The notes under the pieces are model-generated. The model had not been told where the DNA came from, made no database searches, and saw only the letters and a program-made list of their open reading frames with translations. A program made the translations under genes and the position numbers. From Mesorhizobium loti (GTDB taxonomy: Bacteria; Pseudomonadota; Alphaproteobacteria; Rhizobiales; Rhizobiaceae), in contig AP017605.1 in the NCBI GenBank assembly GCA_002356515.1, positions 930,001-994,000 on the forward strand: DNA of 64,000 bases, read 5' to 3'. Below, in pieces: positions 1 to 64,000 of this stretch. Positions within the stretch are counted from its first letter, which is position 1. The number at the start of each line of letters is the position of its first letter.

Positions 1-1207
1 CGACACTGCCACTGTTCAACAGAGGCAGAAGATCCCGATAAAGATCCGAGCGCGTCTTATCCGCGAGGCGGTATTGAATCCCGTGCTTGCGGAACTGTTC
101 TCGCGGCCATTCTCCTGCATAGCGATCTCCAGTCACCGACGAGATGCCGTAGGACTTCAACAGTGAGCAGAATTCCTCGACCACGGATTCAGGCGAGAAT
201 GGCGGCTTTCGCTCCCGAGTGGCATCAAGCACCGCCTTGGAGCCTTCCTTGTGGCCGATTGCCAGCGTCATCGAGTCATTGCTGCCGCCGGACGGATCGA
301 CCGCAGCTTTGTAGGCCATGTTTGCCGGTGCACGCTCCGTCACGTTCAGGCTGACGCAAGCCTCAACCACCTCGCGGGTGACGAAGGCCTCGATGTCAGA
401 CCGCCACTCAGCAAGCCATTCCGCCGAAGCCGCCGCATGATCACGTTCCAGGGCAGCATCGACCACGGACTGGCGAACGGTCGGGTTCATCTCCCTGGTC
501 GTGGCCTTCCAGACAAGCGGGGTTCCGTCCTTGCCCCAATGCCGCCTGTACGCGTCCCACAGGGCACCACGGCGCGCATAAGGAGACGAGGCACAAAGCA
601 ACATCGAAGTGTGGATCGTGGCCATGCCGGGCCGTATGGCATCGAGAATGGCAAAGTCAGGCTCGGCCGCGTCGTCGGTGCGCCAGAACGCGATTTCATC
701 GCACAAGACAGCCGCATAACTGTATCCCCGCGTGCTTCTAAAGCTTGCGGTGCCTACTTCGATGGTGACTGAATTGGTCAGGTCGAACGAGTCGGCTGTT
801 TCCCGATCGATCAGCAGCGCAAGGCTGGGGATGCCGGTCAACATCGCCTTGATGTAGCGAACGATCACCCTCGCCTGGCGACGATCGGCAGCGATCACCA
901 GCACGGTGGCACGCTCGCCTGGTGCGAGGTACTGGCGATAGTCGAAGAAGCAGGCCAGGAACACGGCTACGAGGGCCATCACGAAGCTTTTGCCGCCACG
1001 CCTGCCGACGATCAGCCATGCCTCGCTGCCGGCCTCTGTAGGGGCTTCTGTGCGTCCTGTATGGTGCTTGAACGTCGCAAGCTGGTCGTCCGACATCGGC
1101 AGGCCAAAGAAGGCCGCGAGGAAGGTGAACCACGCGGCGTAGTTGTCCCGGTTTTTGAACCACGGGGCGAACAGCAGCGGGCTTTCACAGGCCTGGAGGA
1201 TGTTCAT
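1..1207 (-). CDS. Phage terminase large subunit, partial (C-terminus lies beyond the window)
   Basis: The minus strand is open from an ATG at 1207 to the window edge, about 402 codons. The product is the ATPase/nuclease that packages phage DNA. A Walker A motif GRRGGKS lies at residues 68-74 and a Walker B-like AVLCDE at about 166-171. A later KAAVDPSGG segment fits the first acidic motif of the RNase H-like nuclease domain. Its ATG overlaps the TGA of the upstream small-subunit-like gene (ATGA), so the two are translationally coupled. The gene runs off the left edge, so completeness cannot be judged. Confidence 0.85.
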   Translation of the reverse strand, partial: MNILQACESPLLFAPWFKNRDNYAAWFTFLAAFFGLPMSDDQLATFKHHTGRTEAPTEAGSEAWLIVGRRGGKSFVMALVAVFLACFFDYRQYLAPGERATVLVIAADRRQARVIVRYIKAMLTGIPSLALLIDRETADSFDLTNSVTIEVGTASFRSTRGYSYAAVLCDEIAFWRTDDAAEPDFAILDAIRPGMATIHTSMLLCASSPYARRGALWDAYRRHWGKDGTPLVWKATTREMNPTVRQSVVDAALERDHAAASAEWLAEWRSDIEAFVTREVVEACVSLNVTERAPANMAYKAAVDPSGGSNDSMTLAIGHKEGSKAVLDATRERKPPFSPESVVEEFCSLLKSYGISSVTGDRYAGEWPREQFRKHGIQYRLADKTRSDLYRDLLPLLNSGSV

Positions 1208-1575
1208 GCGGCATGGCCCGCAATGATGTCGGCGAGCGACGGCGTAATGTCGCGTGCTCGGCGTTCCAAACCGATGTCGGCGAGCAGGCGCCGTAATGCA
1301 TTGGTGGCCGTGGTGAACTCGCCAATATCGATGTCGCCGCCATTGGCCATCGATGCTTCCGCCTCCTCGCACCAGATGGCCAAGGTGGTGCTACGCTTGG
1401 CAATGATGCTCTTGGCCTCGGACGGATCGCCGCCCATGTCGCTCACGAGTTGGCCGTAAATCTCCCTGTAGCGACGCATTATGGACGATCGCCCATTGAC
1501 GCCCGGCAACAGATCCTTGCCGTTGCCGATGCGAGAGCGGCCTTGAGGTTTTGCGATTGAGGCGGTCTTTGCCAA
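1204..1575 (-). CDS. Putative terminase small subunit or packaging-associated phage protein
   Basis: This 123-residue protein begins MAKTASIAKPQGRSRIGNGK and is rich in charged helices in its second half. It sits immediately upstream of the terminase large subunit and overlaps it by 4 bases. Position, size and coupling suggest the DNA-recognition small subunit. I see no specific motif that proves this, so the assignment rests on gene order. It could be another head-packaging accessory protein. Confidence 0.55.
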   Translation of the reverse strand: MAKTASIAKPQGRSRIGNGKDLLPGVNGRSSIMRRYREIYGQLVSDMGGDPSEAKSIIAKRSTTLAIWCEEAEASMANGGDIDIGEFTTATNALRRLLADIGLERRARDITPSLADIIAGHAA

Positions 1576-1814
1576 TGGTGAAGCTCCAATTGTTGCCCGA
1601 GCGTTGCCCGAAGCAAATCAACTGCCGAAAAGATGGCAGCAAAACACAATGTTTACAATAGCTTGATACATATTGACCAACCGGTAACAAGCCGGTTTAG
1701 CCACACAGAGCGCGCTTTAAGGACGTATAGGCATGCGCAAAAAAATGTTGTGCGGAACTCGCTGTCTGTGGCCACGAGAGGAGAGAGGAAAACTTTTCCA
1801 CTTTGCATGGCCGT

Positions 1815-1991
1815 TTATTGGAACGCACCGTTTTGATATCGTCCTGGCCGTTCACTGATCGAGATTGCCCATCCTCTTTTTCCCAAGCGAACCTCTAAGG
1901 TCTCTCTTTCGGTTTTACGTATGGGTATGGTTTCAATCTCCGTCTCGGTCTCCGTCTCCGTATATCGATAGTCCTCCGATACCCTATCCAT
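1815..1991 (-). CDS. Small hypothetical phage protein with Thr-Glu repeat (58 aa)
   Basis: After the TAG of the upstream gene (1995-1997) there are three bases and then an ATG at 1991, which opens a 58-codon frame. The product has a TETETETEIET stretch near residues 11-21, encoded by the GAGACG-type repeat at about 1936-1962, followed by a basic segment ending in GAFQ. The 3-base spacing puts it in the same operon as the four genes upstream. It is short and has no known family, so it could be a chance frame. Confidence 0.4.
   Translation of the reverse strand: MDRVSEDYRYTETETETEIETIPIRKTERETLEVRLGKRGWAISISERPGRYQNGAFQ
1935..1963. repeat. Short hexamer-type repeat (TCTCCG/TCTCGG units)
   Basis: Several near-identical 6-base units (tctccg, tctcgg) run head to tail. 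On the minus strand they encode the Thr-Glu run of the small ORF at 1815-1991. Such tracts are prone to slippage, so the downstream frame may vary between related elements. Confidence 0.6.
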
Positions 1992-1994
1992 GGG

Positions 1995-2498
1995 CTATCT
2001 CTGCATCATGCGAGTGTTGAGCAATCGACTTGAAGAATTGGCTTGGGATGGTCTCTCCCCTGCCCGTTCTGCCTCTCCAGCCTCGTATGCGGCTTGTCCA
2101 AGATCGGTGCCTTTAAAGTCGGCATCGACCTTCTCACGAAGCATGTCGCTTTCGATCTTGTCGATTTGGCCCTGAATGGCCTTGGCGTACTTCCACGATC
2201 CCTTGGAGTTATGCTTGAACCATCGCTCGATATAGACCTCGCTTGTCTCCTGATCGGTGATGCAAAGTCCGCGGGCTTCGAGTTCGACCAGCTTGCTTTG
2301 GTATTTCTCCAAGGGCCAATTCGGCCCAAGGTCTGCACAGGCATAACCCGGCTTGATCTGCGAGCAGCCGCAACTGGTTTGATGCGGGCCAGTCAGCAGA
2401 TAGAGGAACAGCGCGCGCCCACTGTCATCGAGATCCAGGAAACGCCTGGAGCTGTGAAGCCCAGGCGCAACCATTGTGAAATTGCGGGTGTTGCTCAT
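1995..2498 (-). CDS. Hypothetical phage protein, possible replication-associated
   Basis: The likely start is the ATG at 2498 (MSNTRNFTMV), which overlaps the TGA of the upstream gene in an ATGA junction; the longer frame reaching 2558 uses a weaker start. The 167-residue product has an N-terminal segment (FTMVAPGLHSSRRFLDLDD) and a central GLCITDQETSEVYIERWF stretch, which resemble small phage proteins found near replication initiators. No catalytic motif is visible and the function is unknown. It is the fourth gene of the overlapping operon that starts with the AlpA-like regulator. Confidence 0.65.
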   Translation of the reverse strand: MSNTRNFTMVAPGLHSSRRFLDLDDSGRALFLYLLTGPHQTSCGCSQIKPGYACADLGPNWPLEKYQSKLVELEARGLCITDQETSEVYIERWFKHNSKGSWKYAKAIQGQIDKIESDMLREKVDADFKGTDLGQAAYEAGEAERAGERPSQANSSSRLLNTRMMQR

Positions 2499-2815
2499 CC
2501 GGTGGCCTCGCACCTCAGCCGGCGGTGTTCCCGCTTGTGGTGAAGCCGGCAGAACCAACGGACGTGCATCGGCCTGTCATAGTCAGGATGATGAGCCTCG
2601 GCATCCAAGGCGCCGCATTCCTCGCAAGGCTCCTGAATGACCAATCCCCTGTTGAGAGCGCTGCGGAGTGCCTGGTGCGCCCAGACAGCTTGCGGATTGG
2701 CCGAAGCCCAGCGGGCTTGCGGTGTCATGCCGGAAGGGTTAGGTTTGGTTGTGCACTTTCCTTTGCCGCTCTCGGATGCCAGTCCGGGGGCGGTTTCATT
2801 TTCTGCGTAGGTCAT
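2495..2815 (-). CDS. HNH-like Cys/His-rich phage protein
   Basis: A 106-residue protein with a CEECGALDAEAHHPDYDRP segment followed by WFCRLHHKREHRR near the C-terminus. The CxxC, paired histidines and CxxHH spacing suit a zinc-bound HNH-type or related phage zinc-finger domain. Both ends overlap neighbours by 4 bases (ATGA junctions at about 2812-2815 and 2495-2498). Whether it cuts DNA is unknown; small HNH-like proteins of this type are common in phage genomes without assigned roles. Confidence 0.65.
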   Translation of the reverse strand: MTYAENETAPGLASESGKGKCTTKPNPSGMTPQARWASANPQAVWAHQALRSALNRGLVIQEPCEECGALDAEAHHPDYDRPMHVRWFCRLHHKREHRRLRCEATG

Positions 2816-3009
2816 GCTGCACGCTGACCGCGCAAGTTGGCTTCACGCACAGCGAAAATCGCTTCGGTGGTCGTCAAGCCAAAAGTCGCCTTCAAGGTCG
2901 GAACGATCGGCCTATTGATCCGATTCCGGGGATGATCGCAGAGCCATTCGGCCGCCAGGGTGATCGCTGCGGAATGCTCATGCTCGGGTGGGGTAAGGTT
3001 GATGCTCAT
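2812..3009 (-). CDS. Hypothetical small phage protein
   Basis: The start chosen is the ATG at 3009 (MSINLTPPEHEHSAA), since it overlaps the TGA of the AlpA-like gene in the same ATGA pattern used throughout this operon. The 65-residue product ends in TTTEAIFAVREANLRGQRAA, which could form a helix-turn-helix, but I do not recognise a family. It is probably co-translated with its neighbours. Confidence 0.55.
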   Translation of the reverse strand: MSINLTPPEHEHSAAITLAAEWLCDHPRNRINRPIVPTLKATFGLTTTEAIFAVREANLRGQRAA

Positions 3010-3200
3010 GCCGCCACCCGATCGCGCTGATCGACGCGGGCTTTCACCCAAGCGTCTATTTCGGATTCGATGAATGCGCGGCGGCGCGGTGACAGAAAGA
3101 CGGGCTTGGGAAACTTGCCGTCCTTGATCAACCTATCGATGTAGTTGCGGCTGTAGTGTATGCCCTTGGTGGGCAGTTCATGTAGGGGGATGAGCGGCAT
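3006..3200 (-). CDS. AlpA-family helix-turn-helix regulator / excisionase-like protein
   Basis: This 64-residue protein has the AlpA/MerR-like layout: a short strand, the HTH segment IHYSRNYIDRLIKDGKFPKP, then LSPRRRAFIESEIDAWV. Such proteins regulate or direct excision of integrated elements. It is the first gene of a minus-strand operon of overlapping genes and lies close to the integrase, as expected for a directionality factor. Whether it acts as an activator or as an excisionase cannot be told from sequence. Confidence 0.75.
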   Translation of the reverse strand: MPLIPLHELPTKGIHYSRNYIDRLIKDGKFPKPVFLSPRRRAFIESEIDAWVKARVDQRDRVAA

Positions 3201-3281
3201 GGCTCTAGCGCCTCCTTGCGGTTTCTAGTGACCACCCGAATTTGCTTCGAAGCCGAAAAACGTTCTACCGCACCAAATGCG

Positions 3282-3827
3282 CTATTGCTGCGGTGCCTGC
3301 TCCAGGAAGTTGTCGATCCTCGCCTTGGCCTTCGCCTTGTTGGCGGCGAACGCCCTTTCTACAGTGTCGGACGACACACCAAACCGCTCCGCCACGGCAA
3401 GAATTGCGCCGGTCCTGGATCCAATGAGCGCTGTTTCTCCAAGAACGTGAACGGCTAAAATGAGATCCCTATCCTTGTTGAGCGTTTGGCGAGCAACCGA
3501 GGTTCCGCCCTTCCCCATCGCGCCAAATCCAAGGATTTTCCCAACGGCTTCAGCCTCGCGCTTGCCCCGATGTTCACCACGAGCGAGCAGGTCATTGAGA
3601 CGCTTCCCCCGAGTGTGAAAATACATGATCACCCAGTTTGGAACATCGATTGAGCCGTCTACCGCAACCCGTAAGGCCTGCCACGGGATGATTGGGTTCG
3701 GGTCGTCTTCAAAGCTTTCACCCATGCGATTGACCGCTAGCGTCGCGAAAGTCTGCCGCCAATCAGGAGCGCTCACGTCAATTCCGTGTTGAGCGGCTTC
3801 ATGCTTCCAAGCTTCCTCAAAGGTCAT
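3282..3827 (-). CDS. Hypothetical protein encoded next to the integrase
   Basis: The ATG at 3827 shares its A with the TGA of the integrase (TGATG), so translation is probably coupled; an alternative TTG is one codon upstream. The 181-residue product has an N-terminal MTFEEAWKHEAAQHGID segment and a C-terminal HTH-like run (GAILAVAERFGVSSDTVERAF). It may be a small DNA-binding protein of the element, but no family is recognised. Tight coupling to the integrase suggests a role in maintenance or transfer. Confidence 0.6.
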   Translation of the reverse strand: MTFEEAWKHEAAQHGIDVSAPDWRQTFATLAVNRMGESFEDDPNPIIPWQALRVAVDGSIDVPNWVIMYFHTRGKRLNDLLARGEHRGKREAEAVGKILGFGAMGKGGTSVARQTLNKDRDLILAVHVLGETALIGSRTGAILAVAERFGVSSDTVERAFAANKAKAKARIDNFLEQAPQQ

Positions 3828-5149
3828 CAAGCCCTCCCCGACATCGGGATGACGTTGCTGGCTTGCTCAGCGCCCACAATCCCCTTGAGCGCCCCCTCCC
3901 AACGCATCAGCGCATCGCGCTTGACCTTGAGACGGTCTGACTGGTTGTACGTTCTGACCAGCGCCGTAGGCACGTGCCCTATGACTGCCTCGGCCACTTC
4001 ATCCATCACGTCGAGTTCGGAAAGCCTCGTACGCACAGTGCGGCGAATGTCGTGGTTGACCCATGCCGGCACCGTGGCCTCGGGATCGTTCTTCCGCAGC
4101 GCCGCCAGCATTGCAGCATCGATCCGCAATTTGACCTTGTGCCCGATCGTCACAGGCCCCTGCCCGTCCAGCGAGCAAAGCCAGTTACATTTCTTGAAAC
4201 GCGGCAGCTTGCCAATGATGTCGATTGCGTCGTCGGTGAGCGGGACGACATGATCTCGACCGGACTTGAAGCGCGCCGCCGGCACGGTCAAGGTTTTGCG
4301 GTCGAGATCGATTTCAGACCATGAAGCCTGTGCGATGTCGTTCAGCCGCTGGCCGGTGAGCAACAGGAGCCGATAGACGGCGCTGTAAACATCGCCAGCA
4401 GCCGTGGCTGTCCACAGGGCTCCTATCTCGGCATCAGAGAGAACGCGGTCCCTAGAGGTCTTCTCACCAATCGTGGTGCGCACTTTCTTGGCGCGGAATG
4501 GCGAGGCGGCAATAAGCTCATCGTCAACGCACCAGTTGAAAAACGTCCCGATCTTCTGTGCCATGTTGAGGGCTTGGCGGGTCGCGCCACGCTTGTTGAT
4601 CTTCTCCAGCACCGCCATCACGTCGGCGCTCTGAATGTCTCCCACGGCCTTCCCTCGCCACGCTGGCAGGCATTCGCGCTTGAAGTCGTTCCGGTCTTCC
4701 TCAACCTTACGGATGCCGTCCCGGCGGCGAGCGGCGATGTAGCGGGCCAAGACGCGCTCGAACTGCTTCCTACGGCGTTCGGAAGCACCATTCTCCCGCT
4801 CACGGCGCGCGGCCTCGGCAACCCGCTTTTCCTCGGCCTCTTGTTCTTTGGGGTCTATCCCCTTGTCTATGAGCGCCGCCCACTCCCGGGCCTTTGTCCG
4901 CGCGGCGTCGAGCGACATGATGTCGTATTCACCAAGCGCGCGGCGTGCCGGCTGCGCTGCCCCACCGAAGCGGGCGATATAGATGAAACTCACCTGACCG
5001 GCCTTAAGCTTCGATCCGTTTGCCGGCGCCTTGTCGGTGACGCGAACGCCCATGTTCGGCACCTGGGCATCCATAATCACGTATCGCTGGCCTGAGGCGG
5101 CCGGCTTCAAAGCCTTCAGGCGGTTATCGGTAAGGTTCTCGCGGGGCAT
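3827..5149 (-). CDS. Tyrosine recombinase / phage integrase
   Basis: A 440-residue site-specific recombinase that inserts and excises the element. It has an N-terminal DUF4102-like arm-binding region (MPRENLTDNRLKALKP), a core-binding domain, and a C-terminal catalytic domain. That domain carries the first Arg in LLLTGQRLNDIAQ, the His-x-x-Arg box in VNHDIRRTVRTRLSE, a His in AVIGHVP, and the nucleophile Tyr in VRTYNQSDR. It lies about 160 bp from a tRNA-Asn 3' fragment, the usual attachment target, and reads away from it into the element. Confidence 0.93.
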   Translation of the reverse strand: MPRENLTDNRLKALKPAASGQRYVIMDAQVPNMGVRVTDKAPANGSKLKAGQVSFIYIARFGGAAQPARRALGEYDIMSLDAARTKAREWAALIDKGIDPKEQEAEEKRVAEAARRERENGASERRRKQFERVLARYIAARRRDGIRKVEEDRNDFKRECLPAWRGKAVGDIQSADVMAVLEKINKRGATRQALNMAQKIGTFFNWCVDDELIAASPFRAKKVRTTIGEKTSRDRVLSDAEIGALWTATAAGDVYSAVYRLLLLTGQRLNDIAQASWSEIDLDRKTLTVPAARFKSGRDHVVPLTDDAIDIIGKLPRFKKCNWLCSLDGQGPVTIGHKVKLRIDAAMLAALRKNDPEATVPAWVNHDIRRTVRTRLSELDVMDEVAEAVIGHVPTALVRTYNQSDRLKVKRDALMRWEGALKGIVGAEQASNVIPMSGRA

Positions 5150-5308
5150 ATGGCACTCCGGGGCAACGTCGGGGCAACAGGTTTTGACTGCTGGCTATGT
5201 TGCCCTAGTGTGCGCTAATGTGCAACAGGGAAAGCCAATGCCTTGTAAATAAAGGGGTGTAGCCGATCAGAACAACCGGTAAGGTGCGCTGCTGTGCTAT
5301 CATGAGAG

Positions 5309-5356
5309 CGGCTGTTAACCGGTTGGTCGCTGGTTCGAATCCGGCCCGGGGAGCCA
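5309..5356 (+). other. attR: 3' fragment of tRNA-Asn (GTT)
   Basis: The sequence from the anticodon loop (ctgttaa, anticodon GTT) through the T-arm (gctgg ttcgaat ccggc) to the acceptor strand and gcca matches the 3' half of tRNA-Asn. The 5' half is absent: no tccccgg acceptor strand or D-arm lies upstream, and the anticodon stem already mismatches. This is what a tRNA-integrated element leaves at its far end. The intact tRNA should lie to the left, outside the window. Confidence 0.8.
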
Positions 5357-5520
5357 ACATTTCCAAACGCTTCGCAACATGATGGGCCTGCGGCCCGTTT
5401 GCCCGAACGGCCAACCGCTTCTGGCAGCCTGCAGGTCGTATTGGAACCATTTCTCGGTGGCGCCCTTCCGGCGCCGTTCAGGATTTGGGCGCACGTGCGG
5501 TACCATCCGGTGGAGCGCCC

Positions 5521-5883
5521 TTACGCGATACCGACAATGCTTTGCGCATGGTCATGGAGTTGTTGGGCAGCTCGCCGGTATTCGATCGCGTCACCGCTGC
5601 AAACAACCAGGAACTGCGCCGCGAACTCGTGCGTATTTGCAGCCGGGATGGCGAGCATGGCCTTCACGATCTCCGACATGTCTTGATAAACGCGTTTCAG
5701 ATCGCGGTCGGAAATGTTCAGGGAGATCGAATTCATCAGTGCCTCCCAGCGCCGAAAACCCGCCAGAACGGGACTTTCGTTCGAGTTTGCGGCAAGAATC
5801 TTTTCCGCTGCAGCGGCTCCCATCGGCGCAAAGGAGACCGTCGTGCCCACCACCGTACGTCTGGTCATTGCATCAAACATCAT
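5521..5883 (-). CDS. Hypothetical protein with possible signal segment
   Basis: The start at 5883 (MMFDAMTRRTVVG) is preceded by AGGAAC at a suitable distance; a longer frame reaches 5952. The 120-residue product begins with TRRTVVGTTVSFAPMGAAAA, which resembles a twin-arginine or Sec signal peptide, followed by a helical domain (SLNISDRDLKRVYQDMSEIV). No family is recognised. It is the first chromosomal gene beyond the attachment site. Plus-strand frames over the same region look like composition artefacts. Confidence 0.5.
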   Translation of the reverse strand: MMFDAMTRRTVVGTTVSFAPMGAAAAEKILAANSNESPVLAGFRRWEALMNSISLNISDRDLKRVYQDMSEIVKAMLAIPAANTHEFAAQFLVVCSGDAIEYRRAAQQLHDHAQSIVGIA

Positions 5884-6231
5884 GTCCGAGTTCCTACGAC
5901 TGAGGGCAATTCTGTAGGACTGGCGATCCGGTAGCGCATTGTCTTGCGTCAAATTTCGGCAACGTCGAAAGCCGGCATTGCCTCCGGACTATGACGGATA
6001 AGCCGACCGAACTCGGTCGCTCGCTGGTCGAAAACCATCGAACGCTCGCCGCCTGGCCGCGCGATCGCCGCCATGAAGGTGATCCGAACCTGCTCGAAGC
6101 GGAGCAGGTGGAGCATGAAGCAGGACTTCGGCCGGTGGATCGATGGAGCCATTCATCGCAATGTCGCGCGCCGCTGCCGCTTGCGCGCGAATGTCCGCCG
6201 CGCGATAGATGCGTCGGCTCAGGGAGGAATC
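5884..6231. other. Intergenic stretch, no gene recognised
   Basis: About 350 bp between the divergent hypothetical gene and the cupin gene. Several overlapping Arg/Pro-rich frames cross it, but none has a family signature. It probably holds the two divergent promoters. The only distinct element is the AGGGAGGA ribosome-binding site just before 6232. Confidence 0.5.
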
Positions 6232-6663
6232 ATGCGCAAAATCCTGGTATCGGCGCTGCTGGCCGCGGTTGTACTTCATGCAGACTGCGCCCTGGCACTC
6301 GACAGCAGCAGCACGCCTGTCGTCGTCACGCCGCTGGCATCGCGCACGACCACCGCTTCCGGCCAGCCGATCACGCTGCCGCAGAAGAACGTGCAGGTGC
6401 TGGTGTCGACCTTTGACATCGCGGTGGGCGCGACCCTGCCGGTGCACCGGCACCCCTTCCCGCGCTACGCCTATGTCGAGGCCGGAACGCTGAAAGTCAC
6501 CAATGTCGAGACCGGCAACAGCAACATCTACAAGACAGGCGATTTCATCATCGAAATGATCGGGCAGTGGCATCAGGCCACCAATATCGGCGATGGCCCG
6601 GTCAAGCTCCTGGTCATCGATCAGGTCGAAGAGGGCGCCAAAAATACGGAATTACGGCAGTAG
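6232..6663 (+). CDS. Secreted cupin-domain protein
   Basis: The ATG at 6232 follows a strong AGGGAGGA ribosome-binding site; the longer upstream frame is unlikely. The 143-residue product has a signal peptide (MRKILVSALLAAVVLHADCALA) and one cupin fold. Metal-binding motif 1 is GATLPVHRHPFPRYAYVEAG and motif 2 is around GQWHQATNIGDGP. It probably binds a metal in the periplasm. Substrate and reaction cannot be inferred. Confidence 0.8.
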   Translation: MRKILVSALLAAVVLHADCALALDSSSTPVVVTPLASRTTTASGQPITLPQKNVQVLVSTFDIAVGATLPVHRHPFPRYAYVEAGTLKVTNVETGNSNIYKTGDFIIEMIGQWHQATNIGDGPVKLLVIDQVEEGAKNTELRQ

Positions 6664-6756
6664 CCAATTGGGCGACGCTCGCGCCCAGGAGGCGGGAGGC
6701 CGTGTGCCGCCCCCGCCTTCCCATTTGTTCGCGAACAACCACCCTGCCCCATGCGC

Positions 6757-7212
6757 TCAACCCCAGGCGCCGACCATCTGTCGTGTCGTCGCGTTCAGCC
6801 GGTTGAAGGCGTTGATCAGGGCGATCTGGACGACGAGAGCGGCAAGCGCCTTTTCGTCATAGTGCCGGGCGGCTTCGTCCCAGACATCGTCCGGCACGGC
6901 GTCGGGGCGGTCTGCGAGCCTCGTGCCGGCCTCGGCCAACGCCAAGGCCGCCCGCTCGGCATCGGTGAAGTATGGCGTCTCGCGCCATGCCGCCAGCGCA
7001 AAGATGCGCTCGTCCTTCTCGCCGGCCTTCTTCAGTTCGCGCGCATGCATGTCGACGCAGAGACTGCAGGCATTGATCTGGCTGGCGCGCAGATGGATGA
7101 GCTTGCGCGTCACATAGGGCACATCGGCCGCTTCCGTCGACTTGTCCAGCGCCAGCAGCGCCTGCAGGGCGCCTGGGATGAGCATCACCGGGTTCTTGAT
7201 TCTCGCTTGCAT
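6757..7212 (-). CDS. Carboxymuconolactone decarboxylase / AhpD-like protein
   Basis: The ATG at 7212 (MQARIKNPVMLIPGAL) has an AAAAGGAG ribosome-binding site. The 151-residue protein carries the AhpD core CSLCVDMHARELKKAG, with the redox CxxC and downstream His. Family members are small alkylhydroperoxidase-like enzymes. The C-terminal ALINAFNRLNATTRQMVGAWG is also typical. It stands alone between two plus-strand genes, so its partner reductase is not evident. Confidence 0.85.
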   Translation of the reverse strand: MQARIKNPVMLIPGALQALLALDKSTEAADVPYVTRKLIHLRASQINACSLCVDMHARELKKAGEKDERIFALAAWRETPYFTDAERAALALAEAGTRLADRPDAVPDDVWDEAARHYDEKALAALVVQIALINAFNRLNATTRQMVGAWG

Positions 7213-7457
7213 GGTCTTTTCTCCTTTTGAGGCGTGTTTAGCCGAGCCCGGATGCTGCGCATCCAGGTTTGTTTCGATAGAATTTTCGGCTGCCGTCGCG
7301 TCGCCAACGGCCAATCTATAACCAATAGGCTATGGGTCAACTCATAACTCTACGGTTATAAGACTGTCAAGCCGGGAAATGTCGTCTGGTCCAAATGGCG
7401 GTGCGCCGTTCACGCTTTCGCGCCAGCCGCCCCGGTGCTAGGGCTTTGCGCAACATC

Positions 7458-8234
7458 ATGGAACTGGATCGCCCCTTGACCGCACAAACCCGCCCGCCGC
7501 TGATCGAAATCTGTGTCGAAGGCATCGATGGCCTGCTCGCCGCGCAGGCGGCCGGCGCTGACCGGGTCGAACTCTGCGCCAGCCTTGTCGAAGGCGGCAT
7601 CACGCCGAGCTTCGGCACGGTGCGCGCAGCGCTGGACCAGGCGACCGTGCCGTTTCACGTCATGGTGCGGCCGCGCGGCGGTGATTTTCTCTACAGCGAG
7701 ACCGAATACCGCTCGATGCTCGCCGACGTCGCGGCGCTGCGCGATATCGGCGTGCCCGGCGTGGTGTTCGGCTGCCTGAGCGCCGACGGCACCATCGACG
7801 AAAAGCGCATGGGGGAACTGACACAGGCCGCCCGATCCCTGAATGTCACCTGCCACCGCGCCTTCGATATGACGCGCGATCCGGCCGAGGCGCTGGAAGC
7901 GCTGATCCGCTGCAAGGTCGGCCGCGTGCTGACCAGCGGCCAGCGCGACACCGCGATCGAAGGCCTGCCGTTGCTGGCGGATCTGGTGCGGCAGGCCGGC
8001 GACCGCATCATCATCCTCGGTTGCGGCGGGCTCGATCTCGGCAATATCGCCGCGGTGCGCCAAAAGACCGGGCTGGCCGAAATGCATTTCGCGGCGCTGA
8101 AGGACGTGCCGAGTGCCATGCGCTACCGCAATCCCAAGGTGGGCATGGGCGGTTCCGATCTCGACCGCGAGTACCGCAACACTTTGACCGACACACCGCT
8201 GGTGGCGGCAACGATCACGGCAGCCAAGGCATGA
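7458..8234 (+). CDS. cutC: Copper homeostasis protein CutC
   Basis: A 258-residue TIM-barrel protein of the CutC family, shown by IEICVEGIDGLLAAQAAGADRVELC near the N-terminus, then VMVRPRGGDFLYS, CHRAFDM and RVLTSGQ. CutC is linked to copper tolerance, but its biochemical role remains unsettled. I chose the ATG at 7458 (MELDRPL); a frame with an earlier start at 7395 is possible. Its TGA overlaps the ATG of the GNAT gene, so the two are coupled. Confidence 0.9.
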   Translation: MELDRPLTAQTRPPLIEICVEGIDGLLAAQAAGADRVELCASLVEGGITPSFGTVRAALDQATVPFHVMVRPRGGDFLYSETEYRSMLADVAALRDIGVPGVVFGCLSADGTIDEKRMGELTQAARSLNVTCHRAFDMTRDPAEALEALIRCKVGRVLTSGQRDTAIEGLPLLADLVRQAGDRIIILGCGGLDLGNIAAVRQKTGLAEMHFAALKDVPSAMRYRNPKVGMGGSDLDREYRNTLTDTPLVAATITAAKA

Positions 8235-8719
8235 CCTCTCCGATAGACCGCATAGCGCAGAGCGACGAAGCGGACATACTGGCGCTCAACAACGAGCATG
8301 CAGCGGAACTGTCCTGGCTCGAAGCCGACCGGCTGTCTTTCTTGCTTGGCGAAGCATTCTACGCGCGCCGCATCGGCGATCTCGAAGCCTTCATCATGAC
8401 CTTCGACCAGGAGGCCAACTACGACAGCCCGAATTTCCTCTGGTTTTGCGAACGCTACGAACGCTTCATCTATGTCGACCGCGTTGTCGTGGCGGCTCAC
8501 GCAAGGGGCCGTGGCCATGCGCGCCGGCTCTATCAGGACCTGTTCGAGCATGCCGAGCGCGCCGGCCACACGCTGGTCACCTGCGAGGTCAACGCCGATC
8601 CGCCCAACCCCGCCTCGGATGCCTTCCACGCCGCACTGGGCTTCACTGAGGTCGGCGACGCGGTGATCCACGGCGGCAAGAAAGCGGTGCGTTATTACGT
8701 CAAGCAGATCGTCGGTTGA
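8231..8719 (+). CDS. GNAT-family N-acetyltransferase
   Basis: The ATG at 8231 overlaps the cutC stop (ATGA). The 162-residue protein has a GNAT core: [20 protein letters not shown] matches the acetyl-CoA pyrophosphate-binding motif (RGxGxA), followed by [15 protein letters not shown] near the C-terminus. It transfers an acyl group to an amine of unknown identity. Coupling to cutC is conserved-looking, but the functional link is unclear. Confidence 0.85.
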
Positions 8720-8780
8720 TTGCTGGCCACATAAAGAAGACGCCTCTAATATAAGCGTTCCGCCAAATGGAGGAACCGCG

Positions 8781-9278
8781 ATGCCAAGCAACGTCTTCCG
8801 CTTCGACGAAAGCTGGGAAATTCCCGAGGGCACGCCTCGACAAGTGTGGGATGTGCTCTCCGATGCCGAATTGCTGCCGCTGTGGTGGGGTGATGTCTAC
8901 AAGGAAGTGGTGCCGATCGACGGCAAGGGCAAGCGATCGGTCGGCTCACGGGCAAGGGCACGGGCGCGCGGCGCCCTGCCCTATGAACTGAACTTCATCA
9001 TCGAGGCCGCCGAACTCGAGCCTGGCCGGCTGGTCGTGGTCAAAACCTTTGGCGACTTCGACGGGCTGTGGCGGGCCGAACTGTCGCCGTCGGGCACCGG
9101 CACCCGCGTCCAGCTGACCTGGCAGGTCACGGTCGAGCGGCCGATCCTCAAATTCCTCGCACCGCTGCTGCGACCGGCCTTCGCCTGGAACCATCGCTGG
9201 ACAACGCCGCGCGGCGAAGCCGGCCTGCGGCGTTATCTCAGGCTCGCAACAACAGTGTCTCGGCGCGATGAGGCATGA
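8781..9278 (+). CDS. SRPBCC / polyketide cyclase-like protein
   Basis: A 165-residue protein of the START/Bet v1-like helix-grip fold. It starts with [21 protein letters not shown], continues with [15 protein letters not shown], and has the alternating strands and long C-terminal helix expected. Such proteins bind hydrophobic ligands. The ligand is unknown. It ends two bases before the convergent acyltransferase gene. Confidence 0.75.
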
Positions 9279-9279
9279 A

Positions 9280-10302
9280 TCACCAGTTGCGGTTCAACCA
9301 TTCACGCGCCGGCCGCTCAATGAGGCAGTAGCTGCAGAGCGCGCAGGCAAACACCGCGGCCAGCATCGGCCATGGGTTTCTGCCTTGCTCGTAGACGAAT
9401 TTGTAGAAAGGCTGCTGCCACAGATAGAGCGAGTATGACCACAGACCCAACGTCGCCATTGGCCAGGACGACAGCAAACTGGAAAAAATCGGCGTGCTGA
9501 AATCGAGCGCATTGACGGCGAGCGCCAGCAGCGGCACCGCCAGGAGATAGTGGATCGGCGTCGGCACCGGGTCGATGAACAGCAGAACCGCGCCAGCCGC
9601 CGCTGCCAGGGCGACATAGGGCCCCTTCAACACCGCCGGCAGCCGGCCTTCGGCCTTGAGCAGGCAGATCGAGGCCGACAGCAGGATCGAGGCGATGTGC
9701 ACGTCGGTGCGCCAGTAAGTGGCCTCGTAGTCCAGCTTGAACACCCAGTACGAAATCGCGCCATTGGCCATGGCAAGCAAGGCCAGCACCAGCAGCAGCG
9801 GAATGACGCGGTTACGGCTGGAGACGAGCGCGCTGATCAACGCCAGGATGATGTAGGCATGCTCCTCGACGCAGAGCGACCAGATATGGTCCAGCGCCCC
9901 GGCGCGAGTGACGAGAATTCCGGCGTAGTTGTAGGTGAATGTCAGTGCCGTCAGTGCCGCCTTCCATTTGAAGGCGATGAACGTGCCGGAGAGCGCGACC
10001 ATGGCAATGACGACGAACACCAGAAGCGCCGGATAGATGCGCGAGAAGCGGCGTTTGAAAAACTTCTTCAGCGGGTAGCGTTCGATGAACAGGATTTCGG
10101 CCATCAGCCGGCCGCTGAGCACAAAGAAGAATTCAACGCCGAGCACGCCGAGATTGATTCCGGGAACCGGGAAAAAATGGCCGATCAGCACCAGGGCGAT
10201 CGACAGGCCGCGCCAACCATCGAGATAGGCCAGTCTTGTCCGGGCCGATCTGTCGACGACGGATCGTGACGGAACCATCTGGGTTGCGGAAATTTCGGAC
10301 AT
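9280..10302 (-). CDS. Acyltransferase family 3 membrane protein
   Basis: A 340-residue integral membrane protein with roughly ten hydrophobic segments. The N-terminal YLDGWRGLSIALVLIGHFFP matches the conserved start of acyltransferase-3 proteins, with the catalytic-type His in the first membrane segment. FFFVLSGRLMAEILF and a C-terminal CLIERPAREWL also fit. Such enzymes O-acylate surface sugars such as exopolysaccharide or O-antigen. The acceptor here is not known. Confidence 0.85.
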   Translation of the reverse strand: MSEISATQMVPSRSVVDRSARTRLAYLDGWRGLSIALVLIGHFFPVPGINLGVLGVEFFFVLSGRLMAEILFIERYPLKKFFKRRFSRIYPALLVFVVIAMVALSGTFIAFKWKAALTALTFTYNYAGILVTRAGALDHIWSLCVEEHAYIILALISALVSSRNRVIPLLLVLALLAMANGAISYWVFKLDYEATYWRTDVHIASILLSASICLLKAEGRLPAVLKGPYVALAAAAGAVLLFIDPVPTPIHYLLAVPLLALAVNALDFSTPIFSSLLSSWPMATLGLWSYSLYLWQQPFYKFVYEQGRNPWPMLAAVFACALCSYCLIERPAREWLNRNW

Positions 10303-10527
10303 GCCGATCCCTTCGCATTGGCATGCGAAGGGGCACGGCGGTACCTATCCGAACCCGGCTCGCATTCCCGCCCCAACCCATACTGCAGTGCAATATAAGT
10401 TTGTGCAAGTGCGAGATTGCCGCCGACGCAGTTTCCCGGCGAGCACGGACCGGAATTGCTTCAAGCAAAGGGATCGCGCGCTACGCTGATTCTATAGGGA
10501 GCTGGGCGGCTACAGGCGGCCATGGAC

Positions 10528-10556
10528 GAAAAAGGGGCCGTGACGGCCCCTTTCCT
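10528..10556 (-). terminator. Intrinsic terminator downstream of coxM
   Basis: A perfect stem ggggccg/cggcccc with a TGA loop is flanked by an A-run on the plus strand, giving a U-run after the hairpin for minus-strand transcription. It lies about 25 bp past the coxM stop and would end the coxSLM transcript. Confidence 0.75.
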
Positions 10557-10578
10557 TATCCACAACCGCCAACGCGCG

Positions 10579-11376
10579 TCAGGCGTTGGCTGCCGCCACG
10601 GCGCGCTTGGCCATGACCGCGATCAGGTTGGCGCGGTAGTCGGCGGAAGCGTGGATGTCGCTCATCAGGTTCTTCGCCGGCACTTTCACGCCATTGAGCG
10701 AGGCAGCGTCGAAACTCTTGGCAAGCGCCGCCTCGATCTCCTTCGAACGGAAGACACCATCATCGCCGGCGCCGGTGACAGCAACGCTGACGCCGTCCTT
10801 GCCCTTGGCCACGAACACGCCGACGATCGCGTAGCGCGAGGCCGGATTGCGGAATTTTTCGTACGCAGCCTTTGCCGGAGCCGTGAAGCTGACCGCCGTG
10901 ATGATCTCGCCATCCTTCAATGCCGTTTCGAACAGCCCTTTGAAGAATTTGTCAGCTGATATTTCGCGCTTGTTGGTGACGATGGTGGCGCCCAGTGCCA
11001 AAAGTGCCGCGGGATAGTCCGCCGCCGGATCGTTGTTGGCGATCGAGCCGCCGATCGTGCCCTTGTGGCGCACCGCCGGATCACCGATCAGCGACGCCAG
11101 ATGGGCAAGCGCCGGGCAGGCCTTCCGCAGCTTCTCATCGTTGGAGACGTCGAAATGGGTGGTGGCGGCGCCGATGGTGACCGTCTTTCCCGACACCTTG
11201 ATGCCCTGCATTTCCTTGATGCGCGACAGATCGACGAGATCGGAAGGGGCCGCAAGCCTCGTCTTCATGGCGGGGATGAGCGTCATGCCGCCGGAGAGCA
11301 GCTTGGCGTCGCCGCTCTTCACGAGTTTGGCGGCGTCAGCGACCGAGGCGGCACGATGATAGTTGACCGAGTACAT
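10579..11376 (-). CDS. coxM: CO dehydrogenase-type medium subunit (FAD-binding)
   Basis: This 265-residue subunit binds FAD and passes electrons from the molybdenum/iron-sulfur subunits to an acceptor. FAD-binding segments are [18 protein letters not shown] near residue 25 and [17 protein letters not shown] near residue 105. It is the last gene of a coxS-coxL-coxM operon, 12 bp after coxL. The substrate may not be CO: form II sets act on varied aldehydes or heterocycles. Confidence 0.87.
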
Positions 11377-11388
11377 GGTTGTTCCTCC

Positions 11389-13740
<2,352 letters not shown>

Positions 13741-13756
13741 AAGAAATTCCTCCCGA

Positions 13757-13844
13757 GATTGTAGGGGAGTAGGTGAGTAGGGCAGTACAGCAGGGAAAAT
13801 TGGTTCCGGTTCCCTACTGCCTTACTGCCTTACTGCCCTACTGC
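13757..13844. repeat. Inverted and direct short repeats between coxS and coxL
   Basis: Four contiguous 8-base units (cctactgc, cttactgc, cttactgc, cctactgc) occupy 13813-13844. The stretch at 13757-13795 (gtaggggagtaggtgagtag...) is roughly their reverse complement, so the transcript can fold into a long imperfect hairpin. It lies inside the cox operon, directly after coxS, and could set subunit expression ratio. Confidence 0.65.
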
Positions 13845-13849
13845 TTCGC

Positions 13850-14353
13850 TCACGCAGCTTGTTTCGCCTTGGCCTTGGCAGTCCCCTTCGCCATCGTCTT
13901 CGATGCCGCGAGGATCGCCTTGACGATGTTGTGGTAACCGGTGCAGCGGCAGATATTGCCTTCCAGCTCGGCCCGCACCGTCGCCTCGTCGAGGCCTTCG
14001 GGATGGCGGGCGATCATGTCGGTTGCCGTCATGATCATGCCTGGCGTGCAGAAGCCGCATTGCAGGCCGTGATGTTCCTTGAAGGCTGCCTGCACGGGAT
14101 GCAGGTCGGCGCCGTTGGCGAGACCCTCGATGGTCACGACTGTCGACCCTGAGGCCTGGACAGCAAGCATCGAGCAGGACTTGACCGCCTTGCCGTCGAC
14201 ATGGACGACGCAGGCCCCGCATTGCGAGGTGTCGCAACCGACATGCGTGCCGGTCAAGCCGAGATTCTCGCGCAGGAAGTGAACCAGCAGCGTTCGATCC
14301 TCGGCGGTCCCGCTGACCCGCCTCCCATTCACCATCAACGAAACGTCCGACAT
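13850..14353 (-). CDS. coxS: CO dehydrogenase-type small subunit (2Fe-2S)
   Basis: The ATG at 14353 is preceded by AGGGAGG; the longer frame to 14644 is an artefact. The 167-residue protein has an N-terminal plant-type ferredoxin cluster site ([20 protein letters not shown] then SC) and a C-terminal all-helical cluster site (CGFCTPG and CRCTG). It carries electrons from the molybdenum site to the FAD subunit. The C-terminal Lys/Ala-rich tail is an extension of unknown role. First gene of coxSLM. Confidence 0.9.
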
Positions 14354-14664
14354 GAATCCTCCCTGGGTATCAACCTTGGTCATCACGCTGCCGACGCGCC
14401 GCTGGCACTTCGGCCATGCGTTATTCGTACACCGCACAACGCGCAAAAAACAGCGCGACGGAAAAGCCGGATCATTGTACTTTCGGTCATGACAGGGCCA
14501 AAGGTGCAGTCCCCTCGCCCCATTGCCAAAACGCCGATTGAAAGCAACAATATCCTTCGACGCCCGCGCGCCAGAAGCCTTGCAAAAACAGCGCACAAAA
14601 ACAGCGTCGGAGGAAACGCGGGAGAACGCCGCTGACCAGTTCACGGACGCGCTACGCCTGCGGC

Positions 14665-15801
14665 TTGTCGGCGCTCACCACGGACGAGCCCGACCCGGAT
14701 GTTTTCGCACGCGCGGTGGCCAGCGAGGCCGCCGCAATCAATGCCGGCTTTGCCCTCGTGTTCTTTTCCCAGAGCCTTGTCGAGGCCGGCGCCCTGTCGC
14801 GGGCACTCTCAGCCTACGCGCCGGGGCTGCACCATGCCGGCTGCTCCACCGCCGGCGAGATTACGCCGCAGGGGCTCGAGGAAGGCCATATGCTGGCGAT
14901 GCTGCTCCCCTCGGCCGCCTTTACCGCGGTCAGCGCCATGGTCGACAATTTGTCCTCGTCGGGCATGGACAGGATCACCGGCGAGGTCGAGGCCTTGCGA
15001 CGCAGGCTGCGCGTCCGGGTGGGCGGCGAGCAGGCCACGAACACCTTCGCGCTCTGCTTCATTGACGGGCTATCCTATGCTGAAGAAGCGGTCAGCTCGG
15101 CCATCCACTGGGGTCTTGACGACATACCATTGCTCGGCGGCTCGGCCGGCGACGATCTGAAATTCGAGACGACGCGCCTGATCTCGAACGGCAGGGTCAC
15201 CTCGGACAGCGCCATCATCGTGCTGATCGCCACGGAAATTCCGTTCCACGTCTTCAAGACCGACAATTTCGTTCCGACCGACGAAAAGCTGGTGGTAACG
15301 GCGTCCGATGCCGATCACCGCATCGTGCGCGAGTTCAACGCCACCAATGCGGCGGAGGAATATGCCGCCTCCGTCGGCATCGTTCCGCAGACCCTGACGC
15401 CGTTGAGCTTCGCCTCGCACCCGGTGGTGGTGAAGGTGGGCGGCGAATATTACTGCCGCTCGATCCAGAGAATGCATGCCGACGGCTCGCTGTCGTTCTT
15501 CTGCGCCATCGACGATGGCGTCGTGCTGTCGATCGCCCAGCCAAAGGACATGGTGGAATCGACACGCGCCGCCCTGCGCGAGGTCGAGGAGCGCCTCGGG
15601 GGCATCGACCTGATCCTCGGCTTCGACTGCGTGCTGCGCCGGCTCGATGCGCGCAACCGGCAGGTCTTTCGTGACATTTCGGAACTCTACCGGGTCAACA
15701 ATGTCGTCGGCTTCGGCACTTATGGCGAACAGTACCGGTCGATGCATTTGAACCAGACCTTCACCGGCATTGCCTTTGGCGAACGGCAAGCGGCGGAATA
15801 G
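14665..15801 (+). CDS. FIST-domain sensory protein (NosP-like)
   Basis: A 378-residue protein with FIST_N (about residues 25-215, [26 protein letters not shown]) and FIST_C (about 220-370, [13 protein letters not shown]) domains. FIST proteins sense small molecules; the Pseudomonas NosP member binds haem and nitric oxide and controls the kinase NahK encoded beside it. The next gene here is such a kinase. The start is unclear: TTG at 14665 is the first usual codon, but a CTG at 14632 lies about 9 bases after GGGAG and would add 11 residues. Confidence 0.83.
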
Positions 15802-15820
15802 GGGGCCGCGGAACAACAAG

Positions 15821-17161
15821 ATGCCGCTCAAGGACATAAACGACCTCGAAAAGCTGAAGAAGATCAACGCCGCCCTTGTCAGCCGCGTCGAGCGGTCGAT
15901 GGACCAGCAAGGCAATGCCTTCTCGCTGTTCCAGACCGCGATCTCGCTGGAAAACCGCGTGCGCACGCGCACCGACGAGCTGCACTCAACGCTGCGGCGG
16001 CTGGAGCAGTCGAACATCGATCTCATCGCCGCCAAGGAAAATGCCGAGCTGGCGAACCTCTCCAAGACAAGGTTTCTGGCGGCCGCCAGCCATGACGTGC
16101 TGCAGCCGCTGAACGCGGCCCACCTCTCCGTTTCGGCGCTCGCCGAGGTGCAGACCAGCGACGAAGGCAGGAAGCTGGTGCGCCAGGTCGAGCGCTCGCT
16201 GGAAACGATGGAGGACCTGCTGCGCACGCTGCTCGACATTTCCAAGCTCGACGCCGGCGTGGTGCAGCCCGATATCAGCGACGTCAGCCTGGAGGCGCTG
16301 TTTTCGTCGCTGCGCTCGGATTTCCAGCCGGTCGCGGAAATCAAGGGGTTGTCGCTGAAATTCCGGCCGGTCAATGCCGTGGTCCGCTCCGATCGCACGC
16401 TGCTGCGCCGCATCCTGCAGAACATCCTGTCCAACGCGCTGGGCTATACACGCTCGGGTGGCGTGCTTGTCGGCACCAGGCACCGCGGCGACACCATCCG
16501 CATCGATGTCGCCGATACCGGCTGCGGCATTCCCGAGGACCAGCGCGAGGCGGTGTTCGAGGAATTTCACCGCGGCACTCCGTCGTCCAATGCGGAGTCG
16601 GACGGCGGCGGTCTTGGGCTCGGGCTTGCCATCGTGCGGCGCATGGCCGGCGCGCTCGGCCACCCCGTGACCTTCTCATCGAAGGTCGGGCGCGGCACGA
16701 TCTTCCATATCGATGTGCCCGTCGGCATCGGCGCGCCCGCCGACGCCATCGCCAGCGCCACCAGCCTGGAACGGTCGCGGGGCTATGGCCTGTTCGGCAC
16801 CAAGGTGCTGCTGGTCGAAAACGACATTGAGGTGCTGGAGGCAATGACCTTCCTGCTCGAGCGCTGGCAATGCCTGGTGCGGTCCGCGACCTCGACCGAC
16901 GACGCGCTGGACCTGCTCGGCGACACCGACTGGGTCCCCGACATCGTCATTGCCGACCAGCATCTCGACGGCGGCGATCTCGGCACCGCGACCATATCGG
17001 AAGTCCGCGACTATCTCGGCCGCGCCGTTCCGGCGCTGATCGTCACCGCCGACAGTTCCGAGGCCGTCGCCAAGGCAGCCCGCGCCGGCGGCATCGAACT
17101 GATGCGCAAACCACTGAAGCCGGCGCAACTGCGCGCGCTGCTGGCGCATTTGTTGGCTTAG
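15821..17161 (+). CDS. Hybrid sensor histidine kinase (NahK-like)
   Basis: The ATG at 15821 lies 20 bp after the FIST gene. The 446-residue product has an N-terminal coiled coil (to about residue 80), a phospho-acceptor box AAASHDVLQPLNA with His91, an ATPase domain (N-box ILQNILSNALGYT, G-boxes DTGCGIPEDQ and GGGLGLGLAIV), and a C-terminal receiver domain with Asp379 in IADQHLDGG. The SHDxxQPL form of the H-box is shared with NahK/ErcS-type kinases. It has no membrane segment, so input probably comes from the FIST partner. Confidence 0.9.
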   Translation: MPLKDINDLEKLKKINAALVSRVERSMDQQGNAFSLFQTAISLENRVRTRTDELHSTLRRLEQSNIDLIAAKENAELANLSKTRFLAAASHDVLQPLNAAHLSVSALAEVQTSDEGRKLVRQVERSLETMEDLLRTLLDISKLDAGVVQPDISDVSLEALFSSLRSDFQPVAEIKGLSLKFRPVNAVVRSDRTLLRRILQNILSNALGYTRSGGVLVGTRHRGDTIRIDVADTGCGIPEDQREAVFEEFHRGTPSSNAESDGGGLGLGLAIVRRMAGALGHPVTFSSKVGRGTIFHIDVPVGIGAPADAIASATSLERSRGYGLFGTKVLLVENDIEVLEAMTFLLERWQCLVRSATSTDDALDLLGDTDWVPDIVIADQHLDGGDLGTATISEVRDYLGRAVPALIVTADSSEAVAKAARAGGIELMRKPLKPAQLRALLAHLLA

Positions 17162-17167
17162 TGTTTC

Positions 17168-17226
17168 CTCCTCCCCGTCACTATACGGGGAGAAGGTGGT
17201 GGCAGCTGGATGAGGGGCGGCGCCGA
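17168..17226. repeat. Rhizobial intergenic repeat with hairpin
   Basis: The block ctccccgt...acggggag (stem 17171-17192) followed by gaaggtggtggcagctggatgaggggcggc resembles a dispersed repeat found between many rhizobial genes. It directly follows the kinase stop and could act as a transcript-ending or stabilising hairpin. The AT-rich immunity gene begins just beyond it. Confidence 0.6.
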
Positions 17227-17308
17227 CGTTCGCGATCTTCGTGGCGGGAAAAGAAATTAGTGCACTGTCGCCGTAATTCAACTGGGCGGCGAATAGGGGA
17301 AATTATAC

Positions 17309-17773
17309 TTGAGAAAACTACCTTATAAAGAAGGCACCTTATTTGCCATTCCGTTGAGATCTGGTGGCTATGGGCTTGGCTTGGTAGCCCGTATGGCCCG
17401 AATGGGAAAGATTATTCTAGCATATCTATTTGGACCAATGCGTCTGGAATTGCCAAACGCGGATGAATTAAATGACATAAGTCCAGATAACGCGGTCAGG
17501 TGCTTACGGTGTGGCGATCTCGGTTTAATTAATGGAAGTTGGCCAATTATTGGTCAAATGAAGAGCTGGGAAGAAGACAAATGGCCTATGCCAAACTTCG
17601 TTCACAAAGAAAGCCTTTCTGATCGAATTCTTATTCGAAAATACTCAAATTCTGATCCCTCGAAGCTGGAGGGTCAAGCCAGCGTAGCTTCAGCGGGCGA
17701 TTTGGATCAGGACGGTTTACACGGATATGAAATCGTCGAATTGCTTCTGACCGAGCAGCTGAAACCCCATTGA
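17309..17773 (+). CDS. Orphan Imm26-family immunity protein
   Basis: A 154-residue protein starting at TTG with AGGGGA upstream. The N-terminal pattern KEGTLFAIPLRSGGYGLGLV followed by GKIILAYLFGP matches the Imm26 immunity family, whose members neutralise polymorphic toxins. No toxin gene is adjacent. The stretch is strikingly AT-rich compared with both neighbours and splits a kinase from its probable response regulator, which points to transfer from elsewhere. The family call is by recognition of the N-terminal motif and should be tested by profile search. Confidence 0.65.
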   Translation: MRKLPYKEGTLFAIPLRSGGYGLGLVARMARMGKIILAYLFGPMRLELPNADELNDISPDNAVRCLRCGDLGLINGSWPIIGQMKSWEEDKWPMPNFVHKESLSDRILIRKYSNSDPSKLEGQASVASAGDLDQDGLHGYEIVELLLTEQLKPH

Positions 17774-17829
17774 TCAAGGAACCACGGTAACGATGTGAAT
17801 TACGTTGACGGAGCGCCCTTTACACTAAC

Positions 17830-18513
17830 TCAAAACCCAGCCTGATCCCTGAACAGCTCCGCATTGTCCAGCTTCGAAACCTCGATCACCGCCTGCGTGC
17901 GGCTGTACACATTGAGCTTGCGCAATATCTCCGAGACATGCGCCTTCACTGTGGTCTCCCCCACCTGCAGCTCGTAGGCGATCTGCTTGTTGAGCAGGCC
18001 CTGGCGCAGCATTTGCAGCACGCGCAGTTGCTGCGGCGTCAGCTTGGACAGGCGCTGGACCATGTCGGCGCGGTCGATGCTGTCGGCGTCGGCCGGCTGG
18101 CCCTCATAGGTTTCCGGCACATAGATCGCGCCGTCCATCACCGAGCGGATGGCGGCGGCCAGATCGCTCTTGCGCGCCGATTTCGGGATGAAGCCGGCGG
18201 CGCCATAGGACAAGGCCTCGGAAATGATCCTGGGCTCCTCATAGCCCGACACGATCACCACCGGCAGGCGCGGATAGCGGGTCCGGAGCTGCAGCAGCCC
18301 TTCGAAGCCGTGCACGTCGGGCATTGAGAGATCGAGCAGCGCAAGGTCGAAAGGCTTGGCGTCGGCCAGCAGATCGAGCGCCTCGGCGATCGAGCGCGCC
18401 TCGACCGTGTCGACCTCCGGATAAGCCATCTGCACGGCGCTGTGCAGCGCCTCGCGAAACAGCGGATGGTCGTCGATGATCAGGAACCGGGCGCGATCGT
18501 TGGATGCTGTCAT
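17830..18513 (-). CDS. NarL/FixJ-type response regulator
   Basis: A 227-residue two-domain regulator. The receiver domain has acidic residues Asp14/Asp15, phospho-acceptor Asp61 (LALLDLSMPDVHG) and a Lys in GFIPKSARKSD. The C-terminal LuxR-type HTH spans about 155-220 (LTPQQLRVLQMLRQGLLNKQIAYELQVGETTVKAHVSEIL). It is convergent with the kinase gene and is its likely partner, separated only by the foreign-looking immunity gene. Confidence 0.9.
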   Translation of the reverse strand: MTASNDRARFLIIDDHPLFREALHSAVQMAYPEVDTVEARSIAEALDLLADAKPFDLALLDLSMPDVHGFEGLLQLRTRYPRLPVVIVSGYEEPRIISEALSYGAAGFIPKSARKSDLAAAIRSVMDGAIYVPETYEGQPADADSIDRADMVQRLSKLTPQQLRVLQMLRQGLLNKQIAYELQVGETTVKAHVSEILRKLNVYSRTQAVIEVSKLDNAELFRDQAGF

Positions 18514-18738
18514 GTGGCTCGTTCCGGTTTACCGGCCACACCATAGCCCCGCGACCATGGCCGGATTATTGGCAAATAGTCTATCGCCGGTGATACGCCG
18601 CTGCAAAAGTGATGGGAACCCTGAATTCCTTATACAGCCCCGGCAAAGCCCGTGCTTTAAGAAAAGCGACGCCTTGCCCGGTCCCCAAAATCGGTCGAAG
18701 GTGCCGCCGGCAACCCGATATCCAACACAGAGACCACC

Positions 18739-19434
18739 ATGACCGCCTTCATCCTCCCCGTGCCGCCAACGCCTTCCGTCGCCATCGACGGGTCGGCCGA
18801 GCGCTTTGCCGTGCGGCGCATTTTCTGCGTCGGCCGCAACTATGCGGCGCACGCGCGCGAGTTCGGTAATGATGAGCGCGATCCGCCCTTCTTCTTCACC
18901 AAGCCGGCCGACGCGGTGGTCGATTCCGGCACCGACATCCCCTATCCGCCGCTGACGGCCAATCTGCACCACGAAATCGAACTGGTGGCGGCGATCGGCA
19001 AGCCGGGCTTCCGCATTGCGCGCGAGCGGGCGCTGGAGCATGTCTGGGGTTATGGCGTCGGCATCGACCTCACCCGCCGCGATCTCCAGGACGAGGCCAA
19101 GAAGGCGGCGCGACCCTGGGACTGGTCGAAGGCGTTCGATCGTTCCGCCCCTTGCGGCCCGCTGGTGCCCGCACAAACGACCGGCCACCCGACGAAAGGG
19201 CGCATCTGGCTCGCCGTCAACGGCAAGGTCCGGCAGGAGGCCGATCTCACCGAATTGATCTGGCCAATCGCCGACATTGTCTCGATCTGCAGCGAGGGCG
19301 TAGAATTGCAGGCCGGCGACCTGATCTTCACCGGCACGCCGGCCGGTGTCGGCGCGGTCAAGCCGGGTGAGACGATGACCGGCGGCGTCGACGGCATCGG
19401 CACGATCGAAGTGACCATTGGCCAGCCGAAGTGA
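18739..19434 (+). CDS. Fumarylacetoacetate hydrolase-family protein (fumarylpyruvate hydrolase-like)
   Basis: A 231-residue FAH-fold hydrolase. Metal ligands lie in HHEIELVAAIGKPG, and the family motif RIFCVGRNYAAHAREFG is near residue 30. GDLIFTGTPAGVGAVKPGE is near the C-terminus. Such enzymes cleave acylpyruvates at the end of gentisate or homogentisate breakdown. It is four bases upstream of a maleylacetoacetate/maleylpyruvate isomerase, supporting a shared ring-cleavage pathway, although no dioxygenase is present here. Confidence 0.87.
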   Translation: MTAFILPVPPTPSVAIDGSAERFAVRRIFCVGRNYAAHAREFGNDERDPPFFFTKPADAVVDSGTDIPYPPLTANLHHEIELVAAIGKPGFRIARERALEHVWGYGVGIDLTRRDLQDEAKKAARPWDWSKAFDRSAPCGPLVPAQTTGHPTKGRIWLAVNGKVRQEADLTELIWPIADIVSICSEGVELQAGDLIFTGTPAGVGAVKPGETMTGGVDGIGTIEVTIGQPK

Positions 19435-19438
19435 GCGC

Positions 19439-20089
19439 ATGAGCGAACTCATCCTGCACAATTACTATCGCTCCTCCACCTCCTATCGGGCGCGGATCGC
19501 GCTGGAGATGAAGGGGCTGAGCTATGATTACGTCCCGCATCATCTGCGCCATGGCGAGCATCTGGAACCGGCCTATCTAGCGGTCAATCCGCAAGGGCTG
19601 GTGCCGGCCTTGGTGCTCGACGACGGCACGCTTTTGACGCAGTCGCTGGCCATCATCGAATATCTCGACGAGATTCAGCCCGCGCCGCCGCTGCTGCCGA
19701 CGGACGCCCTTGGCCGGGCGCGCGTGAGAATGCTGGCGCAGATGATCGCCTGCGACATCCACCCAGTGAACAATCTGCGCGTGCTGACCTCGCTGCGAAC
19801 TTTGTTCGGCGCCGGCGACCAGGACATCACCAACTGGTTCCGCCACTGGGTGAACGAAGGCTTTCAGCCGCTTGAGAAGATCCTGGCTTCCTCGCCTCAG
19901 ACGGGAACATTCTGCCATGGCGAGGCGCCGGGGCTCGCGGATATCTGCCTGGCGGCGCAGATCGCCAGCAACGCCCGCTTCGGCGTCGACCTGACGCCCT
20001 ATCCGACGATCGCCCGCATCAACGCCGCCTGCATGGCGCTGCCGGCCTTCCAGAAAGCCGCGCCGCAGAACCAGATCGATGCCGAGTAG
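19439..20089 (+). CDS. maiA: Maleylacetoacetate (maleylpyruvate) isomerase
   Basis: A 216-residue zeta-class glutathione transferase. The N-terminal LHNYYRSSTSYRARIALEMK contains the glutathione-activating SS.SYR motif. The thioredoxin-like domain is followed by a helical domain with DIHPVNNLRVL. It converts the maleyl product of ring cleavage to the fumaryl isomer used by the hydrolase encoded just upstream. Its stop overlaps the next gene by 11 bases. Confidence 0.88.
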   Translation: MSELILHNYYRSSTSYRARIALEMKGLSYDYVPHHLRHGEHLEPAYLAVNPQGLVPALVLDDGTLLTQSLAIIEYLDEIQPAPPLLPTDALGRARVRMLAQMIACDIHPVNNLRVLTSLRTLFGAGDQDITNWFRHWVNEGFQPLEKILASSPQTGTFCHGEAPGLADICLAAQIASNARFGVDLTPYPTIARINAACMALPAFQKAAPQNQIDAE

Positions 20090-20549
20090 AGAAGCCAAAG
20101 ACCCCGAGGAAGCCAAGGCGCTCGCCGATATCGAAGAGTATGGCTGTCATATCCTCTATGTGCTGGAGGAGGACGAGCATCCGCCATTCGCGTACTCGGT
20201 GGGGATAGAACACAATTTCAAAGTCCCTGAACTGGTCGTCGTCGGACTCAAGCCGGAACTTTCGCAGACCATCATCAACGAGTATTGCCGACGAGTGCGC
20301 AGCGGCGAGAGGTTCAGCGTCGGAGGGCGGGCGTCAGGGTTCTTGGGAGGCGGCTTCGACTGTCAGTTCGGCTCGGTCCATCCGGACCACTATCCTGAAC
20401 ATTTCGGTTGGGATATCTGGTTCTACGACGGCTCGGATTTCCGGATTATGCAGCTAATTTTTCCAACAACTTCCGGGGTTTGGCCGTGGGATGCCGAAGC
20501 TGGCGAATGGGTTCGCAAACGGCAACCGTTGCTTGATACCCCGCCCTAA
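20079..20549 (+). CDS. DUF4262 family protein
   Basis: A 156-residue cytoplasmic protein. The N-terminal IEEYGCHILYVLEEDEHPPFAYSVG is typical of DUF4262, followed by ELVVVGLKPELSQTIINEY and a C-terminal FPTTSGVWPWD. The biochemical role is not established. The 11-base overlap with maiA means it is co-translated, but a metabolic link is not obvious. Confidence 0.8.
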   Translation: MPSREAKDPEEAKALADIEEYGCHILYVLEEDEHPPFAYSVGIEHNFKVPELVVVGLKPELSQTIINEYCRRVRSGERFSVGGRASGFLGGGFDCQFGSVHPDHYPEHFGWDIWFYDGSDFRIMQLIFPTTSGVWPWDAEAGEWVRKRQPLLDTPP

Positions 20550-21794
20550 CTAGTGCCCTAGCCTTAGCGTCGCCACCCAGAACACCAGCGCCGCCAGAGC
20601 GACACCGCCGCCAAGCATGCAAACACCGCTCCAGCCCCAGGCGCCAAAAATCATGGTCGAGGCGATGGAGCCGAGCGCGCTGCCGAGCGAATAGAAGATC
20701 ATGTAGCCGCCGACCAGCCGGCTGCGCGCATCCGGCCGGCGCGAAAAAATCAGGCTCTGGTTGGTGACATGGACGGCCTGGATCGCCAGGTCCAGCATGA
20801 GGATGCCGGCGACAAGCAGCCACAGCGACATACCCATGAAGGCGATCGGCAGCCAGGCTGCGGTCATCAGCAACAGGCTGAGCTCAGTGACCAGCTGGCC
20901 GCGCCCGCGATCCACGAGGCCGCCTGTCCAGCGGGCACCGAGAGCACCAGCGACGCCGGCCAGGCCGAACAACCCGATCTCGGTGTGCGAGAGGGAGAAC
21001 GGCGCGGCACTCAGCGGCAGCACCAGCGGCGCCCACAGCACGTTGAAGGTGGCGAAGATCAGCATGGCGAGCACGGCGCGCACGCGCAGCAGCGGCTCCT
21101 GCACGAACAGCAGCACCACCGAACCGAGCAGGCGCGGATAGGATGTGCGTGGCCGCTCCGCCTCGTGGCGCGGCAGGATCAGGTAGAGAACCAGCGCCAT
21201 GACCAGCGTCAGCGCCGCCGAGATAAGATAGACCCAACGCCAGCCGGCAAAGTCGGCGACGACACCGGCGACGAAGCGGGCAAGCAGGATGCCGGTTATG
21301 ACGCCGCTGGTGACGGTGCCGACCGCCCGCCCGCGCTCGGACGGCAGAGCGAGGTCGGCGGCGTAGGCCACCAGCACCTGCACCACCACAGCAAGCAGCC
21401 CGACGACCGCGAGGCTTGCCAGCAGCATCACGGCGTTCGGCGCAATCCCGACCGCGATCAATGCCATGGCGGAAAGGACCGCCTGCCCGGCGATCAGCTT
21501 GCGGCGGTCGAAAAGGTCGCCAAGCGGCACGATCAAGAACAGGCCGAGCGCGTAGCCGATCTGCGTGACCGTCACCACGATGCCGACCGAGGCCGGCGCG
21601 ATGGCAAAATCATGCGCCATGGCGTCGAGCAGCGGATGGGCGAAATAGACATTAGCGACGCTCAGGCCGCAAGCGATCGCGAAGACCAGCGCGGTCATTG
21701 CCGACAGTCCCGGTGGCGACGCCGGCACGACTTGCCGCGGCCCGTCGGATCGCTCCAGGCTTGTTGCCGCGCTGTTCACCACCTGCACATTCAT
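20550..21794 (-). CDS. Major facilitator superfamily transporter
   Basis: A 414-residue protein with about 12 membrane segments and the MFS loop motif PLGDLFDRRKLIAGQ after segment 2, plus the related GARWTGGLVDRGRGQL in the second half. It resembles sugar/drug efflux proteins of the DHA1 type. It diverges from an HxlR regulator, with a perfect palindrome in the shared promoter, so it is probably controlled by that regulator. The substrate is unknown. Confidence 0.87.
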   Translation of the reverse strand: MNVQVVNSAATSLERSDGPRQVVPASPPGLSAMTALVFAIACGLSVANVYFAHPLLDAMAHDFAIAPASVGIVVTVTQIGYALGLFLIVPLGDLFDRRKLIAGQAVLSAMALIAVGIAPNAVMLLASLAVVGLLAVVVQVLVAYAADLALPSERGRAVGTVTSGVITGILLARFVAGVVADFAGWRWVYLISAALTLVMALVLYLILPRHEAERPRTSYPRLLGSVVLLFVQEPLLRVRAVLAMLIFATFNVLWAPLVLPLSAAPFSLSHTEIGLFGLAGVAGALGARWTGGLVDRGRGQLVTELSLLLMTAAWLPIAFMGMSLWLLVAGILMLDLAIQAVHVTNQSLIFSRRPDARSRLVGGYMIFYSLGSALGSIASTMIFGAWGWSGVCMLGGGVALAALVFWVATLRLGH

Positions 21795-21811
21795 GCCGCT
21801 CTCCGTAAATA

Positions 21812-21828
21812 GGTTTCAAATTGAAACC
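21812..21828. promoter_or_regulatory. Palindromic operator candidate for the HxlR regulator
   Basis: ggtttcaaattgaaacc is a perfect 8+1+8 palindrome. It lies 18 bp upstream of the MFS start and about 67 bp upstream of the HxlR start. Its place between divergent regulator and transporter genes is what an autoregulated HxlR site would show. Confidence 0.6.
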
Positions 21829-21894
21829 ACTTGCTGGATAGACAGAACAGTTTTATCTTGCAACCAAAATGACAACGCTGGACCAACGATTGCC

Positions 21895-22356
21895 ATGGTG
21901 AAACGAACGAGCCACCACGAAGCGGATTGCCTGATCGCACGGCCGCTGGACGCGATCGGCGACTGGTGGTCGCTGCTCATCGTGCGCGATGCCTTCGATG
22001 GCTTGCGCCGCTTCGGCGAGTTCCAGAAGAGCCTCGGCGTTGCCAAGAACATCCTGTCGGCGCGGCTGCGCAATCTGGTCGCGCACGGCATACTGGAAAC
22101 GGTTCCGGCTCCCGATGGCAGCGCCCACCACGAATACGTGCTGACGCAAAAGGGGCGCGGCCTGTTCTATGTCCTGGTCGCCTTGCGGCAATGGGGAGAA
22201 ACCTATTTCTCCGGACCGGGCGAGCCCTACACCTTCATGGTCGACATCGAGAGCGGCCGGCCGATCAGGCGCCTGGAGGTGCATGCCGAGGACGGTCGAC
22301 TGCTTGTTCCCGGCGACACAAGGCTCGCCGATTTCCGCAACAGGGAAAACAGCTGA
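21895..22356 (+). CDS. HxlR-family transcriptional regulator
   Basis: The start at 21895 (MVKRTSHHEADCLIARPLDA) keeps the family Cys near residue 12. The winged HTH follows (IGDWWSLLIVRDAFDGLRRFGEFQ, GVAKNILSARLRNL). It has 153 residues. HxlR proteins often sense electrophiles or redox stress through that Cys, but no signal can be assigned. It faces the MFS gene across a palindrome. A frame reaching upstream to 21793 runs through the probable operator and is unlikely. Confidence 0.88.
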   Translation: MVKRTSHHEADCLIARPLDAIGDWWSLLIVRDAFDGLRRFGEFQKSLGVAKNILSARLRNLVAHGILETVPAPDGSAHHEYVLTQKGRGLFYVLVALRQWGETYFSGPGEPYTFMVDIESGRPIRRLEVHAEDGRLLVPGDTRLADFRNRENS

Positions 22357-22466
22357 GCGCCCTGGCCGGTTCGGCGGACCGGCCAACCTGGCGGAATCGA
22401 TTTCCGCTTGACCGGCCGGGGAATCGGCTATCGTTTCCCCAGACAGTACGCAGGGTGGAGTGACCG

Positions 22467-23507
<1,041 letters not shown>

Positions 23508-23528
23508 GCGCGGGCGTCGCTTCCAGAA

Positions 23529-24404
23529 CTACCGCGCAAACTTCTTCGCGCCAAACACGCAGGCCACCACGCCAAGCGTGACCACCACCATCAGCGGGCT
23601 GACCTGTTCGTGCAGCAGTGTCGCCGCCAGCGCCAGGCCGAAGAAGGGCTGTAGCAATTGCAGCTGGCCGACCGCGGCAATGCCGCCTTGCGCCAGGCCG
23701 CGGTACCAGAACACAAAACCGATCAGCATGCTGAACAGCGAGACATAGGCGAGCCCGATCCAGGCGTGGGAGCCGACGGCGGCAAAGGATGGCGGCAGCG
23801 TCGCGAAAGTCAGCACCAGCATGATCGGCAGCGACAGCGTCAGCGCCCAGCAGATCACTTGCCAGCCGCCGAGCCTGCGCGACAGCGCGGCCCCCTCGGC
23901 ATAGCCCAGGCCGCAGACGACGATGGCGGCCAGCATCAGGCCATCGCCCACTGGCGAGGCGGTCACGCCTTGCATCAGCGCGAAGCCCGCGACCAGCGTG
24001 CTGCCTATGCAGGAAAACAGCCAGAACGCCGGCCGTGGACGCTCGCCGCCGCGCAGCACACCGAAGATCGCGGTTGCCAGCGGCAGCAGGCCGACGAAGA
24101 TGATCGAGTGCGCGGAGGTGACGTGCTTCAGCGCCACCGCGGTCAGCAAGGGAAAGCCGACCACCACGCCAAGTGCGACGATCACCAGTGACATGAGATC
24201 GCCCCGCTCCGGGCGCTTCTGCCGGAACAAGAGCAGCACTGCCAGGCCAAGCAGCCCGGCAATCGCGGCGCGGGCCGCTGTCACGAATGTCGGGTCGAAG
24301 TCCATCACGGCAACGCGCGTCGCCGGCAGCGAGCCTGAGAAGATCAGCACGCCGATAAATCCGTTCAACCAGCCGCTCGCGGTCTTGTCCATTCCAGGCT
24401 CCAT
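23529..24404 (-). CDS. EamA / drug-metabolite (DMT) transporter
   Basis: A 291-residue membrane protein with about ten hydrophobic segments in two EamA repeats (GVLIFSGSLPATRVAVMDFD in the first, FSMLIGFVFWYRGLAQGGIA in the second). It probably exports a metabolite or amino acid. It diverges from a MocR-type regulator over a 72-bp gap, a common pairing. An internal ATG at 24392 is an alternative start. Confidence 0.87.
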   Translation of the reverse strand: MEPGMDKTASGWLNGFIGVLIFSGSLPATRVAVMDFDPTFVTAARAAIAGLLGLAVLLLFRQKRPERGDLMSLVIVALGVVVGFPLLTAVALKHVTSAHSIIFVGLLPLATAIFGVLRGGERPRPAFWLFSCIGSTLVAGFALMQGVTASPVGDGLMLAAIVVCGLGYAEGAALSRRLGGWQVICWALTLSLPIMLVLTFATLPPSFAAVGSHAWIGLAYVSLFSMLIGFVFWYRGLAQGGIAAVGQLQLLQPFFGLALAATLLHEQVSPLMVVVTLGVVACVFGAKKFAR

Positions 24405-24476
24405 GTCTTTCGCCTTCTATCGGGCAGATGCCATGGTGCAGCCAGAGACAATGGGGTACAATTCATCGAAACTGTA

Positions 24477-25916
24477 ATGGCCAGACGAGCAGTACGGATG
24501 ACGGACTTCGCTTTGGAAAAGGACGACGCGCGGACCCCGGGCGCCCCCACACTGGTCGAAAGCGTCATGGCGACCATCCGCCAGCGGATCGCGGCGCGCA
24601 GCCTGACACCGGGCGCCCGGCTGCCCTCCATCCGCGCCTTCGCCCAATCCATGCAGGTGTCTAAATCCACCGTGGTCGAAGCCTATGAACGGCTTGCAGC
24701 GGAAGGCACGATCCGCTCCCGGCCGGGTTCAGGCTTCTATGCCGCCGGCTCGCTGGCGCCGCTGTCGCTGGCCGAGATCGGTCCCCGGCTCGACCGTGCC
24801 GTCGATCCGCTCTGGGTCTCGCGCCAGTCGCTGGATGCCGGCGACGAGGTGCTGAAACCCGGCTGCGGCTGGCTGCCGGCCTCCTGGATGCCGCAGGCCG
24901 GACTGCGTCGCGCGCTACGCACGGCGGCGCGCGCCGATGATGTCGCGCTTGCCGATTACGGCACGCCGCTCGGCCTGCCGCCGCTGCGGCAACTCCTGGC
25001 GCGGCGCATGGCTGGGCATGGCATCGAAGTCTCGCCCGAACAGATCATGCTGACGGAATCGGGCACGCAGGCCATCGACCTCCTATGCCGGTTCCTGATC
25101 GAGCCCGGCGATACGGTGCTGGTCGACGACCCCTGCTATTTCAATTTCCATGCATTGCTGCGCGCCCACCGCGCCAAGGTCGTCAGCGTGCCCTACACGC
25201 CGTCGGGACCTGATATCGACCTATTCGCGCAGGCGCTCGCCGAGCACCGGCCGCGCCTCTACATCACCAACTCCGCCATCCACAATCCCACCGGCGCGAT
25301 CTTGTCGCCGGTCACCGCGCATCGCTTGCTGAAGCTCGCAGACCAGTCGGACCTGACCATCGTCGAGGACGACATCTTCGCCGACTTCGAGCACACCCCT
25401 GCCCCGAGGCTGGCGGCCTTCGATGGCCTCAGCCGCGTCGTCCAGATCGGCAGCTTCTCCAAGACGCTGTCAGCGTCGGTGCGCTGCGGTTTCATCGCCG
25501 CGCCCCGCGACTGGATCGAGGGCCTGACCGATCTCAAGATCGCCACCACTTTCGGCGGCGGGCGGCTGGCGGCCGAACTGGTGCTGACGCTGCTGAAGGA
25601 CGGCAGCTACCGCAAACATATGGATCTGCTGCGCGCCAAACTCGCGCGTGCCATGGCCGAGACCGGCACCCAGCTGAAGGCGATCGGTATCACGCCGTGG
25701 ATCGACCAGCCGGCCGGCCTGTTTGTGTGGTGCAGCCTGCCCGATGGCGTCGACGCGGCCGAAGTCGCGCGTCGCGCGCTCACCGACAATGTCGTGCTGG
25801 CACCCGGCAACGCGTTCAGCCTGTCCGGAACGGCCAGCCGTTTCCTGCGCTTCAACGTCGCCCAGTGCGAAGACCAGCGGATTTTCAAGGTGCTGGAAAC
25901 CGCGATGAAGCGGTGA
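24477..25916 (+). CDS. MocR-type PLP-dependent transcriptional regulator
   Basis: A 479-residue fusion of a GntR winged HTH (about residues 22-90, LPSIRAFAQSMQVSKSTVVE) to an aminotransferase class I fold. The PLP-binding Lys lies in GSFSKTLSASVRCGF. MocR proteins bind DNA and sense an amino-acid-type ligand through PLP. The adjacent divergent EamA exporter is the probable target. Start could also be the ATG at 24498 (MTDFALEKDD). Confidence 0.9.
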   Translation: MARRAVRMTDFALEKDDARTPGAPTLVESVMATIRQRIAARSLTPGARLPSIRAFAQSMQVSKSTVVEAYERLAAEGTIRSRPGSGFYAAGSLAPLSLAEIGPRLDRAVDPLWVSRQSLDAGDEVLKPGCGWLPASWMPQAGLRRALRTAARADDVALADYGTPLGLPPLRQLLARRMAGHGIEVSPEQIMLTESGTQAIDLLCRFLIEPGDTVLVDDPCYFNFHALLRAHRAKVVSVPYTPSGPDIDLFAQALAEHRPRLYITNSAIHNPTGAILSPVTAHRLLKLADQSDLTIVEDDIFADFEHTPAPRLAAFDGLSRVVQIGSFSKTLSASVRCGFIAAPRDWIEGLTDLKIATTFGGGRLAAELVLTLLKDGSYRKHMDLLRAKLARAMAETGTQLKAIGITPWIDQPAGLFVWCSLPDGVDAAEVARRALTDNVVLAPGNAFSLSGTASRFLRFNVAQCEDQRIFKVLETAMKR

Positions 25917-25932
25917 TCGCACGTCGCTTCAA

Positions 25933-26823
25933 TCAGCGGCTCGCACAGACCTCCCGCACGCAGTCGCGCAGCCAGCGTTGTGCCGGATCGGCATCGAGGC
26001 GCGGATGCCAAAGCATGGAGATGGTAACCTCCATCGTGGCGACCGGCAGCGGGAAACTGTGCATGCCGGTGCGCGCGCCGGCCGTGTGCCGCTCAGGCAC
26101 GCTGGCGATCAGTTCCGAGGCGCGCGCCATGGCGAGCGCGGCCGAGAAACCCGAAACCATGCACACGACCGTCCGCTGCAGGCCAAGCGTGCCCAGTGCC
26201 TCGTCGATCGGCCCTCTCTCGCGGCCGCGCCGCGAAACACTGATGTGCCGGCCCGCGGCGTAGCGCCCGGGCGTCACAATGCCCTCGCTCAGCGGATGGC
26301 CTGATCGAACAGCGCCAATGAAGCGGTCGCGAAACAGCGCCTGGATGCGCACTTCGGGCCCGGTTTCGCCGGCGACGCCGATTTCCAGGTCGATCGCGGC
26401 ATCGCGCAGCGACATCACATCCTTGTCGGACTTCGGCGCGAAACGCAGCCGCACCCCTGGCGCATCGGCTTCGATGCGGGCGACCAGACGGGGCCCGAAT
26501 TCCTCGACGAAGCCCTCATTGGTGCGCAGCGTGAACACCTTGTCCAGGCTTGCGGGATCAAGCAATTCGGCGGGGCGCAGCAGCGCCTCCGCGTCCTGCA
26601 CGACAGCACCGACCTGCCGGCGCAATTCTTCCGCGCGCGGCGTCGCCACCAGGCCGCGCCCGGCGCGGACCAAAAGAGGGTCGCCCGTTGCCTCGCGCAG
26701 CCGCGCCAGCGTGCGGCTCATCGCCGAGGGGCTGAGCCGCAGACGGCGCGCGGCGCGGGCCACGCTGCCTTCCTCCAGCAGAACGTCGAGAGCGAACAGC
26801 AGATTGAGATCAGGAGACGTCAT
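25933..26823 (-). CDS. LysR-family transcriptional regulator
   Basis: The ATG at 26823 (MTSPDLNLLFALDVLLEEGS) fits the family start better than the longer frame to 26895. The HTH occupies residues 5-65 (SVARAARRLRLSPSAMSRTLARLRE). The remainder is the effector-binding fold. It has 296 residues. It diverges from a DHA2 efflux gene 129 bp away, which it probably controls. Confidence 0.9.
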   Translation of the reverse strand: MTSPDLNLLFALDVLLEEGSVARAARRLRLSPSAMSRTLARLREATGDPLLVRAGRGLVATPRAEELRRQVGAVVQDAEALLRPAELLDPASLDKVFTLRTNEGFVEEFGPRLVARIEADAPGVRLRFAPKSDKDVMSLRDAAIDLEIGVAGETGPEVRIQALFRDRFIGAVRSGHPLSEGIVTPGRYAAGRHISVSRRGRERGPIDEALGTLGLQRTVVCMVSGFSAALAMARASELIASVPERHTAGARTGMHSFPLPVATMEVTISMLWHPRLDADPAQRWLRDCVREVCASR

Positions 26824-26952
26824 CCGCGGATCATAACATGATGTGGCGTTTGACGCACGAATATGATGCAAATGCTGCGCCTTCCGCCATATCAACTACA
26901 AGACTAGATCTCCGATGGTTCCGGTTGCGGAGCGAATGGAAAGGAGATCGCC

Positions 26953-28401
26953 ATGGCAGTCGCCGCACAAAGTCGAGATGGGCTGATATCAGCCCCCCAA
27001 GAGAAAGAAACGGTCGGCTGGGCTCTGGCAAGCCTGTCGCTCGCCACGCTGCTGTCGTCGCTCGGAACCAGCATCGCCAGTGTCGGGTTGCCCTCGCTGA
27101 TGCAGACCTTCGGAGCATCGTTCCAGGCCGTGCAATGGGTCGTCCTGGCCTATCTCCTCGCCATCACCACGCTGATCGTCAGCGCCGGGCGGCTGGCCGA
27201 CATGTTCGGGCGCCGGCCACTGCTGCTTGGCGGCATCGCGCTGTTCACAGCGGCATCCGTGCTCTGCGGCCTGGCGCCGACGCTGTGGCTGCTGATCGCC
27301 GCGCGCGCCGTGCAGGGGCTTGGCGCCGCATTGATGATGGCGCTGACGCTGGCCTTTGTCGCGGAGACGGTGAGCAAGGAGCGGACGGGCAGCGCCATGG
27401 GCCTGCTCGGCGCCATGTCGGCGATCGGCACGACGCTCGGCCCCTCGCTTGGCGGCCTGCTGATCGCCGGCCTCGGCTGGCGGGCGATCTTCCTCGTCAA
27501 TGTGCCGCTGGGCCTGCTGACCTTCGCCCTCGCCTGGCGCGCCCTGCCCGCTCGCAACAACACAGCTCAGGCCGCCCAAGGCAAATTCGACGCGATGGGC
27601 ACTCTCCTGCTGGCCCTGACGCTGGCCGCCTATGCATTGGCCATGACGCTTGGCCGGGGCCATTTCGGCGCGCTCAACATCGGCCTGCTGGTCGCGACCG
27701 CTTTCGGCGTCATTCTGTTCGCCGTCGCCCAGAAGCGGGTGAAGAACCCGCTGGTCCAACTCGCCAGTTTCAAGGATCCGCGGCTCAGCGCCAGCCTGGT
27801 CATGAGCCTTGTCGTCGCCACGGTGATGATGGCGACCCTGGTGGTCGCACCGTTCTATCTGTCGCGCGGGCTCGGGCTCGATGCCGCGATGGTCGGCGTG
27901 GTGCTTTCGACCGGGCCGCTTGTGTCGACCCTGTCGGCACTGCTGGCTGGGCGGCTTTCCGATCGCTTCGGAACCAACAGGATGATGGTCGCCGGCCTCA
28001 CCAGCCTTGCCGCGGGCACGTTCCTGCTCTCGCTCGCCATGACGAAACTCGGCATTGCCAGCTATGTCGTTCCGATCACCGTCACCTGCTTCGGCTATGC
28101 CCTGTTCCAGACCTCCAACAACGCGGCCGTCATGACCGGCGTCGGCGCGGGCGAACGCGGTGTCATGTCGGGCCTGCTCAATTTGTCGCGCAATCTCGGC
28201 CTCATCACCGGCGCGTCGCTGATGGGCGCCATCTTCGCGGTTGCGTCGGCCGGTGGTCAGCAAGGAGCAGGACAGGACGTCCTGAATTCCGCTTCAGCCG
28301 CCCGGGGCATGCAGGTCACCTTTGAGACGGCAACGGCCCTGGCGTTGGTTGCATTGCTGCTAGCGCTGCTGTCATCCCGCAATGCGATCAAGCACGGATA
28401 A
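26953..28401 (+). CDS. DHA2-family (EmrB/QacA-like) MFS efflux transporter
   Basis: A 482-residue protein with about 14 membrane segments. MFS motif A appears in SAGRLADMFGRRPLLLGG, and the antiporter motif C in GLLGAMSAIGTTLGPSLGG. An AAGGAGA ribosome-binding site precedes the ATG. It probably exports a hydrophobic toxic compound by proton exchange. Its partner regulator is the divergent LysR gene. Confidence 0.9.
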   Translation: MAVAAQSRDGLISAPQEKETVGWALASLSLATLLSSLGTSIASVGLPSLMQTFGASFQAVQWVVLAYLLAITTLIVSAGRLADMFGRRPLLLGGIALFTAASVLCGLAPTLWLLIAARAVQGLGAALMMALTLAFVAETVSKERTGSAMGLLGAMSAIGTTLGPSLGGLLIAGLGWRAIFLVNVPLGLLTFALAWRALPARNNTAQAAQGKFDAMGTLLLALTLAAYALAMTLGRGHFGALNIGLLVATAFGVILFAVAQKRVKNPLVQLASFKDPRLSASLVMSLVVATVMMATLVVAPFYLSRGLGLDAAMVGVVLSTGPLVSTLSALLAGRLSDRFGTNRMMVAGLTSLAAGTFLLSLAMTKLGIASYVVPITVTCFGYALFQTSNNAAVMTGVGAGERGVMSGLLNLSRNLGLITGASLMGAIFAVASAGGQQGAGQDVLNSASAARGMQVTFETATALALVALLLALLSSRNAIKHG

Positions 28402-28442
28402 TCGATGCGAAATTTCTGAAATCGCGGGGCTTGGGCGGCCGC

Positions 28443-28940
28443 TCAGGCCCCTGCCCGTTTGCGGCGCTCATACAGCATGACCAGCGTTTCCGCCGTCAGT
28501 GCCGGCTTTTCCTCGCCTTCGATCTCAACCGTGTTGGCTGCCTTCATCAGATACTGGCCGGGCCCCCTGTCCTCCATGGAAAGCAGGACGGTGCGCAGCC
28601 TGATGCGCGCGCCGACCTTAACCGGCGCCAGGAAACGCACCTTGTCGAAGCCATAGTTGAAGGCGGCCTGGGTGTTTTCCGGCACGATGCCCATACCGAG
28701 CGCCAGCGCGCCAATGATCGACAGGGTCAGATAGCCATGTGCGATCGTCGTGCGGAACGGGCTTTGCCGCCGCGCCCGTTCGGGATCGACATGAATCCAT
28801 TGATGGTCGCCGGTGCATTCGGCGAACTGGTTGATACGGTCCTGGTCGACCGTGGTCCATTCCGAGACACCGAGCTCCTGCCCGGACATCGTTCTCAACT
28901 GCTCGAAGGTCGGCGGCGTTTTAGGCCGTACTTCTGTCAT
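28443..28940 (-). CDS. MaoC-family dehydratase (enoyl hydratase-like)
   Basis: A 165-residue hot-dog-fold protein. The hydratase-2 motif is present: DRINQFAECTGDHQWIHVDPERA holds the catalytic Asp and His, followed by TIAHGYLTLSI. It probably hydrates enoyl-CoA, as in supply of hydroxyacyl-CoA to polyhydroxyalkanoate synthesis. A phasin gene 250 bp downstream on the same strand supports that reading. Confidence 0.87.
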   Translation of the reverse strand: MTEVRPKTPPTFEQLRTMSGQELGVSEWTTVDQDRINQFAECTGDHQWIHVDPERARRQSPFRTTIAHGYLTLSIIGALALGMGIVPENTQAAFNYGFDKVRFLAPVKVGARIRLRTVLLSMEDRGPGQYLMKAANTVEIEGEEKPALTAETLVMLYERRKRAGA

Positions 28941-29189
28941 TCCTGCTTTCCCGATAGCTTGCCGTGCCTCCGGACCACGAACGGACGGCTCCTGTCAATT
29001 CGCCCTGCGTGAATCCGTTCCGCCGAATTCCGGCTGAATCGTGCCATGCCTTACCATGCATTGGCAGGTCGAATTCGGATTTTACGACGTTTCAGGGCAG
29101 CCGGGAGCTTATAGCGTGGCGCGGATGCAACTATGCGTAAGGTTACGCAATGCCGAACAACCGGAGACGTAACGGCAGGCCACGGGGAT

Positions 29190-29618
29190 CTACTTCTGCC
29201 CGTAGCCGGCGCGGATTTCCTCCATCGCCTCCTTGATACGCGCACGCAGGATTTCGATCGATTCGGTGCCGGATTTGCGGGCCAGTTCAGCCACTTCACC
29301 GGCATTCTTGAGTGCGACCTCGAAGGACTTCCTGGCAAACTCCGTCTGTTTGGCCATCAGCTCCTGCGGGTTACCCGGCGCCCGGTAGCTCTGCGCCATG
29401 TCGGCAATTTCGCGCAGCGTGTCCCGCAGCATTTCGCGTTGCCTCGACAACAGCGAGGTCGCGCCGGCGGCGCCGGCTCGCGCCGATTTCTCCAAGGCCT
29501 CGAGGTTCTTTCGATGATGGGCAAGGATCGCCTCGACATCGACATTGGGCACCTTCAGGTCGCGGCCGAATTTGCCGAACATGTCCATGAAGGAATCGGA
29601 TTCCGGTTGTTTTGCCAC
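29190..29618 (-). CDS. Phasin family protein
   Basis: A 142-residue, almost wholly helical protein with phasin features: VEAILAHHRKNLEALEKSARAG, then REMLRDTLREIADMAQSY, LMAKQTEFARKSFEVAL and a C-terminal amphipathic helix. Phasins coat polyhydroxyalkanoate granules. No synthase is nearby. The ATG has a GGGGAGA-type site upstream. Confidence 0.87.
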   Translation of the reverse strand: MAKQPESDSFMDMFGKFGRDLKVPNVDVEAILAHHRKNLEALEKSARAGAAGATSLLSRQREMLRDTLREIADMAQSYRAPGNPQELMAKQTEFARKSFEVALKNAGEVAELARKSGTESIEILRARIKEAMEEIRAGYGQK

Positions 29619-29721
29619 GATGTCTTCTCCCCTTTGCCGCGGATGCGGCTGCCCTCACGGGGAGCATAGCACTCGGATGCCGCGTGTCCATTTCGAAGAC
29701 GGGCCTGGCGACCGATACGCA

Positions 29722-31017
29722 TCAATTGACCGGGAGCAGCAATTCGATCGTGTAGAGCACAATACCCGCCAGCCCGCCGATAATCATGCCGTTGAAGCGG
29801 ATATATTGCAGGTCCCGGCCGATGTTCATCTCGATCAGCCGCGTCAGTTGCGCCAGGTCCCAGCGCTTGACCTGATCGCCGATGAATTTCGACACGCCGC
29901 TCTTCTGGCTCTCGACAAAGGAGGCGAGCGCCACGACGAATCCTTGGTTCATGTCGGCCCGGATCCGCGCATCGCCGGCAAGATGCCGGCCGACCTCGAC
30001 GAACATGTTGGCGAGATGTGCGCGGACCACCGAATTCGGCGCCTTGGCGTCCTGCGCGATGAACAGGCTGAGGCTCTCCCACATGTCGCCCGCCAGCGCC
30101 CTGACCTCGGGTCGGACGAGGAAATCACGCTTCATCTTCTCGGCGCGCTTTGCATATTGCTTGGACGTCCGCAGCCGCTCGACGAAGCCTTGCGCGAAAC
30201 GGTCGAACTCGGCCCGCATCGGGTGGTCGGGATCGGCCCGCACCTCGTCGAGCAAGGAGCCTGCCGAGGCGACGATCTTCTTCAGGAGATAGGCGTCGGC
30301 GCGGAACAGGTTGAACAGCGACGGCAATTCCTCGCGGATCTTCTCGCGCATCGTCACCAGCGCCTGTTCGTCGTTGAGGAAGCGGCCGACCACCTTGATG
30401 AACTCGTCGAACAATTTCTGGTGGCGGCGGTCATCAGTAAGCGCCGACAAGAGTTCAGCCGCCAGCGGCGCCAGCGGCACCTTTTCGATCTGCTCGAGCA
30501 TACGGCTGGTGACGAAGCCGCGCAGTCCGGATTGCTCGACCGCGGCCAGCGTCTGCGGCACCAGCCGCACGACGAAGCGCGACAGGCCGGCGGCGCGTTC
30601 GGCATCGGTCAGCCAGTCGGCGACGAGTGCTGCAAAATCGACCTCGGCAAGCTTTTCCCACACTGGCTCCGGCGCCAGGAAATTGGCCTCGATGAAGCGG
30701 CCGAGATTGTCGGCGATGCGGCTCTGGTTTTCCGGGATGATGGCGGTGTGCGGGATCGGCAGCCCGAGCGGCCGCCTGAACAGCGCCACCACCGCGTACC
30801 AGTCTGCCAGGCCGCCAATGGTCGCCGCCTCGGCGAAGGCAGCTACGAACCCCAGCCACGGATAGGTGCTTTGGAACGACTTGGCCAAGGCGAACACCAG
30901 CACGCAAAGCGCCAGCGCCGCGGTGGCGATGAATTTGGTGCGGCGTAATGCCGAGAGCTTGACGGCCGCGTCGGCATCGAAACGGACAGGCGCCAGGGAC
31001 GGAGCCGATTGTGACAT
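29722..31017 (-). CDS. DUF445 membrane protein
   Basis: A 431-residue protein of the DUF445 (YjiN-like) family. An N-terminal hydrophobic pair (KFIATAALALCVLVFALA and WLGFVAAFAEAATIGGLADW) is followed by AVVALFRRPLGLPIPHTAIIPENQ, the most conserved stretch. A long helical region follows, and the C-terminal membrane segment is IIGGLAGIVLYTIELLLPV. Function is unknown. It is divergent from rirA and shares an intergenic region holding iron-regulatory boxes. Confidence 0.88.
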   Translation of the reverse strand: MSQSAPSLAPVRFDADAAVKLSALRRTKFIATAALALCVLVFALAKSFQSTYPWLGFVAAFAEAATIGGLADWYAVVALFRRPLGLPIPHTAIIPENQSRIADNLGRFIEANFLAPEPVWEKLAEVDFAALVADWLTDAERAAGLSRFVVRLVPQTLAAVEQSGLRGFVTSRMLEQIEKVPLAPLAAELLSALTDDRRHQKLFDEFIKVVGRFLNDEQALVTMREKIREELPSLFNLFRADAYLLKKIVASAGSLLDEVRADPDHPMRAEFDRFAQGFVERLRTSKQYAKRAEKMKRDFLVRPEVRALAGDMWESLSLFIAQDAKAPNSVVRAHLANMFVEVGRHLAGDARIRADMNQGFVVALASFVESQKSGVSKFIGDQVKRWDLAQLTRLIEMNIGRDLQYIRFNGMIIGGLAGIVLYTIELLLPVN

Positions 31018-31134
31018 GGACGAATTGCTCCTCGTCGATCTCTGGTCGATCTCGGGCCTATCTAGGGATTCGTCAGCCGAAATGCCCGTAGCGGCCAGTT
31101 TTCCCCGCGTTTTGCCGGGTTGCGCACATAAAGT

Positions 31135-31149
31135 TGACGAGAATATTCA
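31135..31149. promoter_or_regulatory. IRO box (RirA operator candidate) upstream of rirA
   Basis: TGA-N9-TCA (tga cgagaatat tca) matches the consensus of the RirA-responsive iron operator. It lies 155 bp upstream of rirA and 118 bp upstream of the divergent DUF445 gene, so it could serve either promoter, including rirA autoregulation. Confidence 0.55.
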
Positions 31150-31168
31150 TCTATGGTGCCCGGCTAGT

Positions 31169-31184
31169 CTGGAATTGTTCCAAG
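31169..31184. promoter_or_regulatory. ICE-like palindrome (Irr operator candidate) upstream of rirA
   Basis: TGGAA-TTG-TTCCA is a perfect 5+3+5 palindrome close to the iron control element core (TAGAA-N3-TTCTA) bound by Irr. It lies 20 bp past the IRO box and about 120 bp before rirA. Irr control of rirA is known in related rhizobia; here it is an inference. Confidence 0.5.
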
Positions 31185-31303
31185 GTATAGGCCATATTCG
31201 GGTCGAGGCCAGTGCGACGAATCCGAAACTCCGGGATCAGAGCTGCGCCGGCAAAATTCTGGAATCCGGCATGGTCACCGCGCCGGCGCCTAGTGAGGAC
31301 AAA

Positions 31304-31765
31304 ATGCGGCTTACACGCCAGACCAATTATGCCATGCGCATCCTGATGTATTGTGCCGCCAACGATGACCGGTTGAGCCGCATTCCCGAAATCGCGACCG
31401 CCTATTCGGTGTCGGAACTGTTCCTGTTCAAGATCCTGCAGCCGCTGGTCGAGCATGGCCTGGTGGAGACAGTGCGCGGCCGCAATGGTGGCGTCCGGCT
31501 TGGCCGCGCCGCGGAATCCATCAGCCTCTTCGACGTCGTGCGGGTGACGGAAGAGAGCTTTGCCATGGCCGAATGCTTCGAGAACGATGCCGCCGAATGC
31601 CCGCTGGTCGACAGCTGCGCGCTGAATTCGGCGCTGCGCGAGGCTCTCAACGCCTTCTTCGCCGTGCTTTCCCGCTACACCGTTGCCGATATGGTGGCGG
31701 CAAGGCCGAATGTGCGCAACCTGCTCGGCATCGACATGCTGGAGCGCCGCGCCCCGGCTGCCTGA
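31304..31765 (+). CDS. rirA: Iron-responsive transcriptional regulator RirA
   Basis: A 153-residue Rrf2-family regulator beginning MRLTRQTNYAMRILMYCAAN, the characteristic RirA start. The winged HTH spans about 25-65. Three cluster-ligand cysteines lie at residues 91, 99 and 105 (AECF, AECP, DSC), the positions used by rhizobial RirA to hold a 4Fe-4S cluster. With iron it represses uptake genes through IRO boxes. It is encoded beside the haem-uptake operon and converges with hmuV. Upstream frames that extend the protein cross the regulatory boxes and were discarded. Confidence 0.93.
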   Translation: MRLTRQTNYAMRILMYCAANDDRLSRIPEIATAYSVSELFLFKILQPLVEHGLVETVRGRNGGVRLGRAAESISLFDVVRVTEESFAMAECFENDAAECPLVDSCALNSALREALNAFFAVLSRYTVADMVAARPNVRNLLGIDMLERRAPAA

Positions 31766-31792
31766 TCTGAGCAGGCCGGCCTCACCTGAACA

Positions 31793-32584
31793 TCAACCGA
31801 CCGACGATTGCGGCAGCACGAACGGCATGTTGCCGGCCGGCAGCACGCCAATCCTGAGCCGGCAGTCGAACACTTTTTCGATCAGATCATCACTCAGCAC
31901 ATCCCGTGGCGAACCAGTGGCTGCGAGCCGGCCGCGGTGCATGACGAAAATCCGGTCGGCATACATGGAAGTCAGATTGAGGTCGTGCAGGATGGCGACC
32001 ACGCCGCCGCCCCTTCTGGCGAAATCGCGGGCGATGTTCATGATGATCAGCTGATGCTTGATGTCGAGGCTGGAAACCGGCTCATCGAGAAAGAGATAGC
32101 GCGGCTTGCCGTCGAGCACCGGCGCCCAGACCTGGGACAGCACGCGCGCAAGCTGGACGCGCTGCTGCTCGCCGCCCGAAAGCTCCTGGTAGAAACGCCC
32201 GGCAAAACCGTCGAGGTCGACGCGCGCCAGCGCCCGCTCTGGCAGCCGCGCGTCCTCGCCTGATAAGGCGCCTGAGCGCCCGCCGACAAGGCCAAGCTTG
32301 ACGACCTCGCGAACCGTGAACGGGAAGGACAGCGTCGTCGCCTGCGGCAGCACCGCACGATGGACGGCAATCTCTACCGGTTTCATCGCCGCAAGATCGC
32401 GGCCGTTGAGGGCGACCTGCCCGGTATAGGCGAGCTCACCCGACAACGCCTTCAGGAAGGTCGTCTTGCCCGAGCCGTTGGGGCCGACGATGGCCGCGAC
32501 TTCGCCGGGCCGTGCGTCGAAATCGACACCGCCGACGATGCGCTTGCCGGCGATATCAACGGAAACATCCCTTGCCTCGATCAT
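31793..32584 (-). CDS. hmuV: Haem ABC transporter ATP-binding protein
   Basis: A 263-residue ABC ATPase: Walker A GPNGSGKTT near residue 35, signature LSGGEQQRVQLARVL near 145, Walker B YLFLDEPVSSLD near 175, switch His in AILHDLNLTS. It powers import of haem across the inner membrane with HmuU and HmuT. Last gene of the hmuPSTUV operon, 8 bp after hmuU. Confidence 0.92.
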   Translation of the reverse strand: MIEARDVSVDIAGKRIVGGVDFDARPGEVAAIVGPNGSGKTTFLKALSGELAYTGQVALNGRDLAAMKPVEIAVHRAVLPQATTLSFPFTVREVVKLGLVGGRSGALSGEDARLPERALARVDLDGFAGRFYQELSGGEQQRVQLARVLSQVWAPVLDGKPRYLFLDEPVSSLDIKHQLIIMNIARDFARRGGGVVAILHDLNLTSMYADRIFVMHRGRLAATGSPRDVLSDDLIEKVFDCRLRIGVLPAGNMPFVLPQSSVG

Positions 32585-32592
32585 TCAAAGCC

Positions 32593-33696
32593 TCACAAAT
32601 CGACCACGCCGCGCTTGCGCAGCAGGATCCACAGGAAGAACGGCGCGCCTGCGATCGCGGTGACGATGCCGATCGGCAATTCGGCCGGCGCCACGATGGT
32701 GCGGGCGACCGCATCCCCCAAGAGCAGCAGCGAGGCGCCGAGCAACGCCGAAGCGGGCAGCAGATAGCGATTGTCCGGACCGATCAGCAGCCGCAGCAGA
32801 TGCGGCACGACGATGCCGACGAAGCCGATGCCGCCACTGACGGCGACGGATGCACCGACCGCAGCCGAGACACCGATGATGGCCGTATATTTCAACCGCT
32901 GTATCGGAATGCCGAGATGCCCGGCGGTCGCCTCGCCCAGCGCCAGCGCATTGAGGCCGCGCGCCAGGAACGGCATCGCCGCCAGCGCCAGTATGATGAT
33001 CGGCCCGACCGAACCGATCTTCTGCCAGGTCGCGCCACCGAGCGATCCGAGCTGCCAGAAGGTCAGGTCGCGCAACTGGCGATCGTCCGCCATGAAGATG
33101 AGGATGCCGGTCAAGGCCATGGCGAGCGCCGCCAGCGCGATGCCGGCCAGCAGCATGGTGGCGACCGAGGTTTGCCCGCGCCGCGTGGCGACCTGATAAA
33201 GCACCAGCGTCGTGGCAAGACCGCCGAAGAAGGCTGCCAGCGGCAGCGCGAGCGTGCCGAACAAGGCTGTCACCGGCGCCAGCACCGTGGCGCCAAGCAC
33301 GATGACGGCGACCGCGCCGAGGCTGGAGCCGGCGGAAACGCCGATCAGGCCGGGATCGGCCAGCGGATTGCGGAACAGTCCCTGCATGACGGCGCCCGAG
33401 ACCGCGAGCGCCGCGCCGACCAGCATGCCGAGGATGATGCGCGGCAAACGGATATCGTAAATGATCAGGCTGTCACGGCCGTTCAGCGCCGCATCGCTCG
33501 GAATGGCCCCAAACAGCCAGTCCCTGAGAACGTTGATAGCCGAAGCATCCGATGCCCCTGACGTCAGCGACAAAAGCACGGCTGCCGCGAGCCCGAGGCA
33601 CAACAGCAGGATGACGATGCGGGCGCGGCCCGAGCGGTCGCCTTCGGATGCATTCGCCATCACCTTCACCGGGCCGGCGATCGATTGGTCGACCAT
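32593..33696 (-). CDS. hmuU: Haem ABC transporter permease
   Basis: A 367-residue FecCD-type permease with about ten membrane segments. Family marks include RLPRIILGMLVGAALAVSGAVMQ near the N-terminal third, NPLADPGLIGVSAGSSLGA, and GGIGFVGIVVPHLLRLL near the C-terminus. It forms the inner-membrane channel for haem. It lies 5 bp after hmuT. Confidence 0.92.
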   Translation of the reverse strand: MVDQSIAGPVKVMANASEGDRSGRARIVILLLCLGLAAAVLLSLTSGASDASAINVLRDWLFGAIPSDAALNGRDSLIIYDIRLPRIILGMLVGAALAVSGAVMQGLFRNPLADPGLIGVSAGSSLGAVAVIVLGATVLAPVTALFGTLALPLAAFFGGLATTLVLYQVATRRGQTSVATMLLAGIALAALAMALTGILIFMADDRQLRDLTFWQLGSLGGATWQKIGSVGPIIILALAAMPFLARGLNALALGEATAGHLGIPIQRLKYTAIIGVSAAVGASVAVSGGIGFVGIVVPHLLRLLIGPDNRYLLPASALLGASLLLLGDAVARTIVAPAELPIGIVTAIAGAPFFLWILLRKRGVVDL

Positions 33697-33701
33697 GATG
33701 C

Positions 33702-34625
33702 TTAGTCCGTGACTTCAGCGCCATAGAGCGAGACGGCGAGGTCGTGGATGGCTTCAGCCGTGCGCGGCCCGAAGCCGAGCAGATAGCTACCATCGATGCG
33801 GATCAGCTTGCGCGCAGTTCCGGCCGGCGTCGAGGCAACGGACGGGTTGCCGAACAATTCGTCGTCCAATACCGGCGGTCCGGCATTGCTCATCATCAGG
33901 ATCACGTCAGGCCTGGCGGTGATGATCGCTTCATCGGACATCTGCTTGTAGCCGGAGAAGCCTTCGACGGCATTGACCCCGCCTGCCAGCCTGACCATGC
34001 CGTCGGCCGCGGTTTCGCTGCCGGCCGCCAGGATCTTGCCGCCCTGTATCGACAGCACGAACAGGATGCGCTTGCGCTCCTTGATCGAGGCGGTCTGCTT
34101 TTCGGCTGATGTCAGTTTGGCATCGAGTTCCTTGGCCAGCACCTCGGCCTTGGCATCGACGCCGAGCGCCTTGCCGACGATGCGGACCTTCTCGAGGATG
34201 CCTTCGTGGCTAAAATGCTCGGGCACTTCGATGAAGGGTATGCTGGTCTTCTTCAGCACATCGACGGCTTCCTTGGGACCGCTGCCCTGCAGCGCCAGGA
34301 TACCGGTCGGATTGACCGACAACACACCTTCCGGCGACAGAGCGCGCATATAGCCGACATCAGGCAAGGCCAGCGCCGCTTTCGGATAATTGCTGGTGGA
34401 GTCGCGCGCCACCAGATGTTTCTCCTCGCCAAGCGCATAGACGATTTCGGTGATCGAACCGCCTATGGCGGCGATCTTCGACGGATTGGAGAAGACCGAG
34501 ACGCCCTCGGCAGCGCCAGCCGGTTGCAGTGTTGCAAAGGCAAGGGAAAGGCCGAGGATCGGCGCTGCCATCGAACGGCGCATGGCCGGCAGGTTCGGGA
34601 AAAACCGCATCACACCGTTCCTCAC
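33702..34625 (-). CDS. hmuT: Haem ABC transporter substrate-binding protein
   Basis: A 307-residue periplasmic binding protein with a signal peptide (cleavage near AGAAEG) and the class III fold: IAAIGGSITEIVYALGEEKHLVARDSTS, then LSVNPTGILALQGSGPKE. It hands haem from the TonB-dependent receptor to HmuU. Its ATG overlaps the hmuS stop (ATGA). Confidence 0.92.
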   Translation of the reverse strand: MRNGVMRFFPNLPAMRRSMAAPILGLSLAFATLQPAGAAEGVSVFSNPSKIAAIGGSITEIVYALGEEKHLVARDSTSNYPKAALALPDVGYMRALSPEGVLSVNPTGILALQGSGPKEAVDVLKKTSIPFIEVPEHFSHEGILEKVRIVGKALGVDAKAEVLAKELDAKLTSAEKQTASIKERKRILFVLSIQGGKILAAGSETAADGMVRLAGGVNAVEGFSGYKQMSDEAIITARPDVILMMSNAGPPVLDDELFGNPSVASTPAGTARKLIRIDGSYLLGFGPRTAEAIHDLAVSLYGAEVTD

Positions 34626-35683
34626 GCTGCCGTCGGGCTTGGAATGCGCGGCAGGTTCTCGGCCAGGAACCGCCAGTCGTCGCGCTCGCTTTCGCCTTCG
34701 TGGCGCTTGCCGAAGAACTGGATGATCATCTCGCCATTCGCCGCATAGACCTCAAGCGAGGTGACATGGCCATCCTTGGTCGGCTTGCGCACCGCCCAGA
34801 CTTCATGGATGTGGTCGGTGCGCAGGTGCAAGTGGAAGGTCTCGTCCAGCACATTGATCCACGGCCCCATCGGTTTGATCGACTTGACCGGTCCGGAATG
34901 GATCTGGATGCAGCCGCGGTTTCCGACGAAGCACATGATCGGCATCTCGCCTTCGGCGGCATGGTGGAACATGGCGCGGACCGCGTCATTGTCGAGCAGC
35001 CAGGCATAATCCGTTCCGACCATGCGCACCGCCTGGCGGCGGCTGAGCTTGAGCGTCTTCAGCATGCCGAAGAACTGGTGCACGTCGGTCAGCCGGCTCC
35101 AGCGGTCGCGCAGATCGTCTGGGCTGGCGGTGGTCGCCCCGCCCTCGCCCTGATCGTCGGAAATTGGGCCTGAAATATTGACCGTCGGTTCCTGATTGGA
35201 CGATTCCAGCGAAGCGACCAGCTTCTGGTAGGCATAGAGGCTGGAGGCCGGCCGCAGATGCACCTTGTGCACCGCCTCGCCAGCCGCATCGAAGAATTGC
35301 AGGCTGCGGCGGATGTCGTCGCCGTCGCGCTTTTCCACGGCAAAGCCATGTGCCCAGACTTTCGGGAAGATGCGCAGGTCGATGTTCTCGCCAAGCACCA
35401 TGGCATTGTGGTTGCCGGTGACGACCTTGTCATAGACGCCGATCTTTTCGTGCACGGCGCTTTCGTTGCGGGTCAGCGCCATCACTTCGCCAACGGCTTC
35501 GAGACCCGTCAAAAGGTCGTTGACGCGCGGTTCGATGCGCACGACGCCGTCACCGCAATGCGCGGCGACCAACTCGGCTTCCGAAATGCCGAGTTGGGCC
35601 GCCAGGTCACGCTCGCGCGCTTTCGGATCCTCCGTCCGTGCCCGCCGGATTTCATGCGGGGCGGGTTTTACGCGCTGGTCCAT
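34622..35683 (-). CDS. hmuS: Haemin-degrading / haem-trafficking protein
   Basis: A 353-residue two-repeat protein of the HemS/ChuX family. The first repeat has EVMALTRNESAVHEKIGVYD and NHNAMVLGENIDLRIFPKVW. The second has FVGNRGCIQIHSGPVKSI and NVLDETFHLHLRTDHIHEVW, which contain the probable haem-binding residues. It receives haem in the cytoplasm and either releases iron or delivers haem to other enzymes. It lies 20 bp after hmuP and overlaps hmuT. Confidence 0.92.
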   Translation of the reverse strand: MDQRVKPAPHEIRRARTEDPKARERDLAAQLGISEAELVAAHCGDGVVRIEPRVNDLLTGLEAVGEVMALTRNESAVHEKIGVYDKVVTGNHNAMVLGENIDLRIFPKVWAHGFAVEKRDGDDIRRSLQFFDAAGEAVHKVHLRPASSLYAYQKLVASLESSNQEPTVNISGPISDDQGEGGATTASPDDLRDRWSRLTDVHQFFGMLKTLKLSRRQAVRMVGTDYAWLLDNDAVRAMFHHAAEGEMPIMCFVGNRGCIQIHSGPVKSIKPMGPWINVLDETFHLHLRTDHIHEVWAVRKPTKDGHVTSLEVYAANGEMIIQFFGKRHEGESERDDWRFLAENLPRIPSPTAA

Positions 35684-35703
35684 GTCTTACCCCTGATGCC
35701 TTC

Positions 35704-35910
35704 TTACTTGTTGAGAATGAGCTTGCCCTGCCGGGTGATCTTCAGCCGGTAGAGCGCGCCATGATGCTCGATGCCGATCTCGTGCTCGCCCTGGAACAGC
35801 GTGTTGCTGGAGAGCGTTCGCACCGCCAGCGGGATCCGATCGAAGCGGGTGGAGGCATCGTCGGAACGGCGGGCGCGATAGCGAAAATCGTTGGGATTGT
35901 GCGTGTTCAT
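35704..35910 (-). CDS. hmuP: Haemin uptake protein HemP/HmuP
   Basis: The conserved core AVRTLSSNTLFQGEHEIGI, then LYRLKITRQGKLILNK, identifies the HemP/HmuP family. HmuP is a small activator needed for haem-receptor expression in rhizobia. I place the start at 35910 (MNTHNPNDF), which has an AAGGGATCG site. The earlier ATG at 35970 begins only five bases from the IRO box and would leave no room for a leader. First gene of hmuPSTUV and divergent from the receptor gene. Confidence 0.85.
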   Translation of the reverse strand: MNTHNPNDFRYRARRSDDASTRFDRIPLAVRTLSSNTLFQGEHEIGIEHHGALYRLKITRQGKLILNK

Positions 35911-35974
35911 CTGGGTCGATCCCTTTCCTGTGCCGGGCACCTGGCTAGGCGTTGCGAAATGTCGATTCATTTCT

Positions 35975-35989
35975 TGACTTGAATAATCA
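35975..35989. promoter_or_regulatory. IRO box (RirA operator candidate) between hmuP and the haem receptor
   Basis: TGA-N9-TCA (tga cttgaataa tca) is an exact consensus match, overlapping a TTGACT that could be a -35 element for the receptor gene. It lies 65 bp upstream of the preferred hmuP start and 66 bp from the receptor ATG, so one site could repress both transcripts when iron is plentiful. Confidence 0.75.
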
Positions 35990-36055
35990 TGTTTATTAGT
36001 CAGTGCAATACCGGAGTAAACGAGTCAACATTTAACACGCCGGACACGATGAAAA

Positions 36056-38299
36056 ATGCCAGCGAGCCCCAGGCCAGCCAGCATGAAACCTGGAATCTGG
36101 AGTTGGGGCATGGGGTTGGTGAACTGGGAATGGCGCGGCCGGTCGGCGGCGCACGGTGTGGCGGCTTTGTTGGCTAGCGTGGCGGCGGTCGCTTTGTCCG
36201 CGCCGTCGGCCCACGCTCAGCAGGCAACGCAGCCGGCGGGCGAGCAGACAGATCAATCGAAGAAGGCTGACCAGGAGAAGGCAGCCCCCGCGGGTGCGAC
36301 GCTGCTCGACAAGATCCTGGTGCTCAGCCGCACCGGCGAAACGGCGATCGAATCATTGGCCTCGGCCAGCCATGTCGACCAGGACCAGCTCGCCCGCCGC
36401 ATGGCGACGACGCCGAACGAGATGCTGCTGGGTGTGCCCGGTGTCGCAACACAGGCCGACGCCAGGCGCGCCAGCACCAGCATCAACATCCGCGGCCTGC
36501 AGGATTTCGGCCGCGTCGCGGTGATCGTCGACGGCGCACGCCAGGACTTCCAGCGTTCCGACCACGGCACGCAATCGACCTTCTACATCGACCCCGAACT
36601 CGTCAAATCCGTCGATGTGATCCGTGGTCCTGTCGCCAACACCTATGGTTCGGGCGCCATCGGCGGCGTCGTCTTCTTCGACACCAAGGACGCAGAGGAT
36701 TTTCTCAAGCCGGAGGAAACATGGGGCGCTTCGGTAACCGGACGCTATGAGAGCAACGGCAAGGGCTGGACCACCAGCGCCACCGGTGCCTACCGTTTCA
36801 ATGAGAACTGGGATGTCCTGGGCAACATCGTCTACCGCAACTATGACGACTACAAGGATGGCGGCGGCGACACCGTCAAAGGCACCGGCTTCGACGTGCT
36901 GAGCGGCCTGCTCAAGACCACCATCCGCCCGTCCGAAAACAGCGAGTTGAAACTGGGCTGGGTCGGCTCAAGCGACAGCTGGGACGAAACCAGCGGCGGT
37001 GTGCCGGTCAACGATGTCGACCTGAAGTCGAACACCTTCACGGCCCGTTACAACATCACGGACGAGGACAAGAGCTGGCTCGATCTCCACATCAACACCT
37101 CGTACAACAAGACCAGTCTCGACCTGACCAGCCTTGTTCCGCAAAACCGCTTCGATCCGGTCACAGGTCTTCCGGTGGTGCTGCCAACCGGCTCGACGTC
37201 GACGTTCGATGTCGGCACGGCCGCAATCGACATCTGGAACACCTCACGATTCGAGACCGGTGGCGTTGGGCACGAATTGACCTATGGCGGCGACTGGGTG
37301 AATGACGACGTCAAGACTGGCGGCACCGCCGGTGGCGACAGTTTCTACACGCCGTCGGGCAGACGGAATGTGTCCGGCGCCTATGTCCAGGATAAGCTCA
37401 CCTGGGATTGGCTCGAGGTGATCGCCGGGCTGCGTTACGACAGCTACAGCCTCAGGGATGACACCCACGATACATCGGGCGATCGGTTGTCGCCGCGCAT
37501 CACCGTCGGCGTCTCGCCCTTTGACAACGCCAGCCTTGCCGGCCTGCAATTCTATGGCACTTACGCAGAGGGCTACCGTTCGCCCTCCCTCACGGAGACG
37601 CTGATCAGCGGCAACCATCCGGCAGGTGTCACCTTCCCATTCCTGCCCAATCCGAACCTGCGACCTGAAACCGGCAAGACGACCGAATTCGGCATCAACT
37701 ACAAGCAGAACGATATGTTGGAGGCTGGCGACGCACTCCGCATCAAGGCGGCCTATTTCAACAACGACGTCGACGACTATATCGAAGGCGTGACGTTGTC
37801 GCCGTTCGCCCCAAGCAGTGGTTGCCCGTTCGGCCCTGGCATTCCGATCTGCTACCAGTACCAGAATTTCGCCAAGGCCAAGATCTACGGCTTTGAGTTT
37901 GAAAGCGTCTACGACGCCGGATGGGGCTATGCCGGGCTTTCGGCATCGATCACGAATGGCCACACCATTTCCTACAAGGGTGTGGAAGCCGATCTCGCTA
38001 CAATCCCCTCTTCGCAGGTCACCGCCCAGCTTGGGCTGCGCTTCCTCGAGGACAAGCTGACCGTTGGTGGTGAGGTGCAGTACAACGGCAAGCCGAAAGG
38101 CAATGCGGTGGCCGAGGACTACACGCTGGTCAATGCCTTCGCCAGCTACCAGGCGACCGACAATCTGAAGGTCGATTTCCGCGCCGACAACCTGTTCGAC
38201 GTCAAATACGCCAATCCGCTCAACGGCAGCACGACAGTCGCGGTCTATGAGCCGGGCATCACGCTGAAGCTGGCGGCAACCATGCGGTTTGGAGGCTGA
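36056..38299 (+). CDS. hmuR: TonB-dependent haem receptor
   Basis: A 747-residue outer-membrane receptor. The signal peptide ends near AHAQQ (about residue 54). The plug domain contains SINIRGLQDFGRVAVIVDGA and VIRGPVANTYGSGAIGG. A 22-strand barrel follows and ends in TLKLAATMRFGG. Haem receptors carry FRAP and NPNL motifs around a His; here NPNLRPE is exact and FRAP appears as YRSP, with GNHPAG between them. It probably imports free haem or haem from carriers. A second start at 36083 (MKPGIWSW) would shorten the long leader. Confidence 0.9.
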   Translation: MPASPRPASMKPGIWSWGMGLVNWEWRGRSAAHGVAALLASVAAVALSAPSAHAQQATQPAGEQTDQSKKADQEKAAPAGATLLDKILVLSRTGETAIESLASASHVDQDQLARRMATTPNEMLLGVPGVATQADARRASTSINIRGLQDFGRVAVIVDGARQDFQRSDHGTQSTFYIDPELVKSVDVIRGPVANTYGSGAIGGVVFFDTKDAEDFLKPEETWGASVTGRYESNGKGWTTSATGAYRFNENWDVLGNIVYRNYDDYKDGGGDTVKGTGFDVLSGLLKTTIRPSENSELKLGWVGSSDSWDETSGGVPVNDVDLKSNTFTARYNITDEDKSWLDLHINTSYNKTSLDLTSLVPQNRFDPVTGLPVVLPTGSTSTFDVGTAAIDIWNTSRFETGGVGHELTYGGDWVNDDVKTGGTAGGDSFYTPSGRRNVSGAYVQDKLTWDWLEVIAGLRYDSYSLRDDTHDTSGDRLSPRITVGVSPFDNASLAGLQFYGTYAEGYRSPSLTETLISGNHPAGVTFPFLPNPNLRPETGKTTEFGINYKQNDMLEAGDALRIKAAYFNNDVDDYIEGVTLSPFAPSSGCPFGPGIPICYQYQNFAKAKIYGFEFESVYDAGWGYAGLSASITNGHTISYKGVEADLATIPSSQVTAQLGLRFLEDKLTVGGEVQYNGKPKGNAVAEDYTLVNAFASYQATDNLKVDFRADNLFDVKYANPLNGSTTVAVYEPGITLKLAATMRFGG

Positions 38300-38748
38300 T
38301 GGCCATGACGAGCTTGACGACATCCCTTCGTCTGCTGACCTCGACGCTGGCGATGTCGCTTGCGATGGTTCCGGCGCGGGCTGAAGGGCCCGCGCCGGAA
38401 GCATCGCTGACCCTGGAGCTCAATGCCGCGCAACCTTCCGACAAGGGCTGCCGGCTGACCTTCCTGGTCAACAACAATCTCGGCGCCGACCTCTCCAAGG
38501 CGGCGTTCGAGATCGCGCTGTTCAACACCGCCGGTGTCGTCGATCGGCTGACCGTGCTCGACTTCAAGGACCTGCCGGCAGGCAAGACCAAGGTGACGCG
38601 CTTTGATCTCGCCGGCACCGACTGCACCAAGGTCAGCCGCGTGCTGATCAACAGCGCGACCGAGTGTGCCGGCACCGGCGTCGAACCGGCCGCCTGCATG
38701 CGCAAGCTGAAGACGGACACCAAGACCGGTATCGCTTTCGGCGTCTGA
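38299..38748 (+). CDS. Secreted hypothetical protein of the haem locus
   Basis: A 149-residue exported protein whose ATG shares its A with the receptor TGA (TGATG). The signal peptide ends near ARAEG (about residue 29). The mature part has a beta-rich core (LTLELNAAQPSDKGCRLTF) and four cysteines that could make two disulfides. No family name comes to mind. Coupling to the receptor and position before tonB suggest a periplasmic partner in haem uptake, possibly a haem chaperone, but this is inference. Confidence 0.7.
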   Translation: MAMTSLTTSLRLLTSTLAMSLAMVPARAEGPAPEASLTLELNAAQPSDKGCRLTFLVNNNLGADLSKAAFEIALFNTAGVVDRLTVLDFKDLPAGKTKVTRFDLAGTDCTKVSRVLINSATECAGTGVEPAACMRKLKTDTKTGIAFGV

Positions 38749-38789
38749 GACCGGCGTTGGGACTGCATCCCGCATTTACAGGAAATACC

Positions 38790-39893
38790 GTGGCCTGGCC
38801 GCCGGCCGGACACGGTTCGCCGATACCAGGGGCAGATGATCTTGATTTGACTTTTGCCCGCTGGTCGCTGCAATTTCCGGCCCGCGACATGCAGGAAATC
38901 AGTCCCCTCCCCGACGCTGGCAGTGAACTGGCGGTAGCGCCGGCCGGGCCACTTGTGCCCGCACGGCCAACCGCCCGATGGCCCATTGCCCTCGTCGTCT
39001 CGGGCCTGCTCCATGGAGCGGCGGCGGCATTCTTTCTGTTCTCGCCCTCCAGCGCATTCAATTCCCGGAATGCTGAGCAATCGGAAGGCGGCGATCAAAC
39101 CGGCGACAAGGTGGCCGGCAGCGCGTTGGACAAGGATCCGGCGGCAATAAATGTCACGCTGGAGCCGAAACCGCAGCCGACCAAACCGGAACCGGCAAAA
39201 GCTGTCAGACCAGCACCGCCGACAAAGCCATTGCAGCCTGAGCAGGAGGTTGTGAAGCAAGCTCCCGAACCCGTACAGGAAGTAGCCAGGCCGTTGCCCG
39301 AGCCTTTGCCGGAAGCTGCCAAACAGCCAGCGGTAACGCCGGACATACTGGTGGCGGCGACCCCGCGCCCCGACGATCAGAGCGTGGATGCCAAAGCCGA
39401 AACATCGCCGCAGCCGAGCGTCCAGGCCGAAAGCGCTCAAGCGCCTGCTGTCGTTCCGGACCAACCGCCAATCCCCAGCGCCAGGCCAACTCCGCCAGCC
39501 GCTCCGGCGACGATTAGAGCAGCGAGTGAGCGCAGCGGCATGGCAGATGGCCTGGACAAGCTGGCGCAAGCGGCCAGCAAGGGCAAAAGACCGAAAGAGG
39601 CAGGCAGCGACGCGGAAGACAGCTATCGCGGCGACGTGTTTAGAAAGCTCGGGAGTGTCAACCGTACTCTCCCGCCTTCGCTGCAACTGAAGGCACGCAA
39701 CAATGCGGTCGTCACATTCGTCATAGGCAGGAAGGGCGGCATAGATGAGTTGCGCGTTCTGCAGAGCTCAGGATCGGCGGCTTTCGACGAGGCCGCGCTC
39801 GGCATCGTGCGCAAGGCCGCTCCTTTCCCTCCAATTCCCGCACAGGCAGCAAACCCAACTTTGGAGTTCGAGGTCGGAATCGGCCCATTTTGA
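38790..39893 (+). CDS. tonB: TonB-family energy transducer
   Basis: I prefer the GTG at 38790 (AGGAAA upstream), giving 367 residues; an ATG at 38889 (MQEISPLPD) is the alternative. It has one membrane anchor (WPIALVVSGLLHGAAAAFFLF), a long Pro/Glu/Lys-rich spacer that crosses the periplasm, and a C-terminal TonB domain (VTFVIGRKGGIDELRVLQSS, EAALGIVRKAAPFPPIP). It transmits proton-motive energy to the receptor upstream. ExbB and ExbD are not in this window. Confidence 0.87.
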   Translation: MAWPPAGHGSPIPGADDLDLTFARWSLQFPARDMQEISPLPDAGSELAVAPAGPLVPARPTARWPIALVVSGLLHGAAAAFFLFSPSSAFNSRNAEQSEGGDQTGDKVAGSALDKDPAAINVTLEPKPQPTKPEPAKAVRPAPPTKPLQPEQEVVKQAPEPVQEVARPLPEPLPEAAKQPAVTPDILVAATPRPDDQSVDAKAETSPQPSVQAESAQAPAVVPDQPPIPSARPTPPAAPATIRAASERSGMADGLDKLAQAASKGKRPKEAGSDAEDSYRGDVFRKLGSVNRTLPPSLQLKARNNAVVTFVIGRKGGIDELRVLQSSGSAAFDEAALGIVRKAAPFPPIPAQAANPTLEFEVGIGPF

Positions 39894-39952
39894 ACCGGCC
39901 CGGAACAAAGCGCTGCAACGCCAACGATCAACATCCGCACGAAAGGAACCCC

Positions 39953-40267
39953 ATGTACATCGCCATGAACCGCTTCAAGGTGCAGAACGGCTCGGAAGCC
40001 GATTTCGAGGCCGTGTGGAAGAACCGCGATTCCAGCCTTGCCGAGATGAAGGGTTTTCGGGAATTCCATCTGCTGCGCGGCCCGGTCAACGAGACCGAAG
40101 GCTACACGCTGTTTGCCTCACACACGGTGTGGGCGAGCCAGGACGATTTCGTCGCCTGGACCAAATCGGAAAACTTCCGCGCCGCACACAGGAATGTCGG
40201 CACGACGAAGGTCCACTATCTCGGACACCCGCAATTCGAGGGCTTTTCCGTCGTCGAGGGCGCCTGA
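39953..40267 (+). CDS. Antibiotic biosynthesis monooxygenase-fold protein, HmuQ-like haem oxygenase
   Basis: A 104-residue ferredoxin-like dimeric alpha-beta barrel protein beginning MYIAMNRFKVQNGSEADFE. The haem-ligand His would be in the helix TKSENFRAAHRNVG. This fold includes the IsdG/HmuQ haem-degrading monooxygenases, and HmuQ is linked to haem loci in related rhizobia. It directly follows tonB, with GAAAGGAA upstream. Activity on haem is inferred from family and context. Confidence 0.8.
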   Translation: MYIAMNRFKVQNGSEADFEAVWKNRDSSLAEMKGFREFHLLRGPVNETEGYTLFASHTVWASQDDFVAWTKSENFRAAHRNVGTTKVHYLGHPQFEGFSVVEGA

Positions 40268-40310
40268 CGTGGCTTTATCCGAGCAAATGCGAGAACCTTG
40301 GGCACCCTCG

Positions 40311-41441
40311 TCATGATCGCGTCGAACCGCGCCCACCCAGCCGACGCAGCCAGTGGCCAACATGCATGCGCAGCCACTGCCAGGGCCGTCCCCGGGTCAG
40401 GTATCGCATCAGCCGCGGATCATCGGCCAGCTCCCTGAACTGACCCACATGCTGCCTCAGGAATGCGGGTATGAAATTGCGCCCGTTGACATCACTGAGC
40501 CAGGCTGAATTCTCCAGCACATAGTCGACGACATCCGCCGCCAATGTGCTCTTGTGGGCTCGGTGGGCAGGCGTTTGCGGCACATGGCCGCCGGCAAAGG
40601 CAATGCCGGTGGAGGACATGTTCGACCCGTGCAGGCGATAGAGGCTGAGCCCTTCGGACAGGATGAGGGTGCCGCCGGCCAGATGCGCACAAGTGGCCGT
40701 CAGATAATCCGCCCCCATCTTGGCCTTGAACGGGAAGGACAAGACCGGTTCCAGCGCGCCACGCCGGTACATGATCGCCGAGCATGGTGACCATAGCCAG
40801 CCGGTTGTCGAAGGCGCGAAATAAGTCACTGGATGCTCCGATACATAGGCAATCCCGGACGCTATGCCGGCAAGCTGGCCATCAGGCGCGATGGCGACGC
40901 CATTGTTATCAGGCCCGGAGCGCGGTTTGCGCAAGGGAAGGAAAGTGCCGCTCAGCAAGGTGCCGCTGCCATCGACCAGGAACACGTCGGAGCTCGACAG
41001 CGCAGCCGAATATGTTGCGTTGAGGTGGGCGGACAGATGCGCCAGGAGAAAATCCGGCAGCCACGCATCGTCGGCATCGAGAAATGCCACGAAAGGCGCG
41101 TCGGTCGCGGCAAAGCCATCGCGGAATCCCGTGATCTGCCCGCCATTTTGCGAGCGCGCCAGCAGGCGCAGGCGCGGATCGTCTATGGCTGCCAGAAGCT
41201 GGCGGATATGGTCGGCCGAGCCGTCGGTCGAGGCGTCGTCGACAATGACGCAGTCCCAGTTCCGGTAGGTCTGCGCCAACACCGAGCGGATCGCCTGTTC
41301 GACGTAGGGCCGGTAATTGTAGCAGGTGATGACCACCGCCACGCGCGGCAGCTCAAACGGTGGGGACTTGTCTTCCATCTGATCGGTCGCCCCGCTCGAA
41401 TTGCCGCCCATGCTTATCCCCGGCAACTCGACACAAGGCAA
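40311..41441 (-). CDS. Glycosyltransferase family 2
   Basis: A GT-A-fold protein of up to 376 residues. The N-terminal VVITCYNYRPYVEQAIRSV and VIVDDASTDGSADHIRQL bind the nucleotide sugar. The metal-binding DxD motif is FLDADDAWL near residue 121. It probably builds a surface polysaccharide. Start may be the internal ATG at 41411 (MGGNSSG). It lies alone, 19 bp from the putA stop on the same strand. Confidence 0.85.
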   Translation of the reverse strand: MPCVELPGISMGGNSSGATDQMEDKSPPFELPRVAVVITCYNYRPYVEQAIRSVLAQTYRNWDCVIVDDASTDGSADHIRQLLAAIDDPRLRLLARSQNGGQITGFRDGFAATDAPFVAFLDADDAWLPDFLLAHLSAHLNATYSAALSSSDVFLVDGSGTLLSGTFLPLRKPRSGPDNNGVAIAPDGQLAGIASGIAYVSEHPVTYFAPSTTGWLWSPCSAIMYRRGALEPVLSFPFKAKMGADYLTATCAHLAGGTLILSEGLSLYRLHGSNMSSTGIAFAGGHVPQTPAHRAHKSTLAADVVDYVLENSAWLSDVNGRNFIPAFLRQHVGQFRELADDPRLMRYLTRGRPWQWLRMHVGHWLRRLGGRGSTRS

Positions 41442-41459
41442 GCGAGGTGTGAATAGTCT

Positions 41460-44400
41460 TTATGCCGCAGCGAGCAGGCTGGCATTGCCGCCCGCGGCGG
41501 TCGTGTCGACGCAGACGGCCCGCTCATGCACATAGGCCGCCGGATTGAGCACCTCGCTGACCAGCGGCACGATCGGGCCTGAGCGCTCGGCAATGACCTT
41601 GCGCACGATGCGCGCAGCTTCCGGCGTGCCCGAAAAAGCGACGACATCGACGCGCAGCGAGCGGGCCTCGACCGGATCGGGACGTCCGTCGATCGCAGCC
41701 AAAGGCAGTCCTTTGCCCGTCAATGCGGCGAGAGCCGCCGGTGCGCCCGGTGCGACGGCCAGCACCGCATTGCCGGCTGCAAGCGCCTGGATCGTCTGGG
41801 CAAGCAGCGTGTCGGCATCCGGCCCTAGGCACAGCACGCGGCCGCGCGGCGACAGCGACAGCGTGTTGGCCTCGCCGGTCGGTCCGGGCAGGTCGACCTG
41901 GCCGAAATCGATTGCAGCGGCGGCGCCAATGGCGGCGGCGCCCTTGCCGCGCAGGTGCTTCCTCAGGATGGCGATCCGGTCCAGGCGCGTCGACCAGCCG
42001 CCGAGCGTGGGATCGGGCAGATTGTCGGCCAGCTCGGTCGCCGTCACCTTGTGGCCCTCGCCAACTTCCGTGCCGGCTTCCGGTCCCTTGCGGAAGCGGC
42101 GCAGATAATGCGGGCCGCCGGCCTTTGGCCCGGTGCCGGACAGCCCCTCGCCGCCAAAGGGCTGCGAGCCGACGACGGCGCCGATCTGGTTACGGTTGAC
42201 ATAGATGTTGCCGGCATGGATGCCGTCGACGAAATGCTGGACGCGGCCTTCGATGCGGGTGTGCAGGCCAAAAGTCAGGCCATAGCCTTTGCGGTTGATG
42301 GCGGCGATCACCGCGTCGATCTCATCGGCGTCGAAGGTCGCGACATGCAGCACCGGGCCGAAGACTTCTCGGTCCATCTCCTCGATGCCCTTGACCCTGA
42401 AGACATGCGGCGCGACGAAGCGGCCGTCCCTCGGCGCCTCGAGCTTGGCGATCAGCCGGCCTTCAAGACCCTTCTTCGTGCAATAGTCACTGATCGAGGC
42501 TTGCGCCTCATCATCGATGACTGGGCCGACGTCGGTCGAAATCCGCCACGGGTCGCCGATATTGAGCGCCTCCATGGCGCCCTTCAGCATCTCCAGCATC
42601 TTCTTCTCGACGTCCTTCTGCACGTAGAGCACGCGCAGCGCCGAGCAGCGCTGGCCGGCACTCTGGAAGGCCGAGGCCAGTATATCGCGCACCGCCTGCT
42701 CGGGCAGCGCGGTGGAATCGACGATCATGGCGTTGAGGCCGCCGGTCTCGGCGATCAGCATGGCGTCGGGCGCGGCACTTTCGGCCAACTGCTTTTCGAT
42801 CAGCTTGGCGACCTCGGTCGAGCCGGTGAAGCAGACGCCGGCAATGCGCGGATCAGCGGTCAGCGGCGCGCCGACCGATGGGCCGTCGCCGGGCAGCAGC
42901 TGGACGATGTCTTCCGGGACACCGGCCTCGCGCAGCAGCTCGACGGCACGGAAGGCGATCAGCGGCGTCTGCTCGGCCGGCTTGGCGATCACCGAATTGC
43001 CGGTGACGAGTGCCGCCGCGATCTGGCCGGTGAAGATGGCCAGAGGAAAGTTCCACGGCGAAATGCAGACGATGGCGCCGCGCGCTTGCGTGCCCATCTC
43101 GGCGTTTGCCGCTTCGGCGGCGTAGTAGCGCAGGAAGTCGACGGCTTCGCGCACTTCGGCGACGCCGTCGGCCAGTGATTTGCCGGCCTCGCGGGTGGCC
43201 AGCGCGAAGAACTCGACCGCATTGGCCTCATAGAGATCGGCGGCGCGGTTGAGGATGGCGGCGCGTTCGGCAACGGGGCGCTTTGCCCAGGCCGGTTGCG
43301 CTTCCACTGCCATCCGCACGGCGATCGCGACCTGCTTGGCGGACGCCTCGTGAACCGTGCCGACCACTTCATCGGGCTTGGCCGGATTGACGATTGGACG
43401 CTGCTTACCGTAGCCGGCGGCCCGCGTGATCGGCTTGGCGTGCCAGCGATCCGGTCCGGCAAAGGCCGCCCTGGCCTTGTCGATCGCCGCCAGCGTCACC
43501 GTATCGGTGATGTCAAAACCCCTGGAGTTGCGGCGACCAGCACCAAAGATCTGGGACGGCCGGGCAATCGCCGGATTTGCGGCAGAGCCCTGGCCTTCCA
43601 CCGTTTCGAGCGGATCACGCGCGATGTCCTCCGGCTCGACGTCCTCGTCGGTCAGCTGATGCACGAAGGAGGAATTGGCGCCGTTCTCCAGCAACCGGCG
43701 CACCAGATAGGCCAGCAGGTCGGAATGCGCACCGACCGGCGCATAGATGCGGCAGCGCGTGCCTTCGGCCTGGCGCACCGTCTCGTGCAGCGCCTCGCCC
43801 ATGCCATGCAGGCGCTGGAACTCGAAGGCGTCGCGATTATCAGCCATCGACAGGATGGCGGCGACGGTGTGGGCGTTGTGGGTGGCGAACTGCGGATAGA
43901 TGCGGTCGGTCATGCCAAGCAGTTTTTTCGCGCAAGCCATGTAGGAAACGTCGGTGTTGGCCTTGCGGGTGAAGACGGGATAGCCGGCAAGCCCGAGCGT
44001 CTGCGCGCGCTTGATCTCGGTGTCCCAATAGGCGCCCTTGACCAGCCGGACCATGATGGTGCGGTCGTATTTCTTGGCCAGTGCATAGAGCCAGTCGATG
44101 ACGAAGGCCGCGCGTGGCCCATACGCTTGCACCACCACGCCAAAACCGTTCCAGCCGGCGAGTTCCGGCTCGGCCAGCACGCGTTCGATGACGTCGAGCG
44201 ACAGATCGAGGCGATCGGCTTCCTCGGCGTCGATGTTGAGGCCCATGCGCGAATGGCGAGCGGCGAGCGCCAGCGACAGCAGCCGCTCGGCCATCACGGG
44301 CAGCATCTCCTCCTTCTGCGCCACCTCGTAGCGCGGATGCAGCGCCGAGAGCTTGACCGAGATGCCGTGGTTCTGGCGGATGTCAGGGCCGTTGGAGCCG

Positions 44401-45068
44401 GAATCGAGCGACGAAATCGCATCGGCATAGGCCTTGAGGTAGCGCAGCGCATCGGCCTCGGTGCGGGCCGCCTCGCCCAGCATGTCGAAGGAATAGAGAT
44501 AGCCCTTCTGCGTCATCGGCCGGCCGCGCTTGACGGCCTCCGCGATGGTGCGGCCGAGCACGAACTGTTCGCCCATTTCGCGCATGGCGGCGGCCACCGC
44601 CTTGCGGATCACCGGCTCGCCCAGCCTGCGCACCATCGAGCGCAGCGTGCCTTCGATGCCGCCCTCGCCCTCGTCGAGGACACGGCCGGTCAGCATCAGC
44701 GCCCAGGTCGAGGCGTTAACGAAGATCGAGCTCGAGCCGCCGGAATGCGCCGACCAATCATGCGGCGCGATCTTGTCGGCGATCAGATCGTCCATCGTCT
44801 CGGTGTCGGGCACGCGCAGCAGCGCCTCGGCCAGGCACATCAGCGCCACGCCCTCCTTGGTGGAAAGGCCGTAGGCGGAGAGGAAGACTTCCATCAGCCT
44901 TGGATCGGACGATCCGCGCACCGCCCGTACCAGATCCACGGCGCGCGCCGAGATCGCATCGCGATCCCCACCCGAGAGCCCTGTCGCTTCGGCCAGCCGC
45001 TTCACGGCCTCGTCTTCGTCAGGCAAATAGTTGGCACGGATCTGCTGGCGGATGGTGTCAAGCGGCAT
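41460..45068 (-). CDS. putA: Bifunctional proline dehydrogenase / P5C dehydrogenase
   Basis: A 1202-residue PutA from the ATG at 45068 (GCAGGA upstream). The N-terminal half is the FAD proline dehydrogenase barrel (VKLSALHPRYEVAQ, VVVQAYGPRAAFVIDW, MVRLVKGAYWDTEIKRAQ). The C-terminal half is an aldehyde dehydrogenase with Glu in LIAETGGLNAMIVDS and nucleophile Cys in AFQSAGQRCSALRVL, plus a C-terminal pseudo-domain. It converts proline to glutamate. The N-terminal DNA-binding domain of autoregulatory PutA proteins is not visible. An Lrp regulator diverges from it. Confidence 0.95.
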   Translation of the reverse strand: MPLDTIRQQIRANYLPDEDEAVKRLAEATGLSGGDRDAISARAVDLVRAVRGSSDPRLMEVFLSAYGLSTKEGVALMCLAEALLRVPDTETMDDLIADKIAPHDWSAHSGGSSSIFVNASTWALMLTGRVLDEGEGGIEGTLRSMVRRLGEPVIRKAVAAAMREMGEQFVLGRTIAEAVKRGRPMTQKGYLYSFDMLGEAARTEADALRYLKAYADAISSLDSGSNGPDIRQNHGISVKLSALHPRYEVAQKEEMLPVMAERLLSLALAARHSRMGLNIDAEEADRLDLSLDVIERVLAEPELAGWNGFGVVVQAYGPRAAFVIDWLYALAKKYDRTIMVRLVKGAYWDTEIKRAQTLGLAGYPVFTRKANTDVSYMACAKKLLGMTDRIYPQFATHNAHTVAAILSMADNRDAFEFQRLHGMGEALHETVRQAEGTRCRIYAPVGAHSDLLAYLVRRLLENGANSSFVHQLTDEDVEPEDIARDPLETVEGQGSAANPAIARPSQIFGAGRRNSRGFDITDTVTLAAIDKARAAFAGPDRWHAKPITRAAGYGKQRPIVNPAKPDEVVGTVHEASAKQVAIAVRMAVEAQPAWAKRPVAERAAILNRAADLYEANAVEFFALATREAGKSLADGVAEVREAVDFLRYYAAEAANAEMGTQARGAIVCISPWNFPLAIFTGQIAAALVTGNSVIAKPAEQTPLIAFRAVELLREAGVPEDIVQLLPGDGPSVGAPLTADPRIAGVCFTGSTEVAKLIEKQLAESAAPDAMLIAETGGLNAMIVDSTALPEQAVRDILASAFQSAGQRCSALRVLYVQKDVEKKMLEMLKGAMEALNIGDPWRISTDVGPVIDDEAQASISDYCTKKGLEGRLIAKLEAPRDGRFVAPHVFRVKGIEEMDREVFGPVLHVATFDADEIDAVIAAINRKGYGLTFGLHTRIEGRVQHFVDGIHAGNIYVNRNQIGAVVGSQPFGGEGLSGTGPKAGGPHYLRRFRKGPEAGTEVGEGHKVTATELADNLPDPTLGGWSTRLDRIAILRKHLRGKGAAAIGAAAAIDFGQVDLPGPTGEANTLSLSPRGRVLCLGPDADTLLAQTIQALAAGNAVLAVAPGAPAALAALTGKGLPLAAIDGRPDPVEARSLRVDVVAFSGTPEAARIVRKVIAERSGPIVPLVSEVLNPAAYVHERAVCVDTTAAGGNASLLAAA

Positions 45069-45209
45069 GGCGGGTCCTGCGGAGCGAGCATCAGGGAACG
45101 GGCCGGCGGTCACCGGACCGAATAGCGCAAGCTAGCACAGCTCCTAAATTTCGGCCGGTCCAAAGAAATCGACATCATAGGTCAATCGATCTATCCTGAC
45201 GCCGGCAAT

Positions 45210-45686
45210 ATGAGCATTCGGACTATGATTTCGGTGGCAGAAGACCAATTGGACCGCATCGACCGGAACATCCTGGCCGCGCTGGCAAGCGATGGCCGGC
45301 TTTCCATGTCGGAACTGGCGGCAAAGGTCGGCCTGTCCAAGACGCCGGTGCAGGCACGGGTGAAGCGGTTGGAGAAGGATGGCTATATCAGGGGCTATCA
45401 GGCGATCATCGACCGCGAGCGCATGGGCGAAGGCCATGTCGCCTTCGTCCAGGTCAAACTGTCCGACACCCGCTCCGCCGCCCTCGACGCTTTCAACCGG
45501 TCGGTGCAGGCCGTGCCGGAGATCGAGCAGTGCCACATGATGGCGTCGAGCTTCGACTATTTGCTCAAGGTCCGTACAAGGGATATCGCCGCCTACCGCC
45601 GCGTGCTCGGCGAGCGCATTTCCGCCCTGCCTCACGTCGCCCAGACCTCGACCTTCGTGGCGATGGAGACGGTGAAGGATCGCTGA
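45210..45686 (+). CDS. Lrp/AsnC-family regulator (PutR-like)
   Basis: A 158-residue regulator. The HTH covers about residues 13-65 (LDRIDRNILAALASDGRLSM, GLSKTPVQARVKRLEKDGYI). The ligand-binding RAM domain follows (MMASSFDYLLKVRTRDIAAY). It is divergent from putA, the arrangement in which a PutR protein activates putA in response to proline in alphaproteobacteria. Two starts are close together: 45210 and the ATG at 45225 (MISVAEDQ). Confidence 0.87.
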   Translation: MSIRTMISVAEDQLDRIDRNILAALASDGRLSMSELAAKVGLSKTPVQARVKRLEKDGYIRGYQAIIDRERMGEGHVAFVQVKLSDTRSAALDAFNRSVQAVPEIEQCHMMASSFDYLLKVRTRDIAAYRRVLGERISALPHVAQTSTFVAMETVKDR

Positions 45687-45732
45687 CCATGATCCCGAAA
45701 AGTGGATGCCGGTTTTCGGACAAGATCATGGT
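45686..45732. repeat. REP-like palindromic element, copy A
   Basis: Outer arms accatgatc/gatcatggt and inner arms ccgaaaa/ttttcgg surround gtggatgccgg. It belongs to the same family as the element at 57837-57887, with which it shares spacing and loop. It begins on the stop codon of the Lrp gene. Confidence 0.8.
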
Positions 45733-45743
45733 CAAACAAGAGC

Positions 45744-46943
45744 CTACTCCGACAGCGTCTTCAAAAACGCCACCAGCGCCGCGCGCTCGCGGTCCGACAG
45801 CTGCAGCGGATGGATCTCGGATGTCCCCTCGACGCTCGGCGCCGCCTTGGCGTAATGCGCCACCACCTCGTCGAGCGTCGAAAACTGCCCGGCATGCATG
45901 TAGGGCGGCCGCGTCGCCGCGCCGCGCAGCGATGGCGTCTTGTAGGCGCGGATCAGTTGCGGTGCATCCTTGACCATGAAGCGCAGCTCGCCGCAAGCGG
46001 CGACGTCGCCGTCGCGATAGGCGCCGAAGCAATTGAATGGATCGGCCTTGATCTGTGCCACCGCATCGACACGCCCGCGATCCGGCGGCAGATCCGCGAC
46101 AGGCGGCACGCCCGTATTGTGAAAACCGTTGTCGGTGAAGCGCGGGCCGTTGTGACAGGTCACGCAATTGGCCTTGCCGATGAACAGTTTCAGCCCAAGG
46201 ATCTCTTCCCGCGTAAAGACCGCATCGCCCTTCGGCTCGGCGCCGGTTGCAAGGTCGAGCGCAAAGCGGTCGAAGCGCGTCTGCGACGGCTCGATCGAGC
46301 GTTCGAAGGCGGCGATCGCCTTGCCTATATTGGCATAGACGCGGTTGATGGCGTCGCGCTGCGCATCGCTCATTGTATTCCAGGCAGCCTTCTCGGCATC
46401 GTTTCCAAGCGGACTGGCATTCAACGGAATGCCGGAAAAATCGGGCAGCGGCCCGAAAATGCGCTCATAGCGTTCGCCGAAGCGCGCCTTGATGTAGTGC
46501 GCGTAGGCGGCACGGTTTCCCGCCTGTTCCAGCGGGTTTTCCAGCGGCGTCAGCGCCTGCGCCCACAGGCTGTCGCGGCGGCCGTCCCAGAAGAACCATG
46601 GGTCGCGCGCCACGCCCGCCAGCGGCATGGTGCGCCGGTTGGTGCGGCCGACGCCGACCGCTTGCGGCAGGTCGTCCTGGAACTGCCGGTCGATTTTGTG
46701 GCAGGTCGAGCACGACACCGTGCCATCGCGGCTCATGCCGAGATCGAAGAACAGCGTCGAGCCAAGCGCCGCGGCGGCCGGCACGTCGGCAAAGCGGTTG
46801 GTGGTGTCGGGCTTCAGCGCCGGCAGCGTGTTCAAGGCCAGCGAGGCGATGGTCTTCCTCTCGGCGTCGGAAAAATCCGGCTTACCGCAGCCGCCAAGGA
46901 TGACGGCCACCATCAGCGCCAGAAAGCAGAAAAGGCGCTTCAT
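45744..46943 (-). CDS. Di-haem cytochrome c peroxidase / MauG-like lipoprotein
   Basis: A 399-residue protein with a lipoprotein signal (MKRLFCFLALMVAVILGGCG, lipobox LGGC). It has two c-type haem sites, CSTCHK near residue 80 and CVTCHN near residue 225. MauG/CcpA-family marks include FFDLGMSRDGTVSCSTCH and KTPSLRGAATRPPYMHAG. It would reduce peroxide in the periplasm or modify a protein partner. The downstream REP-like element ends the gap to the Lrp gene. Confidence 0.9.
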   Translation of the reverse strand: MKRLFCFLALMVAVILGGCGKPDFSDAERKTIASLALNTLPALKPDTTNRFADVPAAAALGSTLFFDLGMSRDGTVSCSTCHKIDRQFQDDLPQAVGVGRTNRRTMPLAGVARDPWFFWDGRRDSLWAQALTPLENPLEQAGNRAAYAHYIKARFGERYERIFGPLPDFSGIPLNASPLGNDAEKAAWNTMSDAQRDAINRVYANIGKAIAAFERSIEPSQTRFDRFALDLATGAEPKGDAVFTREEILGLKLFIGKANCVTCHNGPRFTDNGFHNTGVPPVADLPPDRGRVDAVAQIKADPFNCFGAYRDGDVAACGELRFMVKDAPQLIRAYKTPSLRGAATRPPYMHAGQFSTLDEVVAHYAKAAPSVEGTSEIHPLQLSDRERAALVAFLKTLSE

Positions 46944-46950
46944 CGATCGC

Positions 46951-47400
46951 TCACAGCACCACGTTGAACAGCACCGTGTCGGAGCCGGCGCCGGACGAGA
47001 TGGCGAAACGAAGTTGCCACCAGCCGCTCATGGTGAATTTCAGCCCCTCGATGCGGTAGCGGCCCTCGCCTAGGTAATCGGTCACCTGTGGGCTGGTCGG
47101 CAGGCCGTGATTGTGTTGCGGCATGCCGCCGGAGATGGCGATCGCGGCGCGCTCCACCGAAGCCCCCGTCTTTGTTTTCAGGGTCAGCAGCCAGGATTCC
47201 AGTTCGCCCTGCCGCACCACGCCCCGTTCCGGCACGAAGCTCGCCATGTACAGCCCGTTGTCGGTTTTCTTCGTCCGCGAGACATCCGGGCCGGCAAGTT
47301 GCGCCGACTGCGGCGCCGTCAGATAGACGACCGCGAGAACGCCGACCAGCAGCGCAGCCAGACCAAGACCCGCCAAGAGATAACGCCATATCGATGCCAA
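46951..47400 (-). CDS. FixH/YtkA-like membrane-anchored protein
   Basis: The preferred start is a TTG at 47400 with AGAGGA six bases upstream; a longer frame begins at 47499. The 149-residue product has an N-terminal membrane segment (YLLAGLGLAALLVGVLAVVYL), then a beta-sandwich with SWLLTLKTKTGASVERAAI and the Met/His-rich ISGGMPQHNHGLPTSP, seen in YtkA/FixH-like metal- or cofactor-related proteins. It is 8 bp upstream of the peroxidase gene, so the two probably act together. Confidence 0.7.
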   Translation of the reverse strand: MASIWRYLLAGLGLAALLVGVLAVVYLTAPQSAQLAGPDVSRTKKTDNGLYMASFVPERGVVRQGELESWLLTLKTKTGASVERAAIAISGGMPQHNHGLPTSPQVTDYLGEGRYRIEGLKFTMSGWWQLRFAISSGAGSDTVLFNVVL

Positions 47401-47551
47401 ACCGGTTCCTCTTCTGCGGATAACGCTCTGCCGGGTGGATCGCGTCCCGCCAGCCTGTGGGAAAACGCTGTGGCTGAAAAAAGCCTGCGTGCCAAGCATG
47501 GCGCCGCCGCCGGCAAAAAGCTACAGCACCGAAATCACTGGAGGATTGCAG

Positions 47552-48472
47552 ATGGCGGGAAACGGCGTCGCCTCGATCGGCGAATGCATGCTCGAACTGT
47601 CGGGCCAGACCGGCCCGAACTGGCGCATGGGTTTTGCCGGCGACACGTTCAACACGCTGTGGGCCCTGCACGCGTTGAGCGGAGACCGTCCGGCAACCTA
47701 TGTCTCGGCCTTCGGCGACGACCCCTTCTCGCAAGGCCAGATCGGCTTCTTCGCCGAAAACGGCATCGGCATCGGTTCCAGTCCGGTGATACCGGGCGCG
47801 CGCCCCGGCCTCTATGCCATCACGCTGACCGGCGCTGAGCGCTCCTTCACCTACTGGCGCGGCGACGCGGCGGCCCGGCAGCTCGCCTCGGATCCCACGG
47901 CATTGTCGAAAAGCTTGGAAAATCAGGCACTTGTGTACTTTTCCGGAATCACTTTGGCAATTCTGGACGATGCCGCGCGCAAAACACTGCTGGCGGCTGT
48001 GGCCAAGGCGCGTGCGGCGGGCTCGTTGATCGCCTTCGATCCCAATTACCGGCCACGGCTTTGGCGCAACCGCGAAAGCGCGCAGGCGGCCATCGTCGAG
48101 GCACTTGGCGTCACCGACATCGCCCTGCCGACCTTCCCCGACGAACAGATGCTGTTTGGTGATGAGACACCGCAGGCGACCGCGGAGCGGCTTGGACAAT
48201 GGGTCGGCGAAATCGTCGTCAAGAACGGCGAGCAGCCGGCGCTGATTGCCGAAAACGGAACGCTAAACAGCGTCTCCGCGATCCATGTCGCGGCCCCCGT
48301 CGACACCACCGGCGCCGGCGATTCCTTTAATGGCGGCTATCTGGCGGCCCGGCTTGCCGGCCTTGGCCCACAGGAAGCCGCCCGCCGGGCCCACCGCGTC
48401 GCCGCCGCCGTGGTGCAGGTCCGCGGCGCGCTGGCGCCATTCGAGACATTGCGGGCGGCGTTCGAAAACTAG
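47552..48472 (+). CDS. 2-keto-3-deoxygluconate kinase (PfkB family)
   Basis: The ATG at 47552 follows GGAGGA. The 306-residue PfkB-fold kinase has ASIGECMLELSGQTG at the N-terminus and the ATP/anion-hole motif DTTGAGDSFNGGYLAARLAG near the C-terminus. Sequence style suits a 2-dehydro-3-deoxygluconokinase, which makes the phosphorylated intermediate cleaved in the Entner-Doudoroff route. Another sugar substrate is possible. Confidence 0.83.
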   Translation: MAGNGVASIGECMLELSGQTGPNWRMGFAGDTFNTLWALHALSGDRPATYVSAFGDDPFSQGQIGFFAENGIGIGSSPVIPGARPGLYAITLTGAERSFTYWRGDAAARQLASDPTALSKSLENQALVYFSGITLAILDDAARKTLLAAVAKARAAGSLIAFDPNYRPRLWRNRESAQAAIVEALGVTDIALPTFPDEQMLFGDETPQATAERLGQWVGEIVVKNGEQPALIAENGTLNSVSAIHVAAPVDTTGAGDSFNGGYLAARLAGLGPQEAARRAHRVAAAVVQVRGALAPFETLRAAFEN

Positions 48473-48484
48473 CCGCCTGAAGGA

Positions 48485-49507
48485 CTATGGCAGGCGGAAA
48501 CGATATTCCGTCACGTGGTGATAGATCGCGCCCGGCCACAGCGTCGCCTGCGGGAAATACGACCGGTTCGGTGCATCCGGCCATATTTGCGGCTCCAGGC
48601 AGAAGCCGGAAAATGCCTTGTAGTCCCGGCCTTCCAGCCCCTTGCGCGGCGTCACATACTGACCGGTATAGAGCTGGACGCCGGGCTCCGTGGTCCAGAC
48701 CTCCATCTCGACGCCGGAGCTCGCCCCTTGCGTCCATGCTGCTTGCCGAAGCGGCCCGCGTGTCGAAGCAAGGCAGAAATTCTGGTCATAGGGAAGCTGC
48801 TCGCCCTCGGTCTCCATGCGCAGCGGCCGCGCCTGGCGGAAGTCGAAGGGCGTGCCGTCGACCGGCTTGACCACGCCGGTCGGGATCATATCGCTGTCGA
48901 CAGGCAGATAGGCCCCTGCGTTCAGCATCATCCTGTGGTCGAGAATGTCGCCGGCGCCGCCATCATCGAGGTTGAAATAGGAGTGCTGGGTGAGATTGCA
49001 CAGCGTCGGCTCCTCGCAGGTTGCCGTCAGTTCGACGCTGAGCGTGCCGGGAATCTTCAGCCGGTAGGTGCAAGTGACGTCGAGCGCGCCGGGAAAACCC
49101 ATCGCGCCGTCCGGATCGTGCAGCGTCAGCGTGACGAAATCCCTGCCATGCAGCGAAACCGTCCATGGCCGGTGCGAATAGCCCTGCGAGCCGCCATGCA
49201 GCGTATGCCTGCCGAGGAAATTTTGTTCGGTCTGGTAGCGGTTGCCGCCAATGGTAAAGCGGCCGTCGCGGATGCGATTGGCATAGCGGCCAACCACCGC
49301 GCCGAAGAAGGCGTTGTCGGCTTCGTAGGCTTGCAGAGTGTTGTAGCCGAGCACCAGCGGCGCATCATGGCCGGTCAGGTGCAAATCCTGGATGATGGCG
49401 CCGAGGCCGATGATATTGGCGGTGAGGCCGCCGCCCCTGATGGTGAAGCGGCGCACCGGCTCGCCCGCCTGCGTCGTGCCGAAAACCTCGCCGTCCTTCA
49501 TCGTCAT
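48485..49507 (-). CDS. galM: Aldose 1-epimerase (mutarotase)
   Basis: A 340-residue GalM-type beta-sandwich enzyme. Active-site His lies in NLTQHSYFNLDDG and another in GRHTLHGGSQGYSHRPW. The family stretch YDQNFCLA is followed by the catalytic-type region VQLYTGQYVTPRKG. It interconverts sugar anomers. It converges on the sugar kinase, with 12 bp between stops. Confidence 0.88.
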   Translation of the reverse strand: MTMKDGEVFGTTQAGEPVRRFTIRGGGLTANIIGLGAIIQDLHLTGHDAPLVLGYNTLQAYEADNAFFGAVVGRYANRIRDGRFTIGGNRYQTEQNFLGRHTLHGGSQGYSHRPWTVSLHGRDFVTLTLHDPDGAMGFPGALDVTCTYRLKIPGTLSVELTATCEEPTLCNLTQHSYFNLDDGGAGDILDHRMMLNAGAYLPVDSDMIPTGVVKPVDGTPFDFRQARPLRMETEGEQLPYDQNFCLASTRGPLRQAAWTQGASSGVEMEVWTTEPGVQLYTGQYVTPRKGLEGRDYKAFSGFCLEPQIWPDAPNRSYFPQATLWPGAIYHHVTEYRFRLP

Positions 49508-49562
49508 GCCCGCAAACGTCAGTTAATCCTAGGATTTCGGCTGGTTTTCTCGACCCAAGGCT

Positions 49563-49579
49563 GGCGGGCAAGGCCCGCC
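49563..49579 (-). terminator. Hairpin downstream of the gabD-type gene
   Basis: ggcgggc-aag-gcccgcc is a perfect 7-bp stem 20 bp past the dehydrogenase stop. No clear U-run follows, so it may be a weak terminator or a transcript-end stabiliser. Confidence 0.4.
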
Positions 49580-49598
49580 GACCCCTGGGGATAAGGTA

Positions 49599-51056
49599 TC
49601 AGAGGCCGAGGCCGCCGATACAGACATATTTGGTATCGAGGTAATCCTCGATGCCCTGATGTCCGCCTTCCTTGCCGAGGCCTGATTCCTTGACGCCGCC
49701 GAATGGCGCTTCCGGCGTGGTGATGAGGCCTTCATTGACGCCGACCATGCCGTATTTCAGGCCTTCCATGACGCGGAACGCGCGGCCGAGATCGCCGGTG
49801 TAGAAATAGCAGGCGAGCCCGAATTCGGTATCATTGGCGAGCGCTATTGCTTCCGCTTCGGTCTCGAACTTGAACACTGGAGCGACCGGCCCAAAGATCT
49901 CTTCCTTCATGAAGCGCATCTTGGGCGTGGCGTCGGCGATGACCGTCGGCTGGAAGAACGAACCGCCGAGCGCATGACGCTTGCCGCCGGCGACGACCTT
50001 GCCGCCCTTTGAGGTGGCGTCGGCGATCAGTTCCTCGACCTTCTCGACCGCCTTCTCGTCGATCAGCGGTCCCTGCTGCACACCCTCTTCGAGGCCGGAG
50101 CCAACCTTCAACCCGTTGCTGGCCGCGGCGAGCTTCTCGACGAACTTGTCATAGACGCCGGCCTGGACGAGGAAACGGTTGGTGCAGACGCAGGTCTGGC
50201 CGGAATTGCGGTACTTGGCGGTGATCGCGCCGGCGACGGCCCGCTCAATGTCGGCGTCGTCGAAGACGATGAACGGCGCGTTGCCGCCCAACTCCATCGA
50301 CACTTTCTTCACGGTGACCGACGACTTCTGGATGAGCAACTTGCCGACCTCGGTCGATCCGGTGAAGGTGATCTTCGACACCAGCGGATTGGCGCAGATC
50401 TCGTCGCCGATCTCGCTGGCCGATCCGGTCAGGATGTTGACGACGCCCTTGGGGAAGCCGACTTCCTCGGCGAGCGCACCCCAGGCCAAGCCCGAGTAAG
50501 GCGTCTGCGAGGCAGGCTTCACCACGGCGGTGCAGCCGGCGGCAAGTGCGGGACCGAGCTTGCGGGCCAGCATCGAGGACGGGAAATTCCACGGCGTGAT
50601 GGCGGCGATGACGCCGACCGGCTCCTTGGTCACCAGGATGCGGCGGTCCGCCCACGGCGACGGCACGACGTCGCCATAGGTGCGGCGGCCTTCCTCGGCG
50701 AACCACAGGATGTAGGCCGCGGCCGAACCGATCTCGCCCTTCGATTCGAACAGCGATTTGCCCTGCTCGATGGTCAAGAGTTCGGCCAGCACATCCTGGT
50801 TGTCCATCATCGCGTCGTGCAATTTGCGCAGCAGCTTCGAGCGCTCGAGCGCGGTCGTCTTGCGCCACGACTTGAAGGCGGCGTCCGCGGCCTCGATGGC
50901 GCGGCGGGTTTCGGCTTTGCCCGACTTCGGCACGGTGCCGATCTTCAGGCCGGTCGCGGGGTTGTTGACGTCGACCGTCTGGCCGTTATCGGCCTGCACC
51001 CATTCGCCGTTGATGAGATTGGCCTGCCGCATGAAATGGCTGGTTTTCTGAAGCAT
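49599..51056 (-). CDS. gabD: NAD(P)-dependent succinate-semialdehyde dehydrogenase
   Basis: A 485-residue aldehyde dehydrogenase. Catalytic Glu lies in VSMELGGNAPFIVFDDADI and the nucleophile Cys in YRNSGQTCVCTNRFLVQ, the arrangement of GabD enzymes. ITPWNFPSSMLARKLGPAL is the cofactor region. It oxidises succinate semialdehyde from GABA breakdown to succinate. An alternative ATG lies at 51032 (MRQANLINGEW). A perfect palindrome lies upstream at 51223-51234. Confidence 0.9.
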   Translation of the reverse strand: MLQKTSHFMRQANLINGEWVQADNGQTVDVNNPATGLKIGTVPKSGKAETRRAIEAADAAFKSWRKTTALERSKLLRKLHDAMMDNQDVLAELLTIEQGKSLFESKGEIGSAAAYILWFAEEGRRTYGDVVPSPWADRRILVTKEPVGVIAAITPWNFPSSMLARKLGPALAAGCTAVVKPASQTPYSGLAWGALAEEVGFPKGVVNILTGSASEIGDEICANPLVSKITFTGSTEVGKLLIQKSSVTVKKVSMELGGNAPFIVFDDADIERAVAGAITAKYRNSGQTCVCTNRFLVQAGVYDKFVEKLAAASNGLKVGSGLEEGVQQGPLIDEKAVEKVEELIADATSKGGKVVAGGKRHALGGSFFQPTVIADATPKMRFMKEEIFGPVAPVFKFETEAEAIALANDTEFGLACYFYTGDLGRAFRVMEGLKYGMVGVNEGLITTPEAPFGGVKESGLGKEGGHQGIEDYLDTKYVCIGGLGL

Positions 51057-51222
51057 GGTCTATCCTCCGTTTCGGTGCCCTGACGGGCCGGTCTGTGAAT
51101 TCTTCGATGAGCGTGCGTAGTGGGCGGAAGCCGGCACGCCGGAGCCACTGCTTTACCTAGGGCAAGGCCGGCAAGCAATCGCAAGATGGCATATAGGGGT
51201 TGGGCCAGCCAAAGGCTAGTCC

Positions 51223-51234
51223 TTCACATGTGAA
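51223..51234. promoter_or_regulatory. 12-bp palindrome upstream of gabD
   Basis: ttcacatgtgaa is perfectly symmetric and lies about 170 bp upstream of the gabD start, just past the AEC transporter stop. It may be an operator, but the binding protein is unknown. Confidence 0.35.
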
Positions 51235-51254
51235 TTAGTTTAGAACGCCGAGAC

Positions 51255-52205
51255 CTAACCAAAGACATGAACCACCACCGTCAGCCAGAAGGCCGTGGTG
51301 ACGGCGGCGCAGGCGGTGGCGATGGTCATCTGGTTCGATGCCAGTGCCTGGCCAGTGTTGAACTGCACGGCGATAAGGTAGGAATTGATGCCGGACGGCA
51401 GTGCCGCGACCACGACCGCCACCTTGGCCGTCATCGGCGGCAGGCCGAGCAGCCAGACAAAGGCAAGAACCAGCGCCGGCATCAGGAACAGTTTCAGCGC
51501 CGAAAGCGCCAGCGCCGGCCGGACATTGCCGGAAACGCCGAAGCGGCGCAGGCTGAGCCCCATGGCAAACAGCGCCACCGGCCCTGCCGTGTCAGCCAGC
51601 GCATCGACCAATCGCATAACGAGGCCGGGCAGCGGCACCCCGCTCAACCGCCACGCAAGCCCGAGCAGAATGCCGATAATCAGCGGGTTGATGAACAGCC
51701 GCCGCAGGAAACTGCGCAGCACCCGCAACGGATGGACATGTTCGCCACCGCCGCGGCCGAACATCTCGAACAGCACGATCGAGGCCATCATCATGACCGG
51801 CAGATGCACCGAGACCAGCAGCGACAGCACTTCGAAACCGCTTGGGCCGAATATGCCAAGAATGAAGGGAGCGCCGAGCAGCACCACATTGGAATAGGCC
51901 GACGACACGCCGCCGACGACGCCGGCACGGGCATCGCGTCCGAAGATCCGCGTGGTAACGAGATGGCCTGCGGCCCAGGTGATCGCCACCGCCGTGAAAT
52001 AAGCCCCCCACAGCGGCCAAGGTGCGACGCCGTGGAAATCGGCATTCACCATCGTCTGGAACAGAAGCAGCGGCATCGCCACCGAGACCGCGAAGTCAGA
52101 TATCCCCTCGCCGCTCGCCGGCCTGAGATAGCCGGTCAACCCGGCGAGATAGCCGAGCGCCACGAGGCTGAAGACGAATAGGACGGTTTCTGTAAGCGGA
52201 GACAT
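51255..52205 (-). CDS. AEC-family (auxin efflux carrier-like) transporter
   Basis: A 316-residue membrane protein with about ten hydrophobic segments in the AEC pattern: LFVFSLVALGYLAGLTGYLRP at the start, NPLIIGILLGLAWRLSG in the middle, and VVVAALPSGINSYLIAVQFN near the end. AEC proteins move small organic acids or other anions. Lies upstream of gabD on the same strand with a 198-bp gap. Confidence 0.87.
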   Translation of the reverse strand: MSPLTETVLFVFSLVALGYLAGLTGYLRPASGEGISDFAVSVAMPLLLFQTMVNADFHGVAPWPLWGAYFTAVAITWAAGHLVTTRIFGRDARAGVVGGVSSAYSNVVLLGAPFILGIFGPSGFEVLSLLVSVHLPVMMMASIVLFEMFGRGGGEHVHPLRVLRSFLRRLFINPLIIGILLGLAWRLSGVPLPGLVMRLVDALADTAGPVALFAMGLSLRRFGVSGNVRPALALSALKLFLMPALVLAFVWLLGLPPMTAKVAVVVAALPSGINSYLIAVQFNTGQALASNQMTIATACAAVTTAFWLTVVVHVFG

Positions 52206-52316
52206 TTTTCAGGGATAGGCGAGCCACGCGCGCGGCGCAATCACGCCCGAATTTGATCATGCTATGCTGGCAGAGTTATAGAGGGTTTGGAGTATCAGGG
52301 CGGACACCAACGACAA

Positions 52317-55300
52317 ATGACCTTTGTCGAAACCTCGGGACGCAATTTTCTAGCGCGGATGTGGCTGACGGCTTTCGTCGCCGCGCTGCTTTGTCTTGCC
52401 GCGACGGCGCTTGCTTTTGCCGAGACGAAGAGCCTCAAGGGCGTGGCGCTGATCATCGGCCAGTCGAATTACCAGCACATAGCCGCCCTGCCCAACCCGG
52501 CCAATGACGCCCGCGACATGGCCAAGATGCTGACCGACCTCGGCTTCGACGCCCGCAACGTCACCGATCGCGACGCCGCCAAGCTGAAGCGCGACCTCGA
52601 ACGCTTCGTCGAGGATGCCGAGGGCGCCGATGTCGCCTTCATCTATTACTCCGGCCACGGCATCGAGGCCGGCGGCGAGAACTATCTGGTTCCGGTCGAT
52701 GCCGATGTCTCGTCGCTGAAGGATGCCAACAGCGCGCTGGTGCCGATTTCCGCCGTCATGGATGAGTTGAAGAAGACCGTGCCGGTGACGATCGTGCTGC
52801 TCGATGCCTGCCGCACCAATCCGTTCCCGGCGGACGCCGTGGTGCGCCGGGCGCCGACCGCTTCCGCCGAGCCCATCGGCGCCGGCGGGCTGGAACCCGT
52901 GCGTGGCGCCAAGGCGCTCGCCAATGCGTCGGCGCAAGATGCGAGCCTCGGCACGGTGGTCGGCTTCGCCGCCGAGCCGGGCCGTCCGGCGCTGGATGGT
53001 GCGGCCGGCGAAAACAGTCCTTACGCGGCGGCTCTACTGCGCCATCTCGCCGCGATGAAAGGCACGGAGTTCGGATCCGTCATGCGCATGGTGACCGAGG
53101 AAGTCTATCTCGACACCAAGGCCAAGCAGCGCCCCTGGGTCAACGAAAGCCTGCGCCGCCTGCTCTATTTCGGCGTCGCGCCGCCGGAGCCGACAGGTGA
53201 TGACGGGCTGATCACCGGCGAAAGGCGGCAGCTGCTCTTGACCATTTCCGACCTGCCCGATCCGAAGCGGGCGCAGGTGGAGTTGGCCTCGCTGCAGGAC
53301 GGCGTGCCGCTCGATGCGCTCTATGGTGTGCTGAGGGCGCTCGGCACAGACAAGATCCCCGAGGACCCGACCGACCTGCAGAAGGTGCTTGGCGCCCAGG
53401 CCGAGCGCCTGAAGAAGATGTTGTCGGAACGCGCGGCACTGCGCACCGACGATCCGGAGATCAAGCGGCTGGTCGCGTCCGCCGACAAGGCCATCGGCCA
53501 GGGCGCCATGGTGACGGCGCGCAAATTCCTCGATGACGCGGTCGGCAGGGTCGAGCAAAACAGCGGCGCTGTCGACGACGCCGAGGAACTGGTCAGGCAG
53601 AAACGCATCGCCGACGCCGCGATCTATGCCAAACGCGCCGATGCCGCCGCATTGGTCTTCGACTACAAATCCGCCGCCAACGACTATGCCAAGTCCTTCT
53701 CGCTGGTCGAGAAATGGGACGACAAGCTGCGCTGGAACTACAAGAACCAGGAAGCCGAGGCGCTCAACGCCTACGGCTACGCCACCGGCGATCTCGATGC
53801 ATTGCAGCACGCAATCGAAGCCTATCATGTCATCCTGAACTTCATTCCCAATGGCGAGCGGAATCGCGACTGGGCGATCACCCGCAACAACATGGCGGTG
53901 GTGCTGCAGACCATCGGCGAGCGCGAGACCGAGACCGCGCATCTCGAGGAAGCGGCACAGATCTTCCGCGATTCGCTTATCGTTTTCGAGCGCGAGAAGG
54001 ACGACCCCAACTGGGCGGCCGCGCAGAACAATCTTGCCAATGTGCTTTTGAAGATCGGCGAACGCGAGAGCGATCCGAAGCGCCTCAATGAGGCGGTGGC
54101 GGCGATGCGCGCGGCGCTGGAAAAGCGCCCCCGAGACAAGCTGCCGCTCGACTGGGCCGCGTCGCAGAACAATCTCGGCCTGGCGCTCTATGCGCTCTCC
54201 GAGCGTGAAACCGCCGGCGAGCATCTGAAGGACGCGGAAGCCGCCTACCGGCTGGCGCTCGAGGAATACACGCGCGAGAAGACGCCCGTGGAATGGGCGA
54301 TGGTCGAGAACAATCTCGGCAACACGCTGGTGACGCTTGGCATCCAACTCAACGACAAGGCCAAGATCAACGAGGCGGCCGATGCCTTCCGCGCCGCGCT
54401 GAAGGTCAGAACCCGCGAGACCTTCCCGGTCTCCTGGGCGACAAGCCGGCTCAACCTTGGCAACGCGCTCAGCGGTGCCGCCCGCTTCGACATGGGCACG
54501 GACACGCTCGAAGAGGCCGCCACGGCCTATGACGACGCGCTGACGGTGTTTACCCGCCAGCGCTTCCCGATGGATTGGGCATCCGCCCAGAACAATCTCG
54601 GCTCGATCTACCAGACGCTTGGCCAGCGGACCCGCGACGCGGCCAGGCTCGAACAATCGGTGGCAGCGTTCCAGGCGGCGCGGCAGGTCTATGTCAGGCG
54701 GAAATTCCCGCTCGACTGGGCCATGTGCTACTACAATCTCGGCAACACGCTGCAGCTGCTGGGCGGCGTGACGGACAAGCCCGAGCATTACAGCGAGGCG
54801 GTCGACGCCTACGGCAATGCGTTGCGCGAGTACAAGCGCGAGACCAACCCGCGGCAATGGGCCCTGGCCCAGGCCGGCCTCGGCTCGACGCTGCACTGGC
54901 TGAGCATGAGCAGTGCCGATCCCAAGATCCTGCGGGATTCGATCGCCGCGCGGCGGGCAGCCCTCGAAGTACTGACCATCGAAACAGCACCGATCGACTG
55001 GGCCAACGCCCAGAACGGCATCGGCATGAGCCTGCTCAATCTCGGCAATCTCGAACGGACCGGCAAATATCTCGACGAGGCCGAGGCGGCTTTCACGGCG
55101 ACGCTGAAAGTGTTCACCAGGGAAAGCCAGCCCTTGCAGTGGGCCTTTGAACAGAACAACCTTGGCGACATCCACTGGAACCGCGCCACCTATGGTGGCG
55201 GCAAGCCGGAATATCTCAAAGCCATCGAATTCTTCGAAAACGCCAAGCAGGGTTTTACCGAAGCCGGCTACACCGTCCCAATTCCGCTGACCGACCAGAA

Positions 55301-55337
55301 GATCGATCTGGTGAAGAAGCAAATCGCCAAAAAGTGA
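52317..55337 (+). CDS. Exported caspase-like (peptidase C14) protein with TPR array
   Basis: About 1006 residues from the ATG at 52317. A signal peptide or anchor (WLTAFVAALLCLAATALAFAE) leads into a caspase-type domain: GVALIIGQSNYQHIAALPNP, then the catalytic His114 in YYSGHGIEAGG and Cys165 in VLLDACRTNPF. A helical linker follows, then from about residue 470 roughly ten TPR-like repeats with recurring DWA..QNNLGN and TRE segments. The complete His/Cys dyad implies an active metacaspase-like protease with a protein-binding scaffold. Target unknown. A TTG at 52287 is a less likely start. Confidence 0.9.
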   Translation: MTFVETSGRNFLARMWLTAFVAALLCLAATALAFAETKSLKGVALIIGQSNYQHIAALPNPANDARDMAKMLTDLGFDARNVTDRDAAKLKRDLERFVEDAEGADVAFIYYSGHGIEAGGENYLVPVDADVSSLKDANSALVPISAVMDELKKTVPVTIVLLDACRTNPFPADAVVRRAPTASAEPIGAGGLEPVRGAKALANASAQDASLGTVVGFAAEPGRPALDGAAGENSPYAAALLRHLAAMKGTEFGSVMRMVTEEVYLDTKAKQRPWVNESLRRLLYFGVAPPEPTGDDGLITGERRQLLLTISDLPDPKRAQVELASLQDGVPLDALYGVLRALGTDKIPEDPTDLQKVLGAQAERLKKMLSERAALRTDDPEIKRLVASADKAIGQGAMVTARKFLDDAVGRVEQNSGAVDDAEELVRQKRIADAAIYAKRADAAALVFDYKSAANDYAKSFSLVEKWDDKLRWNYKNQEAEALNAYGYATGDLDALQHAIEAYHVILNFIPNGERNRDWAITRNNMAVVLQTIGERETETAHLEEAAQIFRDSLIVFEREKDDPNWAAAQNNLANVLLKIGERESDPKRLNEAVAAMRAALEKRPRDKLPLDWAASQNNLGLALYALSERETAGEHLKDAEAAYRLALEEYTREKTPVEWAMVENNLGNTLVTLGIQLNDKAKINEAADAFRAALKVRTRETFPVSWATSRLNLGNALSGAARFDMGTDTLEEAATAYDDALTVFTRQRFPMDWASAQNNLGSIYQTLGQRTRDAARLEQSVAAFQAARQVYVRRKFPLDWAMCYYNLGNTLQLLGGVTDKPEHYSEAVDAYGNALREYKRETNPRQWALAQAGLGSTLHWLSMSSADPKILRDSIAARRAALEVLTIETAPIDWANAQNGIGMSLLNLGNLERTGKYLDEAEAAFTATLKVFTRESQPLQWAFEQNNLGDIHWNRATYGGGKPEYLKAIEFFENAKQGFTEAGYTVPIPLTDQKIDLVKKQIAKK

Positions 55338-55437
55338 GGCTGGGACGTCTGCAACGCCCGCTTGTCTTTGTGCCGGCGTTCCGATCCCTATATGCGAATG
55401 ACCGGAAACCCGATGCCGGGCTCCTGGAAGGACTGCG

Positions 55438-55986
55438 ATGATCCGATTTGCCCTGGCCCTATTCCTGCTCGTCATTCCCGTCGCCGCCCATGCCACGGAT
55501 GCCGGCTGGGCGCTGCTGCGCGATGGCGGCCATGTGGTGCTGCTGCGTCATGCCATGGTCACAGGCACAACCGACCCCGCCAATTTCGACATCGACAGCT
55601 GCGCCACACAGATGAATCTCTCAGCGCGCGGCAAGCAGCAGGCAAGCAAGGTCGGCGCCTTGTTTGCCGCCCGCGCCGCCCCAATCGAGCGCGTTCTGTC
55701 CAGCCGCTACTGCCGCTGCCTCGACACCGCGCGCATCGCCTTCGAGGCTGAGCCGGAGCCGTTCGCGCCGCTCGATCTGCTGAAGGGCGACGATGCGCAG
55801 AAGGCAGCGCAAATCGCTGCCATCATGAAGGAAATCCGCGCCTATTCCGGCTCCGACAATCTGGTCATGGTCACCCATCTGGAAGACATCGTGGCGCTGA
55901 CCGGTGTTTCGCCGCGCGAGGGCGAGGCCGTGGTCGTCGAACCGCAAGGCGACGGTCTGCGCGTTCTCGGCCGCGTCACGTTCTGA
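55438..55986 (+). CDS. Secreted histidine phosphatase family protein
   Basis: A 182-residue protein with a signal peptide ending near AHATD. The phosphatase core has VVLLRHAMVTG (nucleophile His; the usual RHG is RHA) with a following Arg in SSRYCRCLDTARIAF, and a second catalytic His in VMVTHLEDIVALTG. It probably removes phosphate from a small periplasmic substrate. It follows the caspase-TPR gene by 100 bp on the same strand. Confidence 0.85.
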   Translation: MIRFALALFLLVIPVAAHATDAGWALLRDGGHVVLLRHAMVTGTTDPANFDIDSCATQMNLSARGKQQASKVGALFAARAAPIERVLSSRYCRCLDTARIAFEAEPEPFAPLDLLKGDDAQKAAQIAAIMKEIRAYSGSDNLVMVTHLEDIVALTGVSPREGEAVVVEPQGDGLRVLGRVTF

Positions 55987-55994
55987 CGGCGCGG

Positions 55995-56022
55995 CACTGC
56001 GTCTCCAACGTTGGACGCAGTG
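55995..56022 (+). terminator. Hairpin downstream of the histidine phosphatase
   Basis: cactgcgtc and gacgcagtg form nine pairs, and the centre ccaacgttgg extends the stem with one bulge. It lies nine bases after the stop codon. There is no strong U-run, so termination is likely but not certain. Confidence 0.5.
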
Positions 56023-56215
56023 TTGCCGAAATGCCACCACTGAAAGAAGCCGCAAATTCGCCGCGACAATGCCGCTTGCGACAACCCGTCGCAGGCTCTA
56101 TAGCCGCGCTCCCGGTCACGAGAACCGAAGTGAGCACAACGGTTGGAGCTGTCGTCTCCGCCCGTGCAGGCGGCTTTGCCGCCCTGTATACGGCGCCGCT
56201 TTGGGGATTGGGATC

Positions 56216-56291
56216 GCGGATGTAGCTCAGTCTGGGAGAGCGCCGGATTTGGATCCGGAGGTCGCAGGTTCGAATCCTGCTGTCTGCACCA
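56216..56291 (+). ncRNA. tRNA-like RNA 1 (Pro-TGG-like, abnormal anticodon loop)
   Basis: A full cloverleaf can be drawn: acceptor gcggatg/tgtctgc (7 pairs, three of them G-U), D-arm gctc/gagc, T-arm gcagg-ttcgaat-cctgc, discriminator A and encoded CCA. The anticodon stem ccgga/tccgg leaves a six-base loop (tttgga), or eight if the stem is shortened; neither is the standard seven. A scanner might label it tRNA-Pro(TGG), but a normal decoding role is doubtful. It precedes a second tRNA-like sequence and a slipin gene. Confidence 0.65.
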
Positions 56292-56362
56292 CGGATAGCT
56301 CAGTTTGGTAGAGCATCAGATTTAGGTTCTGATTGTCGAAGGTTCGAATCCTTCTCCATTGG
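56289..56362 (+). ncRNA. tRNA-like RNA 2 (TAG anticodon, class I shape, fused to RNA 1)
   Basis: D-arm gctc/gagc, anticodon arm tcaga-tttaggt-tctga and T-arm gaagg-ttcgaat-ccttc are all intact. The anticodon would be TAG (Leu), but the variable loop is five bases, not the long arm of leucine tRNAs. The acceptor stem forms only by using the CCA of RNA 1: cca-c-gga pairs with tcc-at-tgg. There is no encoded CCA of its own. Two mature tRNAs therefore cannot both be cut from one transcript, suggesting a single double tRNA-like RNA. Confidence 0.6.
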
Positions 56363-56719
56363 CCTGATAAGCCAGCACCCTGCCAGGTGTTATCTGAAAA
56401 CGGTCCGGGGACCGGAATGCTGAAGACCTGACGGACGGCCGAAGCCTTCGGGCCAAGGCCGTTTCGAAAGGTCCGACGCCATCGGCTCGCGGCCAGGCCC
56501 GCGGTGATGGTCAAGGCGCAGCGTCGCCGGCAAGGCAGGCCAAGGCTTGCCGAGCCCGCTTCACTGCCCCGCGATCCGCTCCCGAAGGCCCGCCACGGAT
56601 TGATGCCACCGGTCCTCGGATCATTCGTGCCCGGACCATGACGACGTTGAAACGAGAAACGAAGGGAAGATCGACGCATGAGTTGACGCCTCGCATGGGG
56701 CCATGCCCGACAGGAGTAA
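56363..56719 (+). other. Structured, apparently non-coding stretch before the slipin gene
   Basis: No convincing gene spans these 360 bases. Several hairpins are visible: gataa-gccag-cacc/ggtg-ttatc with a five-base bulge (56366-56394), ggtcc/ggacc (about 56402-56412), and ggccgaag/cttcgggcc (about 56436-56455). Near 56713 an AGGAG stands just before the expected slipin start. It may be an untranslated leader or part of a structured RNA continuous with the tRNA-like pair. Confidence 0.4.
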
Positions 56720-57838
56720 GGACGCGAGCGCGTCCTCGTCAGGGAAAACGAACGTGCCCTCACCCTCTACAAGGGGGAGATCAAGGCCGTCCTGCTGCCG
56801 GGTGAGCACTGGCTCGCCAACCGGCGCGGCAGCCTGGAAGTATCCCGGCACGATCTGAAGAACCCGGAATTCGTTTCGGCGTACGAGAAGGCGTTGTTCG
56901 ACAAGCTCCCGGATGTGGCCGCGCGTCATTTGACCGTCGTTCGCACCGGGCGCACGGATGTCGCAGTCATCGAGCGTGATGGAAACCTGCACGCCGTTCT
57001 GGCGCCGGACCGCAAGCTGGTGCTGTGGACGGATGCCGGTCCGTGGAAGGTCACGATGGTCGACACTTCGGCCGACCTCGCCATCGATCCGGCGGTCATG
57101 CGCCGGCTCGGCCAGGCCCGGAAGGCGGAGCTGATGTCGGTCCATCCGGTCGTCGACGGCCAGGCCGGACTGCTGTTCGTCGACGGTGTCCTGGTGCGGA
57201 CGCTTGCCGCGGGCGTGCATGGCTTCTGGAACGTCGGACGCATGGTGCAGGTGAAGGTCGTCGACCTAAAGCGCCAGTCGCTCGACGTCGCCGGGCAGGA
57301 AGTGCTGACCAAGGATCGCGTGACGATCCGCGTCAACATCGCCGCCGAATACCGGGTCGTCGACCCGGTCAAGGCGGTGAGCGCTGTGAAGGACTTCTCC
57401 GAGGCCCTCTACCGCGCCCTCCAGTACGCCTTCCGCAAGACGCTTGGCGGGCTGACGCTTGACCAGATCCTTGAAAAGAAGGTGACGGTCGACGAGGAAG
57501 CCGCTGCCAAGGTCCGTGCCGACATGGCCGAGATCGGCGTCGAGGTCAGCGATATCACGCTCAAGGATGTCATCCTGCCGGGCGAGATGCGCGAGATCCT
57601 CAACCAGGTGGTGTCGGCCGAAAAGCAGGCCGAGGCCAACGTCATCCGCCGCCGCGAGGAGACGAACGCCACGCGTTCGCTGCTCAACACCGCCCGGGTG
57701 ATGGCGGAGAACCCGGTGATGCTGCGGCTGAAGGAGCTCGAGGCTCTGGAAACCATCGCCGGCAAGGTCGAGCGGCTGACCGTCCACAATGGAACGGGCG
57801 GACTGCTGAACGACCTGGTCAAGCTCCGTGACAGCTGA
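56720..57838 (+). CDS. Slipin (stomatin/SPFH-band 7) family protein, no canonical start codon
   Basis: Homology-like sequence begins RVLVRENERALTLYKGEI, just after an in-frame TAA at 56717-56719, and continues through GEHWLANRRGSLEVSRHDL into an SPFH domain (VKVVDLKRQSLDVAGQEVL, RVTIRVNIAAEYRVVDP) and a C-terminal coiled coil (LNQVVSAEKQAEANVIRRRE). About 372 residues. No ATG, GTG or TTG is available until the TTG at 56894, which would delete the first 58 residues. AGGAG lies upstream, and a perfect 8-bp hairpin covers the expected start. Slipins occur in bacterial RNA-repair gene clusters. Either initiation is unusual or the gene is damaged. Confidence 0.75.
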   Translation, partial: GRERVLVRENERALTLYKGEIKAVLLPGEHWLANRRGSLEVSRHDLKNPEFVSAYEKALFDKLPDVAARHLTVVRTGRTDVAVIERDGNLHAVLAPDRKLVLWTDAGPWKVTMVDTSADLAIDPAVMRRLGQARKAELMSVHPVVDGQAGLLFVDGVLVRTLAAGVHGFWNVGRMVQVKVVDLKRQSLDVAGQEVLTKDRVTIRVNIAAEYRVVDPVKAVSAVKDFSEALYRALQYAFRKTLGGLTLDQILEKKVTVDEEAAAKVRADMAEIGVEVSDITLKDVILPGEMREILNQVVSAEKQAEANVIRRREETNATRSLLNTARVMAENPVMLRLKELEALETIAGKVERLTVHNGTGGLLNDLVKLRDS

Positions 57839-57887
57839 TGCATGTCGCCCAAAAGTGGTTCCCGGTTTTGGGAAAACGACATGCATC
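57837..57887. repeat. REP-like palindromic element, copy B
   Basis: Outer arms atgcatgtcg/cgacatgcat and inner arms cccaaaa/ttttggg surround gtggttcccgg. Compared with copy A at 45686-45732 the inner stem changes ccg to ccc with a matching change on the other side, so pairing is preserved. It starts on the slipin stop codon. Confidence 0.8.
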
Positions 57888-57915
57888 GAAACAAAGACTA
57901 ACCTGACGTAATGGG

Positions 57916-57947
57916 AAGGGCCGCCGACTTGACCGGCGGCCCTTCTT
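57916..57947 (+). terminator. Intrinsic terminator downstream of slipin
   Basis: An 11-bp perfect stem, aagggccgccg/cggcggccctt with a seven-base loop, followed by cttctt. It separates the slipin transcript from the acpXL cluster. Confidence 0.75.
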
Positions 57948-58071
57948 GCGTTTCTTGGGCACGCTTCCCATCTGCGCCCGGACTATCAGGCCTTTTCCTG
58001 CCGGGAAAAACCGATTAGACAGCGCCCAAACAAGATGCGGACAGATTCCGCCCGCAAAGAAGGAAAAGCCC

Positions 58072-58353
58072 TTGTCCACCACGTTCGACAAAGTCGCCAA
58101 GATCATTGCCGACACCAGCGAGATCGATATCGACACCATCACACCCGAGAGTCACACGATCGACGATCTTGGCATCGACAGCCTCGATTTCCTCGACATC
58201 GTCTTTGCCATCGACAAGGAATTCGGCATCAAGGTGCCGTTGGAAAAGTGGACCCAGGAAGTCAATGACGGAAAGGCTTCGACCGACGACTATTTCGTCA
58301 TGAAGAACCTGTGCGCCAAGATCGACGCGCTAGTCGCCGCCAAGACCGCCTGA
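58072..58353 (+). CDS. acpXL: Acyl carrier protein AcpXL
   Basis: A 93-residue carrier protein starting at TTG with AAGGAAAA upstream. The phosphopantetheine Ser37 lies in [20 protein letters not shown], the AcpXL signature, and the C-terminal [14 protein letters not shown] also fits. AcpXL holds the growing 27-hydroxyoctacosanoic chain for lipid A in rhizobia and Brucella. First gene of the cluster ending with lpxXL. Confidence 0.93.
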
Positions 58354-58409
58354 CGTCACCTGAGCGCGCGACCTTGACGCGCTTTGCCGCCTGACCCACA
58401 AAGCCGCCC

Positions 58410-59600
58410 ATGAGTAGCCCCCGCGACGTCGTCATCACTGGTATCGGCCTTGTCTCCTCGCTGGGAGAAGGCCCTGACGCCCACTGGCAGAAGCTCGCGC
58501 AACCGGGCCTGCAGCCGGTGCTCGAAGCCGCGCGCTTCGCGCCCTATACCGTTCATCCGCTGCCGGAGATCGACTGGAACCTGCAGATCGCCAAGCGCGG
58601 CGACCAGCGGCAGATGGAGACATGGCAGCGACTCGGCACCTATGCCGCCGGCCTTGCGCTGGACGATGCCGGCATCAAGGGCAATGACGAGCTCTGCACG
58701 ACCATGGACATGGTGGTGGCCGCCGGCGGAGGCGAGCGCGACGAGGCGGTCGACGCCGCCATCCTCGCCGCTTCGGAAAGCCGTAACGACCGCGATGTGC
58801 TGCTCAACGAGAAGCTGACCACCGAATTGCGGCCAACCTTGTTCCTGGCCCAGCTTTCCAACCTGCTCGCCGGCAACATCTCCATCGTCCACAAGGTGAC
58901 GGGCTCCTCGCGCACCTTCATGGGCGAGGAAGGTGCCGGCGTCGCCGCCGTCGAAACGGCCGCCGCGCGCATCCGCTCCGGCCAGTCGACGCACATCCTG
59001 GTCGGCGGCGCCTTCCAGACCGAACATTCCGACATGCTGCTCGGTTACGAGCTTGCCGGCTATTTGCATCGCGGCCCCTGGAAACCTGTGTGGCAAAGAC
59101 AGGGCGCCGAGGGCGGCGGCATCGTCACTGGATCCGGCGGTGCCTTCCTGGTGCTGGAGCAGCGCGAACACGCGACAAGCCGCGGGCGCAAGATTTATGC
59201 CGAACTCGGCCCAGTCGTCTCAGGCCGCGCCAGGCGGCCACGCGGAGAGCTCGATGCCGAGATCGCCGCGCTGCTTGGTCAGGCCGCGCTGCCGAACGGC
59301 AAGCTGCTTGCCCTGTCTGGGGCGTCAGGTGCGCATGCCGCAACCACCGCCGAGAAGGCAGCGCTCGACGCCAATCCGGGGATCGCCGCGCGCGGCTTCT
59401 CGACACTGACCGGACACATGAAGGAAGCACAGTTTCCTTTCGCGGTGGCGCTGGCGGCACTCGCCGTCGACCGCAAGGCCGCTTACCCTGTTTTCGATGC
59501 CGCAGCCGAGAAGCCGTTTGAAGGCATTCCCGCAAGCGTCCTTGCAACGGCGATCGGCTATCACCAATTCGAGGGCATGGCGCTGGTCAACGCCGCGTAA
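58410..59600 (+). CDS. Ketoacyl-ACP synthase-like protein without catalytic Cys (FabF2XL-type)
   Basis: A 396-residue thiolase-fold protein (VVITGIGLVSSLGEG at the N-terminus). Where active synthases have TACASG this has FMGEEGAG near residue 173, so the nucleophile Cys is replaced, most simply by Glu. The first active-site His motif is also changed (ALSGASGAHAAT for NAHGT), while a GH remains in TLTGHMKEAQF. It probably works as a non-condensing partner of the next gene, as chain-length factors do in polyketide systems. It follows acpXL by 56 bp; a dehydratase gene (fabZ-like) is not between them. Confidence 0.87.
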   Translation: MSSPRDVVITGIGLVSSLGEGPDAHWQKLAQPGLQPVLEAARFAPYTVHPLPEIDWNLQIAKRGDQRQMETWQRLGTYAAGLALDDAGIKGNDELCTTMDMVVAAGGGERDEAVDAAILAASESRNDRDVLLNEKLTTELRPTLFLAQLSNLLAGNISIVHKVTGSSRTFMGEEGAGVAAVETAAARIRSGQSTHILVGGAFQTEHSDMLLGYELAGYLHRGPWKPVWQRQGAEGGGIVTGSGGAFLVLEQREHATSRGRKIYAELGPVVSGRARRPRGELDAEIAALLGQAALPNGKLLALSGASGAHAATTAEKAALDANPGIAARGFSTLTGHMKEAQFPFAVALAALAVDRKAAYPVFDAAAEKPFEGIPASVLATAIGYHQFEGMALVNAA

Positions 59601-59650
59601 CGCGGCGCTCGCGGTCCATGCTGCAACGATAAACGCTCGAGGGCTCCCGG

Positions 59651-60928
59651 ATGGCCAATCTGAACGATCACATGGGCAGGCCAATCGTCGCCGTCACCGG
59701 CATCGGCGTGGTCACCTCGCTTGGCGTCGGCAAGACCGACAATTGGGCGGCATTGACCTCCGGCAAGTCGGGCATCCACCCGATCACCCGCTTTCCCATC
59801 GATCAACTGAACACCCGCATCTCCGGCATGGTCGATTTCCTGCCGTCGAGTTCGAAAGGTGCCAGCCCGCTCACCTATGAGCTGGCCGAGCTTGCGGGCC
59901 TCGAAGCGGTGACCGAATCCGGTCTTGATTCCAGCGACTTCGGCGGACCGCTTTTCCTCGCATCGCCGCCGGTCGAACTCGATTGGGCCGAGCGCTTCTC
60001 GCTCTACAATTCTGACAAGGACAAGGATGACACCGCCGCCGAAAGACTGCTTCGGGTGGCGCGTAGCTTGAAAGAGCTGGATATTTTCGAGACCACCCAG
60101 TTCGGTTCGATCGCCGACCGCCTTGCCGACCGCCTTGGCACGCGCGGTCTGCCGATCACCCTGTCGACGGCTTGCGCTTCAGGTGCTACCGCGATCCAGC
60201 TCGGTGTCGAGGCGATCCGACGCGGCGAATGCGACCGCGCGCTATCGATTGGCGCGGACGGTTCTGCCACCGCCGAGGCATTGATCCGCTTCTCATTGCT
60301 TTCGGCGCTCTCCACGCATAACGACATTCCCGAAAAGGCATCGAAGCCTTTCTCCAAGGATCGCGACGGCTTCGTATTGGCCGAGGGATCCGGGGCGCTG
60401 GTGTTGGAATCGCTTGAGGCGGCATTGGCTCGCGGCGCGACCATTCTTGGCGTCCTCAGCGGTTGCGGCGAGAAGGCCGACGACTTCCACCGCACCCGCT
60501 CGAAGCCGGACGCTTCGCCCGCCATCGCCGCGGTTCGCGCCGCCCTCGCCGATGCCGGCCTGAGTGAAGACGAGATCGACTATGTCAACGCCCATGGCAC
60601 GTCGACCCCCGAGAACGACAAGATGGAGCATCTGGCGCTGTCGACCGTGTTCGGAGAGCGGATTGGCTCGATGCCGGTCTCGTCGAACAAGTCGATGATC
60701 GGCCATACACTGTCCGCGGCCGGCGCTGTCGAGGCGGCGTTTTCGCTGATGACGATGCGCGAAAGCGTCATTCCGCCGACCATCAACTACGACAATCCCG
60801 ACCCGGCGATCGTGCTCGACGTGGTGCCCAACAAGAAGCGCAATGCCGAGGTTCGCAGCGTTCTGTCGAACTCCTTCGGCTTCGGCGGCCAGAACACTTG
60901 CCTTGTCATGGCGCGGGAACCGGTCTAA
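59651..60928 (+). CDS. Ketoacyl-ACP synthase II (FabF1XL-type), active
   Basis: A 425-residue condensing enzyme with the full triad: Cys175 in LSTACASGATAIQL, His in VNAHGTSTPENDKMEH, His in SMIGHTLSAAGAVEAA, and the C-terminal NSFGFGGQNTCLVM. It elongates the acyl chain on AcpXL. It lies 50 bp after the Cys-less paralogue and probably dimerises with it to set chain length. Confidence 0.92.
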   Translation: MANLNDHMGRPIVAVTGIGVVTSLGVGKTDNWAALTSGKSGIHPITRFPIDQLNTRISGMVDFLPSSSKGASPLTYELAELAGLEAVTESGLDSSDFGGPLFLASPPVELDWAERFSLYNSDKDKDDTAAERLLRVARSLKELDIFETTQFGSIADRLADRLGTRGLPITLSTACASGATAIQLGVEAIRRGECDRALSIGADGSATAEALIRFSLLSALSTHNDIPEKASKPFSKDRDGFVLAEGSGALVLESLEAALARGATILGVLSGCGEKADDFHRTRSKPDASPAIAAVRAALADAGLSEDEIDYVNAHGTSTPENDKMEHLALSTVFGERIGSMPVSSNKSMIGHTLSAAGAVEAAFSLMTMRESVIPPTINYDNPDPAIVLDVVPNKKRNAEVRSVLSNSFGFGGQNTCLVMAREPV

Positions 60929-60965
60929 GCGAGCCCCTTCCGCTCAAACAGAACCGACAGGCTTT

Positions 60966-61994
60966 ATGCGCGCACTCCAACTTATCGAGGACCGCCGTCT
61001 TGAAACGGTGGACCTGCCGCCCCCGCCGCCACCCGCACTCGGCGAAGTCACGCTGCGCATCAAGGCGGTGGCGCTGAACCACATCGATGTCTGGGGTTGG
61101 CGCGGCATGGCCTTCGCTAAGCGCAAGCTGCCGCTGGTCGTCGGCGCTGAAGCCTCCGGCGAGGTCGAAGCGGTCGGCCCTGGCGTTTCCAGCCTGCTGC
61201 CTGGACAATTGGTGTCGATCTATGGCGCGCGCACCTGCGGCCTTTGTCGCGCCTGCCGCGAAGGCCGCGACAACCTGTGCGAACATGTTTCCGGCGTTCA
61301 CGGTTTCCATCTCGACGGCTTCGCGCAGGAAAAGATCAACCTGCCCGCACGCCTGCTGGTCCCCGCCCCACCCGGCGTGACCGACATTGGCGCCGCGGTG
61401 GCGCCTGTCACCTTCGGCACGGTCGAGCACATGCTGTTCGACAACGCCAGGCTTCAGCCGGGCGAAACCATCCTCGTCCATGCCGGCGGCTCCGGCATCG
61501 GCTCGGCCGCCATTCAGCTGGCCAAGCGGATGGGTTGCACCATCATCACCACGGTCGGCTCGAATGACAAGATCGACAAGGCCAGGGCGCTGGGCGCCGA
61601 CCATGTCATCAACTATCGCGACGACCGCTTCGAAGGCGTCGTGCGCAAGCTGACGAAGAAGAAGGGCGTTGATGTCGTGTTCGAACATGTCGGCGCCGAC
61701 ACCTTTGCCGGCTCGATGCTGTGCCTGAAGCGCGGCGGCCGCCTGGTAACCTGCGGCTCGACCTCCGGCGTGTCGACGCAGATCAACCTGATGCAGCTGT
61801 TCCAGCAGCAACTGAAGTTGCTCGGATCCTTCGGTTGCCGCATGGAGAACATGGCCAACGCCATGCAGAAAATGGCGGCGGGACAGGTCGCACCGGTCAT
61901 CGACACCGAGGTCGGATTCGACGATATCGACGCCGCGCTGAAGCGCATGGAAGGCCGCGACGTCTTCGGCAAAATTATCCTGCGCGTCGCCTAG
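60966..61994 (+). CDS. Zinc-type alcohol dehydrogenase / enoyl reductase of the AcpXL cluster
   Basis: A 342-residue medium-chain dehydrogenase/reductase. The N-terminal ALNHIDVWGWRGM lacks the usual catalytic zinc Cys, while CGLCRACREGRDNLC keeps the structural-zinc cysteines. The Rossmann motif is HAGGSGIGSAAIQLAKRMG. In the rhizobial AcpXL operon a gene of this kind sits before lpxXL and is thought to supply an enoyl- or keto-reduction step. Starts at the ATG at 60966; a longer frame overlaps the synthase. Confidence 0.87.
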   Translation: MRALQLIEDRRLETVDLPPPPPPALGEVTLRIKAVALNHIDVWGWRGMAFAKRKLPLVVGAEASGEVEAVGPGVSSLLPGQLVSIYGARTCGLCRACREGRDNLCEHVSGVHGFHLDGFAQEKINLPARLLVPAPPGVTDIGAAVAPVTFGTVEHMLFDNARLQPGETILVHAGGSGIGSAAIQLAKRMGCTIITTVGSNDKIDKARALGADHVINYRDDRFEGVVRKLTKKKGVDVVFEHVGADTFAGSMLCLKRGGRLVTCGSTSGVSTQINLMQLFQQQLKLLGSFGCRMENMANAMQKMAAGQVAPVIDTEVGFDDIDAALKRMEGRDVFGKIILRVA

Positions 61995-61998
61995 GGTC

Positions 61999-62994
61999 TT
62001 GACCTCGGTGCTCAAGAAGTTTCGCCGCGACCTCAGATTTCGCTACGGCCGGCAGTTGCGCCAGGCGAACTACTGGCTGGTTGCGCGTGCGGCGATGATC
62101 ATACTTTCGGTGCTGCGCCTGCTGCCGGTCGACAGCGCATTGAATTTCGCCGACCGGGTCGCGCGGCTCATTGGCTCCCGGGTCGGGCGCCATCAGGTCG
62201 CTATCGACAATCTGCGCAAGGCCTATCCGGAAAAGAGCGAGGACGAAATCCAGGCCATCGCCTCCGACATGTGGGGCAACATGGCCCGCCTCGCCGCCGA
62301 ATACATCTTCCTCGACGCCCTGTTCGACTATGACCCTGCCGCCAGCAAGCCCGGCCGCGTCGAGGTCAAGGGAGTAGAACATTTCGTCGAGATCGCCGCG
62401 GAGAAGCAGCCGCACATCGTCTTCACCGGCCATCTCGGCAATTTCGAGCTGCTGCCGGTGGCGGCGGCCACTTTCGGCATGAACATCACGGCGCTGTTTC
62501 GCCCGCCCAACAACCCATACCTCGCCGACTACATCCTTTCGACGCGGCGCTCGACCATGGGGGCGCTGCTGCCGTCGATGGCGGGAGCCTCGTTTGCCCT
62601 GGCGTCTGTGTTGGAAAACGGCGGCAATATCGGTGTCCTTGTCGACCAGAAATTCTCCAACGGTCTCGACACGACCTTCTTCGGCCGCCCCTGCCAAAGC
62701 AACCGGGTGCTCGGCACCCTTGCCCGCCACTATGACTGCGACGTCTATCCGGCGCGTTGCATCAGATTGCCAGGCAACCGCTTCCGGCTCGAGATCGAGG
62801 ACAAGCTGGTCTTGCCGCGCACGGCCGACGGCAGCGTCGACGTCCACGCCACCACCCAGATGCTGAACGACGTGGTCGAGCGCTGGGTGCGCGAGGATCC
62901 CGGCCAGTGGATGTGGTTCCATAAGAGGTGGGAGATCAGCAACTGGCGGCGCAAGAAGCGACCGCAAGCAAAGGCGCCCGCCGCGAGCAGCTGA
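61999..62994 (+). CDS. lpxXL: Lipid A acyltransferase LpxXL (very-long-chain fatty acid)
   Basis: A 331-residue lysophospholipid-acyltransferase-like protein (LpxL/HtrB family). The catalytic HX4E motif is GHLGNFELLPVAA near residue 140, followed by GVLVDQKFSNGLDTTFFGRP near 215. It transfers the C28 chain from AcpXL to lipid A at the inner membrane. Start is TTG at 61999 (a GTG at 62008 is possible), five bases after the dehydrogenase gene. Confidence 0.9.
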   Translation: MTSVLKKFRRDLRFRYGRQLRQANYWLVARAAMIILSVLRLLPVDSALNFADRVARLIGSRVGRHQVAIDNLRKAYPEKSEDEIQAIASDMWGNMARLAAEYIFLDALFDYDPAASKPGRVEVKGVEHFVEIAAEKQPHIVFTGHLGNFELLPVAAATFGMNITALFRPPNNPYLADYILSTRRSTMGALLPSMAGASFALASVLENGGNIGVLVDQKFSNGLDTTFFGRPCQSNRVLGTLARHYDCDVYPARCIRLPGNRFRLEIEDKLVLPRTADGSVDVHATTQMLNDVVERWVREDPGQWMWFHKRWEISNWRRKKRPQAKAPAASS

Positions 62995-63081
62995 CCACCT
63001 TCCTTGGCCCTTTCCGGCACTCATGGGCCCACAATCCAGACATTCGTAACATTGCTGGTCAGGGAATCTTAAACGGGCGCG

Positions 63082-63963
63082 GTGCAGATACCCCAGAAGA
63101 TGTTCATCGACTGGGACGGAGCCCGTGGCATGACGAATATCGAGATGCCGCGCCTGGATCGGGATGGCGTCGAAGATCGTTCGTTCGGCCGCCTTGGCCG
63201 GGCATTGTCGCATCTGCGTCAGCATGGCTTGCTTGAACCGATAAGGCTCGTCCATCGGCATGGCCTCGGCGCGAGCCTTGGCTTTGTCCAGCGCAACATC
63301 AGGCATATGTTCGCGGACCGGCTCGCCCGGAAATGGGATCGCCGGCACGGCGTCGATACGGCAGGGTCGATCCAGCTCGGCGGCCTTGACGTCGTCGGCC
63401 CGCACCGCGCCAAGGGCAATGAAGCCGTCTGCACCTCGCCGAAAACCTTCGACTTCATCATGAAGTCGCTGCCTCGCGATCTCCATGACCATACATTCAT
63501 CGACATCGGTTCCGGAAAATCACGAACGCTGCTGCTGGCGTCACGATATCCCTTCGCCGAGATCATCGGCGTGGAGTTCGCACGGGAACTGGTGGACATC
63601 GCCCGAAGCAACATCGAGCGTTTCCGGGACCCTTTGCAGAAATGCCGGGCGCTCAGTGTCGTCGAGGCAGATGCGGCGGCCTACGATTTTCCGGAAGCGC
63701 CGCTGGTGGTCTATTTCTACAATCCCTTTTCCAAGGACGTTTTCGACATCGTCCTGAAAAATCTCGTGTCGTCGCTTGAGCGGCGCCCGCGGAATTGTTT
63801 CGTCGTCTATGGAAGCTCGAGCCACCGCGCCATCGATTGGGCGAGACCCGCAATCCGCGAAACCGGCATTTTCCGGGAACTGCCCGTGCCGGCGATGCCC
63901 GGCTTCCGCGATGCGATCCGCACCATCGACTATGCGGTCTTTCAGGTTCAGGCCGCGGCGTAA
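63082..63963 (+). CDS. Putative class I SAM-dependent methyltransferase
   Basis: Up to 293 residues from a GTG at 63082; an ATG at 63130 (MTNIEMPRLDRDG) is the alternative. The SAM-binding glycine motif lies in TFIDIGSGKSRTLLLASRYP, followed by acidic IIGVEFARELVDIARSNI and VVEADAAAYDFPEAPLVVYFYNPF, a normal Rossmann methyltransferase order. The N-terminal third has no recognised domain. Substrate is unknown. It follows lpxXL by about 90 bp but may be a separate unit. Confidence 0.75.
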   Translation: MQIPQKMFIDWDGARGMTNIEMPRLDRDGVEDRSFGRLGRALSHLRQHGLLEPIRLVHRHGLGASLGFVQRNIRHMFADRLARKWDRRHGVDTAGSIQLGGLDVVGPHRAKGNEAVCTSPKTFDFIMKSLPRDLHDHTFIDIGSGKSRTLLLASRYPFAEIIGVEFARELVDIARSNIERFRDPLQKCRALSVVEADAAAYDFPEAPLVVYFYNPFSKDVFDIVLKNLVSSLERRPRNCFVVYGSSSHRAIDWARPAIRETGIFRELPVPAMPGFRDAIRTIDYAVFQVQAAA

Positions 63964-64000
63964 TTTCTGCCTTTGCCGCTTTGAATGAAACGCGCGACGG

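Follow-up and report, generated by a model that had tools for sequence, protein, structure and literature searches.

The locus and its features

The window analysed here is a stretch of 64,000 nucleotides from Mesorhizobium loti (GCA_002356515.1, contig AP017605.1, positions 930,001 to 994,000). Two tRNA-like elements follow each other on its plus strand, and the main finding of this work is that this pair forms the core of an approximately 600-nt structured leader upstream of a slipin gene. The first element (RNA1, 56216..56291, plus strand), delineated with ARAGORN, Rfam, covariation and reading by eye, comprises acceptor, D and T arms, a 6-nt “anticodon” loop and an encoded CCA at 56289-56291. 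The second (RNA2, 56292..56359, plus strand), delineated with ARAGORN, Rfam and covariation, has D and T arms and an anticodon arm with a 7-nt loop; GGA/UCC is the solid part of its acceptor and there is no CCA at its 3' side. With the Rfam tRNA model (gathering score 29) the stretch 56216-56288 reaches 60.3 bits and 56289-56362 reaches 57.2 bits. ARAGORN calls the first element tRNA-??? with a two-base anticodon “tg” and the second tRNA-Leu(tag).

A first-pass annotation made from the letters of this DNA had ascribed to RNA1 a complete acceptor, D-arm, T-arm and encoded CCA together with a loop of six or eight, never seven bases, and to RNA2 a TAG anticodon without the long variable arm. In the window this description proved accurate: by eye, the stem CCGGA/TCCGG of RNA1 encloses the 6-nt loop TTTGGA (or four base pairs enclose an 8-nt loop), and RNA2 presents the 7-nt loop TTTAGGT and no long variable arm. 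It did not extend to the larger leader or to the slipin gene. Measured against a decoding tRNA, RNA1 has the 7-bp acceptor and the CCA and lacks the 7-nt anticodon loop, while RNA2 forms five of seven acceptor pairs and ends without CCA.

Several further elements surround the pair on the same strand. A promoter-like sequence, TTGCGA-17-TATAGC (56076..56104), was recognised by eye and is conserved in the same-genus rows; it would place the start of the leader near 56108. A consensus scan for a sigma-70 site found none at the leader, and the putative promoter rests on the reading by eye. At 56160..56195 pattern search and covariation delimit a 5' element, CCGUGC-[GGCGGC UUU GCCGCC]-CUGUAUACGG, whose class consensus is GGUGCG...CGUAUGCC, capped by a covarying triloop hairpin and located approximately 25 nt before the first mimic. 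Its strict pattern occurs in 28 of 60 non-Mesorhizobium loci (mean in background windows 0.15) and its relaxed pattern in 41 of 60 (background 3.35), both patterns having been drawn up after some of the 60 scored loci had been read. In 35 rows that were selected for having the element there are 37 double-change cells against 9.9 after shuffling; six pairs show double changes (as many are reached in 64 of 500 shuffles), and in 12 of the 35 rows the outermost pair does not form.

On the 3' side of the pair a covarying hairpin, UGGC-CUGAUAA-GCCA (helix 9, 56360..56374), is followed by a second one, GCACC/GGUGU (56375..56391), in which the same-genus leader alignment shows no double changes. A 3' domain (56402..56622) is closed by a 14-bp helix (56402-56415/56609-56622) predicted by folding, with one pair showing double changes (12 cells) and 0.4% of cells unpaired. 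The alignment of this domain comprises 32 of 37 same-genus leaders: the patterns used to locate the ends failed on four, and one was a duplicate. The predicted fold of the window's leader is better than those of all 100 shuffled sequences (z -2.24).

The slipin (SPFH/Band-7) gene occupies 56729..57838 on the plus strand (profile match 56729-57835), and the Pfam family Band_7 matches the translation of 56894-57835 with 103.7 bits. The region of the start codon is missing in this strain, so that the first in-frame common start is TTG at 56894. At the corresponding place (56716-56735) an ATG is found in each of the 19 further same-genus loci whose sequence extends to it, and by eye its absence from the window reflects a deletion of about 28 nt. 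Judged from these sequences, the unit may be decaying in the window's own strain, with intact copies in relatives. Leader and gene lie in a presence/absence block with approximate limits at 55987..57907, which extends from a SixA-like phosphatase gene to an acyl-carrier-protein region and was recognised by comparison with genomes lacking the unit.

Conservation and covariation of the pair

A search of 61 genomes recovered the pair with its upstream DNA from 21 of the 37 that belong to the genus, counting the window's own, and from one that belongs to a different family. A 22-row alignment contains 27 double-change cells compared with 9.5 in shuffles. A covariance model of the pair was then run on 397 genomes of the order and the best 30 loci were fetched (scores of 86 bits or more; four were already known), which leaves outside this survey a second match of 91 bits in one genome (G266, contig C332) and matches below 86 bits. 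The model also matches ordinary tRNAs, with a background of up to about 76 bits, so a weak match alone is no proof of a mimic. A set of 44 rows, drawn from 12 families, has 98.2% of its cells paired and double changes in 30 of 42 pairs; the 291 double-change cells compare with 63.9 in shuffles and at most 61 in slid controls, for an alignment that was fitted to the covariance model and leans towards structure. The covariation score of the pair lies above all 500 shuffles. Alignment A3 was made without L004 and L019, the duplicates L034, L035, L037 and L040, and the ordinary tRNA tandems L057 and L063.

Because its helices are held by compensatory changes across these 44 relatives, the pair is evidently maintained and not in decay, as far as can be read from sequence comparison. 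This bears directly on the simplest alternative, namely that the locus contains two ordinary or decaying tRNA genes. In favour of it the tRNA models match above their cut-off, positions 56221-56273 of RNA1 are 91% identical to the tRNA-His of the source genome over 55 nt, and 14 of 51 named loci from a wider collection described below contain one complete-looking tRNA (three-letter anticodon, at least six acceptor pairs and CCA), a finding for which we raised our estimate of this alternative slightly. Besides the compensatory changes, it is opposed by the loop of RNA1, which differs from seven bases in 38 of the 44 relatives, by RNA2, which is complete in one of 44, and by the linkage to slipin. 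Furthermore, the source genome owns tRNA-Leu(TAG) and tRNA-Pro(TGG) genes elsewhere, which together with the non-canonical RNA1 loops supports the non-decoding reading. The 47 tRNAs called in 44 stretches around the other tRNA matches of this genome all end in CCA. Altogether, ordinary tRNA genes are a very unlikely explanation.

The 51 named loci gave 69 ARAGORN calls in their leaders, and the 14 complete-looking ones are distributed one per locus, never two; in several of these loci it is the first element that looks complete. Homologues with both elements complete, which the first-pass annotation had named as speaking against its own reading, were thus found in none of the 51. Its proposal of a bipartite tRNA mimic unlike two decoding tRNAs stands as regards conservation and the unfitness of the window's copy, but “unfit” does not describe all homologues. 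What the evidence supports is a conserved, bipartite tRNA mimic whose copy in the window is a poor match for decoding; that one transcript could not yield both RNAs in mature form is plausible.

The first element

The loops of RNA1 range from 2 to 9 nt, and seven bases are reached in six of the 44 relatives; once extra pairs are closed, four is the commonest size in the 44 rows. Its CCA end is present in 34 of 44 and absent in 10. The likeness to tRNA-His suggests that RNA1 may have been derived from, or exchanged with, a real tRNA gene. One Mesorhizobium lineage (L017, L018, L020 and L021) keeps the pair even though its RNA1 lacks the CCA and has a D-loop of 5 nt and a shortened T-arm.

In the 44 rows, which are mainly Hyphomicrobiales, position 3:70 of RNA1 is occupied by G-U in 28 and by C-A in four; among the 47 tRNAs of the source genome G3-U70 is found in two, both of them tRNA-Ala. 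C-A at 3:70 is an active substitute for G-U. RNA1 could accordingly be read as an alanine-acceptor mimic that, like the tRNA-like domain of tmRNA, would be charged by AlaRS without an anticodon. With that domain it shares elbow and acceptor without a decoding loop, as well as the G3-U70 pair common in Hyphomicrobiales. However, G3-U70 is not general: in a wider set of 68 rows that includes Mesorhizobium, some of them weak and poorly aligned, G-U occurs in only 21, and G-C, T-A, A-T and C-G are common. In addition, the CCA is absent in the 10 rows mentioned, the real tRNA nearest to the window's RNA1 is His and not Ala, and tmRNA was called neither by ARAGORN nor by Rfam in the window, nor by Rfam in 14 diverse loci. 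We regard this minor rival as unlikely.

The second element

The situation of RNA2 is reversed. Its loop has 7 nt in the window and in 40 of 44 relatives, and among these 40 loops U33 is found in 35, a purine at position 37 in 39 and U36-A37 in 30, with 15 different anticodons. In the 32 same-genus leaders, positions 34 and 35 rank first and third among the most variable sites of RNA2, with entropies of 1.7 and 1.4 bits, whereas the stem beside them is at 0.0. A loop shape that is kept and a stem that is invariant, combined with variable anticodon letters, make it look as if RNA2 were selected to present a canonical anticodon loop with changing letters.

The acceptor of RNA2 is much less regular. 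At least six of seven acceptor pairs are formed in six of 44 relatives, the CCA is present in two and both together in one. The first-pass annotation had assumed that this stem forms by borrowing the CCA of RNA1. Part of this is borne out, since five of seven pairs form in the window and pair 1:72 in 19 of 22 rows, but pair 2:71 forms in none of the 22 and pair 4:69 in one. Covariation of the shared stem amounts to a single pair of the seven: at 1:72 A-T replaces C-G in two of 22 rows, which is a double change. The TGG near RNA2 belongs to the covarying hairpin just 3' of it (U-A replaced by C-G in six of 22), and pairing of CCA with TGG shows zero double changes in the 22-row alignment. Given how rarely pairs 2:71 and 4:69 form, the shared acceptor was largely abandoned, and the solid remainder in the window is the GGA/UCC segment. 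Across the order, comparison of the sequences shows folds conserved through compensatory changes, an RNA1 mostly without a 7-nt loop and an RNA2 with a canonical, hypervariable loop, mostly without a mature 3' end.

Coupling to slipin

Within the genus a slipin of at least 88% identity accompanies the pair in 20 of 21 genomes, and in the remaining one the pair is located at the end of a contig; the 16 genomes without the pair all lack such a slipin. Every one of the 21 same-genus loci has the SixA-like phosphatase gene close to the unit. In nine of 12 unit-lacking genomes the distance from the end of the phosphatase gene to the acyl-carrier-protein region is 31-192 nt, compared with 1.9-2.0 kb in the window; the other three are G028, which retains a 46-residue slipin tail, one genome with a gap of 723 nt and one without a phosphatase match. 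At the level of the order, slipin follows directly downstream in 27 of the 30 fetched loci; one of the others ends with its contig and two are ordinary tRNA tandems by sequence.

ORF clustering in the window and 20 loci of other genera recovered slipin in 14 neighbourhoods, and in six more it recovered opposite-strand ORFs at the same place; slipin at these 21 places had already been confirmed separately. Apart from slipin and its antisense ORFs no cluster extends to more than four of the 21 neighbourhoods (the ORFs were clustered and are unannotated in 20), and further conserved operon partners were therefore dropped. Carriage by mobile elements was likewise given up, because no near match of the unit was found among plasmids and a phage search with the unit gave one weak partial protein match only.

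The coupling extends far beyond the order. Eighty named loci were collected as the best matches to a slipin alignment built from leader-bearing loci, which biases the following counts upwards and makes them no unbiased census. Judged by record title, they come from Alphaproteobacteria, from Gammaproteobacteria such as Dyella, Lysobacter and Competibacter, from Bryobacterales among the Acidobacteria and from one verrucomicrobial assembly. In 75 of them the model finds a same-strand match no more than 1000 nt upstream of slipin; the remaining sequence of these 80 loci holds seven same-strand matches, and three matches are antisense to the element. Four of the five misses have less than 500 nt of sequence upstream, and the fifth (L191) has 3000 nt and no match. 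The leader scores at least 70 bits in 49 of the 80. The two-mimic form is not universal, since the RNA2 part alone is matched in eight loci and the RNA1 part alone in three. Among 385 genomes of the class, five besides the window's contain a strong slipin and all five show a model match (56-119 bits). None of six Band-7 paralogues at 29-32% identity has such a match; two slipins at 40% identity are split, a 42.5-bit match lying some 540 nt upstream of one and none being found for the other.

Leader and slipin are thus inherited together in the genus and co-located widely. That they are kept together in so many distant bacteria suggests that RNA and slipin work as one unit. The main rival to a separate RNA partner is a cis-regulatory leader: RNase P, RNase Z, CCA-end enzymes or stress nucleases would recognise or cleave its tRNA-like folds and thereby set the stability or translation of the slipin mRNA. 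Such a leader would yield the same synteny as an RNA partner: the RNA lies on the sense strand upstream of slipin in the above 27 of 30 and 75 of 80 loci, and a simple terminator scan of the plus strand between RNA and slipin found none. The CCA encoded by RNA1 in 34 of 44 relatives points in the same direction. Nevertheless, a leader so large and elaborate, with hypervariable anticodon letters, would be needless for a simple processing signal, and RNA1 is unmatched in some distant loci. We consider cis-regulation a serious possibility that stays clearly short of an even chance.

Relation to known systems and putative function

Burroughs and Aravind reportedly described in 2016 SPFH/Band-7 modules paired with a “novel tRNA-like molecule” and proposed a scaffold-RNA cofactor pair. 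The locus has the same constituents, a tRNA-like non-coding RNA beside a Band-7/slipin gene. The leader–slipin unit is akin to this proposal, and a link between Band-7 proteins and tRNA-like RNA has reportedly been put forward before. Its own features are two tandem mimics, one of them mostly without a 7-nt loop, a leader of approximately 600 nt with its own 5' element and no linkage to RtcB in the genus. In a literature search, none of the titles and beginnings of abstracts that were listed describes a tRNA-mimic pair together with slipin. OLE RNA is another large structured RNA just upstream of the gene for a membrane protein, OapA. In the present unit the protein partner is slipin instead, and in the 14 diverse loci tRNA is the sole Rfam family at its cut-off.

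The most familiar tRNA mimics of bacteria are the Y RNAs. YrlA of Salmonella is encoded in an operon with Rsr (Ro60), its likely protein partner (PMC7790460), and the present unit resembles this arrangement in that a non-coding tRNA mimic is encoded beside its likely partner gene. It differs in its slipin partner and its cloverleaf-like tandem mimics. The first-pass annotation had pointed to tRNA mimics such as the YrlA-type Y RNAs and their ties to RNA-repair systems, and a bacterial Y RNA of an Ro60/RtcB repair system was considered as a rival. A YrlA match does exist over the junction of T-arm and D-arm (E 0.00023), but T-arm followed by D-arm is offered by any tandem tRNA junction, and the score of 34.3 bits is half the Rfam cut-off of 69 (RF02553), which is reached in none of the 14 diverse loci either. 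The search of the source genome for TROVE/Ro60 gave no match, the control matching in one of 14 genomes. This identity was therefore dropped; for the source genome it is largely refuted and its probability is close to negligible. A tie to RtcB in the genus fell with it, since RtcB is found in four of 21 unit-bearing genomes (one of the four being a 93-residue fragment) against five of 16 unit-lacking ones. The source genome itself has RtcB matches at two loci. One of them, L031 (G000:C1:3040265-3041284), far from the window, combines an RtcB-like gene with an adjoining release-factor-like ORF in which a GGQ motif was seen by eye.

Slipin has also been associated with RNA repair in Anabaena, where the slipin alr0740, rtcB and the trn tRNA operon are under the single repressor TrcR, which is relieved by translation-blocking antibiotics (PMC10272220). 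Both cases thus have slipin together with tRNA functions, in Anabaena by co-expression with tRNA and RNA-repair functions under translation stress; the difference is that TrcR is a repressor acting in trans. By analogy, and indirectly, this regulon would fit a translation-damage role for the unit.

Our preferred reading, to which we assign about an even chance, is that the leader is transcribed and acts as slipin's non-coding partner, displaying tRNA surfaces to tRNA-acting enzymes and taking no part in decoding. The RNA would associate with slipin in a slipin-RNA particle or as a membrane-tethered RNA, and its mimics would hold out the tRNA elbow and the anticodon, either as bait or as a platform, to enzymes such as anticodon nucleases or processing enzymes. 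The variable anticodon letters of RNA2 suggest bait for anticodon nucleases in particular. A more speculative and rather improbable extension is that, in a widespread class of RNA, the two mimics serve as interchangeable bait at a slipin membrane scaffold, where anticodon nucleases (toxins or phage-response enzymes) would cut RNA2 and the cut RNA would alter slipin output or assembly, giving a tRNA-damage alarm that evolves by anticodon swaps. If the partner reading is true, bacteria of at least two proteobacterial classes and beyond bear a large tRNA-mimic RNA tied to a membrane scaffold. The unit would then be a test case for the proposed RNA cofactors of Band-7 proteins, and the parts of the leader are defined well enough for direct knock-out, pull-down and probing.

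Neighbouring observations

Immediately downstream of the slipin gene, positions 57830-57959 give a sub-threshold match to the Brucella sRNA CI27 (47.5 against 59.8 bits). About 60 nt from 57839 onwards are repeated in relatives, with up to at least 43 matches per genome, and by its sequence this stretch looks like a dispersed intergenic repeat. On the other side of the unit, 52287-55337 encodes a protein of 1016 residues that carries a caspase-like domain (Peptidase_C14) and, slightly below the cut-off, a tetratricopeptide match; its gene adjoins the phosphatase gene.
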